The translations under genes were made by a program, and so were the position numbers. A stretch of DNA of 64,000 nucleotides from Planctomycetota bacterium (GTDB lineage: Bacteria; Planctomycetota; UBA8742; UBA2392), in NCBI GenBank assembly GCA_019636195.1, contig JAHBYA010000011.1, forward strand, positions 1-64,000, given 5' to 3'. The number at the start of each line of letters is the position of its first letter. Position 1 is the stretch's first letter. Of this stretch, positions 1-64,000 are shown piece after piece. The notes under the pieces are model-generated. The model was not told where the DNA came from. It made no database searches and worked only from the letters and a program-made list of their open reading frames with translations.

Positions 1-385
1 AGTCTGGAAAGAAAAACGATTAAACCACAGAGCCACAGAGTCACGGAGGACTGCAAAAGCAGTCCGCAGATTACGCAGATGAACACAGATAGGGCCGTAA
101 ACTGCCGTCAGCACTTCGCGGCCTTCGCGACACCTTCGCGTCTTCGCGTGAAGGCAGTTTCAGGCTTAGCCACGGAGGCCACACAGGACTGCAAGAGCAG
201 TCCGCAGATTCACACAGATGAACACAGATACAGCCAACAACGCTGTTCTCTGCGTCTCCGTGTCTCTGCGAGAGGCTGCTTTTGCCACGAAGCAAGCAAC
301 TGCGGCCTCTCGCCACGTTCGCCATTTGAAAGCAGTTACTGGCGCGCCGGCGAACTTGGCGAGAGGCATGCCGTACACGGGGCGA
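1..385. repeat. Gene-free stretch of degenerate dispersed repeats
   Basis: No convincing gene. The stretch is built from degenerate repeats. A 44-45 nt unit occurs at 47-91 and again at 186-230 with few differences; both copies end in GATGAACACAGATA. Low-complexity tracts rich in CTTCGCG and CTCTGCGTCTCCGTG motifs follow. A near-perfect 18-bp inverted repeat (306-323 against 349-366, one mismatch) lies beside the end of the neighbouring lipoprotein gene. Related sequence recurs at 27357-27478. ORFs called here have repeat-derived, low-complexity translations and are not believable. Confidence 0.7.
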
Positions 386-1009
386 CTACTCTTTTTCGGC
401 GGCCAGTTGGCGCTGGAGTTTCTCGGTCAGGGCGCCCTGCTGCTGGTAGGCGTGGTATGGGAAGACCAGCCGCCAGTGGGTACGCTCTTTCTCGGGCGAG
501 TCTTCCACAAGATAGGTCTGGGGCGAGTGGTGCTGGGTGCGCACGAAGTAGCGGTCGCCGATCCAGAAGCCGCGGGCCTGCTTGCTGTGCTGCGGCGCGT
601 CGTCCACCTCAAGCTCGAACAGGAAGTCCTCCTGCGCGTCGCCGACGGCCAGGCGCACGCGCTTGAGCTGCGCGCCTTCGCGGGGCTCGACAAAGCCGTT
701 GGGGGGCCGGCGGGGGGCGCCGGCGCGGGGCAGGTCGGCGACTTCAATGACCTTTGCCGACTCGACAAAGCTGCCGACGTGCGGCCGGATGTCGGACCAG
801 CCGATGCGGATGATGTGCTCGCTGTACTCTTTCAACACCGGGCGACCCAGCGTGTGGAGAAAAAGTCCAACATCATCTTTGTCGAATGCCTCACGCATCA
901 CGGCCACCGTGGTGTCCGGCGTTGCCAGCACCGGGCGCGCGGTCAAGGTGCAGGCGGTCGCCTGAAAACCGGCCAGCAGCAAGGCAAGCAGGGCGATTGT
1001 CTGTTTCAT
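386..1009 (-). CDS. Putative secreted lipoprotein of unknown function
   Basis: A 207-residue protein with a hydrophobic N-terminal signal (residues 4-19) followed by Cys20 in an ATAC context, which suggests lipoprotein processing although the lipobox is weak. The rest is soluble with no recognised catalytic motif. The central part has the look of a family that scores an effect (DKDDVGLFLHTLG, then a beta-rich half ending in a WRLVFPYHAYQ segment). It stands alone and is transcribed leftward, away from the small Lys-rich gene. The shared upstream region holds two TTGAC-type palindromes. Function unknown. Confidence 0.75.
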   Translation of the reverse strand: MKQTIALLALLLAGFQATACTLTARPVLATPDTTVAVMREAFDKDDVGLFLHTLGRPVLKEYSEHIIRIGWSDIRPHVGSFVESAKVIEVADLPRAGAPRRPPNGFVEPREGAQLKRVRLAVGDAQEDFLFELEVDDAPQHSKQARGFWIGDRYFVRTQHHSPQTYLVEDSPEKERTHWRLVFPYHAYQQQGALTEKLQRQLAAEKE

Positions 1010-1028
1010 GACTGCGCCTTTCGGGCTA

Positions 1029-1085
1029 TTGACGTGTCAACTTTCGGGCCGGGGCGGGCCGCCGGGGGTGGTGTTGACGCGTCAA
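1029..1085. promoter_or_regulatory. Two palindromic operator-like sites
   Basis: TTGACGTGTCAA at 1029-1040 and TTGACGCGTCAA at 1074-1085 share the half-site TTGAC. The second is a perfect 12-mer palindrome; the first has perfect 5-bp arms around GT. Their centres are 45 bp apart, about four helical turns. They lie between divergent genes, immediately upstream of the predicted promoter of the Lys-rich peptide gene. Inference: binding sites for a dimeric regulator. Confidence 0.55.
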
Positions 1086-1113
1086 GTGTGAGCAAGTCGT
1101 CCACGATTTTCTT

Positions 1114-1142
1114 TTGACGGGTGTGTCAGTACAGGATACTTT
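1114..1142 (+). promoter_or_regulatory. Sigma70-like promoter for the Lys-rich peptide gene
   Basis: TTGACG (1114-1119) and TACTTT (1137-1142) are separated by 17 nt. The predicted transcript would carry a leader of roughly 38 nt with a very strong Shine-Dalgarno sequence, AAGGAGG (1175-1181), 5 nt before the ATG at 1187. Confidence 0.6.
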
Positions 1143-1186
1143 TCACCCAACGAGTGTGTGCCTCGTGAAAACTTAAGGAGGGGAGC

Positions 1187-1273
1187 ATGGCAGCTACCGC
1201 GAAGAAGAAGAAGGCAGCCAAGAAGCCTGCGAAGAAGGCCACCAAGAAGAAGGCCGCCAAGAAGAAGAAGTAA
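1187..1273 (+). CDS. 28-residue Lys/Ala-rich histone-tail-like peptide
   Basis: The frame ATG to TAA encodes 28 residues, of which 16 are Lys and most others Ala or Thr, with the repeated pattern KKAAKK. It is too short for routine gene callers. Support comes from three independent signals: a TTGACG-17-TACTTT promoter, a near-perfect AAGGAGG ribosome site at 5-nt spacing, and a strong intrinsic terminator at 1401-1440. The composition resembles the tails of bacterial histone H1-like proteins, so nucleic-acid binding is the natural inference. It sits next to the ribosomal protein operon, so an rRNA-binding role is an alternative. No homology search was possible. Confidence 0.75.
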   Translation: MAATAKKKKAAKKPAKKATKKKAAKKKK

Positions 1274-1400
1274 GTACCCCCGGCCCGGGTTCAGGGCCAC
1301 ACGAAGTGCAAGGTCACACGCAGTAAACGAGCATTGTTTCAAGCACTGGCAGTACCTCTGCAGTAAAGACAGACCAACTTTCAGTTACCGCACACACTCT

Positions 1401-1440
1401 GAGCCCTCCCGTCCGCCAACGGGGGGGCTCCTTCCTTTTA
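1401..1440 (+). terminator. Intrinsic terminator after the Lys-rich peptide gene
   Basis: GAGCCCTCCCGT (1401-1412) pairs with ACGGGGGGGCTC (1419-1430) as a 12-bp stem with one G-U pair and a 6-nt loop, followed by CTTCCTTTTA. Confidence 0.75.
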
Positions 1441-1473
1441 GTACGTTCGACAGACGCAAAACGATTGTCTAAC

Positions 1474-1506
1474 GCAAAAGGGACAGGCACCGGAGGCGCC
1501 TGTCCC
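1474..1506 (-). terminator. Terminator of the ribosomal operon, member of a hairpin repeat family
   Basis: Read leftward, GGGACAGGCGCC and GGTGCCTGTCCC form a 12-bp stem with one mismatch and a 3-nt loop, followed by TTTTGC. It lies 25 nt past the rplI stop. The 3' arm plus tail (18 nt) is identical to a hairpin at 50388-50418, and a third related hairpin is at 58504-58544. Confidence 0.75.
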
Positions 1507-1530
1507 TGGAGCAAGGCTCATCGCGGCAGG

Positions 1531-1983
1531 TTACTCCTGGGCAGCCACCACCCACACGCGGCTTTGCACTTCGACTTCGTCGTGCAGGCGGATGGTGAAG
1601 CTGTAGGTGCCCAGTTCACGGATGTGGTCGGACTCAAGCTCTATCTGGTTGGTCTTGAGGCCGATGCCCTCGGTCTTGAAGGCATCGACAATCACGCGCG
1701 GAGTCACGCTGCCGAACAGGTGGCCTTCAGGGCTGGCGCGCATGGGCACGGTCAATTGCACCTTGCCGATGGCGTCCGCGATTTCCTGGGCGTGTTCCCT
1801 TTCCTTGGCCTGGCGGGCCTCGTAGGCGCGCTTTTCGCCGGCCAGCCGGCGCAGGTTTTCATCGCTGGCGGGCAGCGCCAGGTTCTTGGGCAGCAGGTAG
1901 TTGCGGGCGTAGCCTTCGGCGACGTCAACGACGTCGCCGCGCTTGCCTACGCCGCGGATGGATTCACGAAGCAGCAGTTTCAT
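1531..1983 (-). CDS. rplI: 50S ribosomal protein bL9
   Basis: At 150 residues this has the normal length for bL9, a structural protein of the large subunit that binds 23S rRNA near the L1 stalk. The N-terminal domain is unmistakable: MKLLLRESIRGVGKRGDVV, then EGYARNYLLPK, the conserved rRNA-binding motif. A charged helical linker (AGEKRAYEARQAKEREHAQEI) joins it to the C-terminal domain. It is the last gene of the leftward rplY-rpsF-ssb-rpsR-rplI operon, 53 nt after rpsR, with a GGGAG ribosome site and a hairpin terminator downstream. Confidence 0.97.
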   Translation of the reverse strand: MKLLLRESIRGVGKRGDVVDVAEGYARNYLLPKNLALPASDENLRRLAGEKRAYEARQAKEREHAQEIADAIGKVQLTVPMRASPEGHLFGSVTPRVIVDAFKTEGIGLKTNQIELESDHIRELGTYSFTIRLHDEVEVQSRVWVVAAQE

Positions 1984-2036
1984 GTCTCGTCTCCCGTGTT
2001 CCGGGTCCAGTGTTCAGGTTCCGGGACCTGTGGTTG

Positions 2037-2303
2037 TTATTTGCTGACAAAGGGCATCAACGCCATGAAGCGCGAAAGCTTGACCGCATCGCGGATCAGC
2101 TTCTGCTCGGCGTGTGTGGCGCCGGTGCGCTTGCGCGGCAGTATCTTGCCCATGCCGGACACGAACTTGGACAGCGTGTCCACGTCCTTGTAGTCCAGAA
2201 ACACCTTCTGGTCCTTGGTCAGCTTGCTTTGCGACGGCGTGATGTTGCGCGTGCGCTTTTTCTTCTTCTTGAGTTTAACCTTGTTGATGCGGATCTTTCC
2301 CAT
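2037..2303 (-). CDS. rpsR: 30S ribosomal protein bS18
   Basis: An 88-residue bS18, the small-subunit protein that pairs with bS6 on the platform. Recognisable segments are DYKDVDTLSKFVSGMGKILPRKRTG and the C-terminal HAEQKLIRDAVKLSRFMALMPFV. The N-terminus carries an unusually long run of basic residues (KVKLKKKKKRTR). A GAGG ribosome site precedes the ATG. It lies between ssb (39 nt upstream) and rplI, the common bacterial order. Confidence 0.97.
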   Translation of the reverse strand: MGKIRINKVKLKKKKKRTRNITPSQSKLTKDQKVFLDYKDVDTLSKFVSGMGKILPRKRTGATHAEQKLIRDAVKLSRFMALMPFVSK

Positions 2304-2342
2304 GGCGTTTCCTCAAGCGGGCTTGGCCCGCGGCTGGTTGTT

Positions 2343-2828
2343 CTAAAGTGTTACGTCGTCGCCGACGTCCTCCACGTTATGGCTGGTATCTTCGCGCTCG
2401 GGCGGCTCGGCCAGGTCTTCGCCGTCGTCGATGTCGCGGATGGTGTTGCCGCCCTTTTCGACCACGCGGATGTGGCGGCCGGAGGCGCTGCGCTCAACTT
2501 CACGGCGGATGAACTGCACCGAGTACGCGACCACGCGAATGCGCGAGCGGCGCTGGCCTTCGCCGGTGGTCCATGTGTCCTGCTCCAGCCTGCCCTCAAC
2601 GAACACCGGCGAGCCCTTCTTCAGGTACTCGGCGCAGCTTTCGGCCAGTTTGCGCCAGCTGACCACATCAATGAAGCAGGTGCGGTCGTGCTTTTCACCG
2701 GCGCTCGTGGTGTAGCTGTCGCTGACCGCCAGCCGGAACTCGGTGACGGGCGTACCCGACGGCGTGTGCCGAAGGTCGGGGTCGCGGGCGAGGTTGCCGA
2801 CAAGGAAGACCTTGTTCAGGGTTATCAT
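2343..2828 (-). CDS. ssb: Single-stranded DNA-binding protein
   Basis: A 161-residue SSB with the OB-fold in residues 1-110: NKVFLVGNLARDPDLR, GTPVTEFRLAV, the segment TCFIDVVSWRKLAE and EGRLEQDTW. It protects single-stranded DNA and recruits repair and replication enzymes. Its acidic C-terminus ends DVGDDVTL and lacks the canonical DDxPF tip through which most bacterial SSBs bind partners. It is placed between rpsF and rpsR as in many bacteria. A second SSB elsewhere could carry the partner-binding role. Confidence 0.95.
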   Translation of the reverse strand: MITLNKVFLVGNLARDPDLRHTPSGTPVTEFRLAVSDSYTTSAGEKHDRTCFIDVVSWRKLAESCAEYLKKGSPVFVEGRLEQDTWTTGEGQRRSRIRVVAYSVQFIRREVERSASGRHIRVVEKGGNTIRDIDDGEDLAEPPEREDTSHNVEDVGDDVTL

Positions 2829-2859
2829 GGATCACGTCCTGTGCGCTGCTGCGGGCTCG

Positions 2860-3288
2860 TTACTCAACTGCGGCTGGTGTCTTTACATCCACGTCGGCGT
2901 CAACGTCGGCCTCAACGTCCACGTCCGCTTCCTTGCGGCCGCCCCTGGGCGCTTCGTAGCGCTTGAACCACTTCTCGATGGGCACGCCGTCGCGGTTGAC
3001 GAACAGGTAGCGCAGGATGCGCTCGGTCAGGCGGCACTCGAGCTCGATCTCCTGCATCTTGAGCGTATCGACCTTGAACGCGACCAGGATGTATGCGCCG
3101 CGCTTGTTCTTGCGCACTTCGTAGGCCAGGCGCTGTTCGGCCCACAGTTCGGCGCGGATGACCGTGCCGCCGTGCTTGGTCAGCAAGCCGGTGCACAGCT
3201 CGATGGCGCTGTCGGTGTCTTTGCCGGCCAGCGCCGAGTCCACGATAAACAGCCCCTCATAGAGGCTTTGCCCTGATTCTGATGCCAT
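2860..3288 (-). CDS. rpsF: 30S ribosomal protein bS6 with acidic tail
   Basis: A 142-residue bS6. The ferredoxin-like core (residues 8-105) shows LYEGLFIVD, AELWAEQRLAYEVRKNKRGAY and LTERILRYLFV. The C-terminal extension after about residue 113 is an Asp/Val repeat (EADVDVEADVDADVDV). Acidic tails are known on bS6 in other bacteria, where E. coli RimK adds glutamates; here the charge is genetically encoded. It precedes ssb by 31 nt, and a GGAAGGAAA ribosome site is upstream. Confidence 0.95.
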   Translation of the reverse strand: MASESGQSLYEGLFIVDSALAGKDTDSAIELCTGLLTKHGGTVIRAELWAEQRLAYEVRKNKRGAYILVAFKVDTLKMQEIELECRLTERILRYLFVNRDGVPIEKWFKRYEAPRGGRKEADVDVEADVDADVDVKTPAAVE

Positions 3289-3372
3289 GCGAGTTTCCTT
3301 CCCGGAGGTTGAAAAGCCCCCTTGGTCTTGGCGCCCGGCGCATCCGGGGTGCGCGCCGGGAGGGGCGTAGAG

Positions 3373-4056
3373 TTACTTCTTGCCTTCCTTGCCGGCTTCT
3401 TTGCCGGCTTCCTTTGCGCCTTCCTTGCCGGGGGCCGGCGCGGCGGCCGGTGTGCCGGTCGCCGAGGGCACAGCCGCGGCGGCGCCGACAGCCGGCGTCA
3501 GGTCTTCGGCGCGGCGGGCGTGGGCGCACTTGACCACGACCAGCGACGGGTTCTGGAGAAGTTCGGCGCCTTCGGGCAGCTTAAGCTCGCCGAAGTGGAC
3601 GGCCTCGCCCACGTCAAGGTGCACGACTTCGACTTCCAGGTGCTTGGGAATGCGGTCGGCGGGGCAGCGTACCTCGACGTCGCCGTGGCTGACTTCCAGC
3701 AGGCCGCCGTGGGTTGCGCCCTTGGGCGTGCCGATGAACGTGATCGGGATGCGCAGGCGCACTTTCTCAGACAGGTCGATGCGCACAAAGTCGATGTGCT
3801 GCAGCTCATCGCCCATGAAGTCGCGCTGCAGCGCGCGCACCAGCGCGTACTGCTCGTTGCCGCTGACATTCAGCTTGACGACGTGCGTCTCGCTCTCGAT
3901 CAGTTTGAGGATGTCTCGGGTTTCAAACAGCAGGTTCTGGTTGTCCTGCCCGCGCCCGTACAGCACGCCAGGAAGTCTGCCTTCAGCGCGCGCCTTGCGC
4001 ATGGCCTTGGTGCCGCTTACGCCGCGGCTCTCGGCCTTCAATGCCGGGATCTGCAT
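3373..4056 (-). CDS. rplY: 50S ribosomal protein bL25, CTC/TL5 type
   Basis: A 227-residue two-domain bL25 of the CTC/TL5 class, which binds 5S rRNA. The N-terminal domain (1-95) shows GTKAMRKARAEGRLPGVLYG and the segment VVKLNVSGNEQYALVRALQRD. The C-terminal beta domain contains VRIPITFIGTPKGATHGGLLEV-like sequence. After about residue 190 there is a low-complexity Ala/Pro/Lys tail ending KEAGKEGKK. It heads the leftward operon with rpsF 84 nt downstream. The pth gene that often follows it elsewhere is absent. Confidence 0.95.
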   Translation of the reverse strand: MQIPALKAESRGVSGTKAMRKARAEGRLPGVLYGRGQDNQNLLFETRDILKLIESETHVVKLNVSGNEQYALVRALQRDFMGDELQHIDFVRIDLSEKVRLRIPITFIGTPKGATHGGLLEVSHGDVEVRCPADRIPKHLEVEVVHLDVGEAVHFGELKLPEGAELLQNPSLVVVKCAHARRAEDLTPAVGAAAAVPSATGTPAAAPAPGKEGAKEAGKEAGKEGKK

Positions 4057-4142
4057 GGTGCCCTCGGTAGTGGACCCCCTGGCCTGCGCACCGGATCACG
4101 CGCCGGCATGGCCTGCCACGGGTTCTTTCCCTGTAGTTGTCG

Positions 4143-5870
4143 CTACTTCTCTATCTTCAGCGGCACGGACGTAAAGCCGTAGGCTTTGCCCTCCGAATCG
4201 CGGGCGGAGAGTTTGAGAATGTAATCACCGGGCGCAAGGGCCGAGTCGGCTTTTCCCTCAAAATGTTGCTCAATCTCGCCGTCACCCTTTGAGCTGCCGA
4301 TGTGCTTCAGCTTCAGCGCCGAGACCACCTTGTTGTTGCTGACCGCATGGTTGGCGCGGATCGCCTCCTCGGCGGCTTTAACCTTTGCGGCATCGCCGGA
4401 CGTCAGGTCGGCGGCATTAAACGCCTTCAACTCGCCGGGGATCTTGCTGCGCAGCACTTCCACCGTGCAGTCCCACACCAGGTCTTTGCCGTCGGCGCCG
4501 CTTTTTGGGGCGCGCACTTTCACGTGGATTACGCCCTTGTCGTTCACGCTCGCGGGCGCCATCGGCTTGGGCTCAAGACCCGGGTAGCGCAGGCGCAGGC
4601 CGGGGTCGCCCGTCAGGTTGTACATGCTGACGTGGCTGCGGTTCAGCGCGTCGCGCTCGTCTTTCTTGGGGATCACCAGCCGCGCCATGAACTCAAGCTG
4701 GCTTCGGTCGGGGTCTTCGGCCAACACCAGCTCGCGCTTGGCGCGGACAAAGGCCTCGCCGAGAGTTGTACGGCGGTTGGCGATGACTTCGCCGCACAGG
4801 GCCTTCTGCAGCAGGGTGTTGCTGTAGGGGTGGCTGTCGCGGCTGCTGGCGACGATGGCTACGGGCGCGTTTTCAGCGAAGCAGATGCGCTCGCACAGGC
4901 TGCCCTTGGGGTGGTCCATGTAGCCGGTCTGGCAGGCGACAATCAGCATGACGGGCAGCTTGCCGTCCTTGATGTCGAACTTGGGCACATCGTCGCCCAG
5001 CAGGATCGGGTAGCGCGTGTCGCCGACGTGCATGTTGTCGAGGCGGTCGTAGCTGCCGTGGCCCATGTACACCAGCATCAGCGAGCCCGGGTTGGCTTCC
5101 TCGATTACCTTGTCACTGAACATCCGCGGCACGTACGCATAGCTGCTGTTGATGTTGGCGTAGGTCATGCGCACGGTGTACTTGGGGTCGATCGTCTGCT
5201 CGGCAAAGCGTGTGAACAGGCCTTCAAGCATGCGGTCCACCATCTCGCCGAAGCGCCCCTCGCCGGCAAAGAAGGTCAGGTTGCGCAGCCACTCGCCCTG
5301 CGGTGCAGACTCGTAGGCCTTGACCTTGCGCAGGGCCAGCCGCACCTGCTCGTTGTTGCGGGCAGGGATGCGCCCGATCGCGAACTCGGGCAGGTTGTTT
5401 TCATCGTTGTCGATATCGGCCAGGAAGTTGTCGGTCACCACGCGCTTGCGGCGCTTGGGGTCGGGGTTGCTGTCTTCCTGCCGCGTGAGAAACCACGGAA
5501 TTTCAGTCTTGGGGTCGTGGGTCGCCTTGCCCTCGTCGGGGCAGTCGCCGATCAGCAGTACCTGAAAGTTGACCAGCGGCTCGTTGACGGCCTTTGCCGC
5601 CCCGCCCAGCCAGCTTTTGATCTCGTTCAGGCCGGCGACTTCGACTTCGGCGGCCTTGGCGATTTCCGCCATGGTGACGACTTTGGGATTGCGGCCGTTC
5701 TCTTTGCGATAGGCAGCCCACTCCTGCGCCGATTCGTGCAGGGAGTCGGCACAGACAATGATGTAGTCGTGGGGTGCGGGCGCGCCGGGCCCGGTCTTGC
5801 GGCCGTCCTGGGCAACAATCGAGGTCGTCAGCAGCAGCGCCAGCGCGCAAAGCGCGAACAGTCGGGTCAT
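4143..5870 (-). CDS. Gingipain-like C25-family cysteine protease, secreted
   Basis: Start chosen at 5870: the longer frame reads an implausible Arg/Cys-rich leader, while MTRLFALCALALLLTTSIVAQ is a clear signal peptide. The mature part resembles the peptidase C25 catalytic domain. His271 in YMGHGSYD and Cys313 in VACQTGY match the gingipain His/Cys dyad, and both are followed by the expected hydrophobic strands. The 575-residue protein ends in a short beta-rich domain, with no obvious sorting domain. It follows the TPR gene by 46 nt in the same direction. A periplasmic or extracellular endopeptidase role is inferred. Confidence 0.85.
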   Translation of the reverse strand: MTRLFALCALALLLTTSIVAQDGRKTGPGAPAPHDYIIVCADSLHESAQEWAAYRKENGRNPKVVTMAEIAKAAEVEVAGLNEIKSWLGGAAKAVNEPLVNFQVLLIGDCPDEGKATHDPKTEIPWFLTRQEDSNPDPKRRKRVVTDNFLADIDNDENNLPEFAIGRIPARNNEQVRLALRKVKAYESAPQGEWLRNLTFFAGEGRFGEMVDRMLEGLFTRFAEQTIDPKYTVRMTYANINSSYAYVPRMFSDKVIEEANPGSLMLVYMGHGSYDRLDNMHVGDTRYPILLGDDVPKFDIKDGKLPVMLIVACQTGYMDHPKGSLCERICFAENAPVAIVASSRDSHPYSNTLLQKALCGEVIANRRTTLGEAFVRAKRELVLAEDPDRSQLEFMARLVIPKKDERDALNRSHVSMYNLTGDPGLRLRYPGLEPKPMAPASVNDKGVIHVKVRAPKSGADGKDLVWDCTVEVLRSKIPGELKAFNAADLTSGDAAKVKAAEEAIRANHAVSNNKVVSALKLKHIGSSKGDGEIEQHFEGKADSALAPGDYILKLSARDSEGKAYGFTSVPLKIEK

Positions 5871-5916
5871 GGTCGTCTCCGGGGGGCCGAAGATAGTACG
5901 GAAGGTCGCCTGTGCA

Positions 5917-7431
5917 TCACACAATTTTCGGCGTGACCGGCCCGATAGTCCCGTCATCCAAAATGCACAGGCCCGCCTGCCGCAACGGCGCCTCGTGGTC
6001 GCGGCGCAATTGTGCCCGGTGCGCGACATCGCCGATGCGGGTAAGCAGCAGCCAACCCGCCGTGAAGTTCCGGTTGGCCAAGTCAACCGACACGGGCAGG
6101 TCCAGCAGGCCAAGCTGGCACAGGCACGCGCCCTCGGCCCGTACATCCTGGCAGGCCCTGGCCAGCTCAATGGCTTCAGTCAGAACCTCGCGGGCGCGGA
6201 CGGGTTCGCCGTCGTTTGCCATCAAGGTTGCCAGGCTGTGCAGGGCCTGCGCAAGCTGTGAGGGCGGGCCGACTTGCCGCAGCAAGTCAGTCCCGCGCTG
6301 GTACCACTCGCGGGCGCGGGTGGTGTCACCGGCCCTGAAGTAGAGATCGCCCAGCGCGGTCGTCCACAACGCCACGTCGGACTTCTGTCCAACTTCCAGG
6401 GCGCAATGCCGGGCGCGCTCAAGGCCGGGCCGGGCTGAGTCGAGGTCTCCGTCAACAGAGTCCATTAGCGCCAGGCACCCGGTCCAGAAACCTTCGCCTT
6501 CCTGGCTGCCGCAATCGCGGGCGATCCGGGCTGCCTGACTGTACAGTTCCCGGGCCCGAGCGCGGTCGCCCAAGCGCTTGTAAGTCGATCCCAGGTTGCC
6601 CAGCGTGTGGCAAAGCTGCAGCTTTGCGCCGCATGCTTCCAGCAACTCTGCGGCCGCCCGATAGTTGCGATACGCCAGTTCCGGCTCATTGGACTTGAAC
6701 TCCAGGCTGGCGAGGTTTGCCAGCGCGATTCCCTCGTCAAGTGCAGACGCTGCATCGCGTGCAAGACGCGCGGCCTGCCGGAAGAGACCTTTGGCTTCGT
6801 CGGTGCGCCCCAGGCCGCCAATGCTGCGGGCCTTGACGGTCAGCAGGTTTGCCAGAGTGGCCGGGTCGGGCGATTCCGCGGCGGCCCGGTCGGCGCAGGC
6901 CGCGGCGTCGTGGTTTCGCCCCAGCAGCGACAGGTTGCTGGCGTGGTCGGCGGCTATCCGGCCTGACAGCCGGGAGTCCGCGCACTCTGACGCCCGCGCC
7001 GTCGCCACCAGATACAGTTCCTCGGCGCTCTCGTAACCGTGCGCAATCGCTGTGGCCGAGGCCGCCCGCCGCGCGGCGTCCGCCGCCACGCAGGCGGTCG
7101 CATCCGGGTGATCGAGGATGCGCAGGTTCACAGCGGCCTCGTTCCGGTGCTGGTACTTGCCTTCCAGGCGACTGGCAGCCGCCAAAAGGTAGTCAAGCCC
7201 GCGCCGCCTGAGTTCCGGCTGGACCGGGGCTGCTGCGTGGCAGTGATCGGCAAGCTCAGTGAATAGGTCAACCGAGGCGGCCAGCACCCCGGCGTGGTGA
7301 AGGTCTTCAAGTGCATGTGCGGCAAATGCGTGCAGCGAGGCCCGCTGCGCGGGCATCTGCAGCTCATAAGCGGCAGAGCGCATCAGTGCGTGGCGAAACA
7401 GGTATGCCCGTTCGGCGGTGGGTTCAGGCAC
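5917..7431 (-). CDS. TPR protein related to the C-terminal part of ATPase-TPR regulators
   Basis: A 504-residue protein made almost entirely of TPR helices (for example ALANLASLEFKSNEPELAYRNYR and LGNLGSTYKRLGDRARARELY). The N-terminal segment AYLFRHALMRSAAYELQMP (residues 9-27) resembles the helix that follows the ATPase module in large adenylate-cyclase or kinase-linked ATPase-TPR regulators, but no Walker motif is present. A clear paralogue starts the same way at 60378-61607. It begins 16 nt after the prs stop and is probably co-transcribed with it. Role unknown; a protein-interaction scaffold is the safest reading. Confidence 0.8.
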   Translation of the reverse strand: MPEPTAERAYLFRHALMRSAAYELQMPAQRASLHAFAAHALEDLHHAGVLAASVDLFTELADHCHAAAPVQPELRRRGLDYLLAAASRLEGKYQHRNEAAVNLRILDHPDATACVAADAARRAASATAIAHGYESAEELYLVATARASECADSRLSGRIAADHASNLSLLGRNHDAAACADRAAAESPDPATLANLLTVKARSIGGLGRTDEAKGLFRQAARLARDAASALDEGIALANLASLEFKSNEPELAYRNYRAAAELLEACGAKLQLCHTLGNLGSTYKRLGDRARARELYSQAARIARDCGSQEGEGFWTGCLALMDSVDGDLDSARPGLERARHCALEVGQKSDVALWTTALGDLYFRAGDTTRAREWYQRGTDLLRQVGPPSQLAQALHSLATLMANDGEPVRAREVLTEAIELARACQDVRAEGACLCQLGLLDLPVSVDLANRNFTAGWLLLTRIGDVAHRAQLRRDHEAPLRQAGLCILDDGTIGPVTPKIV

Positions 7432-7446
7432 GCCGGGACTCCGGGC

Positions 7447-8400
7447 TCAGCCTCTGAACAGCAGGCTGACGGACTCGTTGAAGTGGATGTTGCGGATGGC
7501 CTTGGCCAGCAGCTCAGCGACGCTGAGCACGCGCAACTGCTCGAACTCTTTGCCGTCCACCGGCACGGTGTCGGTGACCACGCACTCCTTGATGGGCGCT
7601 TTGCGCAGGCGCTCAACGGCTGGGCCGCAGAACAGGGCGTGAGTGCAGCTGGTGTAAACTTCCTTGGCGCCGAACTTCAGGCAGGCGTTGGCGGCATCGA
7701 CGATGCTGCCGCCGGTGGCGATCATGTCGTCGATCAGCACGCAGACTTGGCCATCCACCTTGCCGATCATGTCCAACACTTCGGTTTCTTCGCCCGAGAC
7801 GCGGCGCTTGTCCACGATGGCCAAGCCAGCGCCCAGCCGCTTGCTGTAGCCGCGGGCGACCTTGCTGCGGCCGACATCGGGGGCGACGATGGTTAGGTTC
7901 TGGATGCCCTTGCGGCGCTTCAGCTCGGCAAAGTACTCGTTGATGATCGGGGCCGCGTACAGGTGATCAACGGGGATGTCAAAAAAGCCCTGGATTTGCG
8001 CGGCATGCAGGTCCATGGTCAGCATGCGGTCATAGCCGGAAGTGACGATGCAGTTGGCGATCAGCTTGGCGCTGATCGGCACGCGGCCTTCGTCTTTGCG
8101 GTCTTTGCGGGCGTAGCCGTAGTAGGGCACGACGGCGGTGATGCGGTCGGCGCTCGCGCGCTTGGCGGCGTCGGCGAACAGCAGCAACTCAATGATGTTG
8201 TCGTTGACCGGCGGGCTGGTGCTTTGCACGAAGAAGCAGTCCACGCCGCGGATGTCTTCTTCAATCTTTACGTCCACTTCGCCGTCGGGGAACTTTTCGA
8301 TGCGCGCGTGACCGAGCGGCACCTCAAGAATCTTGCAGATCGCCTCCGCCAGTTTGCGGTTGCTGTTGCCCGCGAAGATTTTGAGTCCCTTGGTTCGCAT
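7447..8400 (-). CDS. prs: Ribose-phosphate pyrophosphokinase
   Basis: A 317-residue class I PRPP synthetase, making PRPP from ribose 5-phosphate and ATP for nucleotide, His and Trp synthesis. Seen motifs: KFPDGEVDVKI near residue 37, the flexible loop GYARKDRKDEGRVPISAKL (95-113), the metal-binding DLHAAQIQGFF (130-140) and the PRPP loop DDMIATGGS (224-232). Length is normal. It leads the leftward run prs-TPR-protease. Confidence 0.97.
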   Translation of the reverse strand: MRTKGLKIFAGNSNRKLAEAICKILEVPLGHARIEKFPDGEVDVKIEEDIRGVDCFFVQSTSPPVNDNIIELLLFADAAKRASADRITAVVPYYGYARKDRKDEGRVPISAKLIANCIVTSGYDRMLTMDLHAAQIQGFFDIPVDHLYAAPIINEYFAELKRRKGIQNLTIVAPDVGRSKVARGYSKRLGAGLAIVDKRRVSGEETEVLDMIGKVDGQVCVLIDDMIATGGSIVDAANACLKFGAKEVYTSCTHALFCGPAVERLRKAPIKECVVTDTVPVDGKEFEQLRVLSVAELLAKAIRNIHFNESVSLLFRG

Positions 8401-8464
8401 CGAACCCCATCATGGAGTCAGCCGCCCGCGCGTCAATGCCGTGGCAGGCCCGTTTGCGCAGGGC

Positions 8465-9361
8465 CTACGGCAGCTCCTGTTTCAGGCAGAAGACGCTGCC
8501 GCCGGACTTCATGAACTCGCCGGTCTCCAGCTCAATGACCTGAAATCCCCGCCGCGACAGCGCCTTGACCGTTGCTTCGCTGCCGCTTTGCAGCAACACA
8601 TGGCGGTCGTCGGGGCAGTGCGCGTTGCAGGCGAAGTTGCGGGCGTCTTCGGCGCTGAGCGGTATCAAGTCCGTGAAGCCTGCCTTCAAGCGCTCAAGTC
8701 CCGGCTGGTCAAATGCGCCGGGGATGTACAGCGCGGCGCGGTCGCTGAGCACGCAAAGGCAGGTATCCAGGTGGTAGTAGCGCGGGTCTTTCAGGGTCAG
8801 CGGAATGATTGCGGCGCCCGTGATCTCCGCCACCTGCTGCCATGCTTCCAGCCGCGTGCGCGGCCCCACGCCCGCCCAGTACGCGTGCTGGCCGTGGTGC
8901 CGGATCGCGTCGCCGGTGCCCTCAAAGGGGCGCAATCCCTCCGGCAACGTGTGGACTTCGTACCCCTGGTCGCGGTACCAGCGCTCGAAGATCGGCACTT
9001 CGGCCACGCGGGTGTCGCTGGCCATGCGTGACAGCAGCGCGTGCCTGCGGCCCTTGTCGTCGCGCCAGGTCAGGCTCTGGTTTGCGGAAAAGCAGAAGTC
9101 GGGCAAGCCGGGCGCGCCGTCAATGACGTGCACGCCGACCCCGACATCGAGGTAGGCCTGCACCAGCGCGTCCCATTGTTGCTGCGCCAGCGGCTGGCTG
9201 ACGCGGTTGAGGTTGCCGTGTTCGTCTTTCATCCACGGGTTGATTGCGCTTTCGACGGTGAAGTGGGTGGGCCGCGCCATCAGGACTTCGGTGCAGGGGC
9301 CGCGACCGGGCGCATCCAGCAGCGCGTCGGGGATGTCATCGGGGTCGGTTACCAGGGGCAT
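8465..9361 (-). CDS. Arginine deiminase superfamily (amidinotransferase-fold) hydrolase
   Basis: A 298-residue enzyme of the guanidino-group-modifying superfamily. Catalytic elements are visible in order: PDFCFSAN with Asp88, FEGTGD (146-151), YYHLDT with His198, and the nucleophile Cys292 in KSGGSVFC. The N-terminal motif INPWM (40-44) resembles the arginine dihydrolase domain of cyanobacterial ArgZ/AgrE enzymes more than classical arginine deiminase, but dimethylargininase is equally possible on sequence alone. It would act in the cytoplasm on arginine or a derivative. It lies 64 nt upstream of prs, same strand. An AAGGTG ribosome site precedes the start. Confidence 0.85.
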   Translation of the reverse strand: MPLVTDPDDIPDALLDAPGRGPCTEVLMARPTHFTVESAINPWMKDEHGNLNRVSQPLAQQQWDALVQAYLDVGVGVHVIDGAPGLPDFCFSANQSLTWRDDKGRRHALLSRMASDTRVAEVPIFERWYRDQGYEVHTLPEGLRPFEGTGDAIRHHGQHAYWAGVGPRTRLEAWQQVAEITGAAIIPLTLKDPRYYHLDTCLCVLSDRAALYIPGAFDQPGLERLKAGFTDLIPLSAEDARNFACNAHCPDDRHVLLQSGSEATVKALSRRGFQVIELETGEFMKSGGSVFCLKQELP

Positions 9362-9405
9362 GCGTCACCTTGACGGGGCAGTGTTAAAGGATAGCACACG
9401 GGAGT

Positions 9406-9795
9406 ATGGAACATGTGTTCTCGACACTCAGCCTGATGAATTTCGGCGTGTTTGCGTGGCTTTGCGTGGGCGTTTTGTTCAAGCGCAGGCCGCCAGCGCA
9501 CATGATGCTCATGACATCGGGGTTTGCGCTGGACACAGCGCTGCTGCTTTACATTGAGCTTGCGCGCAGTGCACTGGGGCAATTGCTGGCGCCGATGGGC
9601 CCGTGGCTGGTCGTGCACATCATAATCGCGGTGCTGCTGGTGCCGATTTACCCGATGCTGATCTACAGCGGGGGCAAGGTAAGCGCGGGCAAGCCGGTTG
9701 ATTTTCACAAGTGGCTGGCGCGCACGTTTTTTGCGCTGCGCTTTCTGCTGTGGCTGACCGTGCCGCTGGCCATGAGCGAAAAAGCCGCCGGCTAG
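9406..9795 (+). CDS. Small four-helix membrane protein
   Basis: A 129-residue protein with four predicted membrane segments (about 10-25, 38-58, 65-85 and 105-122) separated by short charged loops. Conserved-looking His residues lie at helix ends (PAHMM, VVHIII, DFHKW), which recalls small heme-linked membrane proteins such as DUF420, but that is only a resemblance. A GGGAG ribosome site is 4 nt before the ATG. It is transcribed divergently from the deiminase gene, and its stop lies just before a truncated tRNA tail. Confidence 0.7.
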   Translation: MEHVFSTLSLMNFGVFAWLCVGVLFKRRPPAHMMLMTSGFALDTALLLYIELARSALGQLLAPMGPWLVVHIIIAVLLVPIYPMLIYSGGKVSAGKPVDFHKWLARTFFALRFLLWLTVPLAMSEKAAG

Positions 9796-9799
9796 GCAA

Positions 9800-9824
9800 T
9801 GGCACCCCGGGCTGGAATCGAACC
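9800..9824 (-). repeat. Duplicated 3' part of tRNA-Arg
   Basis: 25 bp identical to 9934-9958, the T-arm/acceptor/CCA end of the intact tRNA-Arg gene. It has no 5' half, so it is not a functional tRNA gene by itself. Between the two copies lies a two-hairpin element (9825-9889) homologous to one beside tRNA-Thr. Confidence 0.85.
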
Positions 9825-9889
9825 CAAACCAGTCCGGCGGGCTGGTTTGGAAGCGCAGTAGCCCGCCGCAGGCGGGCGTAAACGAAGCG
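9825..9889 (-). repeat. Two-hairpin element between tRNA-Arg and its duplicated tail
   Basis: Read leftward it starts CGCTTCGTTTACGCCCGCC, closes hairpin 1 with GGCGGGC, continues TACTGCGCTT, and ends with hairpin 2 whose arms are CCAAACCAG and CTGGTTTGG. The element at 52361-52425 has the same order, the same hairpin 1 and a homologous hairpin 2 with paired changes. Confidence 0.75.
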
Positions 9890-9933
9890 TCTTGTACGGG
9901 TTAGCGGGTGGCTCCGGGCGTCAGAAAAACGCT

Positions 9934-10009
9934 TGGCACCCCGGGCTGGAATCGAACCAGCGACCTGCGGTTTAGGAAACCGCTGCTCTATCCACTGAGC
10001 TACCGGGGC
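9934..10009 (-). tRNA. tRNA-Arg (anticodon CCT)
   Basis: A complete leftward cloverleaf with encoded CCA: acceptor GCCCCGG pairs with CCGGGGT, the D-arm is AGCTCAGTGGATAGAGC-like, the anticodon loop reads TTCCTAA, and the T-arm has GGTTCGATTCC. Anticodon CCT reads the Arg codon AGG. The run TTTTT lies just downstream of the CCA end. Confidence 0.95.
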
Positions 10010-10053
10010 GTGACCGCAATCTAACAACGCCTGCGTACCGTAAAAGGTTGCGC

Positions 10054-10542
10054 CTAGCCCTTGGGGGCGCCCGGCGGTGCGCTGAAGTTCACGGGCATCA
10101 GCCGCTTCAGCCTTGCGTGCATGCGCGGCAGGCCCGGCGCGTTCAGCGGCACATTGGCGGGGCGAAACCCGGCTGTGAACATCAGGGCGTCGCTGGCCTC
10201 CTCAACGAAGGTCACGTTTACGAGGTTGCCGTCGGGCGACTGGGCCGCCAGCGCCAGCACGCCTTCATCATCCGGCGTAGTGGAAAAAAGCATGCAGCCG
10301 TGGATGGTCGAGTACGCCGCCGCGCGCAGCACGCCGTTGTTGTCGGCGCGAAGCAGGCTTCGCACGCCGTGATACAGCCGGGTGGCGTCGGGGTCCATGG
10401 CTTCGAAGTGCATCAGCAGTGCTTTGTCGTCCATGTACAGTTCAAAGGTCTGGCGCACGATGACGGGCGCACCGGTCTGGGCTTCGCCGGGGCCGGCCCA
10501 GGTGCCGATCCAGTTGCGGTACGGTCTGAGCGGATCGCTCAT
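10054..10542 (-). CDS. Lipocalin/nitrobindin-like protein, copy 1
   Basis: A 162-residue soluble protein beginning with NWIGTWAGPGE, the GxW-type opening of calycin-fold proteins such as nitrobindin and related lipid- or heme-binding barrels. Alternating hydrophobic strands fill the rest. It overlaps the upstream gene by 4 nt (ATGA), and that neighbour opens with the matching AAWIGTWRG, so the two are a translationally coupled paralogous pair. No heme ligand can be assigned. Function unknown. Confidence 0.75.
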   Translation of the reverse strand: MSDPLRPYRNWIGTWAGPGEAQTGAPVIVRQTFELYMDDKALLMHFEAMDPDATRLYHGVRSLLRADNNGVLRAAAYSTIHGCMLFSTTPDDEGVLALAAQSPDGNLVNVTFVEEASDALMFTAGFRPANVPLNAPGLPRMHARLKRLMPVNFSAPPGAPKG

Positions 10543-10988
10543 GGCGCGCCTCCCATCCGGCGCATGCGCAGGTTGAAGCGCGGCCGCTGCTGCGTGGTGT
10601 AGCCTTCACCGATGCTGCTGCTGATGATCAGCTCGGCGCCTTCCATCGAGATAACGGTGGTGATCTTGCGCCCTTCCGACAGCGTGCCCTCAAGTGCAAG
10701 CGAGTCGGGGTCGTCCGGCGCCTCAACCGAGGCCAAGAACCCCACGGGCTCGCCATAGCTGGCTGTGCGTACCTTGCCGTCGCGGCTCATGCCCCACAGG
10801 CCGAAGGCGCGCGAGTGGATTGCCAGCTTGTCGGTTGTGTAGTTGGTCAACGTAACCTGGATGCAGTTGCCATCGAACAGCGGCTCAAGCTTGAATTCGC
10901 AAATGCCGTCTTCGCCTGTGATCAGGTTGGTGGTGCCGCGCCAGGTGCCGATCCATGCGGCGAAGCGTTTTGCGAGTGTCTGGGGCAT
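10539..10988 (-). CDS. Lipocalin/nitrobindin-like protein, copy 2
   Basis: A start at 10988 (MPQTLAKRFAAWIGTWRG) is preferred over the more upstream ATG because the extra 34 residues are Cys/His/Arg-rich and look like translated promoter DNA. A TAGTCT box sits 7 nt before this start. The 149-residue protein has the GTWxG opening and beta-strand pattern of the calycin superfamily, with DGNCIQVTLTNYT and FGLWGMSRDGKV strands. It is the first gene of a two-gene leftward operon with its paralogue. The intergenic region to purM is divergent and 111 nt long. Confidence 0.75.
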   Translation of the reverse strand: MPQTLAKRFAAWIGTWRGTTNLITGEDGICEFKLEPLFDGNCIQVTLTNYTTDKLAIHSRAFGLWGMSRDGKVRTASYGEPVGFLASVEAPDDPDSLALEGTLSEGRKITTVISMEGAELIISSSIGEGYTTQQRPRFNLRMRRMGGAP

Positions 10989-11099
10989 CACATCAAGACT
11001 ACATCGGTGTCGGGCGATGCAAGCACCCGCCTGGTGTTGGGCGGGCCAAGCTTTCAACACCTCGCGCCGCCCGATTGATGCCGCTATCATCCCGCCCCC

Positions 11100-12194
11100 A
11101 TGGCCAAGTGGGCGAAATCAAAGGGCATGACCTACGCCGACGCCGGCGTGCACTTCGAGACTCACAACGCGCTGGTGACCGAGATTTTCAAGCGCGTGAC
11201 CAGCACCTATGGCCCGCGCGTCATGCCGGTAGATGACGGCTTTGGCGGCCTGTTCAGCCTTGACTACGACACCGGCTTGTTCAAGCGCAACTACCGGCGG
11301 CCGGTGCTGGTGGCATGCACCGACGGTGTGGGCACGAAGTTGAAGCTGGCCTTTGAGCTTGGCAAGCACGACACCGTCGGCATCGACTGCGTGGCGATGA
11401 GCGTCAACGACATGCTGTGCATGGGCGCCGAGCCGCTGTTCTTCCTGGACTACATCGCCACCGGCCGCAAAGACCTGAACGTGCTGCTGCCGCTGGTGGG
11501 CGGCGTGGTGGAGGGCTGCAAACAGAGCGGTTGCGCGCTGCTGGGCGGCGAAACGGCAGAGATGCCGGACTTTTACCCCGAGGGCGAGTACGACATCGCG
11601 GGCTTTGCGGTGGGCGTTGTAGAGAAGCACAAGGTGCTGAAGGGCGAAGGCATCAAGCCGGGCGACTTGGTGCTGGGCATTGAAAGCAGCGGCTTGCACA
11701 GCAACGGCTTCAGCCTTGTGCGACGCATACTGAAGAAGAAGAAGTGGAAGTTGTCGCAACACGTCGGCGAGCTGGGCCGCGAGTTGGGCCTTGAGCTGCT
11801 TGAGCCCACGCGCATCTACGCCCAGCCGGTTGTCGCGCTGCTGAGCGCCTACAAGCGCAAGCGGATTGTCGAAGGGCTGGCGAACATCACCGGCGGCGGG
11901 ATGCTGGAAAACATCCCGCGCATCCTGCCCGAGACGTGCGACGCGGTGATTGACACAAACTCGTGGCAGGTACCGCCGGTGTTCCAGATGCTGCAACGCG
12001 GCGGCAACGTTGAACGCGACGAGATGTTCCGCGTCTTCAACATGGGCATCGGCATGGTCGCGATTGTCAGCCCGTATCACGTTGACGCCGTGGCCGACAA
12101 GCTTGAAAAGCACAAGTCCAAAGGCGTGCCCGCGCTCAAGACCCACGTGATCGGCGAAGTCCGCACCGGCGCGCGCCGGGTCGTGCTGGCGTAA
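11100..12194 (+). CDS. purM: Phosphoribosylformylglycinamidine cyclo-ligase (AIR synthetase)
   Basis: A 364-residue PurM, which closes the imidazole ring to aminoimidazole ribotide using ATP in purine synthesis. Motifs: GVGTKLKLAF, DCVAMSVNDML with GAEPLFFLDY, GGETAEMPDFY and the C-terminal GGGMLENIPR and FNMGIGM. Two starts are possible: 11100, 9 nt after a TATCAT box (11085-11090), or the internal ATG at 11127 giving MTYADAGV, the usual PurM start. I keep 11100 because of the promoter spacing. It stands alone. Confidence 0.95.
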   Translation: MAKWAKSKGMTYADAGVHFETHNALVTEIFKRVTSTYGPRVMPVDDGFGGLFSLDYDTGLFKRNYRRPVLVACTDGVGTKLKLAFELGKHDTVGIDCVAMSVNDMLCMGAEPLFFLDYIATGRKDLNVLLPLVGGVVEGCKQSGCALLGGETAEMPDFYPEGEYDIAGFAVGVVEKHKVLKGEGIKPGDLVLGIESSGLHSNGFSLVRRILKKKKWKLSQHVGELGRELGLELLEPTRIYAQPVVALLSAYKRKRIVEGLANITGGGMLENIPRILPETCDAVIDTNSWQVPPVFQMLQRGGNVERDEMFRVFNMGIGMVAIVSPYHVDAVADKLEKHKSKGVPALKTHVIGEVRTGARRVVLA

Positions 12195-12196
12195 CG

Positions 12197-13438
12197 CTAC
12201 GGGTGCAATGCGCCCAGTGCTGCGGGGTCGAAGGGGTGGCCCTGCTTGTCAGCGAGGATGTGCACCACCAGCGGGTCAGGCGGTTTGCGGGGTTTGCGGC
12301 CGGGCGTCGGGCGGGCCGTTGCGTCCTGGTCGAACTCCCAGACCAGCAGGCCCTCGTGCGACTGCACCAGCTCAAAGCGCCACAGCAAGCGCAGCAGGCC
12401 CCACTCGCTGTCGCTTTCGTCAATGCGCAGTGCCGGCTCGCGCGCACTTTCCTGCCCCAGGGTCACCCGTATCCTGGCCTTGCCGACCTGCCAGTTCACA
12501 GGCGTGTAGGTTTCGCCGCCGCTGCGTACCAACTGGTCGCCGACCTCAAGCACCAGGCCGCGAAAGCGGTTGTTGCTGGTCAGCCGCACCGCGAATTGGG
12601 TCTGCAGCTTGCCGTCGTGAAACAGCATGTTGCGCAGCAAGAACATGGCATCGAATGTGCGCATGTACTCAACGGGCAGCGGCGCCAGCACGCGGCCCCC
12701 GACCTCCATGCCAGCAAGGCGGCGCAGGCTTGCGTCAAGCTCCCAGAAGGCGCCGGTACCGGGCGCCAGCAGTCGCCGCACCAGTTCGGCGGGCGCGTCT
12801 GTCTCGGCTTCGGCGTTGAACGGAAAGTGCGGCTGTACCTGTGTGCGCCACGGCTGCACGAACTCCGCATCCAGCCTGGCCAGCAGGCGCCTGCTTTCGT
12901 CGGCAAAGGCTTGGGCGTACAGGGCCTCGGCGCGTTCATATTCGGCGCGGGCTTCGTCGGCTTTAGCGGCCTGGGCGCGCGCGAACGCCTGGTCGGCCTC
13001 AATGGCAGGCGGCTGGCCGGCTTCAAGGCGGTACTTTTCCCAGGCGTCGCGGATTTCGCGGCTGGCGTTGATGCGCTGGTCGGTGTCGCGGCCCGCCAGT
13101 TTTGAATCAAGCTCGCCGCCCACGGCGAACGTGACAATCGTGTACACACCCAGCGCCGCCAGCACCAGCAACAGCAGGATCCAGCCCTTGAACAACTTGC
13201 GTTGCGGCTGGGCGGGCGCCGTTGTGCCGGGCGCCAGCGTTGCGGAGTCGGGCACACCTGAGTGGTCCTGCTGCGCCACGCGCACTGCTTCGTCGAGTTG
13301 CTTCAGCGCGGCGGCGCGGGCGGAGGATTCGGGCTGAGCCAGCAGTTCGTCGCGTTTGCGGCGGTACTTGTCCTGAATGTGATCGCGGGTTGCGCCGAGG
13401 TACAGCCCAAGAATGACGAATGCCTGGTCGCGATTCAT
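12197..13438 (-). CDS. Membrane protein with J-like N-terminus and coiled coil
   Basis: A 413-residue protein. Residues 1-58 look like a degenerate J-domain (YLGATRDHIQDKYRRKRDELLAQ) but lack the HPD motif needed to stimulate DnaK. One membrane helix spans 85-106, followed by an Ala/Glu-rich coiled coil (about 118-190) and a beta-rich C-terminal half facing the other side of the membrane. The gene converges on purM with 2 nt between stops. Function unknown. It may tether a cytoplasmic partner to the envelope, but this is only inference. Confidence 0.75.
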   Translation of the reverse strand: MNRDQAFVILGLYLGATRDHIQDKYRRKRDELLAQPESSARAAALKQLDEAVRVAQQDHSGVPDSATLAPGTTAPAQPQRKLFKGWILLLLVLAALGVYTIVTFAVGGELDSKLAGRDTDQRINASREIRDAWEKYRLEAGQPPAIEADQAFARAQAAKADEARAEYERAEALYAQAFADESRRLLARLDAEFVQPWRTQVQPHFPFNAEAETDAPAELVRRLLAPGTGAFWELDASLRRLAGMEVGGRVLAPLPVEYMRTFDAMFLLRNMLFHDGKLQTQFAVRLTSNNRFRGLVLEVGDQLVRSGGETYTPVNWQVGKARIRVTLGQESAREPALRIDESDSEWGLLRLLWRFELVQSHEGLLVWEFDQDATARPTPGRKPRKPPDPLVVHILADKQGHPFDPAALGALHP

Positions 13439-13495
13439 GGCGGCAGGATAGCTAGAACATCGGTCAGAGGCAGGAGAGGTGGCACAGGCGGGCCG

Positions 13496-14800
13496 CTACT
13501 TCGGAATGAAGACTTCCTGGCCCAGCGTGCTGCCGCTGATGTGCTCGTTGTAGCGGTTCATATTGAAGCGGCTTACGCCGTAGTCGCTTGCGTACTGGTC
13601 AAGCGTGCGGCCGTCACCCGTAACGACCTTGCATACGCGGCGCTTGAAGGGCACGAGCCACGCATCCCAGCTTTCCAGCTCAGTGTATGCCAGCGGTTCC
13701 GGCACGTCTGCGCCGCGGTTGCCGGCGTTTGCGACCTCGGCCAGCTTGCCGCAGCCAAGGTGCCAGTAACTTACCGCGGGTACGCCCATGTCCAGCGCGG
13801 TTGTGACCCGCAGCGTGGTGGCGCGAAACGACGGCACCGCCGCCCACTGCCCCTTGTAGCGCACCGCCAGCTCTGCTTCCTGTTTCATCCAAGCGGCTGT
13901 GAATTGCGGCTGAGAGGCGAGTTTCGGCCAGTCGTTGATGGTCACCGACTTGGCCTTGGGCACGCCGGCGTCCGGCGGCTCGGGCCAGTCGTAGCCGTAG
14001 AGCGGCAGGCACATCGTGAGCTTGTGGGCATAGGGCGCCCAGTGGTCCAGCAGGCGCCGGTAGGCGTCAATCGGGCACAGGGCGCCGGGCAGGCTGCCGC
14101 TCCAGTGATAGTCGTACATCATGAAGCGCACGGTATAGACCTGCGGCATCTTCAGCAGTTTTGTGACCGCGTCGATCTGCTGGGGGCGCAGCACGCTGTC
14201 CACCGGCTGCAGCGTAAACGCGAGGCGCGTGCCGGCGTCCAGCCGGTCGGCCAGCAACTGCGCCAGCTCGGGCAGGGCGTTTGCGTGCGCGGTGGTCAGG
14301 GATTCATAGTCCAGGTCAAGGTGCTGGCAGCGGCTGTCAGCCAGCAGGCGTGTAAGCCTGTCGGCGTGGGCCTTCAGGCGGCCCGGGCCGAGCGCGCCCT
14401 CGAGCGACTTGCCGTGATTCGTGACCGTCAACCATGTGCGCGCGCCGCGCAGCACAGCAAGGTTGCGGCCGCGCTCAAGGTTGCCGGCGTCTTCAAGCTT
14501 CACGCCACCCTGTTCATCGACCGTGCCGTGAAAGAACAGCAGGTCGGTGAAGCCGGCTTTGGTCGCCTGTTCCACGACTTGCGGCTCGTCGGTCCAGGAC
14601 GGCACCCAGCCCTCAAGTCGGTCCAGCCGCTCAAGCGGCGTGGGTGAAAAGCGGCGGGGCGGCGGTTCGGGGCGCGGCTCAAGGTTGCGCACAACACAGC
14701 CGATGGCCAGCGCCGCCAGCATGGCAACGCCGAACAGCGCGCCGGCAATCTGCGCACTCCGGCCGTTCAGGCGGATTTCAAATCGCCTCTTTCGCGCCAT
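13496..14800 (-). CDS. Membrane-anchored GH18-like protein with C-terminal LysM
   Basis: Start taken at 14800 (MARKRRFEIRL), avoiding an upstream ATG without support; a TATTGT box lies 11 nt before it. A single N-terminal helix (about 17-36) anchors the 434-residue protein. The extracellular part resembles the glycoside hydrolase 18 fold: the strand LDLDYE (161-166) supplies Asp and the catalytic Glu166, and the YDYHW and PLYGYDW strands match GH18 positions. The last 45 residues (GDGRTLDQYASDYGVS to VFIPK) form a LysM peptidoglycan-binding module. Known relatives cut peptidoglycan or act as spore-cortex-type hydrolases; the substrate here is not determined. Confidence 0.82.
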   Translation of the reverse strand: MARKRRFEIRLNGRSAQIAGALFGVAMLAALAIGCVVRNLEPRPEPPPRRFSPTPLERLDRLEGWVPSWTDEPQVVEQATKAGFTDLLFFHGTVDEQGGVKLEDAGNLERGRNLAVLRGARTWLTVTNHGKSLEGALGPGRLKAHADRLTRLLADSRCQHLDLDYESLTTAHANALPELAQLLADRLDAGTRLAFTLQPVDSVLRPQQIDAVTKLLKMPQVYTVRFMMYDYHWSGSLPGALCPIDAYRRLLDHWAPYAHKLTMCLPLYGYDWPEPPDAGVPKAKSVTINDWPKLASQPQFTAAWMKQEAELAVRYKGQWAAVPSFRATTLRVTTALDMGVPAVSYWHLGCGKLAEVANAGNRGADVPEPLAYTELESWDAWLVPFKRRVCKVVTGDGRTLDQYASDYGVSRFNMNRYNEHISGSTLGQEVFIPK

Positions 14801-14925
14801 CGCTCCCCGGCACAATATCGGCGGGGGGTGCAATGCAGCCGCAGCAATTCGGTGGCTGGCGCCTGCCCGGCACAGTGGACTGTATGCCCCCGACTGTTCG
14901 AAGTAGAATCGCTTGCGGGGGAAGC

Positions 14926-16566
14926 ATGCGTTGTGGATGGATCGGCCTGCTGGTACTGGCGCTTGCCGCTTGCGGCGGCGGCGATAACGGCGGAGGCGGC
15001 GGCGGCAACGACGCCCTGCCGCCGCCGGCGCTGACCGGCCGGGTGGTGAAGGGGCCGTTTACGTCCGGCACGGCGGAGGCCCTTGCCATCAACGCCAACG
15101 GGACGCTGGGCACGCAGATAGGCAGCGCGTCGATCCGGGCCGACAGCACGTATTCGATCACCCGGGGCAGCCACAGCGGGCCGCTGGTTTTGCGCGCCAG
15201 CGGCGGCGCATACCTGGACGAAGCCACCGGCACGACCACGCAGACCGCCGACCTGCACGCGGCAACTTCGCTGGTGATGGTGCCGTCGCTGGTTGTCACG
15301 CCGCTGACCGGCATTGCGTGGGCGCGCGCGCAGCGGCGCATCAGCCTCGGCGGCAACGTGGCGCTCAGTATCGCGCGCAGCAACACTGAAACCGGCAACT
15401 GGTTCGGCATACCCGACCTGATCAGTACCGCGCCCGCCGACCTTGCGGGCGGCCCGGTTGCGGTCGTGGACGCGGCCGCCGAGTACGGCGCGATCCTGGC
15501 CGGCATTTCGCAGCTTGCGCTGTCACTGACGGTCGCCTCGGACCAGCTTGCGGCGGCGCTGGCGCTGGACGCCGCCGACGGCGCGCTGGACGGCATGGAC
15601 GGCGCCACGCCCGTACCGCTGGGCGCGGGCAACCTTTCACCCACGGCGGCGCAGGCCGACCTGGCCAATGCCATCACGGCGTTTCTGGCCTCGGCGGCCA
15701 ACAACAGCGGGCTGACCGCAGCCGACTTTGCGGCGTTGATCGCGCGCCTGAATTCGCGGCCTGACCAGTTGCTGTTTCCGCTGAACATCACGGTCACGCC
15801 CGCCAACGTGACCGTGGCGCAGGGTTGGCTGATTCAATACAGCGCGCTTGCCAGCATGAGCGACAACACGCAACAGAACGTGACCGGCACCGCAACCTGG
15901 AACAGCACCAACGGCGCGGTCGCCGGCATATCGGCGACCGGCGCCGCAGACGCGCTTTCCGCAGGCAACACGACCATCCAGGCCACGCTCCAAGGCGTCA
16001 ACGGCGACACGTCGCTGACGGTTGGCAACTACACACTCAGCAGCGTTGCCGTCACGCCCGCCTCGCCGACGATCATTGTCAACAGCACCCAGCAGTTCAC
16101 AGCCACAGCCACGCACAGCGACGCCAGCACTGCGGACATCACGGCGCTGGTGGACTGGAGCAGCACCAACGCCATGGTGCTTGGGGTCAGTGTGACAGGG
16201 CTGGGCCACGGCAACGCGCGGGGCACGGCCAATGCGATCGCGACGGCAGCCGGCACCGGCGTGTTCGGGCAGACGACCGTGAACGTCGAGTACAGCTACG
16301 CCACGCACATCCAGCCGATTTTCAACACCTACTGCCAGAACTGCCACGGCGTCAGCGGCGGCCTGTCGCTGCATGACTACGCCGGCCTGATGGCGGGCGG
16401 CGTCAGCGGCGCCGTGGTGACGGCCGGCAACAGCGCCGGCAGCATCATCGTGCAGCGCATTGAGGGCACAATCCAGCCGCAGATGCCAAGCGGTGCGCCG
16501 CCGCTCAGCGCGCAGCAGATCCAGCGCATCAAGGACTGGATCGACGACGGCGCCAAGAACAACTGA
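14926..16566 (+). CDS. Lipoprotein with Ig-like repeats and C-terminal cytochrome c domain
   Basis: Start at 14926, 16 nt after a TAGAAT box (14904-14909), gives a clear lipoprotein signal with Cys16 in LALAAC followed by a Gly-rich linker. Residues near 285-455 contain two bacterial Ig-like (Big_2) repeats (ITVTPANVTVAQG and VAVTPASPTIIVNSTQQF). The C-terminus is a monoheme cytochrome c: CQNCH (470-474) binds heme, with Met520 in QPQMP as the likely second axial ligand. This cytochrome type is common in planctomycetes. It begins a cassette with a porin and a second cytochrome, 20 nt apart. Surface or periplasmic electron transfer is inferred. Confidence 0.85.
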   Translation: MRCGWIGLLVLALAACGGGDNGGGGGGNDALPPPALTGRVVKGPFTSGTAEALAINANGTLGTQIGSASIRADSTYSITRGSHSGPLVLRASGGAYLDEATGTTTQTADLHAATSLVMVPSLVVTPLTGIAWARAQRRISLGGNVALSIARSNTETGNWFGIPDLISTAPADLAGGPVAVVDAAAEYGAILAGISQLALSLTVASDQLAAALALDAADGALDGMDGATPVPLGAGNLSPTAAQADLANAITAFLASAANNSGLTAADFAALIARLNSRPDQLLFPLNITVTPANVTVAQGWLIQYSALASMSDNTQQNVTGTATWNSTNGAVAGISATGAADALSAGNTTIQATLQGVNGDTSLTVGNYTLSSVAVTPASPTIIVNSTQQFTATATHSDASTADITALVDWSSTNAMVLGVSVTGLGHGNARGTANAIATAAGTGVFGQTTVNVEYSYATHIQPIFNTYCQNCHGVSGGLSLHDYAGLMAGGVSGAVVTAGNSAGSIIVQRIEGTIQPQMPSGAPPLSAQQIQRIKDWIDDGAKNN

Positions 16567-16585
16567 GCCCACGGACAGGAACGAC

Positions 16586-17758
16586 ATGCGCACCTTCTGC
16601 TGGTTGTTGTTGCTTTGCTGCCTGCCGCTGTGCGCGCAGTCAGTGCCGGATGCCGCGGCGCCTGCGGCCGATGAAAGCGGCAAAGAAGGCGACGACGCCG
16701 GCTCGGCCCCGCTGTTTCGGTGGCGCGTGGGCGCCAGCCTGGCGCTTACGCATGGCGCGCTGCTGACCGACCCCAAGTTCAATGACAGCATGCCCGACGA
16801 GGGCTTTGTCGGCGAGTTCGCGCTGTCAGGCCGCGTGACGGCCCGCGACTACGGCATAAGCGCGAAAATGCGCGTGTGCTGGGGCTGCCACGGCCTCGAC
16901 CTTGAAGAAGCCAGCATTCAATGGAGCCCGTGGCCGTGGATGACCGCCCGCGCGGGCAGGCTGAATGTCAACGCCGGCAGCCTGAATTCGCGCCATGACT
17001 TTTCAGTGCGGCGCACCATCAGCAAGCCGCTGACGCGCATCATGGGCAACATGCCGCGCGCGCGAGAGTTCAACCAGGGCGTGCTGCCCGCACCCTACAG
17101 CGACCTTGGCGCAAGCCTGGCGTTTCACTGGGACACGGGTAACTTCGGCTTCGGCATTGAGGGCTTTGCCCTGCGCGGCCTCAAGGGCAGCGTCACCAGC
17201 GTTGATATCGACTTTGTGGCCAGCCGCGACTGGCGCGACAGCAACGGCGAGCCCAGCTTCGGCGGGCGCATGAGCTTTGACGTTCCGTTTGTCAGCCTGG
17301 ATTTCGCGTACCTGTGGGGCAACTACGACCCCGGCAGCCGACGAAGTTATCACTTCCTCAGTGCCGACCTCGTTGCGCGCCTTGGGCCGATCACCCTTGA
17401 GGGCGAGTTCGCGTTTCGATCAACCGAGTACCAGGACCCTGCCAAAGCTGATCGCGAAAAGGACTTTTACAAGTACGGGGCGTGGGGCCAGCTGACATGG
17501 CAGATCCTTGAGCCGCTGAGCCTTGTCATTGCGGTGGACACGCTTCACGTTGAGCGGATCTTTCTGGGCGCCAACGGCCCGACCGTCAACCCGGCGCTGG
17601 CCGTGACCGATGACCACAACCGCATCGTGCGAATCCAGGGCGGGGTTGGCTGGACGCCGTGGGGAGGCATCATGGTGCGAGTGATGGCGGAGTACTGGGA
17701 GTTTTCGGACTTTCACGACAGTTGGGTGATTCAAGCGGGGTTGGGATGGGCATTCTGA
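16586..17758 (+). CDS. Porin-like outer-membrane barrel with embedded CxxCH heme motif
   Basis: A 390-residue protein with a signal peptide (MRTFCWLLLLCCLPLCAQ), an acidic linker, then alternating amphipathic strands to a final aromatic residue (GLGWAF), as in outer-membrane barrels. The segment LEEASIQWSPWPWMTARAGR, then DFSVRR, resembles phosphate-selective porin O/P relatives. Unexpectedly CWGCH (98-102), a c-type heme motif, sits between early strands. Start at 16586 is supported by GGACAGGA upstream. It is flanked by two cytochrome c genes, overlapping the next by 13 nt. Heme attachment would make it a porin-cytochrome; the motif alone does not prove this. Confidence 0.78.
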   Translation: MRTFCWLLLLCCLPLCAQSVPDAAAPAADESGKEGDDAGSAPLFRWRVGASLALTHGALLTDPKFNDSMPDEGFVGEFALSGRVTARDYGISAKMRVCWGCHGLDLEEASIQWSPWPWMTARAGRLNVNAGSLNSRHDFSVRRTISKPLTRIMGNMPRAREFNQGVLPAPYSDLGASLAFHWDTGNFGFGIEGFALRGLKGSVTSVDIDFVASRDWRDSNGEPSFGGRMSFDVPFVSLDFAYLWGNYDPGSRRSYHFLSADLVARLGPITLEGEFAFRSTEYQDPAKADREKDFYKYGAWGQLTWQILEPLSLVIAVDTLHVERIFLGANGPTVNPALAVTDDHNRIVRIQGGVGWTPWGGIMVRVMAEYWEFSDFHDSWVIQAGLGWAF

Positions 17759-18048
17759 AGTGGATGTTGCCGCTGTGCCTGGTGCTGGCGGCGTGCAAGG
17801 CAAGTTCAAACTACGACCCGGACTTTGAGCCCGCGCCTGAGCAGGTCAAAGCCGACTGGCCCATGACCAAACAGCGTTGCAGCCAGTGCCACACGCTGGA
17901 CCGCGTGTTTTTGCAGATGGAGCTGCAAAACGACAAGGGCGACGTCGAGTGGATGGTCGAAGACATGGCATCGCGGCGCGGCAGCAAGATCAAAAGCGAC
18001 GAAGTGCCGCGCATCGTAAACGTGCTCGACTGGCACCGCACGCGCTGA
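17746..18048 (+). CDS. Small lipoprotein monoheme cytochrome c
   Basis: A 100-residue protein starting inside the end of the barrel gene (17746). It has a lipoprotein signal with Cys17 in LVLAAC and one heme motif, CSQCHT (45-50). Several Met residues follow (MELQ, MVED, DMAS) and could be the distal ligand. It is much smaller than the first cytochrome of the cassette. The overlap indicates coupled translation with the barrel, suggesting a physical or functional partnership. Electron shuttle to or from the barrel is inference. Confidence 0.82.
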   Translation: MGILKWMLPLCLVLAACKASSNYDPDFEPAPEQVKADWPMTKQRCSQCHTLDRVFLQMELQNDKGDVEWMVEDMASRRGSKIKSDEVPRIVNVLDWHRTR

Positions 18049-18142
18049 AACCGGGCGCGGCTTGGCCCTTGCCAAGATCAGCGGATTCGCCGATCATGCC
18101 GTGATCGGTTCTTGGGCCAGACAACACGGGGTAGGCATAGCG

Positions 18143-18907
18143 GTGCGGATCGCGATCGTCTCTGACATCCACAGCAACATCGAGGCGCTGAATGCGGTCC
18201 TGGCTGACATTGATGGCCTGGGGTGCGAGAAGATCTATTGCTTGGGCGACCTGATCGACTACGGCCCCAACCCCTGCGAAGTGCTTGACCTGGCCATGGA
18301 ACGCTTTGACATGTGCCTGCTCGGCAACCACGAAGAAGCGTTGATGCTGGTCGCCGAAGACTTCAATGAACGCGCCATGCGCAGCGTGGAATGGACCCGC
18401 GAACAACTGAACAGCCGCGACCTGCCCACCGAGAAACGCAAAGCCTACTGGAACTACCTCGACAGCCTCAACAAGGTGCGCCAGCACAAACAGGGCGACC
18501 TGCTGTTCGTGCACGGCAGCCCGCGCAAGCCCACCCACGAGTACGTCTTTCCGAAAGACAGCCTCGACCAGCCCAAGATCCGCAGCATGTTTGCCAAGTT
18601 TGACCGCTTTTGTTTTTGCGGCCACAGCCACATCCCCGGCATTTACAGCGAGACGGGCAAGTACGGCCACCCCAAGAACCTGAACAACGGCGAGCTTGAC
18701 CTGCGCCGCTTTCGCAAGCTGCTGGTCAATGTCGGCAGCGTCGGCCAGCCGCGCGACCACGACACGCGCGCCTGCTACGTGATGATTGACGGCAGCCGCC
18801 TGGTCTTCCGCCGCGTCGAGTACGACTACCAGACCACGGTGGAAAAGTTGCGCGCGATCAAGGCCCTGCCCGGGATGCTCGCCGACCGCCTGCTGCACGG
18901 CAAGTAG
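18143..18907 (+). CDS. Calcineurin-like metallophosphoesterase
   Basis: A GTG start at 18143 is preferred because the protein then opens RIAIVSDIHSN directly; a TAGGCA box lies 5 nt upstream. The 254-residue protein carries the full set of metal-binding motifs: SDIHSN (Asp8, His10), GDLIDYG, GNHEEA, FVHGSP and CGHSHIP. This is the YfcE/diadenosine-tetraphosphatase branch of cytoplasmic di-metal phosphoesterases; the substrate cannot be told from sequence. It converges on the pseudopilin operon, with only 6 nt between stops. Confidence 0.88.
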   Translation: MRIAIVSDIHSNIEALNAVLADIDGLGCEKIYCLGDLIDYGPNPCEVLDLAMERFDMCLLGNHEEALMLVAEDFNERAMRSVEWTREQLNSRDLPTEKRKAYWNYLDSLNKVRQHKQGDLLFVHGSPRKPTHEYVFPKDSLDQPKIRSMFAKFDRFCFCGHSHIPGIYSETGKYGHPKNLNNGELDLRRFRKLLVNVGSVGQPRDHDTRACYVMIDGSRLVFRRVEYDYQTTVEKLRAIKALPGMLADRLLHGK

Positions 18908-18913
18908 CCGCGT

Positions 18914-19399
18914 CTATCGGTCCAGCGCCGGCAGGTCTTTGATGAAAATGCTGCGCTGGAAGGGCTCGGCCCGTTCTTCGCCCGCCTGGCGCCAGTAGAT
19001 GTGCACCATCACCAGCAGCTCCTGCGGCACGGCAGGGTTGCGTTCGTAGCGTATCGTGTACCGGTATCCGCGCTGGAACGGGATCGGGTTCAGCGGGCGG
19101 CCGTTGTTGTCCACGTCGTAAAGGTCGCCGATGCCGTTGTTGTTGCGGTCGCGCTCGGCCAGGTCGGGCACGCCGTTGCGGTCGTTGTCGAAGTACCACA
19201 CGTCATAATTGGCGGCAATGTCGTCAAACAGGCTGGCGGCAAGGTTTGAGGCCGCGGTGTGGTCAACCGCCCGCTTGTGGCTGACCAGCCCGACCGCGAA
19301 CACGGCGTAAATGCCCACCACGCCGACCAGCATGATGGTCAGCGCCATCAGGATCTCGATCAGGGTGAAGCCCTTGTACGCTGAACGTCTCACCGTCAT
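18914..19399 (-). CDS. Pseudopilin, PilV/GspI-like
   Basis: A 161-residue type IV pilin-like protein with prepilin cleavage site G10/F11 in KGFTLIEILMALTIM, then one hydrophobic helix and a soluble domain. The soluble part holds acidic loops (DNDRNGVPDLAERDRNNNG) of the calcium-binding DxNxDG type. It is the last gene of a four-gene leftward operon and overlaps the preceding pseudopilin gene by 4 nt. In type II secretion and pilus systems, the I-type protein is part of the minor-pseudopilin tip complex. Confidence 0.85.
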   Translation of the reverse strand: MTVRRSAYKGFTLIEILMALTIMLVGVVGIYAVFAVGLVSHKRAVDHTAASNLAASLFDDIAANYDVWYFDNDRNGVPDLAERDRNNNGIGDLYDVDNNGRPLNPIPFQRGYRYTIRYERNPAVPQELLVMVHIYWRQAGEERAEPFQRSIFIKDLPALDR

Positions 19400-20583
19400 C
19401 TCGCCACCGGCAGTTGCACCACTCTTCGAAACACTTCGCCGCCCAGCACGACCGAGCCTGACTTGTGCGCACGCGGCCGCGTGCCCAGCTCACCGCGCAC
19501 GCACCCGCCAAACGTGCGGTCACTGCGCGAACCGTAGGCGATTACTTCGCCGTTGATGCGGATGAAGGCGGCGCCGCTGCCCACATCCGGAAACAGGTCG
19601 GTGGTCGCCACGTAGGCCGACGTGTCGCCTGTCGGCATGTCGGCATCCAGCGTCGTTTCCGCGCGCAGCGGGTCTTCCTGCGCGACGATCAGCGTCAGGC
19701 GCAGTGCCCGCGGCAGCCAGTATTGGGGCGGCTTGCCCTCGTTCTTGCGCCGCGTCATGCTCCAGGTTGTCACGGGCCCGGCGGGGCCGCCGTACCAGGT
19801 CATGGTGCGGTTCCAGTCGTCCCATAACTCAACGCCGAACGCAGCCACGTTGTCCGCGACCATGTGAAACTGGTCCCACAGCGGCTCGCCGCCGATGCGC
19901 TCGTTCTGCAATGCGGCCAGCGCCGCCATTTCGCTGCTGTTGTCGGGGTTGGCGCACCACTGCGCCATCAGGTCAATCAGGCCGCCGGCCTGGGGCGGGC
20001 TGCGCTCGGCCCGGTACAGCTTCGTGCCGTCGGGCGTGGGCTCCATGATGTAAACGACTTCAAGGTTGCCGTGGCTGGCGCGCATGGCGTCGTTGACGTT
20101 ACGCCCCTTGAAGTCCTGGCTGTAGCCCTGGCCGGGGGCGCCGCGGCCGGCGTCGTAGCCGGCGGTGGTGCGCTGCTCGTCGCCCCAAGCGCGCGTGAAG
20201 GCAAGCATCTGGCGGCCGAAGGGGTCCTGCATGACCAGAAAGGCGCAGTCATCGTCCTGCCCGTCGGGGTGCGCCGGCGCGGGAATCACCTGCGCCAGGT
20301 CGTTGGCGATGTCGCGCATCACGGTCTGCGCCGTCTCGTAGGCCTGGCCGCGGGCGGTGCCGGTGCGCGAGATGTTCAACGCCCCGCGCAAAAAGCCGAT
20401 AATGATGATGCCCAGCATCAGCAATATGGTGATCGACACCATCAACTCAACCAGCGTAAAGCCGCGCGGCGCGCGGCCTCGGGCCGGCCTGCCATGACCT
20501 GCCGCCGGCAGGCCGTGATCAACGGCCAACCGGTCGCCCGCTTGGGGGTGCACGCTGGACTCAATGGGCCGGGCGCTGGTCAT
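19396..20583 (-). CDS. Pseudopilin, PilW/GspJ-like, with unusually long leader
   Basis: A 395-residue minor pseudopilin. The prepilin motif GFTLVELMVS begins at residue 41, so the leader peptide is about 40 residues instead of the usual 6-15; no internal Met shortens it. The hydrophobic helix is followed by a large soluble domain. Near the C-terminus the module FIRINGEVIAY ... CVRGELGTRPRAHKSG matches a motif repeated in the giant neighbouring protein. It follows that gene by 15 nt and overlaps the I-type gene by 4 nt. Confidence 0.83.
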   Translation of the reverse strand: MTSARPIESSVHPQAGDRLAVDHGLPAAGHGRPARGRAPRGFTLVELMVSITILLMLGIIIIGFLRGALNISRTGTARGQAYETAQTVMRDIANDLAQVIPAPAHPDGQDDDCAFLVMQDPFGRQMLAFTRAWGDEQRTTAGYDAGRGAPGQGYSQDFKGRNVNDAMRASHGNLEVVYIMEPTPDGTKLYRAERSPPQAGGLIDLMAQWCANPDNSSEMAALAALQNERIGGEPLWDQFHMVADNVAAFGVELWDDWNRTMTWYGGPAGPVTTWSMTRRKNEGKPPQYWLPRALRLTLIVAQEDPLRAETTLDADMPTGDTSAYVATTDLFPDVGSGAAFIRINGEVIAYGSRSDRTFGGCVRGELGTRPRAHKSGSVVLGGEVFRRVVQLPVAR

Positions 20584-20598
20584 TGCGGTAAAGGTTCG

Positions 20599-23500
20599 TT
20601 ACCTCTTCTCTTCGTGGCGCACGACTCTTGTGCGCTGGATCAGTTCCGCGTCAAGGCCATGGAACTGGATGTTGCTCTTGTAGTCCTCGGCGGCGAACGT
20701 GCCCTGCCGGTAATAGATGTACACCCGGAACTCCATACGCTCTGCAAGCACTCCACCCTGCGAACCGGGCAGGTTGGTCAGCCGCTCGGTCTGTTCATAG
20801 CGCGTGGTGCCCAGGTCCTCCGTAAACGGGCCGTTCAGGTCAAAGTCAAAGGCGTACAGCCCGCCCGGCCTGTTGGTGGGCAGGCTACCCCACTCGGGCA
20901 TCGGCTGGCCCGGTTGCTTGAAGCGCACGATCAGTCGGGCGCTGATCGTGTCGGCGTGGCGGGCGGGATCCGACAGCGGGGCGTACTGGATGCGCCAGCG
21001 CAATTGCGTAAAGCGCGAGTTGCGCGCGGCGACTGCGCCCTGGAAGTAGCTGATCTCGGGGCTTTCGGCGCCGGGGATCGCGCGCAGCGGCTCGGTGGTG
21101 TGGCCGGGCTCAAACTGCCCCTTTTCGTCGTAGCAGAAGCCGGGAAACCAGTCCGGAAAGCGCACCGGCTGGTCAAAGAACAGTGCGCGCGACCCCCAGC
21201 CCATGGCGCGGGTGCCGTACGCACCCCGGAACAGCGCCTGCTGCCATGGCCCGTTGTACAGGCCCGCGGTAATGGTGCCGACGCGCAGCATCACGCCCGG
21301 GCTGTTCGGGTCCACCTGCTGCTGCTCCGTGTAATCCTGGTAGCCGATGACTTCTTCGCGGCCCTGGTCCACCAGCCTGACAAACCCGTAGGCGCGATAA
21401 CTGTCTTCGCCGACCACGGTGAGGATGATGTTGTTTGAGGCCGAGCCGGAGCCGGAAAGCGGGCGGCCGATGCGCAGGCTGGCCATGTTCATGATGGTGG
21501 TGCCTGCGGCGTGGCTTTGGATGCGCGTGCCCAACACGCCGCGCGTGATGTCCTGCAGTTCAAAGGCCTGCATCGTTGTCCACATCTGGTTGGCCAGGTC
21601 CCAGGTCTGCACGCTGGTGGGCGCGACGGCGCGGTAGCACACGAGCTCGTCGTCGATCTTGACGACGCCGAAGTTGCCGGTGGGCGCGGCGTTGACGATG
21701 ATGCTTTCGCCCTCACCGGGGCTGCCGGGGTTCATTTCACTGAGCAGCCGGAAGTTGCCCTTGTTGTACATGCGCAGCTCAAAGGCGTCGAAGTCCGCAA
21801 CGTGGGTCAGCAGCGCGTTGGCGCCGTCGGCGGTGCGCGGGTCAGCGCCGGCAAAGCGCCAGTCCACGGGCAGCTGCACCGGCAGCTCGCCGGTGGGGAA
21901 CTTGCACAGGTTGGTGCCCGTGTAGGGATAGTTGGGGTTGTTGGGGTTGTTGATCGGGTTGGGCTGGTAATCAAAGCCGGTGTGGTCGTACAGCGCGCAG
22001 ATGTACTGGTCCCAGTTGGGGGTAGGCGGGATGACCTGGCCGTTGGCGTTCAGCCATACCAGGTTGATCTCACCGGCGTACTGGCGAAGGTTGCGCTGGA
22101 TGCGTATGCGGTGCTGTTCCTTGTCGCCGTTCTTGCCGTTGACCAGCGTGATGATGTCGCCGGCGCCGCTGGTCACGGTGGTGCCGAACGTGGGCACAAC
22201 GCGCGCCGCCGCCTGGTGCGCCGAGACGGTGGTGCCCATCGCGCCGCGCCAGGGCGCGGGCAGCGGCGGGTTGGCGTTGTTGTTGCGCGAGGCATTGATC
22301 ACCATGCCCCCGGGCAGGTTCGGGTTGAGGTAGATCAGCGCCGGGAAGTAGTTGTCGTCGCGGCCGGTCGGCGTGCTGCCGGTGGCATCGATGCCGACTG
22401 CCGGGTTCCAGACGCAGTGGTACTGGAGCCACTCGTTGTCGATCTGGACAATGCTGCGCGGGTGGTAGCCGGTGGCGTCGTCGATGTCGATGCTGAGCAG
22501 GCAGACGCAGCTGCCCTGCGAAAAGAAGTCGATGCAGTTCTGGATGGTCTGTGCGCCCGGCCCGGTCGGCGTCGGGAACAGGTCGGTCTGGTACGAGGCC
22601 AGGAAGTGCCAGTAGTCGGCAGGGTCAATGCGGTTGAAGTTCATGTCGTAGCGCGCCAGCACGTTCAGGCCCTGCGAACTGATGCCGTTGTAGGCCACGA
22701 TTTCCGTGCGCGGGGCGGTTACGACCGAGTACGGCGGCGGGAATTGCAGCGTGGTGGCAGCGGGGTTGCCGCTCCAGTTGGGGTAGTTCACGCTGCCCGG
22801 CGGTGACTGCGGCAGGCCCGGCGTACCCGGCGGGAAATAGCGCCGGAAAGCCGGCCCCACGACCAGCAGCACGCCGCGGTCAGGCAACCCCAAATAGTTC
22901 ACGAGCCGCAAGCGGTTGGGGTCGCCGCCCAGCGACTGGTCGCCCGCGCCCGGAAAGCCGGCATCGGGGCCAAGCTCGTTGGCGCGGTAGTAGTTGTTGT
23001 TGGGGCGGCCTGCACCCGCAACGCGCCAGAAGGGCTGGTTGGAAAACCCGCTGGCCAGGTTGCCGCGCGTCAGCGGCAGGTTCGGGAATGTGGGCCGGAA
23101 CTGTTCGTTGGCCGCGTGCTGCGTCGCCCACGCGCGCAACGGTGCGGTGTACCCGAACACGGTGACCTTGCTGCCGCGCGGGTGGCTGCGCGCAAGCGTG
23201 CCGCGCGCGCCGGTGGCGCTGCCCTGCACGTTGGGGTTGGCGGGGCCGCGATACAGGTTTACCAGCGAGGTGCCGATCTTGCCGTTGTACTCCATGGCTT
23301 CGTCGCCGATCAGCACCACGCCCTGGTCGGGAAACGCGTCAATGTCGGCGGGGTCGATCGGCAGCTCAAACTGTGTGCGCTGCCGGTCCTTGGGGTCTTC
23401 CAGGTCGATCTGCAGCGTGCTGGTACGGCTGACCCACGCGCCGTTGGCCTTGCGAAAGCTGTGCTGCACGGACGGCTTGACGCCGGGGTTGCCCGGCCCG

Positions 23501-25947
23501 GCGCTGCAGTCGCCGTCCAGAATCATGCTCAGGTGCGACAGGTCGGTGCCCTTGAAGTTCAGGGCCATGTGGTACCACTCGTGATGCCGGAAGCTGCTGT
23601 CATCCAGCTCATAGCGCAGCTCGGTGTAGGCTTCTTCCAGCGTGCGGTCCTTCACGCGATACACCAGCGCGCCGCGCTTGCCGGCCATGTTGTCGCCCTG
23701 CACGCGCTCGCCCCACCACAGCAGGCTCATGCGGTTGCTGTACTCCTGCTCAGCCACGTCAAACAGGTAGTGGTTCGCGTTCAGGTCTTCCCAGTGGCGG
23801 CGGTACCACAGGCTGAACATGCCGGCTTCAAGGTCGCCGGCGTTGTAGGTTGACCCGCCGGGCGAAGTCACCTGCCCCACATTGCTGTAAAAGCGCTCGC
23901 GCCGCTGGTTGGTGTCCACGCCCATCGCGTGCACGTCGCGCGCTTGCGCGCCGGCCCACGGCCGGTCATCGCGCTGGCGGATGTGCCGTTCGTCGTTCAA
24001 ATAGTGCAGGTACGGCAGCTCGACAAATCCTTCCTGCCGCCGGTTCACGATGTTGCCGCGCTGCAACTGCAGGATGTTGCCCTGCGGCTGGCGCATCTCC
24101 TCGGCCATCTGTTGCCACAGCCGCCAGTGGTACCACGTGGGCTGGTCGCTGCCGACCAGCGCCCACTCACGGAATGCGTTGCGCGCGCGCGTGCCGCCCG
24201 CCGGCTGGTAGCTGGTGGCAAACGCGTCCACCATGTAGGCGTCCAGGCTGTCGAAGCGCACCTGCATCGTGGTCAAGCCGGGTGTGCGCGAGTACGGGTA
24301 GCGCTGCTGCTGCGCGAACACGCCAAGCTGCTCAGGAAAGATGGGCGGGTTTTCCTGCTGCGACAGCGTGGTCAGGAAGTTCAGGAACTGGTTGAGGTCG
24401 GCAAACGAATTCAGCGGCAGCGGTGTGCCGTCGTCGCGATAACCGCCGCCTTCGGACAGGTGCGCGAGAATCGCGTTGGCGACGCGGCGTGCCTCGTTGA
24501 TCGCGATCGGCCCCACGCCGCCGCGCGGCCCCACGCCGTGAAACAGCGCCACCAGCGCGTCAAAGTTGGCGGTGTTGATGTTCACGCTTGCGCGCTCGGC
24601 GACTTCGATGATCCAGCCTTCGCTGGTATCAAGCGTCCACGCGCCGTTGCACACCAGGATGCAGCTGCCGGGGCTGCCGTCCATCACCCACGCCAGGAAC
24701 TGCGTGCCGTTGGCGTTGCGCAGTCGCACCAGGTTGTCCGGGCCGAAGCCCGCGCGCGGGAAGTTGTTGCCCTGCGGGATGCGCGGGTCGCCGGCGACGT
24801 AGTAGTTGGCCTGAAATGCCTGCCGGTGCTCGTAACGCACCAGCAGCGCGGTCTTGCCCGATTCGCCGACCGGCACCATGTCGCCGTAGGTGACCACGTG
24901 CGGGTAAAACCACCCGCCGTCAAAGCGGTGCGTCGGCGCGATCACGGTCGTGGTTTCCTCAAGGCGCTGGTAGGTGACCGGGTCAAGGCCTTCAGGCCAT
25001 CCGCGCAGCGGCTGGCCCATGATGTCGGGTCCGACGCGCGGGTCGTCGTTGAACAATCGCGGCAGGTTGGCAATGCGGCGCACGTCGGCCACGCTGTTGA
25101 ACATGCCGGGCACGCCGCCGCGCGCGTTGAGCAGTTTGAACAGCATGAACTTGTGGGCGGTGGGCGTGGTCACATAGCTGCCCATCGGCAGCACGCGGTC
25201 CGGCGGCAAGTGGCGGAAGATCGCGTTGCCGCCGACGCCGTTGTATGCGGGGTTGGCCTGCACGTTGTACAGCGCGTTGCCGCTGCGCCCGCCGTACCGG
25301 AACAACTGGCCGTCAATCACAACATAGCCGCCGTTGCGTGTGCTGCTGGTTTCATCATATGCGTCCAGAAAGCTGGCGTCGGACAGGTTGATTTGCGGAT
25401 ACACCACGCCTTCGGGCGTGACTTCGCCGGAGATGATGGCGGCGCCCAGCGTGTTGGCGATGGTCACGACGTTGGAGAAGTTGAGGTTGACCTTGCCGGT
25501 TTCATCGGCCACGGTCAGGCCCTGCACAAGGCGCCGCGGGTCATTGACGGGAAAGCGCCTGCGCCCGTCGCGGTCCAGGATGCCCGTGAACAAGGCGGTG
25601 CTGTCCGCGAAGTCGGCCTTCATGCTGACGAACAGCTCTTCCTGCTGGTCGAGGTACGGGTTGGTCGCGTATGTGATGTTGGCGGGATCAGTTTCGTTGT
25701 ACCAGAGGTCGTATTCATTGAAGCGATTGGTTGCGTTCAGGCGTGCGTAGGCGTGATCGGCACCTGTGCGCGTGGTGATGCGCGTCTGCTCGTGCCCCAG
25801 TGCAGCGACAGCAGTGCCTTCCTGCTGCGACATCAGGAACGTGAAGCTGACTGCAAGGATCAGCAGCAGCGCCAGTACGACCATCACCATCAGCATGGCG
25901 GCGCCGCGGCGCGTGTTCCTTGGCGCGCTGGATTGGCAACTACTCAT
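20599..25947 (-). CDS. Giant PilX/GspK-like pseudopilin-operon protein
   Basis: At 1782 residues this is several times longer than usual GspK or PilX proteins. The N-terminus RRGAAMLMVMVVLALLLILAVS is PilX/GspK-like, with one membrane helix. The next region resembles GspK (VNINTANFDALVALFHGVG is the helix-hairpin-helix-like element of GspK). Beyond this lies a very long beta-rich domain with about four copies of a module of the type I-D-E-x-x-x-Y followed by RG-x-x-GT-x4-H (for example near 23200, 22220, 21520 and 21200). It overlaps the upstream pilin gene by 8 nt. It may be a tip adhesin or surface fibre subunit. Confidence 0.82.
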   Translation of the reverse strand: MSSCQSSAPRNTRRGAAMLMVMVVLALLLILAVSFTFLMSQQEGTAVAALGHEQTRITTRTGADHAYARLNATNRFNEYDLWYNETDPANITYATNPYLDQQEELFVSMKADFADSTALFTGILDRDGRRRFPVNDPRRLVQGLTVADETGKVNLNFSNVVTIANTLGAAIISGEVTPEGVVYPQINLSDASFLDAYDETSSTRNGGYVVIDGQLFRYGGRSGNALYNVQANPAYNGVGGNAIFRHLPPDRVLPMGSYVTTPTAHKFMLFKLLNARGGVPGMFNSVADVRRIANLPRLFNDDPRVGPDIMGQPLRGWPEGLDPVTYQRLEETTTVIAPTHRFDGGWFYPHVVTYGDMVPVGESGKTALLVRYEHRQAFQANYYVAGDPRIPQGNNFPRAGFGPDNLVRLRNANGTQFLAWVMDGSPGSCILVCNGAWTLDTSEGWIIEVAERASVNINTANFDALVALFHGVGPRGGVGPIAINEARRVANAILAHLSEGGGYRDDGTPLPLNSFADLNQFLNFLTTLSQQENPPIFPEQLGVFAQQQRYPYSRTPGLTTMQVRFDSLDAYMVDAFATSYQPAGGTRARNAFREWALVGSDQPTWYHWRLWQQMAEEMRQPQGNILQLQRGNIVNRRQEGFVELPYLHYLNDERHIRQRDDRPWAGAQARDVHAMGVDTNQRRERFYSNVGQVTSPGGSTYNAGDLEAGMFSLWYRRHWEDLNANHYLFDVAEQEYSNRMSLLWWGERVQGDNMAGKRGALVYRVKDRTLEEAYTELRYELDDSSFRHHEWYHMALNFKGTDLSHLSMILDGDCSAGPGNPGVKPSVQHSFRKANGAWVSRTSTLQIDLEDPKDRQRTQFELPIDPADIDAFPDQGVVLIGDEAMEYNGKIGTSLVNLYRGPANPNVQGSATGARGTLARSHPRGSKVTVFGYTAPLRAWATQHAANEQFRPTFPNLPLTRGNLASGFSNQPFWRVAGAGRPNNNYYRANELGPDAGFPGAGDQSLGGDPNRLRLVNYLGLPDRGVLLVVGPAFRRYFPPGTPGLPQSPPGSVNYPNWSGNPAATTLQFPPPYSVVTAPRTEIVAYNGISSQGLNVLARYDMNFNRIDPADYWHFLASYQTDLFPTPTGPGAQTIQNCIDFFSQGSCVCLLSIDIDDATGYHPRSIVQIDNEWLQYHCVWNPAVGIDATGSTPTGRDDNYFPALIYLNPNLPGGMVINASRNNNANPPLPAPWRGAMGTTVSAHQAAARVVPTFGTTVTSGAGDIITLVNGKNGDKEQHRIRIQRNLRQYAGEINLVWLNANGQVIPPTPNWDQYICALYDHTGFDYQPNPINNPNNPNYPYTGTNLCKFPTGELPVQLPVDWRFAGADPRTADGANALLTHVADFDAFELRMYNKGNFRLLSEMNPGSPGEGESIIVNAAPTGNFGVVKIDDELVCYRAVAPTSVQTWDLANQMWTTMQAFELQDITRGVLGTRIQSHAAGTTIMNMASLRIGRPLSGSGSASNNIILTVVGEDSYRAYGFVRLVDQGREEVIGYQDYTEQQQVDPNSPGVMLRVGTITAGLYNGPWQQALFRGAYGTRAMGWGSRALFFDQPVRFPDWFPGFCYDEKGQFEPGHTTEPLRAIPGAESPEISYFQGAVAARNSRFTQLRWRIQYAPLSDPARHADTISARLIVRFKQPGQPMPEWGSLPTNRPGGLYAFDFDLNGPFTEDLGTTRYEQTERLTNLPGSQGGVLAERMEFRVYIYYRQGTFAAEDYKSNIQFHGLDAELIQRTRVVRHEEKR

Positions 25948-27175
25948 TGGCGGCCCCTTCTTCCCAGGGGAAGCGATCCACCACTTCGTGGGTCACGTGG
26001 CCAAGGGGGTGAAACGTAAGCGTGATACGCCGGATTTCGTCCGTGTCGCCCGACACCATGTGAATCTGCACCGCGCCGGCGTGCCGCGCGGGGTCAAGCT
26101 TGCCCGCGCCGTCAAAATGCACGTGCACCATGCCCGGCGGTGCGACCAGCGGCAGCCCCGGCGTGATGCCCGGCGTGGGCTCATCGGGCACGCCTCCCGT
26201 GACCGGCCCGCCCGTCGGCAGCTTGGCGTCGTAGATGCCCTGGGCCTGGCCCGTCACCTCAAGCAGCGGGTCAACGCCCGGCGCGATCAGGTGCGTGCCT
26301 TCAAGCTCCAGCACCTGGCCGGCCACCAGCCCCATCAGGTCAAAGTTGTCAATCCGGCACGGCGCGCCGCCCAACACGATATCTGTGCCCGCGAAAAGGC
26401 CGGGTTTGAAGCCGTCGGGCAGCAGCCCAGCCGTCAGGCGGCCGTCCACATACAGCGAAACGCCGTAGGCCGAGACCGCAACTTCCACCGTTGCCCAGCG
26501 GTACAGCGCAAGCCAGGTCGGGCTTTCGGCGACCACGCCGTTGCTGCTCAGGCCAAGGCGCACGGCGTCGGGCCGCGTTCCGACCACGCTTAACGTGAAC
26601 ACATTGCCCGCACGCACCAGGTTGCCGGTCGAGGGCTGAACCATGCCGACGCCGGATGTCGGGCCCGGTTCTTCCATCGGGCAGAAGTCGAAGCTGATGG
26701 CCAGGCCCTCCGCGCCGCCGCCCGCGCTGAACTGGCCCATCCACGGGATGGTGAAGCCTGAGTTGCGGCTCGGCAGCTCAAGGCAATCGCCGTCGCGCAG
26801 TCCAAGGCGGCGGTCATCCTGGATAAAGGCCCCGCCGGATACGGTCGCAAGCGCGCCGCCGCTGCCGACCAGCCCGCCGACACCCGGGCTGTCGGCGCTG
26901 CTGTCAAACGCGAACGTCGTCAGGCGGCGCCGCGAAAGCGCAATCACGTGGTCGTTGCGGTAGTCAAACACCAGCTCGCAATGCACCTGCCGCACGGCGG
27001 CCGCGTTGCGCACGCTGGCGGTCATGGCCTTGATGCTGGCTGTGTGGCGTTCAATCGACGGGCCTGCCATGGCGCGGCCCATGAACGTGCCGAACGCGAG
27101 CAGCACCAGCATCAGGATGAAAATGACGATGGTCAGCTCAAGCAGCGTAAAGCCGCGATGTGCACGCATAGCCAT
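25940..27175 (-). CDS. Pilin fused to a LamG/concanavalin-like domain
   Basis: Start 27175 gives MAMRAHRGFTLLELTIV, with the prepilin cleavage site G8/F9; the upstream part of the frame is not pilin-like. After the N-terminal helix, the 411-residue protein contains a LamG/concanavalin-type beta-sandwich (about 130-310: DGDCLELPSRNSGFTIPWMG, LYRWATVEVAVSAYGVSLYVDG and RIDNFDLMGL). A Pro/Gly-rich linker and a short C-terminal domain follow. It is the first gene of the four-gene pseudopilin operon. Carbohydrate binding is inferred from the fold. Confidence 0.82.
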   Translation of the reverse strand: MAMRAHRGFTLLELTIVIFILMLVLLAFGTFMGRAMAGPSIERHTASIKAMTASVRNAAAVRQVHCELVFDYRNDHVIALSRRRLTTFAFDSSADSPGVGGLVGSGGALATVSGGAFIQDDRRLGLRDGDCLELPSRNSGFTIPWMGQFSAGGGAEGLAISFDFCPMEEPGPTSGVGMVQPSTGNLVRAGNVFTLSVVGTRPDAVRLGLSSNGVVAESPTWLALYRWATVEVAVSAYGVSLYVDGRLTAGLLPDGFKPGLFAGTDIVLGGAPCRIDNFDLMGLVAGQVLELEGTHLIAPGVDPLLEVTGQAQGIYDAKLPTGGPVTGGVPDEPTPGITPGLPLVAPPGMVHVHFDGAGKLDPARHAGAVQIHMVSGDTDEIRRITLTFHPLGHVTHEVVDRFPWEEGAANE

Positions 27176-27509
27176 GGAACACCGGTGCAAAGGCCGGGAT
27201 TCGTACCTGGGTGCCTCAGTCTCGCAAAAGCAGGCGCGTATGCAAGGCAAGCGGCGGGCAAGGTTTACGGTTTGGGGATGAAGCGCCGACAAGGGCAAAT
27301 CCGCAAAGGCGACTGGCTGGTGTTTTCGCGATGGTTTTGCGGCAACTGGCGACTCACCACAGAGTAACGTAGAACGGCAATGGCGATTCTCAGATGTACG
27401 CAGATGAACACAGACGCAGCCTTCAACGGCAGCCCCTCGCCGGGTGCGCCAAGTCCGCCACTCAAAAGCAGCTAACTGCTTACCTGGCTAACATTGCGGT
27501 AGGCAAGCA
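27176..27509. repeat. Intergenic stretch with a degenerate copy of the left-end repeat
   Basis: No gene. The part 27357-27478 aligns with the gene-free start of the window: ACCACAGAG, then ACGCAGATGAACACAGA, then CGCCAAGTCCGCCA and AAAGCAGCTAACTG occur in the same order as at 25-90 and 205-340. The rest (27176-27356) is the leader of the pseudopilin operon with no clear motif. Confidence 0.6.
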
Positions 27510-28451
27510 TTAGCGGGGTTTCTTGAGTTTCAGGCCGAACACGCCCGCAACACTGGCCTTGGTCAGCTTGCGTTTGAGCTTCGTGAGCAGCGGTTGCTCG
27601 CCGCAGACCTTGATCGCGGTTTGCCAGGCTTGCTTGGCTTCCGCCACTTTGCCCAGCCACAGCAGGTGCTTCACATGCTCGTCGTAGATGCGCGCGCGCT
27701 GCACGGCAAACGCGGCTTTGTCAAAGCGCGCGTGTCCCGCGTACTCGCGTTCAAAGTCGTCCAGCACGCCCAGCTTGATGTGGTCGCGCTTGACGTCGCC
27801 TTCGGTGCCCCCGGCGCGGCTCATGGTCCTGGGCGGTGTGCAGATGACGGTAAGCGGCTGCATCACAGCCAGAAACTGGAACTCCAGCGCCGCCTTCAGG
27901 GCAAAGTGGGTGTCCATGAAATTCGGGTACGGCGCAAACCCGCCGACCTTCTGCCAGACCGCGCGCGTGATCATCAGCGTCTGCACATGCGCGCGGGTGT
28001 CGCCGCGGCACAGGCTGCCGAACACCCAGCCCTGCTGCATCTGCTCAGGTTTGGGCTTGGCGGTCTTGTTGCCCTCGTGCAGGTACCGGGTAAAGCTCAC
28101 GCCGAAGCCGGGGTTGGCTTGCATGGCTGCCAACTGCGTGGCGACTTTTTCGGGCAGCCAGGGGTCGTCGTCGTCGTCGAACGCCAGATACTCACCCGTG
28201 GCAAGCTCCAGCGCGCGGGTGCGGGCATTGCCAAGTCCGCCATTGGGTATCGTAATCCAGCGGTACTGAACGCCGGCCTGTTCGGCTTTGCTTTCGCAAC
28301 CGGCAAGCACCTGCGGTGTCTCGTCGCCGCTGCCGTCGTCAATCACGATCAGCTCCAGCGGCCGGTGGGTCTGGGCCAGCACCGCTTCAATCGCCTTGCC
28401 GACAAGCTGCGGGCGGCGAAAGGTAGGGATCATCGCGCTGACCAGCGTCAT
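27510..28451 (-). CDS. Glycosyltransferase family 2
   Basis: A 313-residue GT-A fold transferase: VSAMIPTFRRPQLV strand, VIDDGSGDET, and the acidic DDDDDPWLPEK region where the metal-binding DxD is expected. After the catalytic part, a helical C-terminal region of about 100 residues (DEHVKHLLWLGKVAEAKQAWQTAI) resembles one in two further GT2 genes at 30631 and 31619, so the three are paralogues. It overlaps the epimerase gene by 4 nt (ATGA). It probably acts at the inner face of the membrane on glycolipid or glycan assembly. Confidence 0.88.
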   Translation of the reverse strand: MTLVSAMIPTFRRPQLVGKAIEAVLAQTHRPLELIVIDDGSGDETPQVLAGCESKAEQAGVQYRWITIPNGGLGNARTRALELATGEYLAFDDDDDPWLPEKVATQLAAMQANPGFGVSFTRYLHEGNKTAKPKPEQMQQGWVFGSLCRGDTRAHVQTLMITRAVWQKVGGFAPYPNFMDTHFALKAALEFQFLAVMQPLTVICTPPRTMSRAGGTEGDVKRDHIKLGVLDDFEREYAGHARFDKAAFAVQRARIYDEHVKHLLWLGKVAEAKQAWQTAIKVCGEQPLLTKLKRKLTKASVAGVFGLKLKKPR

Positions 28452-29362
28452 TGCGCCTCCAGCAGCTCATGCAGCCCGTCGTGCAGAGGCTTGCGCGCGC
28501 GGAACCCCAGCAATGACCCAGCCAGCGTCGTGTCGGCCCATGAGTCGCGAATGTCACCCGGCCTTGCCGGCTGGTACCGCACTTGCGGTGTGACACCCGC
28601 AAGCTCGCCCAGATGCTGCACCAGCTGCAGCAGCGAAACGCCTGCCCCGCTGCCGATGTTGATTGCCGGCGGCAGGCGGCTGGCCTTCAGCACAGCCAGA
28701 TTCGCGGCTACCACGTCGCTGACGTGCAGGAAATCGCGGCGCTGCTGCCCGTCGCCGTACACCGTCAACTCTTCGCCGCGGCGGACGCGGGCCGCAAAGC
28801 GAGTGATGACGCCCGCGTACGGCGAGGCCGCGCTCTGGCGCGGGCCATAGACGTTGAAATAGCGCAACGCCACGCCCGGCAGGCCGCTTGCCGCCAGCGC
28901 CTTTTCGGCGGCCAGTTTGTGCTCGCCGTAGGGGCTGAGCGGCTTCAACGGCGCGTCTTCGCGCACCGGGCACGCGGCGTCGCCATACACCGCCGCCGTG
29001 CTTGCCAGCACGAAACGTTCCACGCCTGAGTCGCGCGCTGCCCCCAGCAGGTTGACGGTGGTGTGCAGCGTGTCGCGGCGGCTGGCATCGGGGTCGCGGA
29101 TACTGTCGGGCACGCCGACGCGCGCGGCGTGGTGCAGCACGGCGTGCGCGCCGTTGCATGCGGCAAGGCAGTGGGCAGGGTCTTTCAGGTCAAGCTCGAG
29201 AAACCGGAAGTTGGGGTGCCGTGCGGCGGCGTGCAGGTTTTGCATGCTCCCGAACGACAGGTTATCGACCCCGCGCACGCTGTGGCCCGCGGCCAACAAG
29301 CCGTCCACAATGTGGCTGCCGATGAAACCAGCCGCGCCGGTGACCGTGACGTTCAGGCCCAT
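28448..29362 (-). CDS. NAD-dependent nucleotide-sugar epimerase/dehydratase
   Basis: Start at 29362 gives MGLNVTVTGAAGFIGSH, the Rossmann motif GxxGxxG at the very N-terminus; the longer frame adds implausible residues. The 304-residue short-chain dehydrogenase fold shows STAAVYG, the catalytic YGEHK motif, and RYFNVYGPRQSA, as in UDP-glucose 4-epimerase and relatives. A TTTGAT box lies 6 nt before the start. Together with the overlapping GT2 gene it supplies activated sugars for surface glycan synthesis. The exact sugar is unknown. Confidence 0.88.
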   Translation of the reverse strand: MGLNVTVTGAAGFIGSHIVDGLLAAGHSVRGVDNLSFGSMQNLHAAARHPNFRFLELDLKDPAHCLAACNGAHAVLHHAARVGVPDSIRDPDASRRDTLHTTVNLLGAARDSGVERFVLASTAAVYGDAACPVREDAPLKPLSPYGEHKLAAEKALAASGLPGVALRYFNVYGPRQSAASPYAGVITRFAARVRRGEELTVYGDGQQRRDFLHVSDVVAANLAVLKASRLPPAINIGSGAGVSLLQLVQHLGELAGVTPQVRYQPARPGDIRDSWADTTLAGSLLGFRARKPLHDGLHELLEAQ

Positions 29363-29413
29363 GCCCTGATCAAACCAGCGGTCGGGGCCAGTGGCAATGC
29401 GGGCGCGTGGGCT

Positions 29414-29425
29414 TAGAGTGTCGCG
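29414..29425 (+). promoter_or_regulatory. -10 box placing the GT4 transcript start at its ATG
   Basis: TAGAGT (29414-29419) followed by 6 nt and then the ATG at 29426. With normal spacing, transcription would begin at the start codon, giving a leaderless mRNA. Confidence 0.45.
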
Positions 29426-30598
29426 ATGGCTGCGCCGCTGATTATCTATCGACACGCAATTGAGTTTCCCAACGCGCACGCGCACTCGTTGCAAGTGGTC
29501 AGCAACATCTGCGGGCTGGCCGCCGAGGGCGCCGAGGTTTGGTTTTCGGCGCGGTCATGGACCGCCGACACCCCGCAGCAGCGCTTTGCGTACTACGGCA
29601 AGCAGGTGCCTGAGCAGGTAGTCATGCTCGATGCGCCGCAGTCGCCCGGCGGCATACGCGACTGGCGCGGCCTGCGCAGCCGCTGGCGACTGCGCAAGCT
29701 GGTGGACCCCGCGCGGCGGCCGGTGTTTTACCTGCGCGACAACGGCCTGAACTTCCGGACGATCATCGACCTGCTGAAGCTGCGCAACGCGCTGAACGCG
29801 CGCATCGTGCTTGAGTGCCACACCAGCCACCAGCACAAGGCCGGCCAGGAAGAAGCCAAACGAAACATGCGGCGCTGGAAGTACGCCGTTGAACTTGAGC
29901 CGCGCGCCGTGCGTGAAGTGGACCTGCTGGTCGCGGTCTCGGAGGGGCTGCGCGAGCAACTGGTCGGGCTTTCCGGCCGCAGCGGCCCGAGCGTCTCGTT
30001 GCGCAACGGCACGGACCTGCCGCAACTGGCGCCGTTGCCGCTGGCGCAGCGCAGCGGGCTGGTCTATCTGGGCCACCCGTTTGCGGCCAAGGGGCTGGAC
30101 GACGCGATCAAGGCGCTGGCGCTGCTGCCCGGTGAGCGACTTACCGTCGTCGGCGGGCGCAACGACGATGACATAGCGCTGATCAGGGGCTGGGCGCAGG
30201 AGGCCGGCGTGGCCGATCGCGTGACGGTCACGGGTGCGGTGCGGCACGACCTGGTGTTTGAGCACCTGCTGCGCGCGCGTGTTGCCCTGTTGCCGCTGAA
30301 ACACGGCAGCGGCTCGCCGCTGAAAGCCTTTGAGTACATGGCCGCCGGCCTGCCGATTGTTGCCAGTGACGCGAAGGCAAACCTCGAGATCATGCGCGAA
30401 AGCGGCGCGGGGGTGGTCGTGCCGGTCAAAGATCCGGCGGCGCTGGCCGGCGGCGTGCGGCAGTTGCTCTCGGACCTGCCTGCTGCGCAGCGCATGGCTG
30501 AGGGCGGCCTGGCGTATGCCCGCGAACACACCTGGCAGCGCCGCGCGCGACGGCTGCTTGATGAGTTCGAGAAGCTGCCCGCGCCGCGCGACCGTTGA
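29426..30598 (+). CDS. Glycosyltransferase family 4
   Basis: A 390-residue GT-B fold transferase. The C-terminal nucleotide-sugar domain is clear: LVYLGHPFAAKGLDDAIKAL, LTVVGGRND, VTVTGAV, and the E(x7)E-type segment LKAFEYMAAGLPIVASDAKANLEIM. The N-terminal acceptor domain starts IYRHAIEFPNAHAHSLQV. It is divergent from the epimerase (63 nt between starts) and begins a rightward series of glycosyltransferases. Sugar specificity is unknown. Confidence 0.88.
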   Translation: MAAPLIIYRHAIEFPNAHAHSLQVVSNICGLAAEGAEVWFSARSWTADTPQQRFAYYGKQVPEQVVMLDAPQSPGGIRDWRGLRSRWRLRKLVDPARRPVFYLRDNGLNFRTIIDLLKLRNALNARIVLECHTSHQHKAGQEEAKRNMRRWKYAVELEPRAVREVDLLVAVSEGLREQLVGLSGRSGPSVSLRNGTDLPQLAPLPLAQRSGLVYLGHPFAAKGLDDAIKALALLPGERLTVVGGRNDDDIALIRGWAQEAGVADRVTVTGAVRHDLVFEHLLRARVALLPLKHGSGSPLKAFEYMAAGLPIVASDAKANLEIMRESGAGVVVPVKDPAALAGGVRQLLSDLPAAQRMAEGGLAYAREHTWQRRARRLLDEFEKLPAPRDR

Positions 30599-30624
30599 CC
30601 ACATATTGTGGGCAGGCCTATGCT
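30595..30624 (+). promoter_or_regulatory. Promoter of GT2 gene with leaderless spacing
   Basis: TTGACC (30595-30600), 18 nt, TATGCT (30619-30624), 6 nt, ATG at 30631. The -35 box overlaps the stop of the upstream GT4 gene. The same TATGCT box with the same 6-nt spacing precedes the paralogue at 31619. Confidence 0.6.
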
Positions 30625-30630
30625 TGCTCG

Positions 30631-31596
30631 ATGGCCATGGTTTCCGTGATCATTCCCACCTTCAACCGCGCCGACCGACTGCACATTTCCATTGAGTCCG
30701 TGCTGGCCCAGACCTATCGCGCGATCGAGCTGGTGGTAGTGGACGACGGCAGCACTGACGCCACGCAGGCCGTACTCGCGTCACTGGAAGACAAGGCCCG
30801 CGCCGCCGACGTCACGCCGCTGTTTCTGCGCAAGGAAAACGGTGGCGCTGCTGCCGCGCGCAACTACGGAGTGCGACAGGCGCACGGCGAGTACATCGCG
30901 CTGCTCGACGATGACGACACCTGGCGCCCCGACAAGCTTGCGTTGCAGATTGCCGAACTGCAGCGCACCGGCGCCGAAGTCTGCACCTGCCTGATTGAGA
31001 AGGTCCGCCCGGACGGCACGTCGCGCCTGTACCCGCGCGGGCCGGAGAGGCTGCACACCGGTAATGACCCCGCTGCATATCTGCGCGGCGGCAAGAGCGC
31101 GCACACGATCAGCCAGGTCATGCGCCGCGAGTTCTATCTGCGCATCGGCGGCTTTGACGAGCGGTTGCGCACCCACGAAGACCACGAGTTTCTGCGCCGG
31201 GCGGCGCATTACGGCGCCTTTTGCGCGGTGCCGAAGGTGCTGGGTGCGTACAACCTGACGGAAGACTCCTTAACGCGCGTCAAAGGCTCGTGGGCGCGCC
31301 AGTTGCGGCAGGACGAGATGACGCGCCTGTCGCTGATCGTGCTGAAAGAACATTGCGGCAAGTTGCCGGGTTGGGACGACGCCATCTTCTGTATGCGCGC
31401 CGGCATTGAGCTTACAAAGCCTCTGCGCAACCTGCTGTGGCACCGCGAGTTCGACGCCGCCCGCGCCTGGATCGAGGATTCGCGGCAGATGCTGGGCAAC
31501 ACCCGGCAGGTGCGTGCAATGCGGCGGCTGTACTGGCGGCACCGTCTTGTCTCGCTGTTCCGGCGCAAGGACCCGCGCGACAAGTGGACGGACTAG
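30631..31596 (+). CDS. Glycosyltransferase family 2, tandem copy 1
   Basis: The start at 30631 (MAMVSVIIPTFNRAD) fits the promoter and the paralogues. The 321-residue GT-A protein shows VVDDGSTDAT, LLDDDDTWRPDKLA with the metal-binding acidic cluster, and GGFDERLRTHEDHEFLRR, the typical acceptor-side segment with catalytic-base candidates. The first 35 nt of the conserved region are identical to the next gene, evidence of tandem duplication. The C-terminal 90 residues are helical. Confidence 0.88.
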   Translation: MAMVSVIIPTFNRADRLHISIESVLAQTYRAIELVVVDDGSTDATQAVLASLEDKARAADVTPLFLRKENGGAAAARNYGVRQAHGEYIALLDDDDTWRPDKLALQIAELQRTGAEVCTCLIEKVRPDGTSRLYPRGPERLHTGNDPAAYLRGGKSAHTISQVMRREFYLRIGGFDERLRTHEDHEFLRRAAHYGAFCAVPKVLGAYNLTEDSLTRVKGSWARQLRQDEMTRLSLIVLKEHCGKLPGWDDAIFCMRAGIELTKPLRNLLWHREFDAARAWIEDSRQMLGNTRQVRAMRRLYWRHRLVSLFRRKDPRDKWTD

Positions 31597-31606
31597 CCGC
31601 GCGCAC

Positions 31607-31618
31607 TATGCTTGCCGC
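31607..31618 (+). promoter_or_regulatory. Duplicated -10 box of the second tandem GT2 gene
   Basis: TATGCT (31607-31612) plus 6 nt before the GTG at 31619, the same arrangement as the upstream paralogue. A weak -35 candidate TGGACG is at 31585-31590. Confidence 0.5.
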
Positions 31619-32572
31619 GTGGCGCTTGTTTCCGTGATCATTCCCACCTTCAACCGCGCCGAGCACCTGCACGCTTCGGTCGAGTCGGTGCTGGCGCAGA
31701 CCTACCGCCCCCTTGAGCTGGTCGTTGTTGACGACGGCAGCAGCGACGACACGCCCGCCGCCATGGCCGCCCTTGAGGCCAGTGCCACGCAAGCCGGCGT
31801 CACGACCCGGTTCCTGCGCAAGGAAAACGGCGGCTGTGCATCTGCCCGCAACCTGGGTTTGCAGAACGCCACCGGCGAGTGGATCGCGTTTCTGGACGAC
31901 GACGACCGCTGGCTGCCCGAAAAACTGGCCATGCAGCTCGCGAAGCTTGCTGAAAGCGGCGCCTCGGCCTGCTGCTGCATGGCGCGCAAGGTCATCCAGC
32001 GCGGCGAGATCATCCAGCCGCCGACACCCGACCGGCTGGTGCAGGGCCATGAGCCGGGCAAGTTTCTTGACGGGCGCAGCGACGCGCACCTGATCACGAT
32101 TGTGTTTCGGCGCGACCTGCTGGCCAAAGTCGGCGAGTTTGACACCAGCCTTCGCGTCTCCAGCGACACGGAGTGGATTGCGCGGTTGTGCCACGTCGCG
32201 GAGTTCTGCGCCGTGCCCGAAGTGCTGGCGGTGTACGAGTGGAACCCGAACGCGTTAAGCCGTGTCGAGGACCTGCAAGCCGAGTTGCGGCGCGATGAGG
32301 TGCGCAAGCGCCAGCTCATGCTGATCCGGCAGCGCTGCGCGAGTCTGCCGGGGTGGGACGAAGCGGCCTGGAAGCGCCGGGCGGCAAAGCAGTACGACGA
32401 GATGGTGAAGCACCACCTGTACGTCGGTGACCGCAAAGCCGCACAACAGGCCTACGCAGAAGGCATGCAGCTCACGGGCGGGCTGGAGCCCCTGCAGCGG
32501 CTGCGTCGCAAACTGCTGAAAGCAAAGCTGCTGGGCCCCTTCGGCTGGCGCCTGAAACACCCCAAGCTCTAG
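31619..32572 (+). CDS. Glycosyltransferase family 2, tandem copy 2
   Basis: A GTG start at 31619 is chosen by analogy with the paralogue: ALVSVIIPTFNRAEHLH follows at once. The 317-residue protein contains VVDDGSSDDT, FLDDDDRWLPEKLA and FDTSLRVSSDTEWIARL. Its C-terminal extension ends LLGPFGWRLKHPKL, closely matching the end of the first GT2 (VAGVFGLKLKKPR), so this copy is nearer to 27510-28451 in that part. Its stop overlaps the stop of the convergent methyltransferase-like gene by 4 nt. Confidence 0.88.
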   Translation: MALVSVIIPTFNRAEHLHASVESVLAQTYRPLELVVVDDGSSDDTPAAMAALEASATQAGVTTRFLRKENGGCASARNLGLQNATGEWIAFLDDDDRWLPEKLAMQLAKLAESGASACCCMARKVIQRGEIIQPPTPDRLVQGHEPGKFLDGRSDAHLITIVFRRDLLAKVGEFDTSLRVSSDTEWIARLCHVAEFCAVPEVLAVYEWNPNALSRVEDLQAELRRDEVRKRQLMLIRQRCASLPGWDEAAWKRRAAKQYDEMVKHHLYVGDRKAAQQAYAEGMQLTGGLEPLQRLRRKLLKAKLLGPFGWRLKHPKL

Positions 32573-33408
32573 GTCTTGCGAAACGCGATCACGCCCGAGC
32601 GGCTGGGAAACGGCACACGCTCAAGGCTCGGGTACTCGACCTCCCAGCGCCGAGCAATCTCACGCTCGTCTTCGCGCTTGCCGTCATCGAGATAGATCAT
32701 CGCGCCGGGCTTGAGCTTGTCCCACAGCAGCGGCAGCGCCGGGTAGCGTGCCAGCTCGTGTACCCAGCGCGGCGGGCCATCGACCAGCAGCACGTCAATC
32801 ATCGGCAGGCTTGACACGTCAATATCATACCAGTCCCAGTCCTTGTCGCCGACGCGCCGGGCCTTCAGCGGGGCATGCGTGACCCGCGCAACGTCCTGCA
32901 CTTTGTGTTGCGCCAGCAGGCGGTTGGTCAGGCCCGCGTACTTGTCCTCGTGGTCGTAGCTCAGGATCTGGCCGGCGCCCACTTTCTTCAGGGTCAGGCC
33001 TGCAATGGCAGTGCTGATGCCGCTGCCCAACTCAAGTACCACCGGTGCCTCGCGCGAGATCAGCTCGCCGACCAGCCGCTCGGCGAAGTCCGGCTTGATG
33101 GTCGCCTTGTTGAACGGCGGCAGCGGCAGTTGCGGCTGCAACGTGGCGTAGAGGTAAACGATGCCCTCAAGCTGTCGTACGGTGTCGTCGTGATCGGCGT
33201 GCAGGGTGGCGATGTCCGCCGTGAGCTTTCGCATGGACTTGAAGTAGCGCCGTTCCAGTCCAAGCACGACCACCGCAAACGCCGCCAGGAAAAACAGCGT
33301 GCCGACATCAATCGACCATTCGCCGATCAGGGGCGCGCCGCTGAACGACAACACCAGGATCACGGCAAGCACCAGCAGCGCCAGCCTCACGGAAGCGTGG
33401 TACGTCAT
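32569..33408 (-). CDS. Membrane-anchored class I SAM methyltransferase-like protein
   Basis: A 279-residue protein with two N-terminal membrane helices (about 7-24 and 33-50), a coiled-coil linker (58-90), then a Rossmann-type domain. VVLELGSGISTAIAG is the SAM-binding motif I, SYDHEDKYAG fits motif II and DVLLVDGPPRW fits the acidic post-motif strand of methyltransferases in glycan clusters. AGGAGGAG is an excellent ribosome site. It sits inside the glycosyltransferase cluster, so modification of a glycan or lipid-linked sugar is inferred. Confidence 0.8.
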   Translation of the reverse strand: MTYHASVRLALLVLAVILVLSFSGAPLIGEWSIDVGTLFFLAAFAVVVLGLERRYFKSMRKLTADIATLHADHDDTVRQLEGIVYLYATLQPQLPLPPFNKATIKPDFAERLVGELISREAPVVLELGSGISTAIAGLTLKKVGAGQILSYDHEDKYAGLTNRLLAQHKVQDVARVTHAPLKARRVGDKDWDWYDIDVSSLPMIDVLLVDGPPRWVHELARYPALPLLWDKLKPGAMIYLDDGKREDEREIARRWEVEYPSLERVPFPSRSGVIAFRKT

Positions 33409-33470
33409 GGTAAATCTCCTCCTGAGTGCCGCCAGCTTACGCGGGTTGCCCGCGCGCGAGAAGGCCGCGC

Positions 33471-33499
33471 TTTACCAGCCGCCCCCGGGCGCATATCCT
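33471..33499 (+). promoter_or_regulatory. Promoter of the second GT4 gene
   Basis: TTTACC (33471-33476), 17 nt, TATCCT (33494-33499). The leader is about 14 nt and includes GGAG before the ATG at 33520. Confidence 0.5.
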
Positions 33500-33519
33500 T
33501 GGCGCTTTCCGGAGCCCGC

Positions 33520-34719
33520 ATGGCGCGACTGCTTGTGATTGCCGGCGAGTTTCCCGTCGCCTCTGAGACTTTTGTCGTTGGCCACATCCAGGGGATGCGC
33601 TCACGGGGCTTTGACGTCGCGGTCGCGTGCATCACCCTGCACCGTGACGCGCTGGCTCAAGCATTCGGCGACAGCCCGCCGCAAGTGTTTGAACTGGGCC
33701 CCCGCGCCGAAAAGTTGCTCAAGCGCCCGGGCCTGCTGCGGCGCCGGGCCTACCGCCGTATCCTTGGCGCACAGTGGCAGTCAATGCTGCCGGCCACAGC
33801 GGGCAACAACCTGCCGGCGCGGGCGGCAGCGCTGGTGGAAGTCGCCAGTGAGTTCAAGCCGGAGGCGATCCACGCGCACTTCGGGCCGCTGGGGTTGATC
33901 GCCGCGCCCGCGAGCAAGCTGTTGGGAATCCCGTTGCTGGTGAACTTCCGGGGCTATGACTTTCTCAGCTACGCGCCGCAGACACGCTGGCAGGACTACG
34001 CCAGCTTTCCGCACGACGCCGTCGCGGTCGCGCACACCGCCTATTGCGAAGGCGTGCTGCGCAAGCACCTCAAGATTGCCGTGCGCTATGTGCGCCGAGG
34101 CGTCAATCGCCAGCGCTTTGCCGCCGCGCCGCGCCGCGCCGCGTGGGGCAATGCGGTGCGCCTGCTGGTGGTCGGCCGCCTTACGCCGGGCAAGGGCCAG
34201 CACATTGCCATCGACGCGCTGCGCCTGTTGCGGCGGCACATGCCGCAGACGAGCTTCACGCTCACGTTTGCCGGCGGCGGCGAAACCGGCGAGGAGCTGG
34301 CGCGGCATGCCGGACTTCAGGGCGTATCTGACCGTGTGCAGCAGCTTGGCGCCCTGAGCCACGACGCGGTCGGGCAGCACATGCGCGAAGCAGACATTCT
34401 GCTGATCCCGTCCGTGCCGCGCGCCAACGGCTGGGTCGAGAACTTCTGCACCGTGGCCAGTGAGGGGCTTGCCAGCGGGCTGTGCATTGTCGCCAGCAAC
34501 CAGGGCGGCATCCCCGAGGCTGTCAACGAGGCCGGCATTCTGGTGCCCGCCGCCAGCGCCTTTGAGCTGGCGCGCGGCGTGCAGCACGCCATGCAGCAGC
34601 AGGGCCCCGCCGCGTGGGCAGCGCAGGCGCAAGCCAAAGCCGAGACGTACAACGAAAGCTGGATGCTGGATGACTACGAAAGCGTGACCCGCGAAGTCAT
34701 GCAGCGGCAACGGGGTTAG
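33520..34719 (+). CDS. Glycosyltransferase family 4
   Basis: Start at 33520 follows a promoter and GGAG site; the longer frame upstream is antisense to the methyltransferase gene. The 399-residue GT-B protein shows RLLVIAGEFPVASETFVV (typical of GT4 enzymes of exopolysaccharide clusters), HAHFGPLGL, LLVVGRLTPGKGQHIAIDAL, and EGLASGLCIVASNQGGIPEAV, the donor-binding E(x7)E region. It ends the glycan cluster and converges with the giant kinase gene. Confidence 0.9.
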   Translation: MARLLVIAGEFPVASETFVVGHIQGMRSRGFDVAVACITLHRDALAQAFGDSPPQVFELGPRAEKLLKRPGLLRRRAYRRILGAQWQSMLPATAGNNLPARAAALVEVASEFKPEAIHAHFGPLGLIAAPASKLLGIPLLVNFRGYDFLSYAPQTRWQDYASFPHDAVAVAHTAYCEGVLRKHLKIAVRYVRRGVNRQRFAAAPRRAAWGNAVRLLVVGRLTPGKGQHIAIDALRLLRRHMPQTSFTLTFAGGGETGEELARHAGLQGVSDRVQQLGALSHDAVGQHMREADILLIPSVPRANGWVENFCTVASEGLASGLCIVASNQGGIPEAVNEAGILVPAASAFELARGVQHAMQQQGPAAWAAQAQAKAETYNESWMLDDYESVTREVMQRQRG

Positions 34720-34735
34720 CCGGTCTCGGTCCCGT

Positions 34736-37700
34736 TCAGCCGGTCTGGTCGCGGGCGGCCCTTTCAATTTCCGCCCAGAGCGCGACGTCGTCTTCGTCGG
34801 GGATGTAGTCGTTTTCCAGTGCCTGCAGCACGGCCTTCCACGCCGCGTCGTGCAGGCCTTGATGGTGGCGCCATTGCGCCAGCTCGGCCCACAGTTCGCC
34901 ATGGTGAAACGTCGGCGTCGCGGGCGCCTGCTTCGCGCGGGCCAGCGTCTCCAGTGCTTCGGGCACGCGCTCGCACAGCCCCAGGCACCGGCCCAACGCA
35001 AGCAGTGCGGGTGCATCGCCAATGACTTCGGCGGCGCGCTCAAGGTGCGGCAGAGCGCGCGCGGGGCGGCCCTCCGCCAGCAGGGCCACGCCGCGCTTGA
35101 AACTTCGCCGCGCCTCGTCGCGCGCTCTTGCGGCAACCAGGCCCGGCAGCCCCTGCTCCTGCCACCACAGTTGACAGTTGACGCGCCCATCCGCGACGTA
35201 GGGCGCGAGTTCACGGATGTAGCCGGCTGACACCCGCTTCACGTCCGGTCGTTGCGTTGCCGCACGGGGCAGAAAGCGCGGCGCCATGTCTTCAATCGTC
35301 ATCGACAGCGCGTCCTGCAGTTGCGCCTCAAGTTCCGCCGCCGGCTGGTACAGGTATTGCACGTCCAGCACCGAAAGCCCGCCCGAAACGGAAGCCGCCA
35401 CCATGTGTCGCCCGTCGCGGCTGAACCGGATGGAGGTGACGAACTCAGGCGTCGCGCGAAACCGGCAAAGCAGCGCAGGGTCCTGCACGTCCAGCAGTGT
35501 GACAAACCCGGCGCCGTCGCCGACCGCTACGCGCGTGGTGGCCTGCAATGCCGCGGCTGCGAACAGCAGCCCTGAGCTGCCGGTTTGCAGGCGCGAAATG
35601 AGCTGGCCCTCGACGTTGAAAATCGCAACATCCGCGGTGCTGCCGGTGCACACCAGCCGGTCGCCCACCCAGGTCACGGTCAGCACGCGCTGCTCATACG
35701 CCCTGAAGCGGGTCGAGCGCGACCAGTCGCCGGTACGGTACAGTTCAACACAGCCGTCCACGCAACCGACCGCGAGTACGCCCGGGCCGAACGCCAGGCA
35801 GTAGGCCTTGGCATCGGTGGCGATGTTCCGGACCACGCCCAGCTCGGCGTTGCGTACCTGTACGCCGCTGCCGTGCACCATTGCGACCATGCCGTTGTCG
35901 GGCGATACCGCGATCGCGCCCGAGTCGCCGTGCAGCTCGTGCCGCGTGCGCTTGCCGTGGTGCCAATGGTGCAGCACGCCGTCACATGTCGCCACCAGCG
36001 CCCCGTCCGGCAGGTGGGTCAGCCCTCCTGCCCAGCCGGACGGGCCGCGGACGGCCCGTGCCAGCTCGCCTTCCGGCCATGCAAGCAGGCCGATGCACCC
36101 GTCCCTAAGGGATACCGCAAGTGTGCCGCCGTCCGGTGAAAAGTCGATTTCCATGGGTTCATCAGGCAGGTCGATGCGCCTTACGCCGTAGCGCGGCGCC
36201 AGTGACCACTCCCGCACTCCGCCGCCGGACGCGAGCATGTAGTCCGCGCCCAGCACGACCCCGGTCAGCCACTCCACGCCCGGGGAGATGCGTGCCTCGA
36301 TCGTCCCGTCGCGCGAGAGCAACAGCACCTGCGTGCGCTGGCCGCCGACGGCAATGCGGCCTTCCGCGTTCACGCCCAGCGATGTGGCTGCCCCGCTGCC
36401 GGTGCTGGTCTGCCACAACAGCTCCCCGTCTGCCACGCGCCAGGCGTACAGCGCACCCTCGTTGCCGCAGGCGTACACTTCATCGCCAAGCGGGCTGAAG
36501 CGCGCGCGCAGCAATTGCGTTGCGGCTGTAATGGTGCGCGTGACCTCAAGTGCATGGCTGTCAATCAGCCGCAGTTCGTGGCCTGTGGCCATTGCCAGCA
36601 GCGCGCCGTCGGGCGAAAAGCGCACGTCCACCGCGCCCTCGGCGCCCTGCAGCTGCACGCCTTCGCCGTCGGCCAGGTCCAGCACCCACGCGGTGCCGTC
36701 TCGCATGCCGGCCGCCACGCGGGCCCGGTCGGGCGAAAAGTGCACGGACCAGCCGCTGCCCGCCAGCTCGGCGGCGGCAAGTGCCTCACCTTGCGTATCC
36801 AGCACCCGCAATAGCCCCGAGTTGTCCAGTGCAGCCAGCAGGCCGTCCGCGCCGTAGTCCAGCGCCCAGATGTCGCTGCTGCCTTCCACTACTGTTGCCG
36901 GCTCTTCTGAGGCGCGGTCCAGCACCCGGATGTTGTTGCCGTCGCCAATGGCCAACCAGCGGCCGTCGCGGCTGAGGGCAAGGCAATGGGCAGTGCGCCC
37001 GGCCAGGTCATGCACGGCAGTGCAGGGATACACGGCGCACTGGGCGATCACCGCCCGCGCGGCCGGGGTTTCCTGGTGCGTCAGGGCGCGTGCCGCAAAC
37101 AAGGCTGCTTCATTGACGCGCAGTTCCTGCATCGCCATCTGCGCCGCCTGGGTGTAGGCCAGCCCCAGGCTGACCTCGGCCTTGCGCAGATTCTCCTCGG
37201 CCTCGGCGCGGCGCTTGCCCGCAAGCTCAGCCTGGCGGGTGGCTTCGTCGGCGTTGCGGCGGGACTCATCGGCGAAGCGCCGGGCGCTGGCGGCGTTGCG
37301 GTCCGCCTGTTCGCTTGCGGCGACGGCGCGGTCGCGCTCGGCGGAAGTGCGCTGCTGTTCAGTGATGATGCTGTATGCTGACCAGCCGGCCAGCGCCGCC
37401 AGCGCCAGCAGCAGCGTTGCGGCGACAACCACGGCGGCCTTGTGCCGCGCGACGAAGCGCTTAAGCACTTCGCCGGTGCTGTAGCGGTACACAGTAAGCG
37501 CGCGGCCGTCGCGATAGGCTTTGACTTCGTCGGCCAGCTTGCGCGCGCCCTGCAGGCGCTGGGCGCGGTCGCGGTGCATCGCGTGCTTGACCAGCGCCGC
37601 CAGCTCCGGCGGCGCGTCTTCGGGCAATGGCGCGGGCGGCTCGGTCAGCACCCTGGTCACAATCTGTTGCGGGCTGCTGCCCTGATAGGCGGGCTTGCCG

Positions 37701-38617
37701 GTGATGATCTCTTGCAGGATCGCGCCCAGCGAATACACGTCACTGAGCTCATCCACTTCCTCGGCGCGGGCCTGCTCCGGCGCCATGTACGCCGGCGTGC
37801 CCATGATCAGCCCGTCCATGGTCTTGACGGTGCTCCCGTCGCTGATGGTGCGCCCGCCTTCGATGTCCTCGACACCTCTCAGCTTGGCCAGGCCCCAGTC
37901 GAGCACCAGCACTTCGCCGAACTCGCCCAGCATGATGTTGCTGGGCTTGAGGTCGCGGTGCACCACGCCGCGGCTGTGCGCAAACGCCAGCGCGTTGCAG
38001 ACCTGGGCAAACGCATCCAGCAGGCCCAGGCGCTGCTGCATGCCTTCCAGTTTGCGCAGCCGCTCGGCCAGCGTTTCGCCGCGCACAAACTTCATCGTGT
38101 AATAGACGCTGCCGTCCTCGCGCGTGCCGATTTCATAGACCGGCACGATATTCGGGTGTTCAAGCTGACCTGTGACGCGCGCCTCGCGCAGGAAGCGCTC
38201 AACGTTGGCGACTGTGGTGTCTGTGGCGGGATGGCGGCCGCTGCCGCCGGTCGCGGGCAGGATTTCCTTGATTGCGATTTCGCGCCCGACGGTGGTGTCC
38301 AGCGCCAGCAGCACGCGGCCCATGCCGCCGCGCGCGAACTCGCGCAGCACGTTGTAGCGCCCGTCGATCGGGGCGCCGTCGACCGGCGCAGCGTCGGTCG
38401 TGCGCGCGGGCCGCGCCGCCGGCAGCTTTTCGGTGGGCTTGCGCGGCGATGCAGTGGGCGAAACTTCAAACAGCGTCGCGCCGCCACTGGGCGCAACTTC
38501 GGTCAGTACCGACGAAGTGTCCTGCGAACGCGCCAGTTCAAGCGCACGCTCAGGCGTGACACGCCCGTCCGCCACGGCGTTCAGCAGTGCCGTCAATACC
38601 TCGACCCGCGACTCCAT
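34736..38617 (-). CDS. Membrane Ser/Thr protein kinase with WD40-like propeller
   Basis: A 1293-residue PknB-type kinase. Gly-rich loop ARGGMGRV (95-102), Lys117 in AIKEI, catalytic HRDLKPSN (220-227) with Asp222, DWG in place of DFG at 240-242, and activation segment MGTPAYMAPEQA indicate a likely active enzyme. A membrane helix lies near 392-415, followed by an Ala/Glu/Arg coiled coil, then about 550 residues of WD40-like blades (repeated FSPDGA, FSPDRARVAAG) and TPR-like C-terminal helices. This architecture is typical of planctomycetes. A GACAAT box is 9 nt upstream of the start. The ligand and targets are unknown. Confidence 0.92.
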   Translation of the reverse strand: MESRVEVLTALLNAVADGRVTPERALELARSQDTSSVLTEVAPSGGATLFEVSPTASPRKPTEKLPAARPARTTDAAPVDGAPIDGRYNVLREFARGGMGRVLLALDTTVGREIAIKEILPATGGSGRHPATDTTVANVERFLREARVTGQLEHPNIVPVYEIGTREDGSVYYTMKFVRGETLAERLRKLEGMQQRLGLLDAFAQVCNALAFAHSRGVVHRDLKPSNIMLGEFGEVLVLDWGLAKLRGVEDIEGGRTISDGSTVKTMDGLIMGTPAYMAPEQARAEEVDELSDVYSLGAILQEIITGKPAYQGSSPQQIVTRVLTEPPAPLPEDAPPELAALVKHAMHRDRAQRLQGARKLADEVKAYRDGRALTVYRYSTGEVLKRFVARHKAAVVVAATLLLALAALAGWSAYSIITEQQRTSAERDRAVAASEQADRNAASARRFADESRRNADEATRQAELAGKRRAEAEENLRKAEVSLGLAYTQAAQMAMQELRVNEAALFAARALTHQETPAARAVIAQCAVYPCTAVHDLAGRTAHCLALSRDGRWLAIGDGNNIRVLDRASEEPATVVEGSSDIWALDYGADGLLAALDNSGLLRVLDTQGEALAAAELAGSGWSVHFSPDRARVAAGMRDGTAWVLDLADGEGVQLQGAEGAVDVRFSPDGALLAMATGHELRLIDSHALEVTRTITAATQLLRARFSPLGDEVYACGNEGALYAWRVADGELLWQTSTGSGAATSLGVNAEGRIAVGGQRTQVLLLSRDGTIEARISPGVEWLTGVVLGADYMLASGGGVREWSLAPRYGVRRIDLPDEPMEIDFSPDGGTLAVSLRDGCIGLLAWPEGELARAVRGPSGWAGGLTHLPDGALVATCDGVLHHWHHGKRTRHELHGDSGAIAVSPDNGMVAMVHGSGVQVRNAELGVVRNIATDAKAYCLAFGPGVLAVGCVDGCVELYRTGDWSRSTRFRAYEQRVLTVTWVGDRLVCTGSTADVAIFNVEGQLISRLQTGSSGLLFAAAALQATTRVAVGDGAGFVTLLDVQDPALLCRFRATPEFVTSIRFSRDGRHMVAASVSGGLSVLDVQYLYQPAAELEAQLQDALSMTIEDMAPRFLPRAATQRPDVKRVSAGYIRELAPYVADGRVNCQLWWQEQGLPGLVAARARDEARRSFKRGVALLAEGRPARALPHLERAAEVIGDAPALLALGRCLGLCERVPEALETLARAKQAPATPTFHHGELWAELAQWRHHQGLHDAAWKAVLQALENDYIPDEDDVALWAEIERAARDQTG

Positions 38618-38659
38618 CGTGCGGGCATTGTCACTATTGCCGATCCAGTGTCCATTGAG

Positions 38660-40081
38660 CTAACGCAGCTTCAACGTCAGTCGCGCGTAATAGACTTCGC
38701 TGCTATGGCGGGCCTCGTCGGCTGTGCGGGCCAGCAACTCAAGATCGCGCGGCGGCGGCTTGGTCGTGCTTTCCTTGCCGTTGATGACAAGCCTGATCTC
38801 GCGGTCGATGTACAGCATGTCGTCGTGCAGCAGGACTTCGACTTCGCTGACTTCGTCGCTGTCGATGTACACGGCGTTTTCTTCGCGGACGATACGCGCC
38901 TTCACAAGCCCGCCCGCGTGGCGCTTGACCGGCCAGTCCGTGCGCGCGCCCAGCCGCTTGAAGCCTTTGACTCGCAGCCAGAACCATCGGTCGTTACCGA
39001 TGCGGTCTTTGTCGGCGATGGTATTGCGTGCAACCAGCGCGGTCGGCGTTGTGCGCCGGATCTTGAGGCATTCGCCAAGCAGGGCGGCGGTCAGCGATGC
39101 CGGCCCGCCGCCGTGAAAGCCCTCGTACTCGCGGTAGTCAACGCTCGCGCCTGCGGCCTTCATGGCGTCACGGGCCTGCCGGGCCCACGCGGTCGGAAAC
39201 TTCTTGTCGTCGTCGGCATGGGCCCAGAAAACCGGCGTGGCCGCAAAGCAGGCGGCGTAGGGCATCTCGGCCGATTGCTCGTGCAGTTTGCGGTCGGTGC
39301 GCAGCTGTTCCAGTTGGTCTTCTTTGACTTCCGGCATGTGAAACGAGGGCACCGCGTCGCGCACACAGATGGCGGCAAACTGGCTGGGGCGCAGGGCGAC
39401 AAGGTCAAAGCACGCCTGCCCGCCCATGCCAACGCCGGTCAGGTAGATCCGGTCGCGGTCAATACTGAACTTTGCCAGCAGCTCGTCCAGCAGCACCAGC
39501 ACCGTGTCAATGCCCGCCTGCTTGGGCCCCCAGCCGAAGTACTCCTTTTCGCCGGGCGGATTATTGCGCGGGTCGGTGGCTGTGTTGCCGCGATTGAGCG
39601 CCTGCGGACAGGCGATGATGCACTCAGCCAGCGCGCCTGTACCGCCGCGCAGGCAGCTGCGCAGGCCCGAAAGCTCCAGCCAGCCGGTGCCAAGGTCGCT
39701 GTGCAGGCCGATCACGAGCGGCACTGGCGTATCGGCGGAAAGTCCGCGCGGCAAGTCAAGCATGGCGAAGTTTGCGTACTTCGTGCCGCGCGTGCGCACT
39801 TCATAGTCAAAGCCGTAGGCGCCTTCGTGAATCACTTCGAGCTTCGGCAGCTCTTTGGGCGCCTGGCGCTGCCAGTCCAGCGTGGCTTGGCGCACCTGCC
39901 GGGCAGAGTCAGCAGTCAGTGTCCAGCCGGCCAGCTTGGCCAGTTCTTTCTCGCGGGCCTTGGCGTCGCTGGTTTCAAGGGCGTTGCGTACCCAGCGGGC
40001 GGCGTCTTTCGCGTCGGCGTCTTTGGCGACTACGCACGGCGCGATCACAGCCAGCAGCGCAACGGCGGCAAAACAACGCAT
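38660..40081 (-). CDS. Secreted alpha/beta-hydrolase-like protein lacking the Ser nucleophile
   Basis: Start at 40081 gives a signal peptide (MRCFAAVALLAVIAPCVVA). The 473-residue protein has the fold of feruloyl-esterase/LpqC-type hydrolases: VPLVIGLHSDLG, RIYLTGVGMGGQACF, HADDD (290-292) for the acid and GFHGGG with His323. At the nucleophile elbow, where GxSxG is expected, it reads G216-V-G218-M-G220: Gly replaces Ser, one base from AGC. The C-terminal 100 residues form a beta domain. It may be a pseudo-enzyme or binding protein. The gene lies divergently to ychF. Confidence 0.82.
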   Translation of the reverse strand: MRCFAAVALLAVIAPCVVAKDADAKDAARWVRNALETSDAKAREKELAKLAGWTLTADSARQVRQATLDWQRQAPKELPKLEVIHEGAYGFDYEVRTRGTKYANFAMLDLPRGLSADTPVPLVIGLHSDLGTGWLELSGLRSCLRGGTGALAECIIACPQALNRGNTATDPRNNPPGEKEYFGWGPKQAGIDTVLVLLDELLAKFSIDRDRIYLTGVGMGGQACFDLVALRPSQFAAICVRDAVPSFHMPEVKEDQLEQLRTDRKLHEQSAEMPYAACFAATPVFWAHADDDKKFPTAWARQARDAMKAAGASVDYREYEGFHGGGPASLTAALLGECLKIRRTTPTALVARNTIADKDRIGNDRWFWLRVKGFKRLGARTDWPVKRHAGGLVKARIVREENAVYIDSDEVSEVEVLLHDDMLYIDREIRLVINGKESTTKPPPRDLELLARTADEARHSSEVYYARLTLKLR

Positions 40082-40170
40082 GGTCAATCCGCGGGGAAAG
40101 GTCGGGGCCCGCACCATTGTAGTAAACCGCGTGGCCGCGCCTATAATCCCGCCCTCTTTGAAGGAGTGTT

Positions 40171-41268
40171 ATGGGCTTTAAATGCGGCATTGTCGGTTTG
40201 CCCAACGTGGGCAAGAGCACGCTGTTCAACGCCATCACGGCCAGCGAGCAGGCGGCGGCGGCCAACTATCCGTTCTGCACCATCAATCCCAACACCGGCA
40301 CGGTGACGGTGCCGGATGCCCGCATCGACAAGCTGGTCGAGCTGGAAAAGCCGGCCAAGATTGTGCCCGCGACCATCCAGTTTGAAGACATCGCCGGCTT
40401 GGTTGAAGGCGCCAGCAAAAACGAAGGCCTGGGCAACAAGTTCCTCGCCCACATCCGCGACGTGGACGCCATCGCCCACGTCGTGCGCTGCTTTGACGAC
40501 CCCAACGTCATACACGTTTCGGGCAGCGTAAACCCCGAGCGCGACATTCGCATCATCCAGACCGAGCTTGCGCTGAAAGACCTTGAAACGGTCACCAAGC
40601 GCATCGAGAAATCCGAAAAGCTGGCCCGCGGCGGCGACAAGGAAGAAAAGCTGCGCGTCGAAATTCTGAACGGGCTGAAGGCAATCCTTGACGACGTAAA
40701 GCCCGCGCGGCTGTACGAAGTTGAGCCCCAGAACGACTACATCGTGCGCGAGCTGGGCCTGCTGACCCGCAAGCCGGTGCTGTACGTCGCCAACGTGGGC
40801 GAAGGCGACCTGCCCGGCGGTAACCAGTACAGCGAAATCGTGAAGCGCGTGGCCGCCGAAGAAGGCGCCGAGATGGTGGTGATCAGCAGCAAGATTGAAG
40901 GCGAGATTGCGCGACTGGGCGACCCTGAACGCAAAGAGTTCATGGAGGGCCTGGGCCTGACCGAAAGCGGCCTGGATCGCCTGATTCATGCGGGCTACAA
41001 GCTGCTGGGCCTGCGCACCTACTTCACAGCCGGGCCCAAAGAGGTGCGGGCATGGACGATTCGCGCGGGCGACACGGCGCCGGTGGCGGCGGGCAAGATC
41101 CACAGCGACTTTGAAAAGGGCTTCATCCGCGCCGAGACGATCAGCTACGAAGACTACGTGGCCCACGGCGGCGAGGTGGGCGCCAAAGAAGCGGGCCGGA
41201 TGCGCACTGAAGGCAAAGATTACATCGTGCAGGACGGAGACGTCATGCACTTCAGGTTCAATGTGTAG
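40171..41268 (+). CDS. ychF: Ribosome-binding ATPase YchF
   Basis: A 365-residue YchF/OLA1 protein. [15 protein letters not shown] is the P-loop; [37 protein letters not shown] (Walker B region) and the C-terminal TGS-like domain with [19 protein letters not shown] and [10 protein letters not shown] are all standard. It binds ATP rather than GTP and associates with ribosomes. A TATAAT box (40142-40147) and AAGGAG (40161-40166) precede the ATG. It is followed 11 nt later by a small membrane protein gene. Confidence 0.97.
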
Positions 41269-41279
41269 AGCCGGTCACT

Positions 41280-41831
41280 ATGGCGGAAGAAGACGCAAAA
41301 TCCGGCGTGATACGGCTGCGGGTCAAGGATGTTGGCCAGCTATTCAATTCGCTGGATCCGGACCCCTTCATTGAACGCGATCTCGACGACGACGCCGTTG
41401 ACTACATCACGTCATGGGCGCGCGAGATCCCCAAGCACCTGCCCGTGCGTCTGAGCGTCACTCTGACCGAGCAAAAGCACCCCGGCGACCACCAGGCCAC
41501 ATTGCAAGCCGCGGTTCAAAACTACTTCGGCAACGCCGCCGAACTTGCGCGCAATGAGTTTCGGCAGTTGCTCAAGCGCGGCCGGACGAGCCTTCTGATC
41601 GGGCTGATTGTGCTTGGGGTCTCGATGTTCGCGGCGCACTTTGTGGGCCAGGCGCTGGAAGATCGCTCGTGGGGTTCACTTGTCAGTGAGGGCATCATGA
41701 TCGGCGGCTGGGTGGCGATGTGGCGCCCGCTGGAGATTCTGCTGTACGACTGGTGGCCGCTGCGCCGCAAGCGCCTTGACCTGCAGCGCCTGCGCGACAT
41801 GAAAGTCGAAGTCACGCCGCCGACTACCTGA
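41280..41831 (+). CDS. Membrane protein with two helices, unknown
   Basis: A 183-residue protein with a soluble N-terminal domain (IRLRVKDVGQLFNSLDPDPFIERDLDDDAVDYITSWA motif region, residues 10-45), followed by two membrane segments (about 105-122 and 132-150) and a basic C-terminus. The N-terminal sequence LFNSLDPxPFxERDLD is shared, to my knowledge, by a family of uncharacterised proteins in many bacteria; no function is known. It probably forms an operon with ychF and overlaps the convergent gene by 8 nt. Confidence 0.75.
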   Translation: MAEEDAKSGVIRLRVKDVGQLFNSLDPDPFIERDLDDDAVDYITSWAREIPKHLPVRLSVTLTEQKHPGDHQATLQAAVQNYFGNAAELARNEFRQLLKRGRTSLLIGLIVLGVSMFAAHFVGQALEDRSWGSLVSEGIMIGGWVAMWRPLEILLYDWWPLRRKRLDLQRLRDMKVEVTPPTT

Positions 41832-42591
41832 GCGGAAGCTCGGTCCACGGCGCCTCGTTGTACTCGTCGGGCACATGGGCTTTGCGCCAGGCGGCTTCGT
41901 CGCCCTCAAACTCGAAGTGCCAGCGCCAGACGGTCTTGGTCTGGCCGCTGATCACGGGCGGCATGCCGTCGTACTCGTCGCGCCGGGCCCAGAATCCCTC
42001 AGGCGCCCACAATTGGTCGCTCCAGACCTCCTGCCGCGTTGCCTTGAACACCCGCGCGCCGTCGTGGCCTGCGCGCAGCAGAAACGCCGCGGGTTTGCCC
42101 GGCAGCTCAAGCGTCACCAGCAGCGCGTAGTCAATCCGGCCGCCGTGCGCAAGCAGCACCGGCCTGAGGCCGTCTGCCGTTTCATCAAGCCGGAGCACTT
42201 CAGCCTTGGGCTCAAGCCGGGCCAGAATCGCGCGCGCATCTTCACCGGGCTTGAAGGACGTGCCGTGCTCGGCGATCTGGTCTTCGCGCAGATAGACGCG
42301 CGGCAGGGCAATCGACATGCCTTCTACTTTTAGCTCGTCATCGTAGGGCTCGGTGCGGGCCAGCGGGTGCGGCCACGAGTACCCGAGGTGCTGGCCGCCG
42401 ATCACGACGTTGGAATCCAGCGGGAATTGCAGCAGAAGCGACTTGGTGTGGCGGTCGTCCTGCAGGCGCAACATCAGCGATTCGCGCATGTCGCCCCAGG
42501 CGGCCATGGTCAGGCTGAATGCGAGCGCAATCACAATCAGCGCCGCCCACGCGGGTTTCAGTATTCGCAGCCACAGCGGCGTTTGTGCCAT
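41824..42591 (-). CDS. Membrane-anchored protein with GDYxxGD-like domain, unknown
   Basis: Start at 42591 (MAQTPLWLRILKPAWAAL) is supported by a TATTCT box exactly 6 nt upstream. One N-terminal helix (10-28), then an extracytoplasmic domain of about 220 residues. MIGGQHLGYSWPHPLARTEPYDDELKVEGMSI-like strands resemble the GDYxxAR family of E. coli YtfJ/GDYXXLXY proteins, which are often uncharacterised membrane-anchored transport helpers. Unrelated to the metal efflux genes that start divergently 125 nt away. Function unknown. Confidence 0.7.
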   Translation of the reverse strand: MAQTPLWLRILKPAWAALIVIALAFSLTMAAWGDMRESLMLRLQDDRHTKSLLLQFPLDSNVVIGGQHLGYSWPHPLARTEPYDDELKVEGMSIALPRVYLREDQIAEHGTSFKPGEDARAILARLEPKAEVLRLDETADGLRPVLLAHGGRIDYALLVTLELPGKPAAFLLRAGHDGARVFKATRQEVWSDQLWAPEGFWARRDEYDGMPPVISGQTKTVWRWHFEFEGDEAAWRKAHVPDEYNEAPWTELPLR

Positions 42592-42715
42592 GCGCCGAGA
42601 ATATGCGCACAAGCCGGCCTTGCAACGCTGGGCACGTCCGATAATCGTGACGAATTGCGTGAAGCTGCAAGTTTTCAGTTGAACCTGTACGCCACTCCGG
42701 GAGTTAATAGCAACC

Positions 42716-43093
42716 ATGAAGGCAGCTGCGCTGCTGACTGTGCTGTACCTCGCAATCGCGCCCGGCATGAACGTGGCTGCGTTGCTGCATGCCGTGAAGC
42801 TGTGCGAGCTCTTTGAGCGCAAACCGATTGTGGTGCAGCATTCCTGCAAGCATCACCCCAGGCCGGAACCGAAGCCGGAACCCGAAGACTGCCCCCATAC
42901 CCACGACATCGGCGTTGAGCGCGGCGTGATGCCGAGTGTGCCCGCACAGGCCGCGACGGTGGCCGCGCCTGGATGGGAACTTGAGGTTGCGTTTGCGCCC
43001 GTTGCACTGCCCGCGCAGGCAAACCTGATTCAGCCGGTGGAGCGCCCGCCGCCCGACGTACCCCGCGTCGGCGTAACTTTGTTGCTGGTCTAG
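42716..43093 (+). CDS. Small secreted Cys/His-containing protein ahead of the efflux operon
   Basis: A 125-residue protein with a signal-like N-terminus (MKAAALLTVLYLAIAPGMNVA). Next comes a Cys/His-rich segment: LCELF, HSCKHHP, a Pro/Glu/Lys run, then DCPHTHD. The rest is Ala/Pro/Val-rich. The ligand set suits soft-metal binding, and it is followed directly by the hairpin leader of a heavy-metal RND operon, so a metal-sensing or chaperone role is inferred. I recognise no family. Confidence 0.65.
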   Translation: MKAAALLTVLYLAIAPGMNVAALLHAVKLCELFERKPIVVQHSCKHHPRPEPKPEPEDCPHTHDIGVERGVMPSVPAQAATVAAPGWELEVAFAPVALPAQANLIQPVERPPPDVPRVGVTLLLV

Positions 43094-43097
43094 CGAT

Positions 43098-43156
43098 TCT
43101 CCGTGAACCGTTGACGCCTTTTCGTCAACGGCGGTGTCGTTTTCACGGAGATTGCC
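43098..43156 (+). promoter_or_regulatory. Leader hairpin that can hide the ribosome site of the efflux operon
   Basis: Two nested stems: TCTCCGTGAA (43098-43107) pairs with TTCACGGAGA (43142-43151), and CCGTTGACG (43108-43116) pairs with CGTCAACGG (43123-43131) with loop CCTTTT; a 10-nt bulge (43132-43141) lies on the 3' side. The GGAG at 43147-43150, the ribosome site for the ATG at 43157, lies inside the outer stem. This predicts translational control of the adaptor gene. Confidence 0.6.
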
Positions 43157-44632
43157 ATGAAGCGCCTGCTATGCCTTGCCATGCTGCTTGCGGCCTGCAC
43201 GCCGCCGGAGCCCGCGCCCGGGGCCGAGACCGACCACGGGCCGATGGCGCCGACCAACCGCATCGACATACCGCCGCAGGTGATCCAGAACCTGGGCATC
43301 ACGTTTGCCCGCGTCGAGATGCGCCGCGTGGCCCAAACCATGCGCCTGCCCGGCGTCCTTGAAGCCACGCCCGATGCCAACCGCGACTACCGCGCCCCGC
43401 TGGGCGGGCAGGTCACCCTGCTGGCGCAGACTTACAAGCACGTCAATCAAGGCGACCTGGTCGCCCGCATCGACAGCCCCGAGTGGCACGAACTGCAACG
43501 CGAACTGCACGCCCTTGAGGCAGCAACCGCCGAGCGCGAATCAGACGTGTCGTCGGCGCGCGCGGCGCTGGCGGCTGCGCAGGCTTCCATTGACCAGTAC
43601 CAGCCGCGGGCCGACAGCTACCAGCCGCAGCTGGCAGCGCTGGTGGAACACCGCCGCCGGCTGACCGAGGCGCGCGACCAGTGGGCCGAGCGCGTGAAAG
43701 CGCTGCAGGAACTTGAGGCCAGGGGCATGGGCCGCGCGCTGGAGCTTGCGGACGCGCGCCTGCAACTGGCAGGCGCGGAGTCCGGCCTTGCCGAAGAGGC
43801 GGAAAAGCGCGCAGGCCTGGAGCGCGAGGTGGCGCAACTTGGCATGCAGCGCGACCTTGAACGCGCGCAGCTGCCCGTGCTGGAGGCCGCACTGCAGAGC
43901 GCGCAGACCCGGGCCTCGGCGGCGGCAAGCGCATTTGCGCTGCGCGTGCGCTCGGCGGGAGCGGTGCTGAGCCTGCCCGCCGGGACGCTGGAAGAATCGT
44001 GGCGCGACATGGCGCACCTTGAGTTACGGGCAGCCGCGCCCGGCATCGTGATGGACTGGCACGTCGCCAACGGTTCGCGCGTGGACGCGGGCGCCTCGCT
44101 GATGAGCGTGATGGACCACGCCAAGCTGCGCGTGCGCGCGCGGCTGATCCAGGGCGATCTCGCGCGCCTGAAGCCGGGCATGCGCGGCAGCGCGGTCTCG
44201 CCGGCGGGCGAAACGGCAAGCGGCCAAATCGCGTTTGCGCCCATGGCCGACAGCGACACGCGCATGGTGGATGTGCTGCTGAACCTTGACCAGCCGGCGG
44301 CATGGGCCATGCCGGGGCTGCTCGTGGAAGTTGAGGTGGTGTGGGACGAAACGGCGCACGCCGAGATGGCGGTTCCGTCGCGTGCGCTGATACGCGACGG
44401 GCTAGACATGGTGCTTTTTGTCCGCGACCCCAAGAACCCCGACAAGGTGATCCGCGAAAAGCCGCAGGTCGGCATCAGCGACGGGCGCTGGACCGTGGTG
44501 TACAGCGGCTGTGCCGAAGGTGACGAGATCGTTCTGGACGGCGTGTATGAGCTGAAGCTTACGGGCACCGGCAAGCCGACCGGCAAGGGCCACTTCCATG
44601 CCGACGGCACGTGGCACGAGGGCGATCATTGA
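43157..44632 (+). CDS. RND efflux periplasmic adaptor, CusB/CzcB-like lipoprotein
   Basis: A 491-residue membrane-fusion protein. Lipoprotein signal with Cys14 in LAAC; barrel-sandwich half-motifs around YRAPLGGQVTLLAQTYKHVNQGDLVARIDSPE and near AAAPGIVMDWHVANGSRVDAG; a long coiled-coil hairpin (residues 112-265) between them; then beta-barrel and C-terminal domains ending in a His-rich segment (GKGHFHADGTWHEGDH). It links the inner-membrane pump to an outer-membrane channel. The stop overlaps the pump gene start (TGATG). Confidence 0.93.
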   Translation: MKRLLCLAMLLAACTPPEPAPGAETDHGPMAPTNRIDIPPQVIQNLGITFARVEMRRVAQTMRLPGVLEATPDANRDYRAPLGGQVTLLAQTYKHVNQGDLVARIDSPEWHELQRELHALEAATAERESDVSSARAALAAAQASIDQYQPRADSYQPQLAALVEHRRRLTEARDQWAERVKALQELEARGMGRALELADARLQLAGAESGLAEEAEKRAGLEREVAQLGMQRDLERAQLPVLEAALQSAQTRASAAASAFALRVRSAGAVLSLPAGTLEESWRDMAHLELRAAAPGIVMDWHVANGSRVDAGASLMSVMDHAKLRVRARLIQGDLARLKPGMRGSAVSPAGETASGQIAFAPMADSDTRMVDVLLNLDQPAAWAMPGLLVEVEVVWDETAHAEMAVPSRALIRDGLDMVLFVRDPKNPDKVIREKPQVGISDGRWTVVYSGCAEGDEIVLDGVYELKLTGTGKPTGKGHFHADGTWHEGDH

Positions 44633-47600
44633 TGTTCAAGGCCCTGATTGGACTGTCGCTGCGACGCTCATCGCTGGTGCTGGTGCTGGCGGGGTTGCTG
44701 ATTGTTGCCGCCGGCGTGTACATCCCGCGTATTCCGGTTGACGTGTTCCCGGAGTTGAACGCGCCGACGGTGACCGTGCTGGTGGAAGCGCGCGGCTACA
44801 GCGCCGACGAGGTTGAGCAGTACGTGTGCGTGCCGATCGAAAGCGCGGTCAACGGCGTGCCCGGTGTGCGCCGCGTGCGCAGCAGCAGCAGTATGTCGCT
44901 GGGGATTGTCTGGGTTGAATTCGACTTCGGGCAGGACCTGCTGGTGGCGCGGCAGCTTGTCTCGGAGCGCCTTGATGCAGCCCGCGAAGGCCTGCCCGCC
45001 ACCGTGCACGCCGAAATCGCGCCGATTGCCGGCATACTGGGCGAGATCATGCTGTTGTCAGTGTCGGCGCCGGATGACAGCGTCACGCCGCTTCAGATGC
45101 GCGCGTGGGCCGAGTTTGAGCTGCGCAATCGTCTCTTGTCCGTCAGCGGCGTCGCCGAGGTCGTTGTGGTCGGCGGTGAGCTGCCCGAGTACCAGGTACA
45201 CGTCAACCAGGACAAGCTGGCTTTGTACGGCCTGACGATTCATGACGTCGTGGAAGCGTCACGCGGCGCCCATACCACCGCGGGCGCGGGCTATCTGCCC
45301 GAGGTACAGGGGCTGGAGCTGCCGCTGCGCCAGGATGCCCGCGTGCGCGACGTTGAGGACATTCGCGCGACCTTGATTCGCTGGCACAACGGCGCGCCCG
45401 TCACCATCGGCGACGTGTGCGACGTGCAGTTCGGGCCGGCGCCCGCGCGCGGCACCGGCGCGGATGCGGGCAAACCGGCGGTGATGGTGACCGTGACCAA
45501 GTCGCCGGGTTTTAACACACTGGAGATCACGCGCGGCATCGATGCGTCGCTGGATCAGCTGTACGACAAAGACGACTCCGGCGCGCTGCTGGACACGGTG
45601 ACGGTCCCGCTGGCAGACGGGCAGACGGGCAGGATCAAGCTCAATCGCCATGTGATGCGCCAAAGCGACTTCATCGGCCTTGCGGTCAACAATGTGCTGA
45701 CGGTGCTGCGCGACGCCGCCATCCTGGTCGCCATACTGCTGGTGCTGTTCCTGATGAATGTGCGCACGACGCTGATCACCCTGACCGCGCTGCCGCTGAG
45801 CCTGGGCTCGGCTGTGCTGGTGCTGTGGACGCTTGGCTTGAACATCAACGTGATGACGCTGGGCGGTCTGGCCGTGGCCATCGGCGAGCTGGTGGATGAC
45901 GCAATCATTGACGTCGAGAATGTGTTTCGACGGTTGCGCGAGAACCGTGCACTGCCGGATGTGTTGCGCAAGCCGCACATGCAGGTCGTCTTCGACGGCA
46001 GCAACGAAATCCGCAGCAGCATTGTGTTCGCCACCATGATCATTGTGCTGGTGTTCGTGCCGCTGCTGTTTCTTGAGGGGCTGGAGGGCCGATTCTTCAG
46101 GCCGCTGGGGCTGGCGTACATCATCAGCATTCTGGCTTCGCTGGTGGTGGCGGTTACGGTCACGCCGGCCCTGTGCAAACTGCTGCTCAAGCGCGCCAAG
46201 TCAGGCCCCGAACGTGAATCGCTGCTGGTGCGCATGCTCAAGCGCGCGTATGCCCCCACGCTGCGCGCGGCCATCATGCTGCGCGCACCGCTGCTGGCCG
46301 CCGCGCTGCTGCTGACCGGCGCCAGTGTGTGGCTGGCCAGCACATACGGCACGCGGTTTCTGCCCGAGTTCAATGAAGGCACGTTCACGATCTTTCTCAA
46401 CGCGCCGCCGGGCACTTCGCTGTACGAAAGCGACCGCATGGCCCGCGGCGTCGATGCGCGCCTTGCGGAGATTGAGGGCGTCCGCCACGTCGTGCGCCGC
46501 ACGGGCCGTGCCGAGCGCGACCAGCACGCCCACGGCGTAAGCGTCAGCGAAATCGAAGTCAGTGTTGCGCCGGGCTACAGCAAGCACGCCGTGCGCCGCG
46601 AGATCGACAAAGTGCTGGGCCAGATCCCCGGCATCACCACCATGGTCGGCCAGCCGATTGAGCACCGGCTGAGCCACGTGCTGTCGGGCACGCCCGCGGA
46701 AATTGCGATCAGCGTGTACGGCGAGGACATGGAACAGCTGCGCGCGCTGGCCGCGGAGATTGAGCGCGAACTCAAGGCCCTGCCCGGCGCGCGCGACGTG
46801 GCCGCCAACCGCGAAATGCTGATCGAGACCGTGCCCATCAACTATCGGCGCACCGACCTTGCCACACACGGCTTTACGCCCGCCGAGGCGGCAGCGCAGG
46901 TCGAGGCCGCCTTTCACGGCATTGCGGTCACTGAGGTCAACCAGGGCGTTCGGCGCTATCAGCTTGTGGTGCGCCTGGACCCTGAGCAACGCGCGAGCCT
47001 GGAACAGGTCAAGCGGCTGATTCTGGTTTCGCCGCAGGGCCGCCATGTGCGGCTGTACGAGATTGCCGACGTCGGCGTGGAGATGGCCAGTGACCTGATC
47101 ACGCGCGAGAACGCGCGCCGCAAGGCGGTGATTTCGCTGAACGTCGCCGAGGGCCACAACCTCGGCCATCTTGTCGAGCAAGTGCAGCAGCGCGTGGACC
47201 CGATTGTGCGCAAGCGCGGCTACACGGCGCACTACGGCGGCCAGTTTGAAGCACAGCAGTCGGCCAGCCGCACGATCTACATTATGGGTGCCGGCGTGGT
47301 GCTGGCGATCATCGTGCTGTTGTTTGTGGCGCTGGGCAGTGTGCGCTCGGCGCTGCTGGTTACGCTGAACCTGCCGTTAGCGCTGATCGGCGGTATTGCG
47401 GCGATCTTCATTGCCGAGTCTCCCAACCCGGCTGCCAACGCGCTGGCATTGTTCAGGGGGGGGTACATCGCGCCCGTGATCAGCATTGCCGCGATGGTCG
47501 GCTTTATCACGTTGTTCGGCATTGCGGTGCGCAACGGCATTTTGCTCGTCGCCCACTACCGCAGCCTGCAACTCGAAGGTCTTGACCGCAGGCAGGCCGT

Positions 47601-47844
47601 GATCAAGGGCTCGACAGAACGGTTGGTCCCGATCCTGATGACGGCGCTGACGGCTGTGCTGGGGCTTGTGCCGCTGGTGCTTGCAAGCGGCGAGCCGGGC
47701 AGCGAGCTGCTGGCGCCGATGGCGGTGGTGGTGCTGGGCGGGCTTGTGACTTCAACTTTCTTGAACCTGGTCGTGGTGCCGGCGGGCTATTCATGGTTTG
47801 GCCCCACGCAGGTTTCCAACCCCAACAGAGAGGAAACGGTATGA
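44632..47844 (+). CDS. Heavy-metal RND efflux pump, CusA/CzcA-like
   Basis: A 1070-residue HME-type RND transporter expelling metal ions using the proton gradient. N-terminal helix with IPRIPVDVFPELNAPTVTV; pore-domain segments such as GVRRVRSSSSMSLGIVWVEF; transmembrane 4 motif AIGELVDDAIIDVENV (about 415-430), typical of HME pumps; the second half repeats with TRFLPEFNEGTF and VGFITLFGIAVRNGILLVAHY. Length is normal. Metal specificity is not decided: I did not place the Met residues of CusA. The downstream His-rich lipoprotein overlaps by 4 nt. No outer-membrane channel gene is nearby. Confidence 0.95.
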   Translation: MFKALIGLSLRRSSLVLVLAGLLIVAAGVYIPRIPVDVFPELNAPTVTVLVEARGYSADEVEQYVCVPIESAVNGVPGVRRVRSSSSMSLGIVWVEFDFGQDLLVARQLVSERLDAAREGLPATVHAEIAPIAGILGEIMLLSVSAPDDSVTPLQMRAWAEFELRNRLLSVSGVAEVVVVGGELPEYQVHVNQDKLALYGLTIHDVVEASRGAHTTAGAGYLPEVQGLELPLRQDARVRDVEDIRATLIRWHNGAPVTIGDVCDVQFGPAPARGTGADAGKPAVMVTVTKSPGFNTLEITRGIDASLDQLYDKDDSGALLDTVTVPLADGQTGRIKLNRHVMRQSDFIGLAVNNVLTVLRDAAILVAILLVLFLMNVRTTLITLTALPLSLGSAVLVLWTLGLNINVMTLGGLAVAIGELVDDAIIDVENVFRRLRENRALPDVLRKPHMQVVFDGSNEIRSSIVFATMIIVLVFVPLLFLEGLEGRFFRPLGLAYIISILASLVVAVTVTPALCKLLLKRAKSGPERESLLVRMLKRAYAPTLRAAIMLRAPLLAAALLLTGASVWLASTYGTRFLPEFNEGTFTIFLNAPPGTSLYESDRMARGVDARLAEIEGVRHVVRRTGRAERDQHAHGVSVSEIEVSVAPGYSKHAVRREIDKVLGQIPGITTMVGQPIEHRLSHVLSGTPAEIAISVYGEDMEQLRALAAEIERELKALPGARDVAANREMLIETVPINYRRTDLATHGFTPAEAAAQVEAAFHGIAVTEVNQGVRRYQLVVRLDPEQRASLEQVKRLILVSPQGRHVRLYEIADVGVEMASDLITRENARRKAVISLNVAEGHNLGHLVEQVQQRVDPIVRKRGYTAHYGGQFEAQQSASRTIYIMGAGVVLAIIVLLFVALGSVRSALLVTLNLPLALIGGIAAIFIAESPNPAANALALFRGGYIAPVISIAAMVGFITLFGIAVRNGILLVAHYRSLQLEGLDRRQAVIKGSTERLVPILMTALTAVLGLVPLVLASGEPGSELLAPMAVVVLGGLVTSTFLNLVVVPAGYSWFGPTQVSNPNREETV

Positions 47845-48302
47845 GATTGATGATGGCGGCACTCGTGGCGGCGGCACTGGCTTTGGCAGGTTGCGGCGGC
47901 GACAACCACAGCCACGGCAATAACGCGTCAAATCACAGCCACGACGACCATGACCACCACGCCCACGGCGATGCGCACCCGATGGGCGAGCACACCTTTG
48001 AAGGCGGCTATGCCGTGAAAGCCTCGCAGATGGGCAAGGTCGAGGCGGGCAAAGAGGCAGCATTTGAAGTCACCGTGCTCAAGGACGGCAAGCCGTTCAA
48101 GGCCGCGAACATGACGGCGTGGCTGGCCGACAAAGACGGCGGCAACGCGGGCCGCGTCTCAGGCGGCGAGTGGATGGACAAGGAGGAACTGTGGGACGTG
48201 CACCTGGACACGCCGGCCAAACTTGACGGCATGATGCTGTGGGTGCGGCTGCGCGACGCGGGCAAGGACATGCGCCACGCATTTGCGCTGGCCAAGGACT
48301 AG
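47841..48302 (+). CDS. His-rich metal-binding lipoprotein of the efflux operon
   Basis: A 153-residue lipoprotein (Cys18 in ALAGC). Residues 22-48 hold about ten His mixed with Asp and Asn (NHSHDDHDHHAHGDAH), a metal-binding strip. The remaining domain has FEVTVLKDGKPFKAANMTAWLADKDG and is beta-rich, like FixH/YtkA-type or copper-associated domains; I cannot choose between them. ATGA overlap with the pump gene indicates coupled translation. It may buffer metal for the pump. Confidence 0.82.
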   Translation: MRLMMAALVAAALALAGCGGDNHSHGNNASNHSHDDHDHHAHGDAHPMGEHTFEGGYAVKASQMGKVEAGKEAAFEVTVLKDGKPFKAANMTAWLADKDGGNAGRVSGGEWMDKEELWDVHLDTPAKLDGMMLWVRLRDAGKDMRHAFALAKD

Positions 48303-48790
48303 ACGCGGCCCTCACTGGCGCGGCTCAGTTCTTCGGCGCTGAGCTGCGCCTCGACTTGGGCGCCGCTGACCATGGTTTCATCCACCTCGACGCCGGGGCA
48401 GGCGCGGCTTTCGCGCTGCCAGCGCTGGCGGCTTGTCATCACTTCCGGCCAGAAGGGGTACGTGCGGCACTGCACAGGCCGCACCGGGTAAATCGTGCAC
48501 TTGCCTTCTTCAAGGAAGACGCAGTCGTTGTTGTGTTTCTCGACCAGGCTGTAGTTGCCGTCAACCGTGCGCACAAAGCGGCGCGTGAAGGCATCCAGCT
48601 TGATGCCCAGGTGATCTGCAATCGCGCGCATTTCGCCTTCGCCCAGCCACACGTAGCCCGGCCCGCGGCGGCCGCTGCAACAGTCGGAACACAGCGGGTG
48701 GATGCAGCGAAAACGCACGCCATTGTCGTACCAGTGGCCGCCGCGCTTGTCGCGCAGCAGGCGTGCCGCCTGATCGGACTTGTCATCCAT
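48299..48790 (-). CDS. YkgJ-family cysteine-cluster protein
   Basis: Start at 48790 (MDDKSDQAARLL) fits a TACAAT box exactly 6 nt upstream. The 163-residue protein has the Cys cluster CIHPLCSDCC (29-38) and later Cys in CVFLEEGKCTIYPVRPVQCRTYPFWP, the pattern of the zinc/iron-binding YkgJ (CxxCxxCC) family. Members bind a metal cluster in the cytoplasm; their reaction is unknown. It converges on the efflux operon with a 4-nt overlap. Confidence 0.9.
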   Translation of the reverse strand: MDDKSDQAARLLRDKRGGHWYDNGVRFRCIHPLCSDCCSGRRGPGYVWLGEGEMRAIADHLGIKLDAFTRRFVRTVDGNYSLVEKHNNDCVFLEEGKCTIYPVRPVQCRTYPFWPEVMTSRQRWQRESRACPGVEVDETMVSGAQVEAQLSAEELSRASEGRV

Positions 48791-48917
48791 GCGGGCATTG
48801 TACGGGCGCGGCCGCGAACCGGCAGGTCCCGCGCCCGTTGTAAGTGGCATGGCGTTGACTTTCGCGCATAATCCGGTCAGGAAGTCCCGGTCCCCGGAAC
48901 AAAGTGACGGCATTGGT

Positions 48918-49454
48918 GTGACGCAGGCGCCCGACGACGCAACCCTGATTCGCTACGCGCGGCGCGGCGACCGCCAGGCCTTCGGGCTGATTGTTGAGCG
49001 TTACTTCCGGGCGGCCTACGCCAGCGCATACGCTGTGCTGGGCCACGCCGGGGACGCCGAGGAGATTGCGCAGGAAACGTTTGTGCAGGCGTACCAGAAG
49101 CTTGACCGGCTGCGCGAGCCTTCCGCGCTGCCCGGATGGATCTGGCGCATCGCCCGCGACAGCGCGCTCAAGCACATCCGCAAGCACAAGCGCATGAAGC
49201 CCATGGGCGAGTTGCCCGACAGGGGCGATGACCAGGCGCCGGTACAGCCGCTGCTTGAGCAAGAGGAGAAAGAAACGCTGCTGCAAGCCATGAACCAGCT
49301 GCCCGAGGAAATGCAGCAGGCGTTGCAGATGAAGTTCTGGCAGGACATGGAGTACGAAGACATGGCGCGCGCCACGGGTGTTTCTGCGGCGGCGCTGTAC
49401 CAGCGGGTTTGCCGCGGACTGAAACGCCTGCGCGAACTGATGGAAGGGCCATGA
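48918..49454 (+). CDS. ECF-type RNA polymerase sigma factor
   Basis: A 178-residue sigma70-family regulator. Region 2 reads LIRYARRGDRQAFGLIVERY and GDAEEIAQETFVQAYQKLDR; region 4 reads LLQAMNQLPEEMQQALQMKFWQDMEYEDMARATGVSAAALYQRVCRGLKRL. The GTG at 48918 starts VTQAPDD like other ECF factors; the ATG at 48849 would add 23 residues and remains possible. A CATAAT box lies at 48867-48872. Its stop overlaps the start of a membrane protein gene (ATGA) that probably regulates it. Confidence 0.92.
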   Translation: MTQAPDDATLIRYARRGDRQAFGLIVERYFRAAYASAYAVLGHAGDAEEIAQETFVQAYQKLDRLREPSALPGWIWRIARDSALKHIRKHKRMKPMGELPDRGDDQAPVQPLLEQEEKETLLQAMNQLPEEMQQALQMKFWQDMEYEDMARATGVSAAALYQRVCRGLKRLRELMEGP

Positions 49455-50311
49455 GCGATAACAGCTACGACGAATCCCCGCACGGGCAGGCAATGATCAG
49501 CCTGCTGCGCAAACACGCCCCGCCGGCGCCCGATGTTGCCCGGGCGCGCATGGCTGTGCTGTCGCGCCTGCCGGACGGCCGCGTGATCGCGCTGCGCTGG
49601 GCGGGCAGCGCCGTAGCAGCGGCTGCGGCGGTGATGATCGCCGTGGTGCTGCTGCAATCTCCGCCTGAGGTTGTGCCGCACGCGCCGCCGGCCCCGGGCG
49701 CGCCCGACGCGCCGATGGCGGCCTCGCGCGGGCCGGCTCTGTCGCGGCTGGCGGTAGTAGTGCGCGGCCCCAGCGCCGACGGCTGGCGCATTGATGCCGG
49801 GCTGAAAGACGGCCTGCGCGTCGGTGACACGTTGCAGGGCGGCAGCGGCACATACCGGGTAAGCGCGGTCGGCATTTTTGACGCGCGCGTAACCGGCGAA
49901 AAGGCGCTGGCGCGCGGCGAGCGACTTTCGCGCGAGATTGACACGCCCGCGCTGCGGCGTGCCGAGGCATTTGAAGCACTGGGTGGCGACCCGGGCGCCT
50001 TCTTTGACTTGGGCGCGGTGTTTGACGCGGCGCCGACCCATGACGCCCGTGCGCTCGGTTTTGCCGACGGCCGCGCGCTGGTGGTCGCCGAGGTGATCCG
50101 CCAGTTGCTGCGCGACTTTGACGCCGCGCCGCAGGCGACGCTCGCTTCTGTGCTGGGCCTGCGCGCAGGTGACGTGATTGTCAGTGTCAACGGCTTTCCC
50201 GTTTCAGACCTGAACCAGCTTGCCGGCGCATTGCAGTGGACGCGCCGTTCAGCCACGCTGCAAGCGACAGTCATTCGCGACGGCCGCACGATTGAACTGG
50301 GCGCCGAGTAG
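49451..50311 (+). CDS. Membrane protein with PDZ domain, probable partner of the ECF sigma factor
   Basis: A 286-residue protein: cytoplasmic N-terminus (1-45), one membrane helix (about 50-68), a Pro/Ala-rich linker, a beta domain with GWRIDAGLKDGLRVGDTL, and a C-terminal PDZ domain (about 230-286: GLRAGDVIVSVNGFPVSDLNQLAGAL). The N-terminus lacks the zinc motif HxxxCxxC of ZAS anti-sigma factors. Genomic coupling to the sigma gene by a 4-nt overlap suggests an anti-sigma or signal-relay role. The PDZ could sense unfolded proteins, as in other envelope-stress systems. Confidence 0.78.
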   Translation: MSDNSYDESPHGQAMISLLRKHAPPAPDVARARMAVLSRLPDGRVIALRWAGSAVAAAAAVMIAVVLLQSPPEVVPHAPPAPGAPDAPMAASRGPALSRLAVVVRGPSADGWRIDAGLKDGLRVGDTLQGGSGTYRVSAVGIFDARVTGEKALARGERLSREIDTPALRRAEAFEALGGDPGAFFDLGAVFDAAPTHDARALGFADGRALVVAEVIRQLLRDFDAAPQATLASVLGLRAGDVIVSVNGFPVSDLNQLAGALQWTRRSATLQATVIRDGRTIELGAE

Positions 50312-50387
50312 CGCCGCGACCATGGAAAGGCCGCCAGGGTCGGGCACCTCTGGTGCGCTACGGTGCGAGACCTCCATTCACTCGCTT

Positions 50388-50418
50388 GGGACAGGGACCT
50401 TCGGTGCCTGTCCCTTTT
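50388..50418 (+). terminator. Terminator of the sigma-factor operon, hairpin family member
   Basis: GGGACAGGGACC (50388-50399) and GGTGCCTGTCCC (50403-50414) form a 12-bp stem with one mismatch and a TTC loop, followed by TTTTGC. The 3' arm plus tail is identical to the hairpin after rplI. Confidence 0.8.
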
Positions 50419-50459
50419 GCTTGGGGTACATGCACCAGAAGAGTACACAGCAAAAGCAC

Positions 50460-50789
50460 AAGGCCCCGCTTGCGCGGGGCCTTTGGCCGGCGGGTTGCCC
50501 CGCCTGAGTTTTGTGCATGTGGCCTGCTTCGTGGAGCTTAGCCTCTCCACTCTACGCGGCGCGGGGGGCTATCCCCGTGTCGCGTTGCGGGTTGCCCCGC
50601 ATGGCTGCCGCGCGTCGTGCACGACGCGAGAGCTGAACCAGTGGTGACTCGGGTGGTGGTTGCCCGACCGAAGCCGCTCAACCGCCCTTGTCCTCACCTG
50701 CGCAGGTTGCCCCGCGCGAGCCCAACCCAAGAAGTCCCAGTTAGCAGGAGGACCTCTTCAGCCCGGTGCTGCTACACCGCACTGCACGC
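50460..50789 (-). ncRNA. Unassigned structured RNA candidate with GCAA-capped hairpins
   Basis: Read leftward, an extended -10 TGGTAAAAT (50795-50803) would start a transcript near 50789. It holds hairpins GGCGGG-GCAA-CCCGCC (50489-50504), TGCGGG-GCAA-CCCGCA (50586-50601) and GCGCGGG-GCAA-CCTGCGC (50700-50717, one mismatch), a C-TTCG-G-capped hairpin, and a palindromic stem at 50611-50628. It ends in a 10-bp terminator stem, AAGGCCCCGC-GCAA-GCGGGGCCTT (50460-50483), followed by GTGCTTTTGC. GNRA loops appear only on this strand. No believable protein frame crosses it. I could not match it to RNase P, tmRNA, SRP or 6S consensus. Confidence 0.6.
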
Positions 50790-50882
50790 CCGGAATTTTA
50801 CCACGCTTTCACGCCGCTCAAGCCATGTCAGTGATTAGTTGAGATGGTGATAAGTTTCGTGTTACTGACACATGCCTACGGC

Positions 50883-51077
50883 TCAGTCTTCACAGGGATC
50901 ATGCTGGTGGTCGGGCTGGTGATGGTGATACTTCTCGATCACGATCGTCACATGCCCATGCTTGTGCCGCTTGGGATGATGGTGGTGGTGCAGCGCATGC
51001 CGCACAATCCCGCAACCGCTGAGCCCAACCACAGCCAGCAACAGCACAACCAAACCGAACCATCGGGTAACAGCCAT
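50883..51077 (-). CDS. 64-residue His-rich small lipoprotein
   Basis: Start at 51077 is supported by the strong ribosome site GGAGG 7 nt upstream. The product has a lipoprotein signal (VVLLLAVVGLSGC, Cys22) and a mature part of only 43 residues, 16 of them His, in runs HHHHH, HKHGH and HHH, with Asp/Glu at the end. Metal binding at the cell envelope is the natural inference. It is separate from the efflux operon but only 2.6 kb away. I recognise no family. Confidence 0.75.
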   Translation of the reverse strand: MAVTRWFGLVVLLLAVVGLSGCGIVRHALHHHHHPKRHKHGHVTIVIEKYHHHQPDHQHDPCED

Positions 51078-51150
51078 AGCAACCTCCAGCGGCCCGGAAC
51101 CCGAAGCAAACCCCGCCAACGCCGGCCCATCAACGCCAGAATTCTGGCAG

Positions 51151-52041
51151 CTATGCGGCAGGCTGCGGCGTGATGCTGAGCGACACCCTCTGCCCGTCGC
51201 GCCAGAGCGTGATGACGAGTTCTTTGCCCTCAGTCAGCACCATGGCCCGGCTCAGGTCATCCACTGTGCGCAGCGGCTTGCCGTCGGCCTCCAGCAGCAA
51301 ATCACCCTCCCGGATGCCCGCGGCTTTGGCTGGGCCCTCGACGTTCAGTCGAAACACGTGCACCGCCCTGTCGCGGCCGACTTCCCTGCGCTGTTGCGTC
51401 GTAAGGTCGGTGCCGGCTGCATACACGCCCAGCACCGGGCGCCGCACCGCGCCGTCGCGCATCAGGATGGCTGCGACCCACTCGGCGGTCTGGGCCGGCA
51501 CCGCAAAGCCGATGCCCTGCGCATAGGGCACAATTGCCGTGTTCACGCCCACGACTTCGCCGTGCGCGTTGATCAATGGGCCGCCGCTGTTGCCGGGGTT
51601 GATCGCGGCGTCGGTCTGGATCAAGCCTTCATAGGTGTGGCCGCGGCCGGGCAGCGTGCGGTCAATCGCGCTGACGACGCCCATGCTGACGCTGCGCTGA
51701 AACCCCAGCGGGTTGCCGATGGCCAGCACAAGCTGCCCTACCCGCACGTCGCCGCCCGCGAGTGTCATGCTTGGCAGGCTGCTGGCGTCGGCACGCACGA
51801 CGGCAAGGTCGGTGCGGCTGTCGCGGCCCTTGACCTCGGCACGGGCGTGGCTGCCGTCGGCAAAGCCGATGCGCAACTCGCTCGCGCCCGCGACGACGTG
51901 CGAGTTGGTCAGCACATAGCCGTCCTGCGCCAGCACGAACCCGCTGCCGTGGCCGCGACGGTGCTCGACACTCACGACAGAAGGCGCGCTGCGCGTAACG
52001 AGCTGTTCAAGCTCGGATGAAAGTTCAGCCAGTGATGCCAT
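51151..52041 (-). CDS. HtrA/DegP-like trypsin-family serine protease with PDZ, no signal peptide
   Basis: A 296-residue S1C protease. The catalytic triad is visible: His48 in TNSHVV, Asp78 in RTDLAV and Ser152 in NPGNSGGP; a PDZ domain covers about 195-290 (GIREGDLLLEADGKPLRTVDDL). No signal peptide or membrane helix precedes the protease domain, unlike most HtrA proteins; the start at 52041 is fixed by GGAGG upstream. A cytoplasmic location is therefore inferred. It is leftward, 109 nt before the tRNA-side region, and 74 nt from the His-rich lipoprotein. Confidence 0.88.
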   Translation of the reverse strand: MASLAELSSELEQLVTRSAPSVVSVEHRRGHGSGFVLAQDGYVLTNSHVVAGASELRIGFADGSHARAEVKGRDSRTDLAVVRADASSLPSMTLAGGDVRVGQLVLAIGNPLGFQRSVSMGVVSAIDRTLPGRGHTYEGLIQTDAAINPGNSGGPLINAHGEVVGVNTAIVPYAQGIGFAVPAQTAEWVAAILMRDGAVRRPVLGVYAAGTDLTTQQRREVGRDRAVHVFRLNVEGPAKAAGIREGDLLLEADGKPLRTVDDLSRAMVLTEGKELVITLWRDGQRVSLSITPQPAA

Positions 52042-52222
52042 GGCGTCCTCCAGATGGGCCGGAAAGCCTGAACGCCGGCAAGGCCAGGGCTATTTCAGAA
52101 CACTGCGCTGCAACCAGGCCCGGGTTGTGAGCGTTAACAGTGTGTGACCGCTTGCGAATCGCGGTCCGCCGCCCGGTTGACGGTGCCGCGCCGCGCGGCA
52201 ATATTGCCGCCCCGAACGCAGG

Positions 52223-52297
52223 GCCACCTTAGCTCAGCGGTAGAGCAGCGCTTTCGTAAAGCGCAGGTCGTCGGTTCAAATCCGACAGGTGGCTCCA
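52223..52297 (+). tRNA. tRNA-Thr (anticodon CGT)
   Basis: A complete cloverleaf with encoded CCA: acceptor GCCACCT (52223-52229) pairs with AGGTGGC (52287-52293), D-arm AGCTCAGCGGTAGAGC, anticodon stem GCGCT/AGCGC with loop TTCGTAA, T-arm GTCGG-TTCAAAT-CCGAC. Anticodon CGT reads ACG. Its 3' half is copied 162 nt downstream. Confidence 0.95.
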
Positions 52298-52303
52298 GGA
52301 CAA

Positions 52304-52332
52304 GAGGCGCGCCAAATGTGCTGGCGCGCCTC
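52304..52332 (+). terminator. Terminator hairpin after tRNA-Thr
   Basis: GAGGCGCGCCA (52304-52314) and TGGCGCGCCTC (52322-52332) form a perfect 11-bp stem with a 7-nt loop, then CCTTGGTTTC. Its core (52306-52330) recurs with 2 mismatches in 25 at 52478-52502. Confidence 0.7.
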
Positions 52333-52360
52333 CCTTGGTTTCTGCGGGACTTTCCCACGC

Positions 52361-52425
52361 CGCTTCGTCCACGCCCGCCTTCAGGCGGGCTACTTCGCTA
52401 TGCCAACAGCCCACCGGGCTGTTGG
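52361..52425 (+). repeat. Two-hairpin element between tRNA-Thr and its duplicated tail
   Basis: Starts CGCTTCGTCCACGCCCGCC, closes hairpin 1 with GGCGGGC, continues TACTTCGCTA, then hairpin 2 with arms GCCAACAGCCC and GGGCTGTTGGC around ACC. Homologous in order and sequence to the element beside tRNA-Arg (9825-9889). Confidence 0.75.
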
Positions 52426-52509
52426 CAGGTCGTCGGTTCAAATCCGACAGGTGGCTCCAGCCTTCGCAGGACCAAAGGGCGCGCCGAATGTGCCGGCGCG
52501 CCCTTGGTC
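52425..52509 (+). repeat. Duplicated tRNA-Thr 3' half and terminator
   Basis: 52425-52460 is identical over 36 bp to 52263-52298, from the 3' edge of the anticodon stem through the variable loop, T-arm, acceptor and CCA. A terminator-like stem follows (52470-52485 against 52495-52509), whose 25-nt core nearly matches the first terminator. The 5' half of a tRNA is missing, so this is not a functional tRNA. Confidence 0.85.
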
Positions 52510-52533
52510 ATTTGCTGCTCCAGACGCTAGATT
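52504..52533 (+). promoter_or_regulatory. Promoter of the fused monooxygenase gene
   Basis: TTGGTC (52504-52509), 18 nt, TAGATT (52528-52533), 6 nt, ATG at 52540. The -35 box lies in the 3' arm of the preceding terminator-like stem. Leaderless transcript predicted. Confidence 0.5.
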
Positions 52534-52539
52534 GCGGCC

Positions 52540-54843
52540 ATGAAGATCGTCAGCATTGGTGGCGGGCCGGCGGGCCTTTACTTTGCGATCCTGATGAAAA
52601 AGCAGGACCCCGCCCACGACATCACAGTCATTGAACGCAACAAACCCTACGACACCTTTGGCTGGGGCGTCGTCTTTTCCGACGAAACCCTTGGCGGATT
52701 TGAAGCCGCCGACAAGCCCACCTTTGACCGCATCACCCGCGAGTTCGCGTACTGGCCCGACATTGACACCTTCATCCACGGCCAGTGCATCCGCAGCACC
52801 GGCCACGGTTTTGCCGGCATGAGCCGCAAACGCCTGCTGAACATCTTTCAGGAGCGCTGCGAGCAACTTGGCGTCAAGCTGGTCTTTGACACGGAAGTGA
52901 AATCGCTGGAATCCTACGCCAACGCCGACCTGATACTCGGCGCCGACGGCGTAAACTCGTGGGTCCGCGAGCACATGAAGCAACACTTCAAGCCGGAAAT
53001 CGACTGGCGCAAGTGCAAGTTTTCGTGGCTGGGCGCGGACTTTCGCCTGCCCGCGTTCACTTTCATCTACGAAGAAAATGAACACGGCTTGTTCACGGTG
53101 CATGCCTACCCGTTTGACGCCAACACCAGCACCTTCATCGTCGAATGTCGCGAAGAAACGTGGAAGCGCGCCGGCCTGGACAAAGCCGACGAAGCGCAAA
53201 CCATCGCCTACTGCGAAAGGCTGTTCGGCAAGTATTTAGGCGGGCACAAGCTGCTGGGCAACAAGAGTGTGTGGCGCACGTTTCCCACAATCCGTAACGC
53301 GACGTGGGTTCACAACAACATCGTGCTTTTGGGCGACGCCGCCCACACCGCGCACTTTTCCATCGGCAGCGGCACCAAGCTGGCGATGGAAGACGCCATT
53401 GAACTCGCGCGCGCATTCGCCGACCTGCCGAATCAGCCCGTCAATGCCGTGCTGCGCGAGTACGAAAGCCGCCGCTGGGACGAAACCGCGCGCCTGCAAA
53501 AGACCGCGCAAACCAGCCTGGAGTGGTACGAGAACGTCGCCCGCTACTTCAAGACACAGTCGCCGATCCAGTTCACGTTCAATCAGCTCACGCGCAGCAA
53601 GCGCATTACCTACGACAATCTAAGGCTGCGCGACCCCGATTTTGTGCAGCGCGCAACCCAATGGTTCGCCGACAACAATCCGCACAGGGGCGCGCATGTG
53701 CCCGTGCCCGAGTACGCCAAAGGCACAGCCGCCGACGTGACCGCAGCCGGGCACCCGGGCGCCGCCCCGCCGGTCTTTCAGCCCTTTCAGCTTCGCGGCC
53801 TTACGCTGGCCAACCGGCTTGTCGTAAGCCCGATGTGCCAGTACAGCAGCGACGACGGCTACCCGAACGACTGGCACATGGTGCACCTGGGCTCACGCGC
53901 GATCGGTGGCGCGGGCCTTGTGTACACCGAGGCCACGCACGTCAGTCCGGAGGGGCGCATCACGCAAGGTTGTGCGGGCATGTACCACCCGGGTCACGTC
54001 GCCGCTTGGAAGCGCATCGTTGACTTCGTGAAGGCGCATTCGCGCGCGCGCATCTGCATGCAGCTTGCCCACGCCGGGCGCAAAGCCAGCACCGCGCTGC
54101 CCTGGCACGGCGAAGGCCCGCTGGCCGGCGCACAGGCATGGCAGACGCTTGCGCCAAGCGCGATCCCGTACAAGCAGGGCTGGCACGTGCCGCGCGAAAT
54201 GAACCGCGCCGACATGGACAAGGCCCGTGAAGACCACGTGCGCGCGGCAAAGTTCGCGTGCGACGCCGGCTTTGACATGCTTGAGCTGCACTACGCGCAC
54301 GGCTACCTGATGAGCACCTTCATCAGCCCGATCACTAACAAGCGCAGCGACGGCTACGGCGGCAGCCTTGAAGCCCGCATGCGCTTTCCGCTGGAAGTGT
54401 TTGACGCCGTTCGCGCGGCCTGGCCTGAAGACAGGCCAATCAGCGTGCGCATCAGCGCGACCGAGTGGCACGAAGACGGGCTGACCGACGCCGACCGGCT
54501 TGAGATCGCGCGCATGTTCAAGGATCACGGCCTGGACATCATTGACGTCAGCGCCGGGCAGGTGGTCAGCGACCAGCAGCCGGTGTACGGGCGCATGTTC
54601 CAGACGCCGTTTTCCGACCTGATCCGCAACGAGGCGGGACTGGCCACAATGAGCGTCGGCAACATCCAGACTGTGGACCAGGGCAACACGATCCTGCTCA
54701 GCGGCCGCGCGGACTTGATCGTGATGGCGCGCCCGCACCTGTTTGACCCGTACACCATGCAGCACGCAGCCGCTGACTACGAGTACGACCAGCAGTACTG
54801 GCCGCCGCAGTATCTGGCGGTCAAGCCGCGAAAGCGCCGGTAA
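52540..54843 (+). CDS. Fused FAD monooxygenase / Old Yellow Enzyme (aryl-CoA monooxygenase type)
   Basis: A 767-residue two-domain protein. Residues 1-395 form a class A flavin monooxygenase: GGGPAGLYF near the N-terminus and [22 protein letters not shown]. Residues 405-767 form an Old Yellow Enzyme reductase: [29 protein letters not shown], the segment [21 protein letters not shown] and ARPHLFDPY. This fusion is known as 2-aminobenzoyl-CoA monooxygenase/reductase and as bifunctional salicylyl-CoA 5-hydroxylase, so an aromatic acyl-CoA substrate is expected. No aryl-CoA ligase lies next to it. The start is set by a promoter 6 nt away. Confidence 0.9.
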
Positions 54844-54854
54844 CGCCTTGCACG

Positions 54855-55421
54855 CTACTTGGTCTTGAAGTACCCGGCGCTGCGCTTCCATTCGGCGGGG
54901 GTGTCGGGATTTTCAAGCAGCCAGTCGAAGTCGGCGTTGGCTTCATCGATCCGGCCCATTTCCTTCAGCACGCGGGCGCGGACCAGCCGCTTGGCAAACT
55001 TCTCCTCGGCGGGGAACTCCGGGTCGTCAATCGCCATGGTCACAATCTCTAGGGCTCGCTGCAGATTGCCGGTGTCCTGGTATGCATGCGCCGCGTTGTT
55101 CAAGGCCGTGCTCCGCAGGTCCCGGCTGACGGCGGGATTGTTGAACACGGCTTCAAGGTCTTGCAGCGCCTCGGCGCCGCGGCCGGACATGGTGAACATG
55201 ACCGCGCGGTTGTTGTGGGCACGGCCCACCTGCTCAGGTGTTGCGTGGGGGTCTTCCATGACCGCGGCAAGATCCAGCGCCGCGGCGGGAAAGCGCGCCG
55301 AGTGCAGCAGTATCAGCGCGCGCTCAAGGCGCGCCTCGATGCGCCTATCCGCAGTCTGCGCGGCGTCGCCGATGATCGCCTCAAGGCGCTCTAGCTCGTC
55401 CATCGGCGGCGCCTCAGCCAT
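54855..55421 (-). CDS. TPR-repeat protein
   Basis: A 188-residue soluble protein of helix pairs with TPR spacing: ARLERALILLHSARFPAAALDLAAV, VGRAHNNRAVMFTMSGRGAEALQDL and ALNNAAHAYQDTGNLQRALEIV. Two starts are possible: 55421 or 55403 (MDELERLEAI). Either overlaps the 3' end of the beta-helix gene (by 31 or 13 nt), so translational coupling is likely. Function unknown; probably a binding scaffold. Confidence 0.75.
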   Translation of the reverse strand: MAEAPPMDELERLEAIIGDAAQTADRRIEARLERALILLHSARFPAAALDLAAVMEDPHATPEQVGRAHNNRAVMFTMSGRGAEALQDLEAVFNNPAVSRDLRSTALNNAAHAYQDTGNLQRALEIVTMAIDDPEFPAEEKFAKRLVRARVLKEMGRIDEANADFDWLLENPDTPAEWKRSAGYFKTK

Positions 55422-58378
55422 GCCAGCGGCAACAGCAGAAACGCCAGCACGCCGCTGCGCGGCGCAAGTGCACAGCCGCCGCCACCGCCGCCGCCCTTCT
55501 TTTTGCCGCCGCTGGTCGCCGGGTTGGTGTCGGTAATGGTCGGCACGTCGGCGGGCAGCGACTCGTTCACACCGTCAAACGCCGTGGCTAGGAAGTTGTT
55601 GGCCGCAGCCTGCGCCAGCGTGACGCTGATGCTGAAGCCGGTCGCGCCGCCCGTGAGCTGCTGGCTGGCGACAATCGCGTCCGCGCCGTTGATGAAGCCG
55701 TCGTTGTTGTCGTCGCTGTAGATGCGCACCAGCGCGTTGGCCTGCGCGGTGCCCTGGATGTCAAACGCCGGCAGATTGACCGTGACCGGGCCGCTGGGGT
55801 TGCTGATGCTGGGCGGGTTGATCGCCGCCGGGGTGTTTTCGGTAATCGTGGGCACGTCGGCGGGTGCAGACTCGTTGCCCGCGGCGTCGGTGGCGGTTGC
55901 AAGAAAGTTGTTGGTCGTGCTGGCGGTGAGGCCGGTGACAATGCCGAAGTTGCTGACGCCCGTCGAAAGCTGCTGCTGCGCGACCACGGCGTCCGCGCCG
56001 TCAATGATTCCGTTGTTGTTGAAGTCGCGATAGATCTTCACGAGCGCGCCGGCCTCGGCTGTACCCTGGATGTTGTAGCTGGCACCGCCGACCGAAATGG
56101 CGGTAGCCGGATCAGTGACCGTGGGCGCGGGGGGAGCAAAGCTGTCCTCGGTGATCGGGGGGACGACCGTGGCGTTGCTTTCGGTGTTGGTGGGGTCGTC
56201 GGCGGTTGCAAGGTAGTAGTTCACCGCGTTCTGGGCCAGGTTGACGCTGATGCTGAACGCGGTCTGCGCGCCGCCGAGTTGCTGGCTGGCAACGACAACT
56301 TCGCCGGTATCGAGCACACCGTTGCCGTTGGCGTCGTTGTAGATGCGCACCAGGCTGCCCGCGACGGCTGTGCCCTGGATGTCGTAGCTGTTGGCATTGA
56401 TGGCCAGCGCGCTTGCCGGCTGGGTGACGACGGGCGGCGTGGTCTGGCCGGTGGGCGGGGCGGAGCCGTTTTCAAAGCTGCCGATATCGACGCCGTTGCC
56501 ATCGTTGCGGGCGCTGCCGCGCTGATCAGTGGTAAGCGCGCGGGGGTTGCTGCCGACGTCGCGCGCGATGCTGCTGTTGCTGATGGCATGGGTCTGCGTA
56601 GGCCCGCCGTTGTTGGCCAGCGGCGATAACTGCGGGTCGCCGGTGATGAAGCCACTGGTCGGCGCGCCGGTGCCGGCGGGCGCAGTTTCGCTCAGGCAGG
56701 TGCTGAGCGTGCCGCTGCCGTAGAAGTCCGGCCCGGTCGCGGGTGCTGCGGCTACGTTGTCAGCGAAAATGCTGCTGGCGGCTGACAGTGTGCCACCGGC
56801 ATTGTGCACGCCGCCGCCCAAAGGGTTCACAACCACGCCATTGGCGCCGTTCGAGCCGGGCAACTGGCCGGTGCCGCCGGTGCCGCCGGTGCCCTGTGCA
56901 CCCGAGACACCCGAGCACAACGCAACCGTGGAATTGTCGATGGCAACAGTGCCGCCACCCGCAAACACTCCGCCGCCGTTGCAGGCGCCGCTGTCGCCGC
57001 CGGCGCCGCCGTTGCCGCCATTGCCGAAGGGAACCACGAGGTTGCCGCCGTTGCCGCCGTTGCCGCCGTTGCCGCCCGTGACCTTGCACTCGGATAGCGT
57101 GGAGTTGACCACACTGGCAGATCCGCCGCCCACAAAGATCGCGCTGCCCCGCGCGTTGCCGCCGTCGCCGCCGTCGCCGCCATACTCGCCGACAATGAAG
57201 GGCCCATCGCCCCCTCGCCCGCCGTTGCCTCCGCTGCCGCTGACTGCCGAGCACCCGACCATCGTGCAGCGCTCCACCGTTGTGATGCCGCCCGCCAGGT
57301 ACAGGCCCACGCCCTCCGCGGCGCCGCCGTTTGCGCCCCCGTTGCCCGGCGTCCACGTCGATGCGCCATACGCGCCGTCGCCGCCGCGCCCGCCCTGGCC
57401 GCCGGTTGCGACACAGGACTCGATGGTAGTCTCAAGCAGTGACAAGGTACCCGAAGCCAGGTACACCCCCGCGCCGCGCGCCGCGCCCGCCGCCCCCGCA
57501 AACCCCGCCCAGCCGGCATATGAGCTTGCGCTGCCGCCATTGCCGCCGTAGCCGCCCGGGCCGGCTGTGGACTGCCCGCCACTCACGGTGCCGGAGCTGA
57601 TGGTCAGGCTGCCGGCCTCCATGTAAACAGACCCGCCGTAGGCGTTGCCACCCGCGCCGCCGTTGCCGCCGTCGCCGCCGCTGAGCGTGGATGTGCCGCC
57701 GTGCCCGCCGTTGCCGCCGTTGCCGCCGGTCGCGAGGTTCGAAGTAAGCGCCGTGCTGTCGAGCGTCACGTTGCCCGCCGCTACATACAGGCCGCCGCCG
57801 CGACCGTCACGGCCGGCTGTGCCGTTGCCGCCGTTGCCGCCGAACCCGCCGTTGGCGCCGTTGGCGCCGGCTGCGCCGCGGGCTTCGTTGCCGGCGAGCG
57901 TGACGCCGTTCAGGGTCAGGCTGCCCGCGCCCTCTTTCAGTATGCCGCCTCCGCGCGACTCGGTGGTCGCGCTGCCGTTGTCGCTCGCACGGCCGTTGAT
58001 GATGCGCAGGTTCTGGATGGTGACCGGCGCGTTGGCGCCGTTGTTGATGTGAAACACGCGGTCGGCGTTATTGCCGTCGATGATGGTGGTGTTGCCCTGC
58101 CCGATGATCTGCAACGTGCCCGCCGATTTGGTGATATCAAGATCGCCGGTGGCGTTGGTGTTGTCGCCGTTGCCGCTGATCGTGAAGGTGCCCGCTACCA
58201 CGTTGATCACATAGTCGCCGTTGTTGCCGTTGGCGGTGGTAATGTGGTTGCGCAGCTCGGTGATGTTGTTGGCGGTGAGGCTGGTCTGCGCGCACAGGCC
58301 TTGCGCGGCAAAAGCGGCAATCACCGGCGAAGACATCAGCGCGCACCAGCGCAGGTCGCGGGGCATCTTGCGGGCCAT
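55391..58378 (-). CDS. Glycine-rich beta-helix surface protein with Ca-binding Ig-like repeats and C-terminal anchor
   Basis: Start at 58378 (MARKMPRDLRWC) gives a signal peptide ending near CAQ. Of 995 residues, about 40-590 look like a parallel beta-helix, interrupted by Gly-Gly-Asn loops (GGNGGNGG) as in PE-PGRS or Pmp-like proteins. Three beta repeats follow, each with a loop of the DxNxDG type (NDANGNGVLDTGE, RDFNNNGIIDGAD, SDDNNDGFINGAD), suggesting calcium. The C-terminus is Gly-rich, then Cys, a helix (LAFLLLPLAWL) and RRRR, like GlyGly-CTERM or related sorting tags. It is probably surface-exposed. Confidence 0.85.
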   Translation of the reverse strand: MARKMPRDLRWCALMSSPVIAAFAAQGLCAQTSLTANNITELRNHITTANGNNGDYVINVVAGTFTISGNGDNTNATGDLDITKSAGTLQIIGQGNTTIIDGNNADRVFHINNGANAPVTIQNLRIINGRASDNGSATTESRGGGILKEGAGSLTLNGVTLAGNEARGAAGANGANGGFGGNGGNGTAGRDGRGGGLYVAAGNVTLDSTALTSNLATGGNGGNGGHGGTSTLSGGDGGNGGAGGNAYGGSVYMEAGSLTISSGTVSGGQSTAGPGGYGGNGGSASSYAGWAGFAGAAGAARGAGVYLASGTLSLLETTIESCVATGGQGGRGGDGAYGASTWTPGNGGANGGAAEGVGLYLAGGITTVERCTMVGCSAVSGSGGNGGRGGDGPFIVGEYGGDGGDGGNARGSAIFVGGGSASVVNSTLSECKVTGGNGGNGGNGGNLVVPFGNGGNGGAGGDSGACNGGGVFAGGGTVAIDNSTVALCSGVSGAQGTGGTGGTGQLPGSNGANGVVVNPLGGGVHNAGGTLSAASSIFADNVAAAPATGPDFYGSGTLSTCLSETAPAGTGAPTSGFITGDPQLSPLANNGGPTQTHAISNSSIARDVGSNPRALTTDQRGSARNDGNGVDIGSFENGSAPPTGQTTPPVVTQPASALAINANSYDIQGTAVAGSLVRIYNDANGNGVLDTGEVVVASQQLGGAQTAFSISVNLAQNAVNYYLATADDPTNTESNATVVPPITEDSFAPPAPTVTDPATAISVGGASYNIQGTAEAGALVKIYRDFNNNGIIDGADAVVAQQQLSTGVSNFGIVTGLTASTTNNFLATATDAAGNESAPADVPTITENTPAAINPPSISNPSGPVTVNLPAFDIQGTAQANALVRIYSDDNNDGFINGADAIVASQQLTGGATGFSISVTLAQAAANNFLATAFDGVNESLPADVPTITDTNPATSGGKKKGGGGGGGCALAPRSGVLAFLLLPLAWLRRRRWTS

Positions 58379-58453
58379 AAGCGGGCTCCGGACTAAGACA
58401 GGATTCAGACGAATTGTGAGAAGTGTAGCCTTTGCCCGGTGCAATCACAACAA

Positions 58454-58485
58454 AACAGGCGCAAACGTGCGGCTTTGCGCCTGTT
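58454..58485 (-). terminator. Second hairpin downstream of the carboxyltransferase gene
   Basis: AACAGGCGCAAA (58454-58465) and TTTGCGCCTGTT (58474-58485) form a perfect 12-bp stem with an 8-nt loop. Read leftward it is followed by TTGTTGTGATT, only weakly T-rich. Confidence 0.45.
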
Positions 58486-58503
58486 GAATGTGTGCAATTG
58501 CCG

Positions 58504-58544
58504 AGCCGGGACAGGTACCTTGGGTACCTGTCCCGGCTTCCTTT
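58504..58544 (+). terminator. Hairpin repeat family member with T tail
   Basis: AGCCGGGACAGGTACC (58504-58519) and GGTACCTGTCCCGGCT (58523-58538) form a perfect 16-bp stem with a TTG loop; TCCTTTT follows on the rightward strand. No rightward gene ends here: it lies 14 nt past the leftward carboxyltransferase stop, so its tail points opposite to that gene. Confidence 0.7.
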
Positions 58545-58551
58545 TGATGAC

Positions 58552-60258
58552 TCAGGTTTGCAGGACGCCCGTGCGGTATTCGGGCAGGTCGGGGTTGTTG
58601 GCGCTCATGGTGATGGCGGCAATCAGCGCATCGCGCGTTTCTTCGGGTTCAATGATCGCGTCCAGCCACAACCTAGCCGCCCCGTAGGCAGGCGCCATCG
58701 CGCCGGTGTAGCGCTTCTGGATATCCGCCAGCAGCGCCTTGGCTTCTTCGTCGGTTACTTCTTTGCCCTGCGCCTTCATCTTGCTGACTTGCAGCGTCAG
58801 CAGCGTGTTGCTGGCTGCGTCACCGCCCATCACGGCATAGCGCGCGCTGGGCCACGCGCCAATCCAGCGCGGGCGATAGGCGCGGCCGCACATCGCGTAG
58901 TGCCCTGCTCCAAAGCTGCCGCCGACAATCACGCTGAACTTGGGCACCACGCTGTTGCTCATGGCGTTCACCATCTTGGCGCCCTTGCGGATGATGCCGT
59001 TGTGCTCAGATTCCGGGCCGACCATAAACCCGTTCACATCATGCAGAAACACCAGCGGCACGCCCATCTGGTTGCAGTCCATGATAAAGCGCGCGGCTTT
59101 GTCGGCGGCGTCGTGGTAGATCACGCCGCCGGTTTCCCAGGGTTTGTCCTTGTGCTTGATTGTCTCTTTCTGGTTGGCGACGATGCCCACCGCCCAGCCG
59201 CCGATGCGCGCAAAGCCGCAAATCAGCGTTTTGCCGTAATCGGGCTTGTACTCGTGAAACTCGCTGGCATCGACGATGCGGGCGATCACTTCAAGCATTT
59301 CATAGCCCGCGTACTGGTTGGCGGGAATGATGCCGCGCAGCTCGCGCGCGTCGTAGGCGGGCGGACGGGCGGCAATGCGGTCAAAGGGCGCATGCGGACG
59401 CTTTGCCCACATGCCGATCAGGCTGCGAATCTTGTCAATGCACTCTTCGTCGGTCTTGAGCACGTAGTCGGCGGTGCCGGATTTTTCGGCGTGAACGCGG
59501 GCGCCGCCGATTTCTTCGTTGGTGACGTTGGCGGCTGTGGTCTTGGCTGCCTTGGCCAGCGCGGCGGCGGCAAGGTACATGCCGCTGCCCTCCGTCATCA
59601 GCACGGTGTCGCACAACACGGGCAGGTACGCGCCGCCGGCCACGCACAAGCCCATGACGGCGGCAATCTGGGGTATGCCGGTCGCCGAGATGCGCGCGGC
59701 GTAGTCAAAGACCTTGCCGAAGTCATCTTTGTCGGGAAACACTTCGTCCTGCAGCGGCAGAAACACACCCGCGCTGTCCACCAGGTACACCAGCGGCAGG
59801 TGGTTCTCCATGGCCACGCGCTGGGCGCGCAGGACCTTTTTGCTTGTCATGGGGCAGAAGGCGCCGGCCTTGATGGTGCTGTCGTTGACGACCAGCATGC
59901 AGTCGCGCCCCTGCACCTGGCCGACGCCGGTGATGACGTTCGCGCTGGGTATGCCCCACTCGTCGTACATGCCCAACCCGCCGTACAAGCCGTATTCAAG
60001 CCAGGTTGACTGCGGGTCCAGCAGCCGGGCGACCCTTTCACGGGGCGGCAGCAGGCCGGCTTCTTTCTTCTTTTGGATCGCCTTGGCGCCGCCGCCGTCG
60101 CGCAGCTTTGCCGCGGTCCTGGCATGCGCTTCACACAGCGCGTCCATGGCGGCGACATTCTGGCGAAACGCCTCGCTTTCAAGCCGCGCCTTGCTGAGCT
60201 TGTTCGGGATGCGATCCGGAGGAATCTGAAAAGCCTTGGCTTTTTCCGCCTGCGCCAT
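58552..60258 (-). CDS. Acyl-CoA carboxylase carboxyltransferase (MccB/PccB-like)
   Basis: Start at 60258 (MAQAEKAKAFQIPPDR); the longer frame is antisense to the downstream gene. The 568-residue protein has the tandem crotonase-type folds of biotin-dependent carboxyltransferases: NDSTIKAGAFCPMTSKKVLRAQ-like region, GIPQIAAVMGLCVAGGAYLPVLCD, GGARVHAEKSGTADY, and C-terminal KFSVIVGGSFGAGHYAMCGRAY plus the RIGAWPSARYAVMGG-like segment. It resembles 3-methylcrotonyl-CoA carboxylase beta. No biotin carboxylase subunit lies beside it, so the substrate is not decided. Confidence 0.92.
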   Translation of the reverse strand: MAQAEKAKAFQIPPDRIPNKLSKARLESEAFRQNVAAMDALCEAHARTAAKLRDGGGAKAIQKKKEAGLLPPRERVARLLDPQSTWLEYGLYGGLGMYDEWGIPSANVITGVGQVQGRDCMLVVNDSTIKAGAFCPMTSKKVLRAQRVAMENHLPLVYLVDSAGVFLPLQDEVFPDKDDFGKVFDYAARISATGIPQIAAVMGLCVAGGAYLPVLCDTVLMTEGSGMYLAAAALAKAAKTTAANVTNEEIGGARVHAEKSGTADYVLKTDEECIDKIRSLIGMWAKRPHAPFDRIAARPPAYDARELRGIIPANQYAGYEMLEVIARIVDASEFHEYKPDYGKTLICGFARIGGWAVGIVANQKETIKHKDKPWETGGVIYHDAADKAARFIMDCNQMGVPLVFLHDVNGFMVGPESEHNGIIRKGAKMVNAMSNSVVPKFSVIVGGSFGAGHYAMCGRAYRPRWIGAWPSARYAVMGGDAASNTLLTLQVSKMKAQGKEVTDEEAKALLADIQKRYTGAMAPAYGAARLWLDAIIEPEETRDALIAAITMSANNPDLPEYRTGVLQT

Positions 60259-60365
60259 GAGTGCCTTTGTGCCGTTCACTGAGCGCGGAATTGTAGCGGG
60301 CGCGCGCAGCGGGGCAACGCGGCAGATTGCCCGGTGTTGCCCGTTTTCCCGGGTGCGCCGCGCCC

Positions 60366-60377
60366 TACAATCGCGGC
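60366..60377 (+). promoter_or_regulatory. -10 box with leaderless spacing
   Basis: TACAAT (60366-60371), 6 nt, ATG at 60378. No ribosome site is present. Confidence 0.5.
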
Positions 60378-61607
60378 ATGTCCTCGGCTGAAACCGCCTA
60401 CCTGTTCCGGCACGCCGTGCTGCGTGACGCTGCGTACCAGTTGCAGACGCCCTCCGCGCGCACCCGCCTGCACGGCTTTGCGGCTGACCTCGTGGCGGCC
60501 CTGCCCGGCGCGCGGGGTGCACTGGCCCAGGAGGTCGCCCTGCACCTGCGCTTGGCCGGCGCCCACCCGGACCGCGAGTCTGAGTACAGCCGGCTGGCCG
60601 CCGAGTACGCCGAGTCGCGCCACGAATACCGCACTGCCATCACCTTCTGGGTCCGCGCCGCCGAGCTGTCGCCGGACAACGACGCGGAGTTGCTGCGTAG
60701 CGCGGGCCGAGCCGCCGTGCAGTGCAGCCACCCGCAAGCCGAGGAGTTGGTGGAACGCTGCCTGAAGCAGGCCAGCGCAAAGGGTAATGAGCTGATTGAG
60801 GGCCTGGCCTGCAGCAGCATGGGCAACCTGCTGCAACAGACCGGCCGGGTCGAGCAAGCCATCGTGTACCACCAGAAGTCGCTGGAGCTCTTCCGCCGGC
60901 TTGGCAATCGAAAGGGCGAAGGCACCGAACTCGGCAACATTGGGAATCTATGGTTCCGGCTGGGTCGGCTCGAAGACGCGGTTGTTGCCCACCAGCATGC
61001 GCTCACCATTCACCGCGAGATCGGCAATGCCCTGGGCGTGGGCGTGACGCTTTCCAACCTGGCGGGCGTGTACCAGCACATGGAGCGATTCAACGAGGCC
61101 GAAGAGACGTTCAGGGAAGGGCTGACGGTTCTGCAGTCGATCGGCGACGCGCGCAGCCTGGGCATCACGCTGGCCAACTACGGAAACTTGCTCGCCGCCC
61201 AGGACCGTTACGAGGAAGCGTTGAAAGCCCTGAGCGCCGCGCTGCCGCTTGTGCGCGAGACGGGCAACCGCCGCTTTGAGGGCAACGTGCTCGGAAGCCT
61301 GGGGGCGCTGCTTCAACTGATGCGCGGCCCGGGTGATGCCATTGAGTTGCTGGAGCAGGCGGTGGCGATCCACGCCGAGGTCCGGAACATCAACCAGCTT
61401 GCCTACCACGGCGTCACCCTGGCCTGCGCGCTGGTGCAAGTTGGCAAACGCGAGCGCGCGCAAAGGCATTACCGGAATGCCATGGCGCACGCGGCAGCGC
61501 TGTTGCCCGCCGAGGAGATTCAGGACTTCGAGAAGCAGATGCACGAAGCCTGCGCGGCCGCGGGCATCGCGCCGCTGGATGCTGCACAACAAGGCAAGAC
61601 AGCGTGA
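60378..61607 (+). CDS. TPR protein, paralogue of the prs-linked TPR gene
   Basis: A 409-residue protein starting MSSAETAYLFRHAVLRDAAY, matching the opening of the TPR protein at 5917-7431 (AYLFRHALMRSAAY). The rest is TPR: GNLLQQTGRVEQAIVYHQKSLELF, GNIGNLWFRLGRLEDAVV, NLAGVYQHMERFNEAEETF. There is no ATPase motif. The start follows TACAAT by 6 nt. It precedes uvrA by 46 nt but uvrA has its own -10 box. Function unknown. Confidence 0.85.
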   Translation: MSSAETAYLFRHAVLRDAAYQLQTPSARTRLHGFAADLVAALPGARGALAQEVALHLRLAGAHPDRESEYSRLAAEYAESRHEYRTAITFWVRAAELSPDNDAELLRSAGRAAVQCSHPQAEELVERCLKQASAKGNELIEGLACSSMGNLLQQTGRVEQAIVYHQKSLELFRRLGNRKGEGTELGNIGNLWFRLGRLEDAVVAHQHALTIHREIGNALGVGVTLSNLAGVYQHMERFNEAEETFREGLTVLQSIGDARSLGITLANYGNLLAAQDRYEEALKALSAALPLVRETGNRRFEGNVLGSLGALLQLMRGPGDAIELLEQAVAIHAEVRNINQLAYHGVTLACALVQVGKRERAQRHYRNAMAHAAALLPAEEIQDFEKQMHEACAAAGIAPLDAAQQGKTA

Positions 61608-61641
61608 CCGCCGCCCCCGTTTGCCTTGTCGCGCCTTGTGC

Positions 61642-61653
61642 TAAAAGCTTGCC
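61642..61653 (+). promoter_or_regulatory. -10 box with leaderless spacing before uvrA
   Basis: TAAAAG (61642-61647), preceded by TG at -1 to form an extended -10, then 6 nt, ATG at 61654. Confidence 0.4.

Positions 61654-64000
<2,347 letters not shown>

Follow-up and report, generated by a model that had tools for sequence, protein, structure and literature searches.

The 64-kb window, meaning the whole stretch of DNA analysed, harbors an operon-like cassette of three head-to-tail genes on the + strand (14926-18048), which encode two cytochrome c lipoproteins and, between them, a predicted heme porin with a CxxCH motif inside its own β-barrel. We consider it likely that these three monoheme proteins constitute a minimal electron conduit across the outer membrane in which the barrel carries its own heme. 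The same gene set occurs in two phyla, Planctomycetota and Myxococcota, which suggests an outer-membrane electron wire that is compact and has not previously been described. Known conduits consist either of a multiheme wire threaded through a barrel scaffold or of a barrel plugged by one cytochrome; if the present assignment is true, a barrel that itself holds heme would rank with the smallest of these wires, and the engineering of electron ports could start from it as a simple template. It would also change the way in which porin-cytochromes are recognized, since searches for multiheme neighbors or for Cyc2 motifs would miss the family, and it would point to unannotated extracellular redox capacity in both phyla.

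Organization and distribution of the cassette

The first gene, cytA (ATG 14926, stop 16566), encodes a 546-aa protein with an LAAC lipobox, two Ig-like repeats of the Big_2 type and, at its C-terminus, a PSCyt1-like monoheme cytochrome c domain, which contains the heme-c motif CQNCH (16333..16347); matches to PSCyt1 and Cytochrom_C exceeded the Pfam cut-offs. After a gap of 19 bp follows the barrel gene (ATG 16586, stop 17758), whose 390-aa product has a signal peptide, a C-terminal Phe and the motif CWGCH at residues 98-102 (16877..16891). The third gene, cytC (ATG 17746, stop 18048), begins before the barrel gene ends, with an overlap of 13 bp. Its product is a 100-aa monoheme cytochrome c lipoprotein, likewise with an LAAC lipobox, and its heme-c motif is CSQCH (17878..17892). 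In both lipoproteins the CxxCH falls within a cytochrome c domain, that of cytC being recognized through sub-threshold matches to c551/SorB models in Pfam and NCBIfam, while the barrel alone matched no model in either collection. Reading frames, lipoboxes and intergenic spacing all agree with the single operon of two cytochrome c lipoproteins and a barrel that the earlier note had described. Only four open reading frames of at least 80 codons in the window contain a CxxCH, and three of them are the genes of the cassette.

The barrel is present as a single copy in the window genome, which also contains cytochrome c assembly genes (PF01578). The cassette is flanked by non-redox genes: upstream lie one for an AIR-synthase-type (purM-like) protein, one whose product resembles IcmF_C with a sub-threshold Pfam score and one unassigned gene, and downstream a metallophosphoesterase gene and pseudopilin-like genes. 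Divergent from the cassette lies a 445-aa open reading frame without a Pfam match (13499-14833, - strand), and a similar frame was seen by eye at the same place in loci L037 and L038. A 1782-aa open reading frame (20602-25947, - strand), also without any Pfam match, adjoins two N_methyl pseudopilin-like genes.

Relatives were collected by searches of Planctomycetota and Myxococcota genomes and by a locus search in named genomes, in which the closest relatives proved to be Planctomycetota MAGs; a contig scan with the single barrel protein found no relative, whereas an alignment-based scan did. The barrel was detected in 11 of 392 sampled Planctomycetota genomes and, counting strong matches, in 28 of 195 Myxococcota genomes; the scan across phyla used a narrow motif pattern, and the barrel may occur in other phyla as well. 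A plasmid search for the barrel gave no match. Two sampled same-genus genomes lack it, so its distribution is patchy even within a genus, which marks the barrel as accessory.

By a cytC profile, 36 of the 38 full-length family members encode cytC beside the barrel or as part of it, the exceptions being L013, at a contig end, and L071, a second barrel copy; in L045 cytC lies 2.6 kb from the barrel. In L014, L016 and L017 cytC is fused as a domain to the N-terminus of the barrel, on top of the CxxCH of the barrel itself. An alignment of cytC-only rows with the fusion was discarded, because it forced the two CxxCH motifs together. A myxococcotal clade (L073, L074 and L076-L080) has two heme domains in cytC and is missing cytA. 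The cytA domain is encoded just upstream of the barrel in 28/38 members, often overlapping the barrel start, and its motif in most Myxococcota is CX4CH. Examples of this form are L043 (4424-4750) and L045 (4499-4825), with CAVSGCH, CADASCH and CATSACH among the variants of the Myxococcota homologues; the cytA domains of L057, L059 and L068 showed no motif of the form C-x(2-5)-CH.

The CxxCH hairpin and the loop L3 methionine

The barrel profile divided its matches into 38 full-length members (plus partial ones), 10 from Planctomycetota and 28 from Myxococcota, scoring at least about 278 bits, and 25 outsiders scoring at most 138 bits. When the motif columns were masked from the profile the gap stayed (member minimum 266 bits, outsider maximum 139.5 bits), indicating that CxxCH does not define the split between members and outsiders. 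C98, C101 and H102 are kept in 38/38 members, which do not amount to 38 independent events since near-identical members (e.g. L060, L062 and L065) are present, and CxxCH occurs in 0/25 of the outsiders, the nearest non-family barrels. Pairwise identity among the members goes down to about 21% (median 35%), and the same site accommodates CWGCH, CFSCH, CGGCH, CYGCH and other variants. The contrast between members and outsiders rules out a chance occurrence of the motif, and a search of the full-length orthologues for its loss, the observation that the earlier note had called for, turned up no case. In the tree the members form a planctomycete clade (n=8), a myxococcotal clade (n=28) and a separate long branch of L016 and L017, fused planctomycete proteins whose placement relative to the outsiders the tree does not settle.

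A second feature follows the same division. M153-G154 (17042..17047), located in the long loop L3, the presumed constriction loop, and P170 are invariant in the 38 members and absent or different in the 25 outsiders, M153-G154 being absent from every one of these barrels without CxxCH. G124, D173, G175, D218, N220, E274 and R349, in contrast, are scaffold residues common to members and outsiders. Restriction of CxxCH and an invariant Met to the same barrels is the pattern expected of a His/Met-ligated heme c, and from this conservation we infer M153 to be a candidate distal heme ligand.

AlphaFold2 predicted 16 strands both for the window barrel (mean pLDDT 75.9, modelled without heme) and for the L042 fusion (mostly 80-95 in the barrel part). 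In both models the CxxCH forms the tip of the β3-β4 hairpin, in keeping with the earlier placement of the motif between early strands, and L3 comprises 42-44 residues, with only moderate confidence in the window protein. The connections on the CxxCH side of the two models total 122-123 residues, versus 23-27 on the other side. As porins have their long loops outside and both termini in the periplasm (PMC8406198), the CxxCH hairpin is presumably extracellular loop L2, and the N-terminus of the barrel, the end that bears cytC in the fused relatives, would be periplasmic. Across the 38 members, residues 91, 93, 95 and 97 of strand 3 are hydrophobic and residues 92, 94 and 96 polar, an alternation that would turn C98 towards the lumen. 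As modelled, the motif accordingly sits at the hairpin tip, on the side of the loops and facing the lumen, and is not buried in lipid, where the Ccm machinery had been feared to be unable to act. Moreover, heme is attached to the unfolded apoprotein (PMC10663686), before the barrel inserts, so that this worry over a buried site would not be decisive.

By Foldseek, both models matched OprP/OprO and other 16-strand porins. The fold is shared with OprP and OprO (2o4v and 4rjw) at E ~1e-11, but identity to them is 11-13% and they are without the heme motif. At the sequence level, Porin_O_P (PF07396) did not match the window protein and gave weak matches in 3/11 relatives (best E 1e-4), NCBIfam porin models matched none of 11 members, and a sequence-profile search of the PDB with the barrel returned no match. 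The label OprO/P-like, applied to the barrel beforehand, should therefore be softened: it is based on the Foldseek matches of the models and on the weak Porin_O_P matches of relatives.

Proposed electron path and competing readings

Several relatives keep redox company. OmcA/MtrC-family decahemes (TIGR03507, above cut-off) adjoin the barrel in L083, L085, L089 (twice) and L091, all from Myxococcota; no TIGR03507 decaheme was found in the window genome. In L042 the fusion gene precedes one for a cytochrome b that resembles ExtP/ExtQ; in L014, the locus equivalent to L042, a Rieske-type frame between fusion and cytochrome b and a multiheme frame downstream of the fusion were seen by eye.

Some of these loci show further features. 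In L089 two barrel copies and two decahemes lie within 20 kb, and L042 6011-8676, with its ExtP/ExtQ-like cytochrome b and multiheme cytochrome frame, resembles the Geobacter ext operon. In L085 (9397-11800), L090 (5738-8123) and L091 (7845-10263), barrel-cytC is followed by genes for a phosphatase-like (HAMP/SpoIIE) membrane protein and a small HATPase, as identified by Pfam for the L085 pair and by likeness in sequence for the other loci.

In the conduit that we propose, cytC would be a periplasm-facing lipoprotein docking at the periplasmic opening of the 16-strand barrel or inside it, and the barrel would hold a covalent heme c on the β3-β4 hairpin, facing the lumen near the extracellular end, with M153 of L3 as its likely sixth ligand. 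Electrons would hop, in either direction, between the cytC heme, the barrel heme and an outside partner, which might be cytA, a mineral or a soluble substrate in the window organism and an OmcA/MtrC-type decaheme in several Myxococcota. The distance from the heme of a plugged cytC to the L2 heme may exceed the range of fast tunnelling. The OmcA/MtrC neighbors point to outward flow in Myxococcota, whereas inward flow would be just as compatible with the Cyc2-like anatomy. Overall we lean towards a barrel wall that is itself a cytochrome, with heme c on the L2 hairpin and a Met ligand from the presumed constriction loop, acting as the outer step of a monoheme-only wire common to Planctomycetota and Myxococcota.

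The closest competitor is a Cyc2-like iron oxidase, in which Fe(II) would enter the barrel and give up its electron to the barrel heme, with cytC relaying that electron into the periplasm; the cassette would then be a soluble-metal oxidase rather than a general wire. We regard this as unlikely. Cyc2 has one CxxCH, N-terminal to its barrel, and a signature motif (PMC8406198). The barrels studied here share its size and 16-strand OprO/P-like fold (PMC8406198; AlphaFold2, Foldseek), its monoheme c-type scale and, as proposed here, a role in outer-membrane electron transfer, and in the relatives L014, L016 and L017 an N-terminal cytochrome is fused to the barrel. Nevertheless, PxFAR[QK][TY] upstream of CxxCH and PxL downstream were absent at 38/38 loci in any CxxCH frame, and several Myxococcota copies adjoin OmcA/MtrC decahemes, a family used for metal reduction. 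All members have the invariant CxxCH within the barrel, on the L2 hairpin, with an extra N-terminal one in only three, and the cytochrome of the window is a separate lipoprotein. Membership in Cyc2 was rejected on the missing signature motif and on the position of the CxxCH. The earlier note had set the barrel apart from Cyc2-type fusions; this stands as regards the internal CxxCH and the missing signature, but must be qualified for the three relatives that also possess a Cyc2-like N-terminal cytochrome.

Less probable still is a barrel CxxCH that serves as a metal site or as a redox disulfide, gating or stabilizing an anion or metal porin whose adjoining cytochromes are merely co-regulated. 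CxxCH by itself is no proof of heme, and a short hairpin can also bind Zn or Cu or form a disulfide; such a site, however, would hardly call for the exact motif, His included, in all 38 members together with a co-conserved Met and adjoining c-type cytochromes, nor for the cytochrome domain fused to three of the barrels. A catalytic or sensor heme (e.g. for surface peroxide or NO chemistry) with cytC and cytA as electron donors appears very improbable, for although a lone lumen heme in an accessible pore could be enzymatic and Myxococcota copies have regulatory-type genes (SpoIIE/HAMP, HATPase) in their vicinity, the invariance of M153 suggests a six-coordinate electron-transfer heme and the cassette contains no catalase, peroxidase or sensor domain (Pfam/NCBIfam).

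Comparison with known porin-cytochrome systems

For CxxCH motifs in barrel loops the nearest precedent, a partial one, is GM18_3465 of Geobacter sp. M18, reported in 2014 as a predicted porin-like 10-heme outer-membrane cytochrome (PMC4245776). This single reported case has 10 CxxCH motifs in long loops 5, 9, 10 and 11 of a predicted 21-strand protein (PMC4245776). It resembles the present family in having CxxCH within loops of a predicted outer-membrane barrel, but here one motif occupies a tight hairpin of a 16-strand barrel and is conserved across two phyla. No description of the barrel-heme family was found in the open-access library that was searched. The suggestion that this is a new kind of porin-cytochrome must be tempered in view of GM18_3465 and of the Cyc2-like fusions.

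In the MtrCAB, PioAB and Pcc systems the barrels are described as scaffolds of ~18-26 strands around a multiheme wire (PMC7198977, PMC4245776). As in these systems, porin and c-type cytochromes are clustered, and OmcA/MtrC-family decahemes adjoin several Myxococcota copies; unlike them, the cassette is without a multiheme protein and the motif resides in the barrel itself. Assignment to MtrAB/PioAB, with its 26-strand barrel and inserted decaheme, was rejected on the 16 strands, the restriction of the cassette to single-CxxCH proteins and the absence of TIGR03507 (OmcA/MtrC-family) matches from the genome. The Geobacter ext operon contains ExtI, a porin annotated as phosphate-selective, which is encoded with cytochromes, a Rieske protein and a cytochrome b and has a single cysteine (PMC5877670). 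Although L042 has similar partners, a single cysteine means that ExtI has no CxxCH, in contrast to the barrel family; this difference, together with the missing NCBIfam porin matches in 11 members, led us to reject ExtI membership (PMC5877670).

The outsider barrels L018-L020, which have neither CxxCH nor M153, are still flanked by a PSCyt1-like, cytA-like lipoprotein and by a cytC-type protein just downstream, indicating that porins paired with monoheme proteins extend beyond the barrel-heme family. L018, L019 and L020 thus appear as a heme-less version of the cassette module. Finally, at L007 852-2610 a porin-like barrel that has no CxxCH precedes a small cytochrome lipoprotein (CSACH), and the two may form another porin-monoheme pair.
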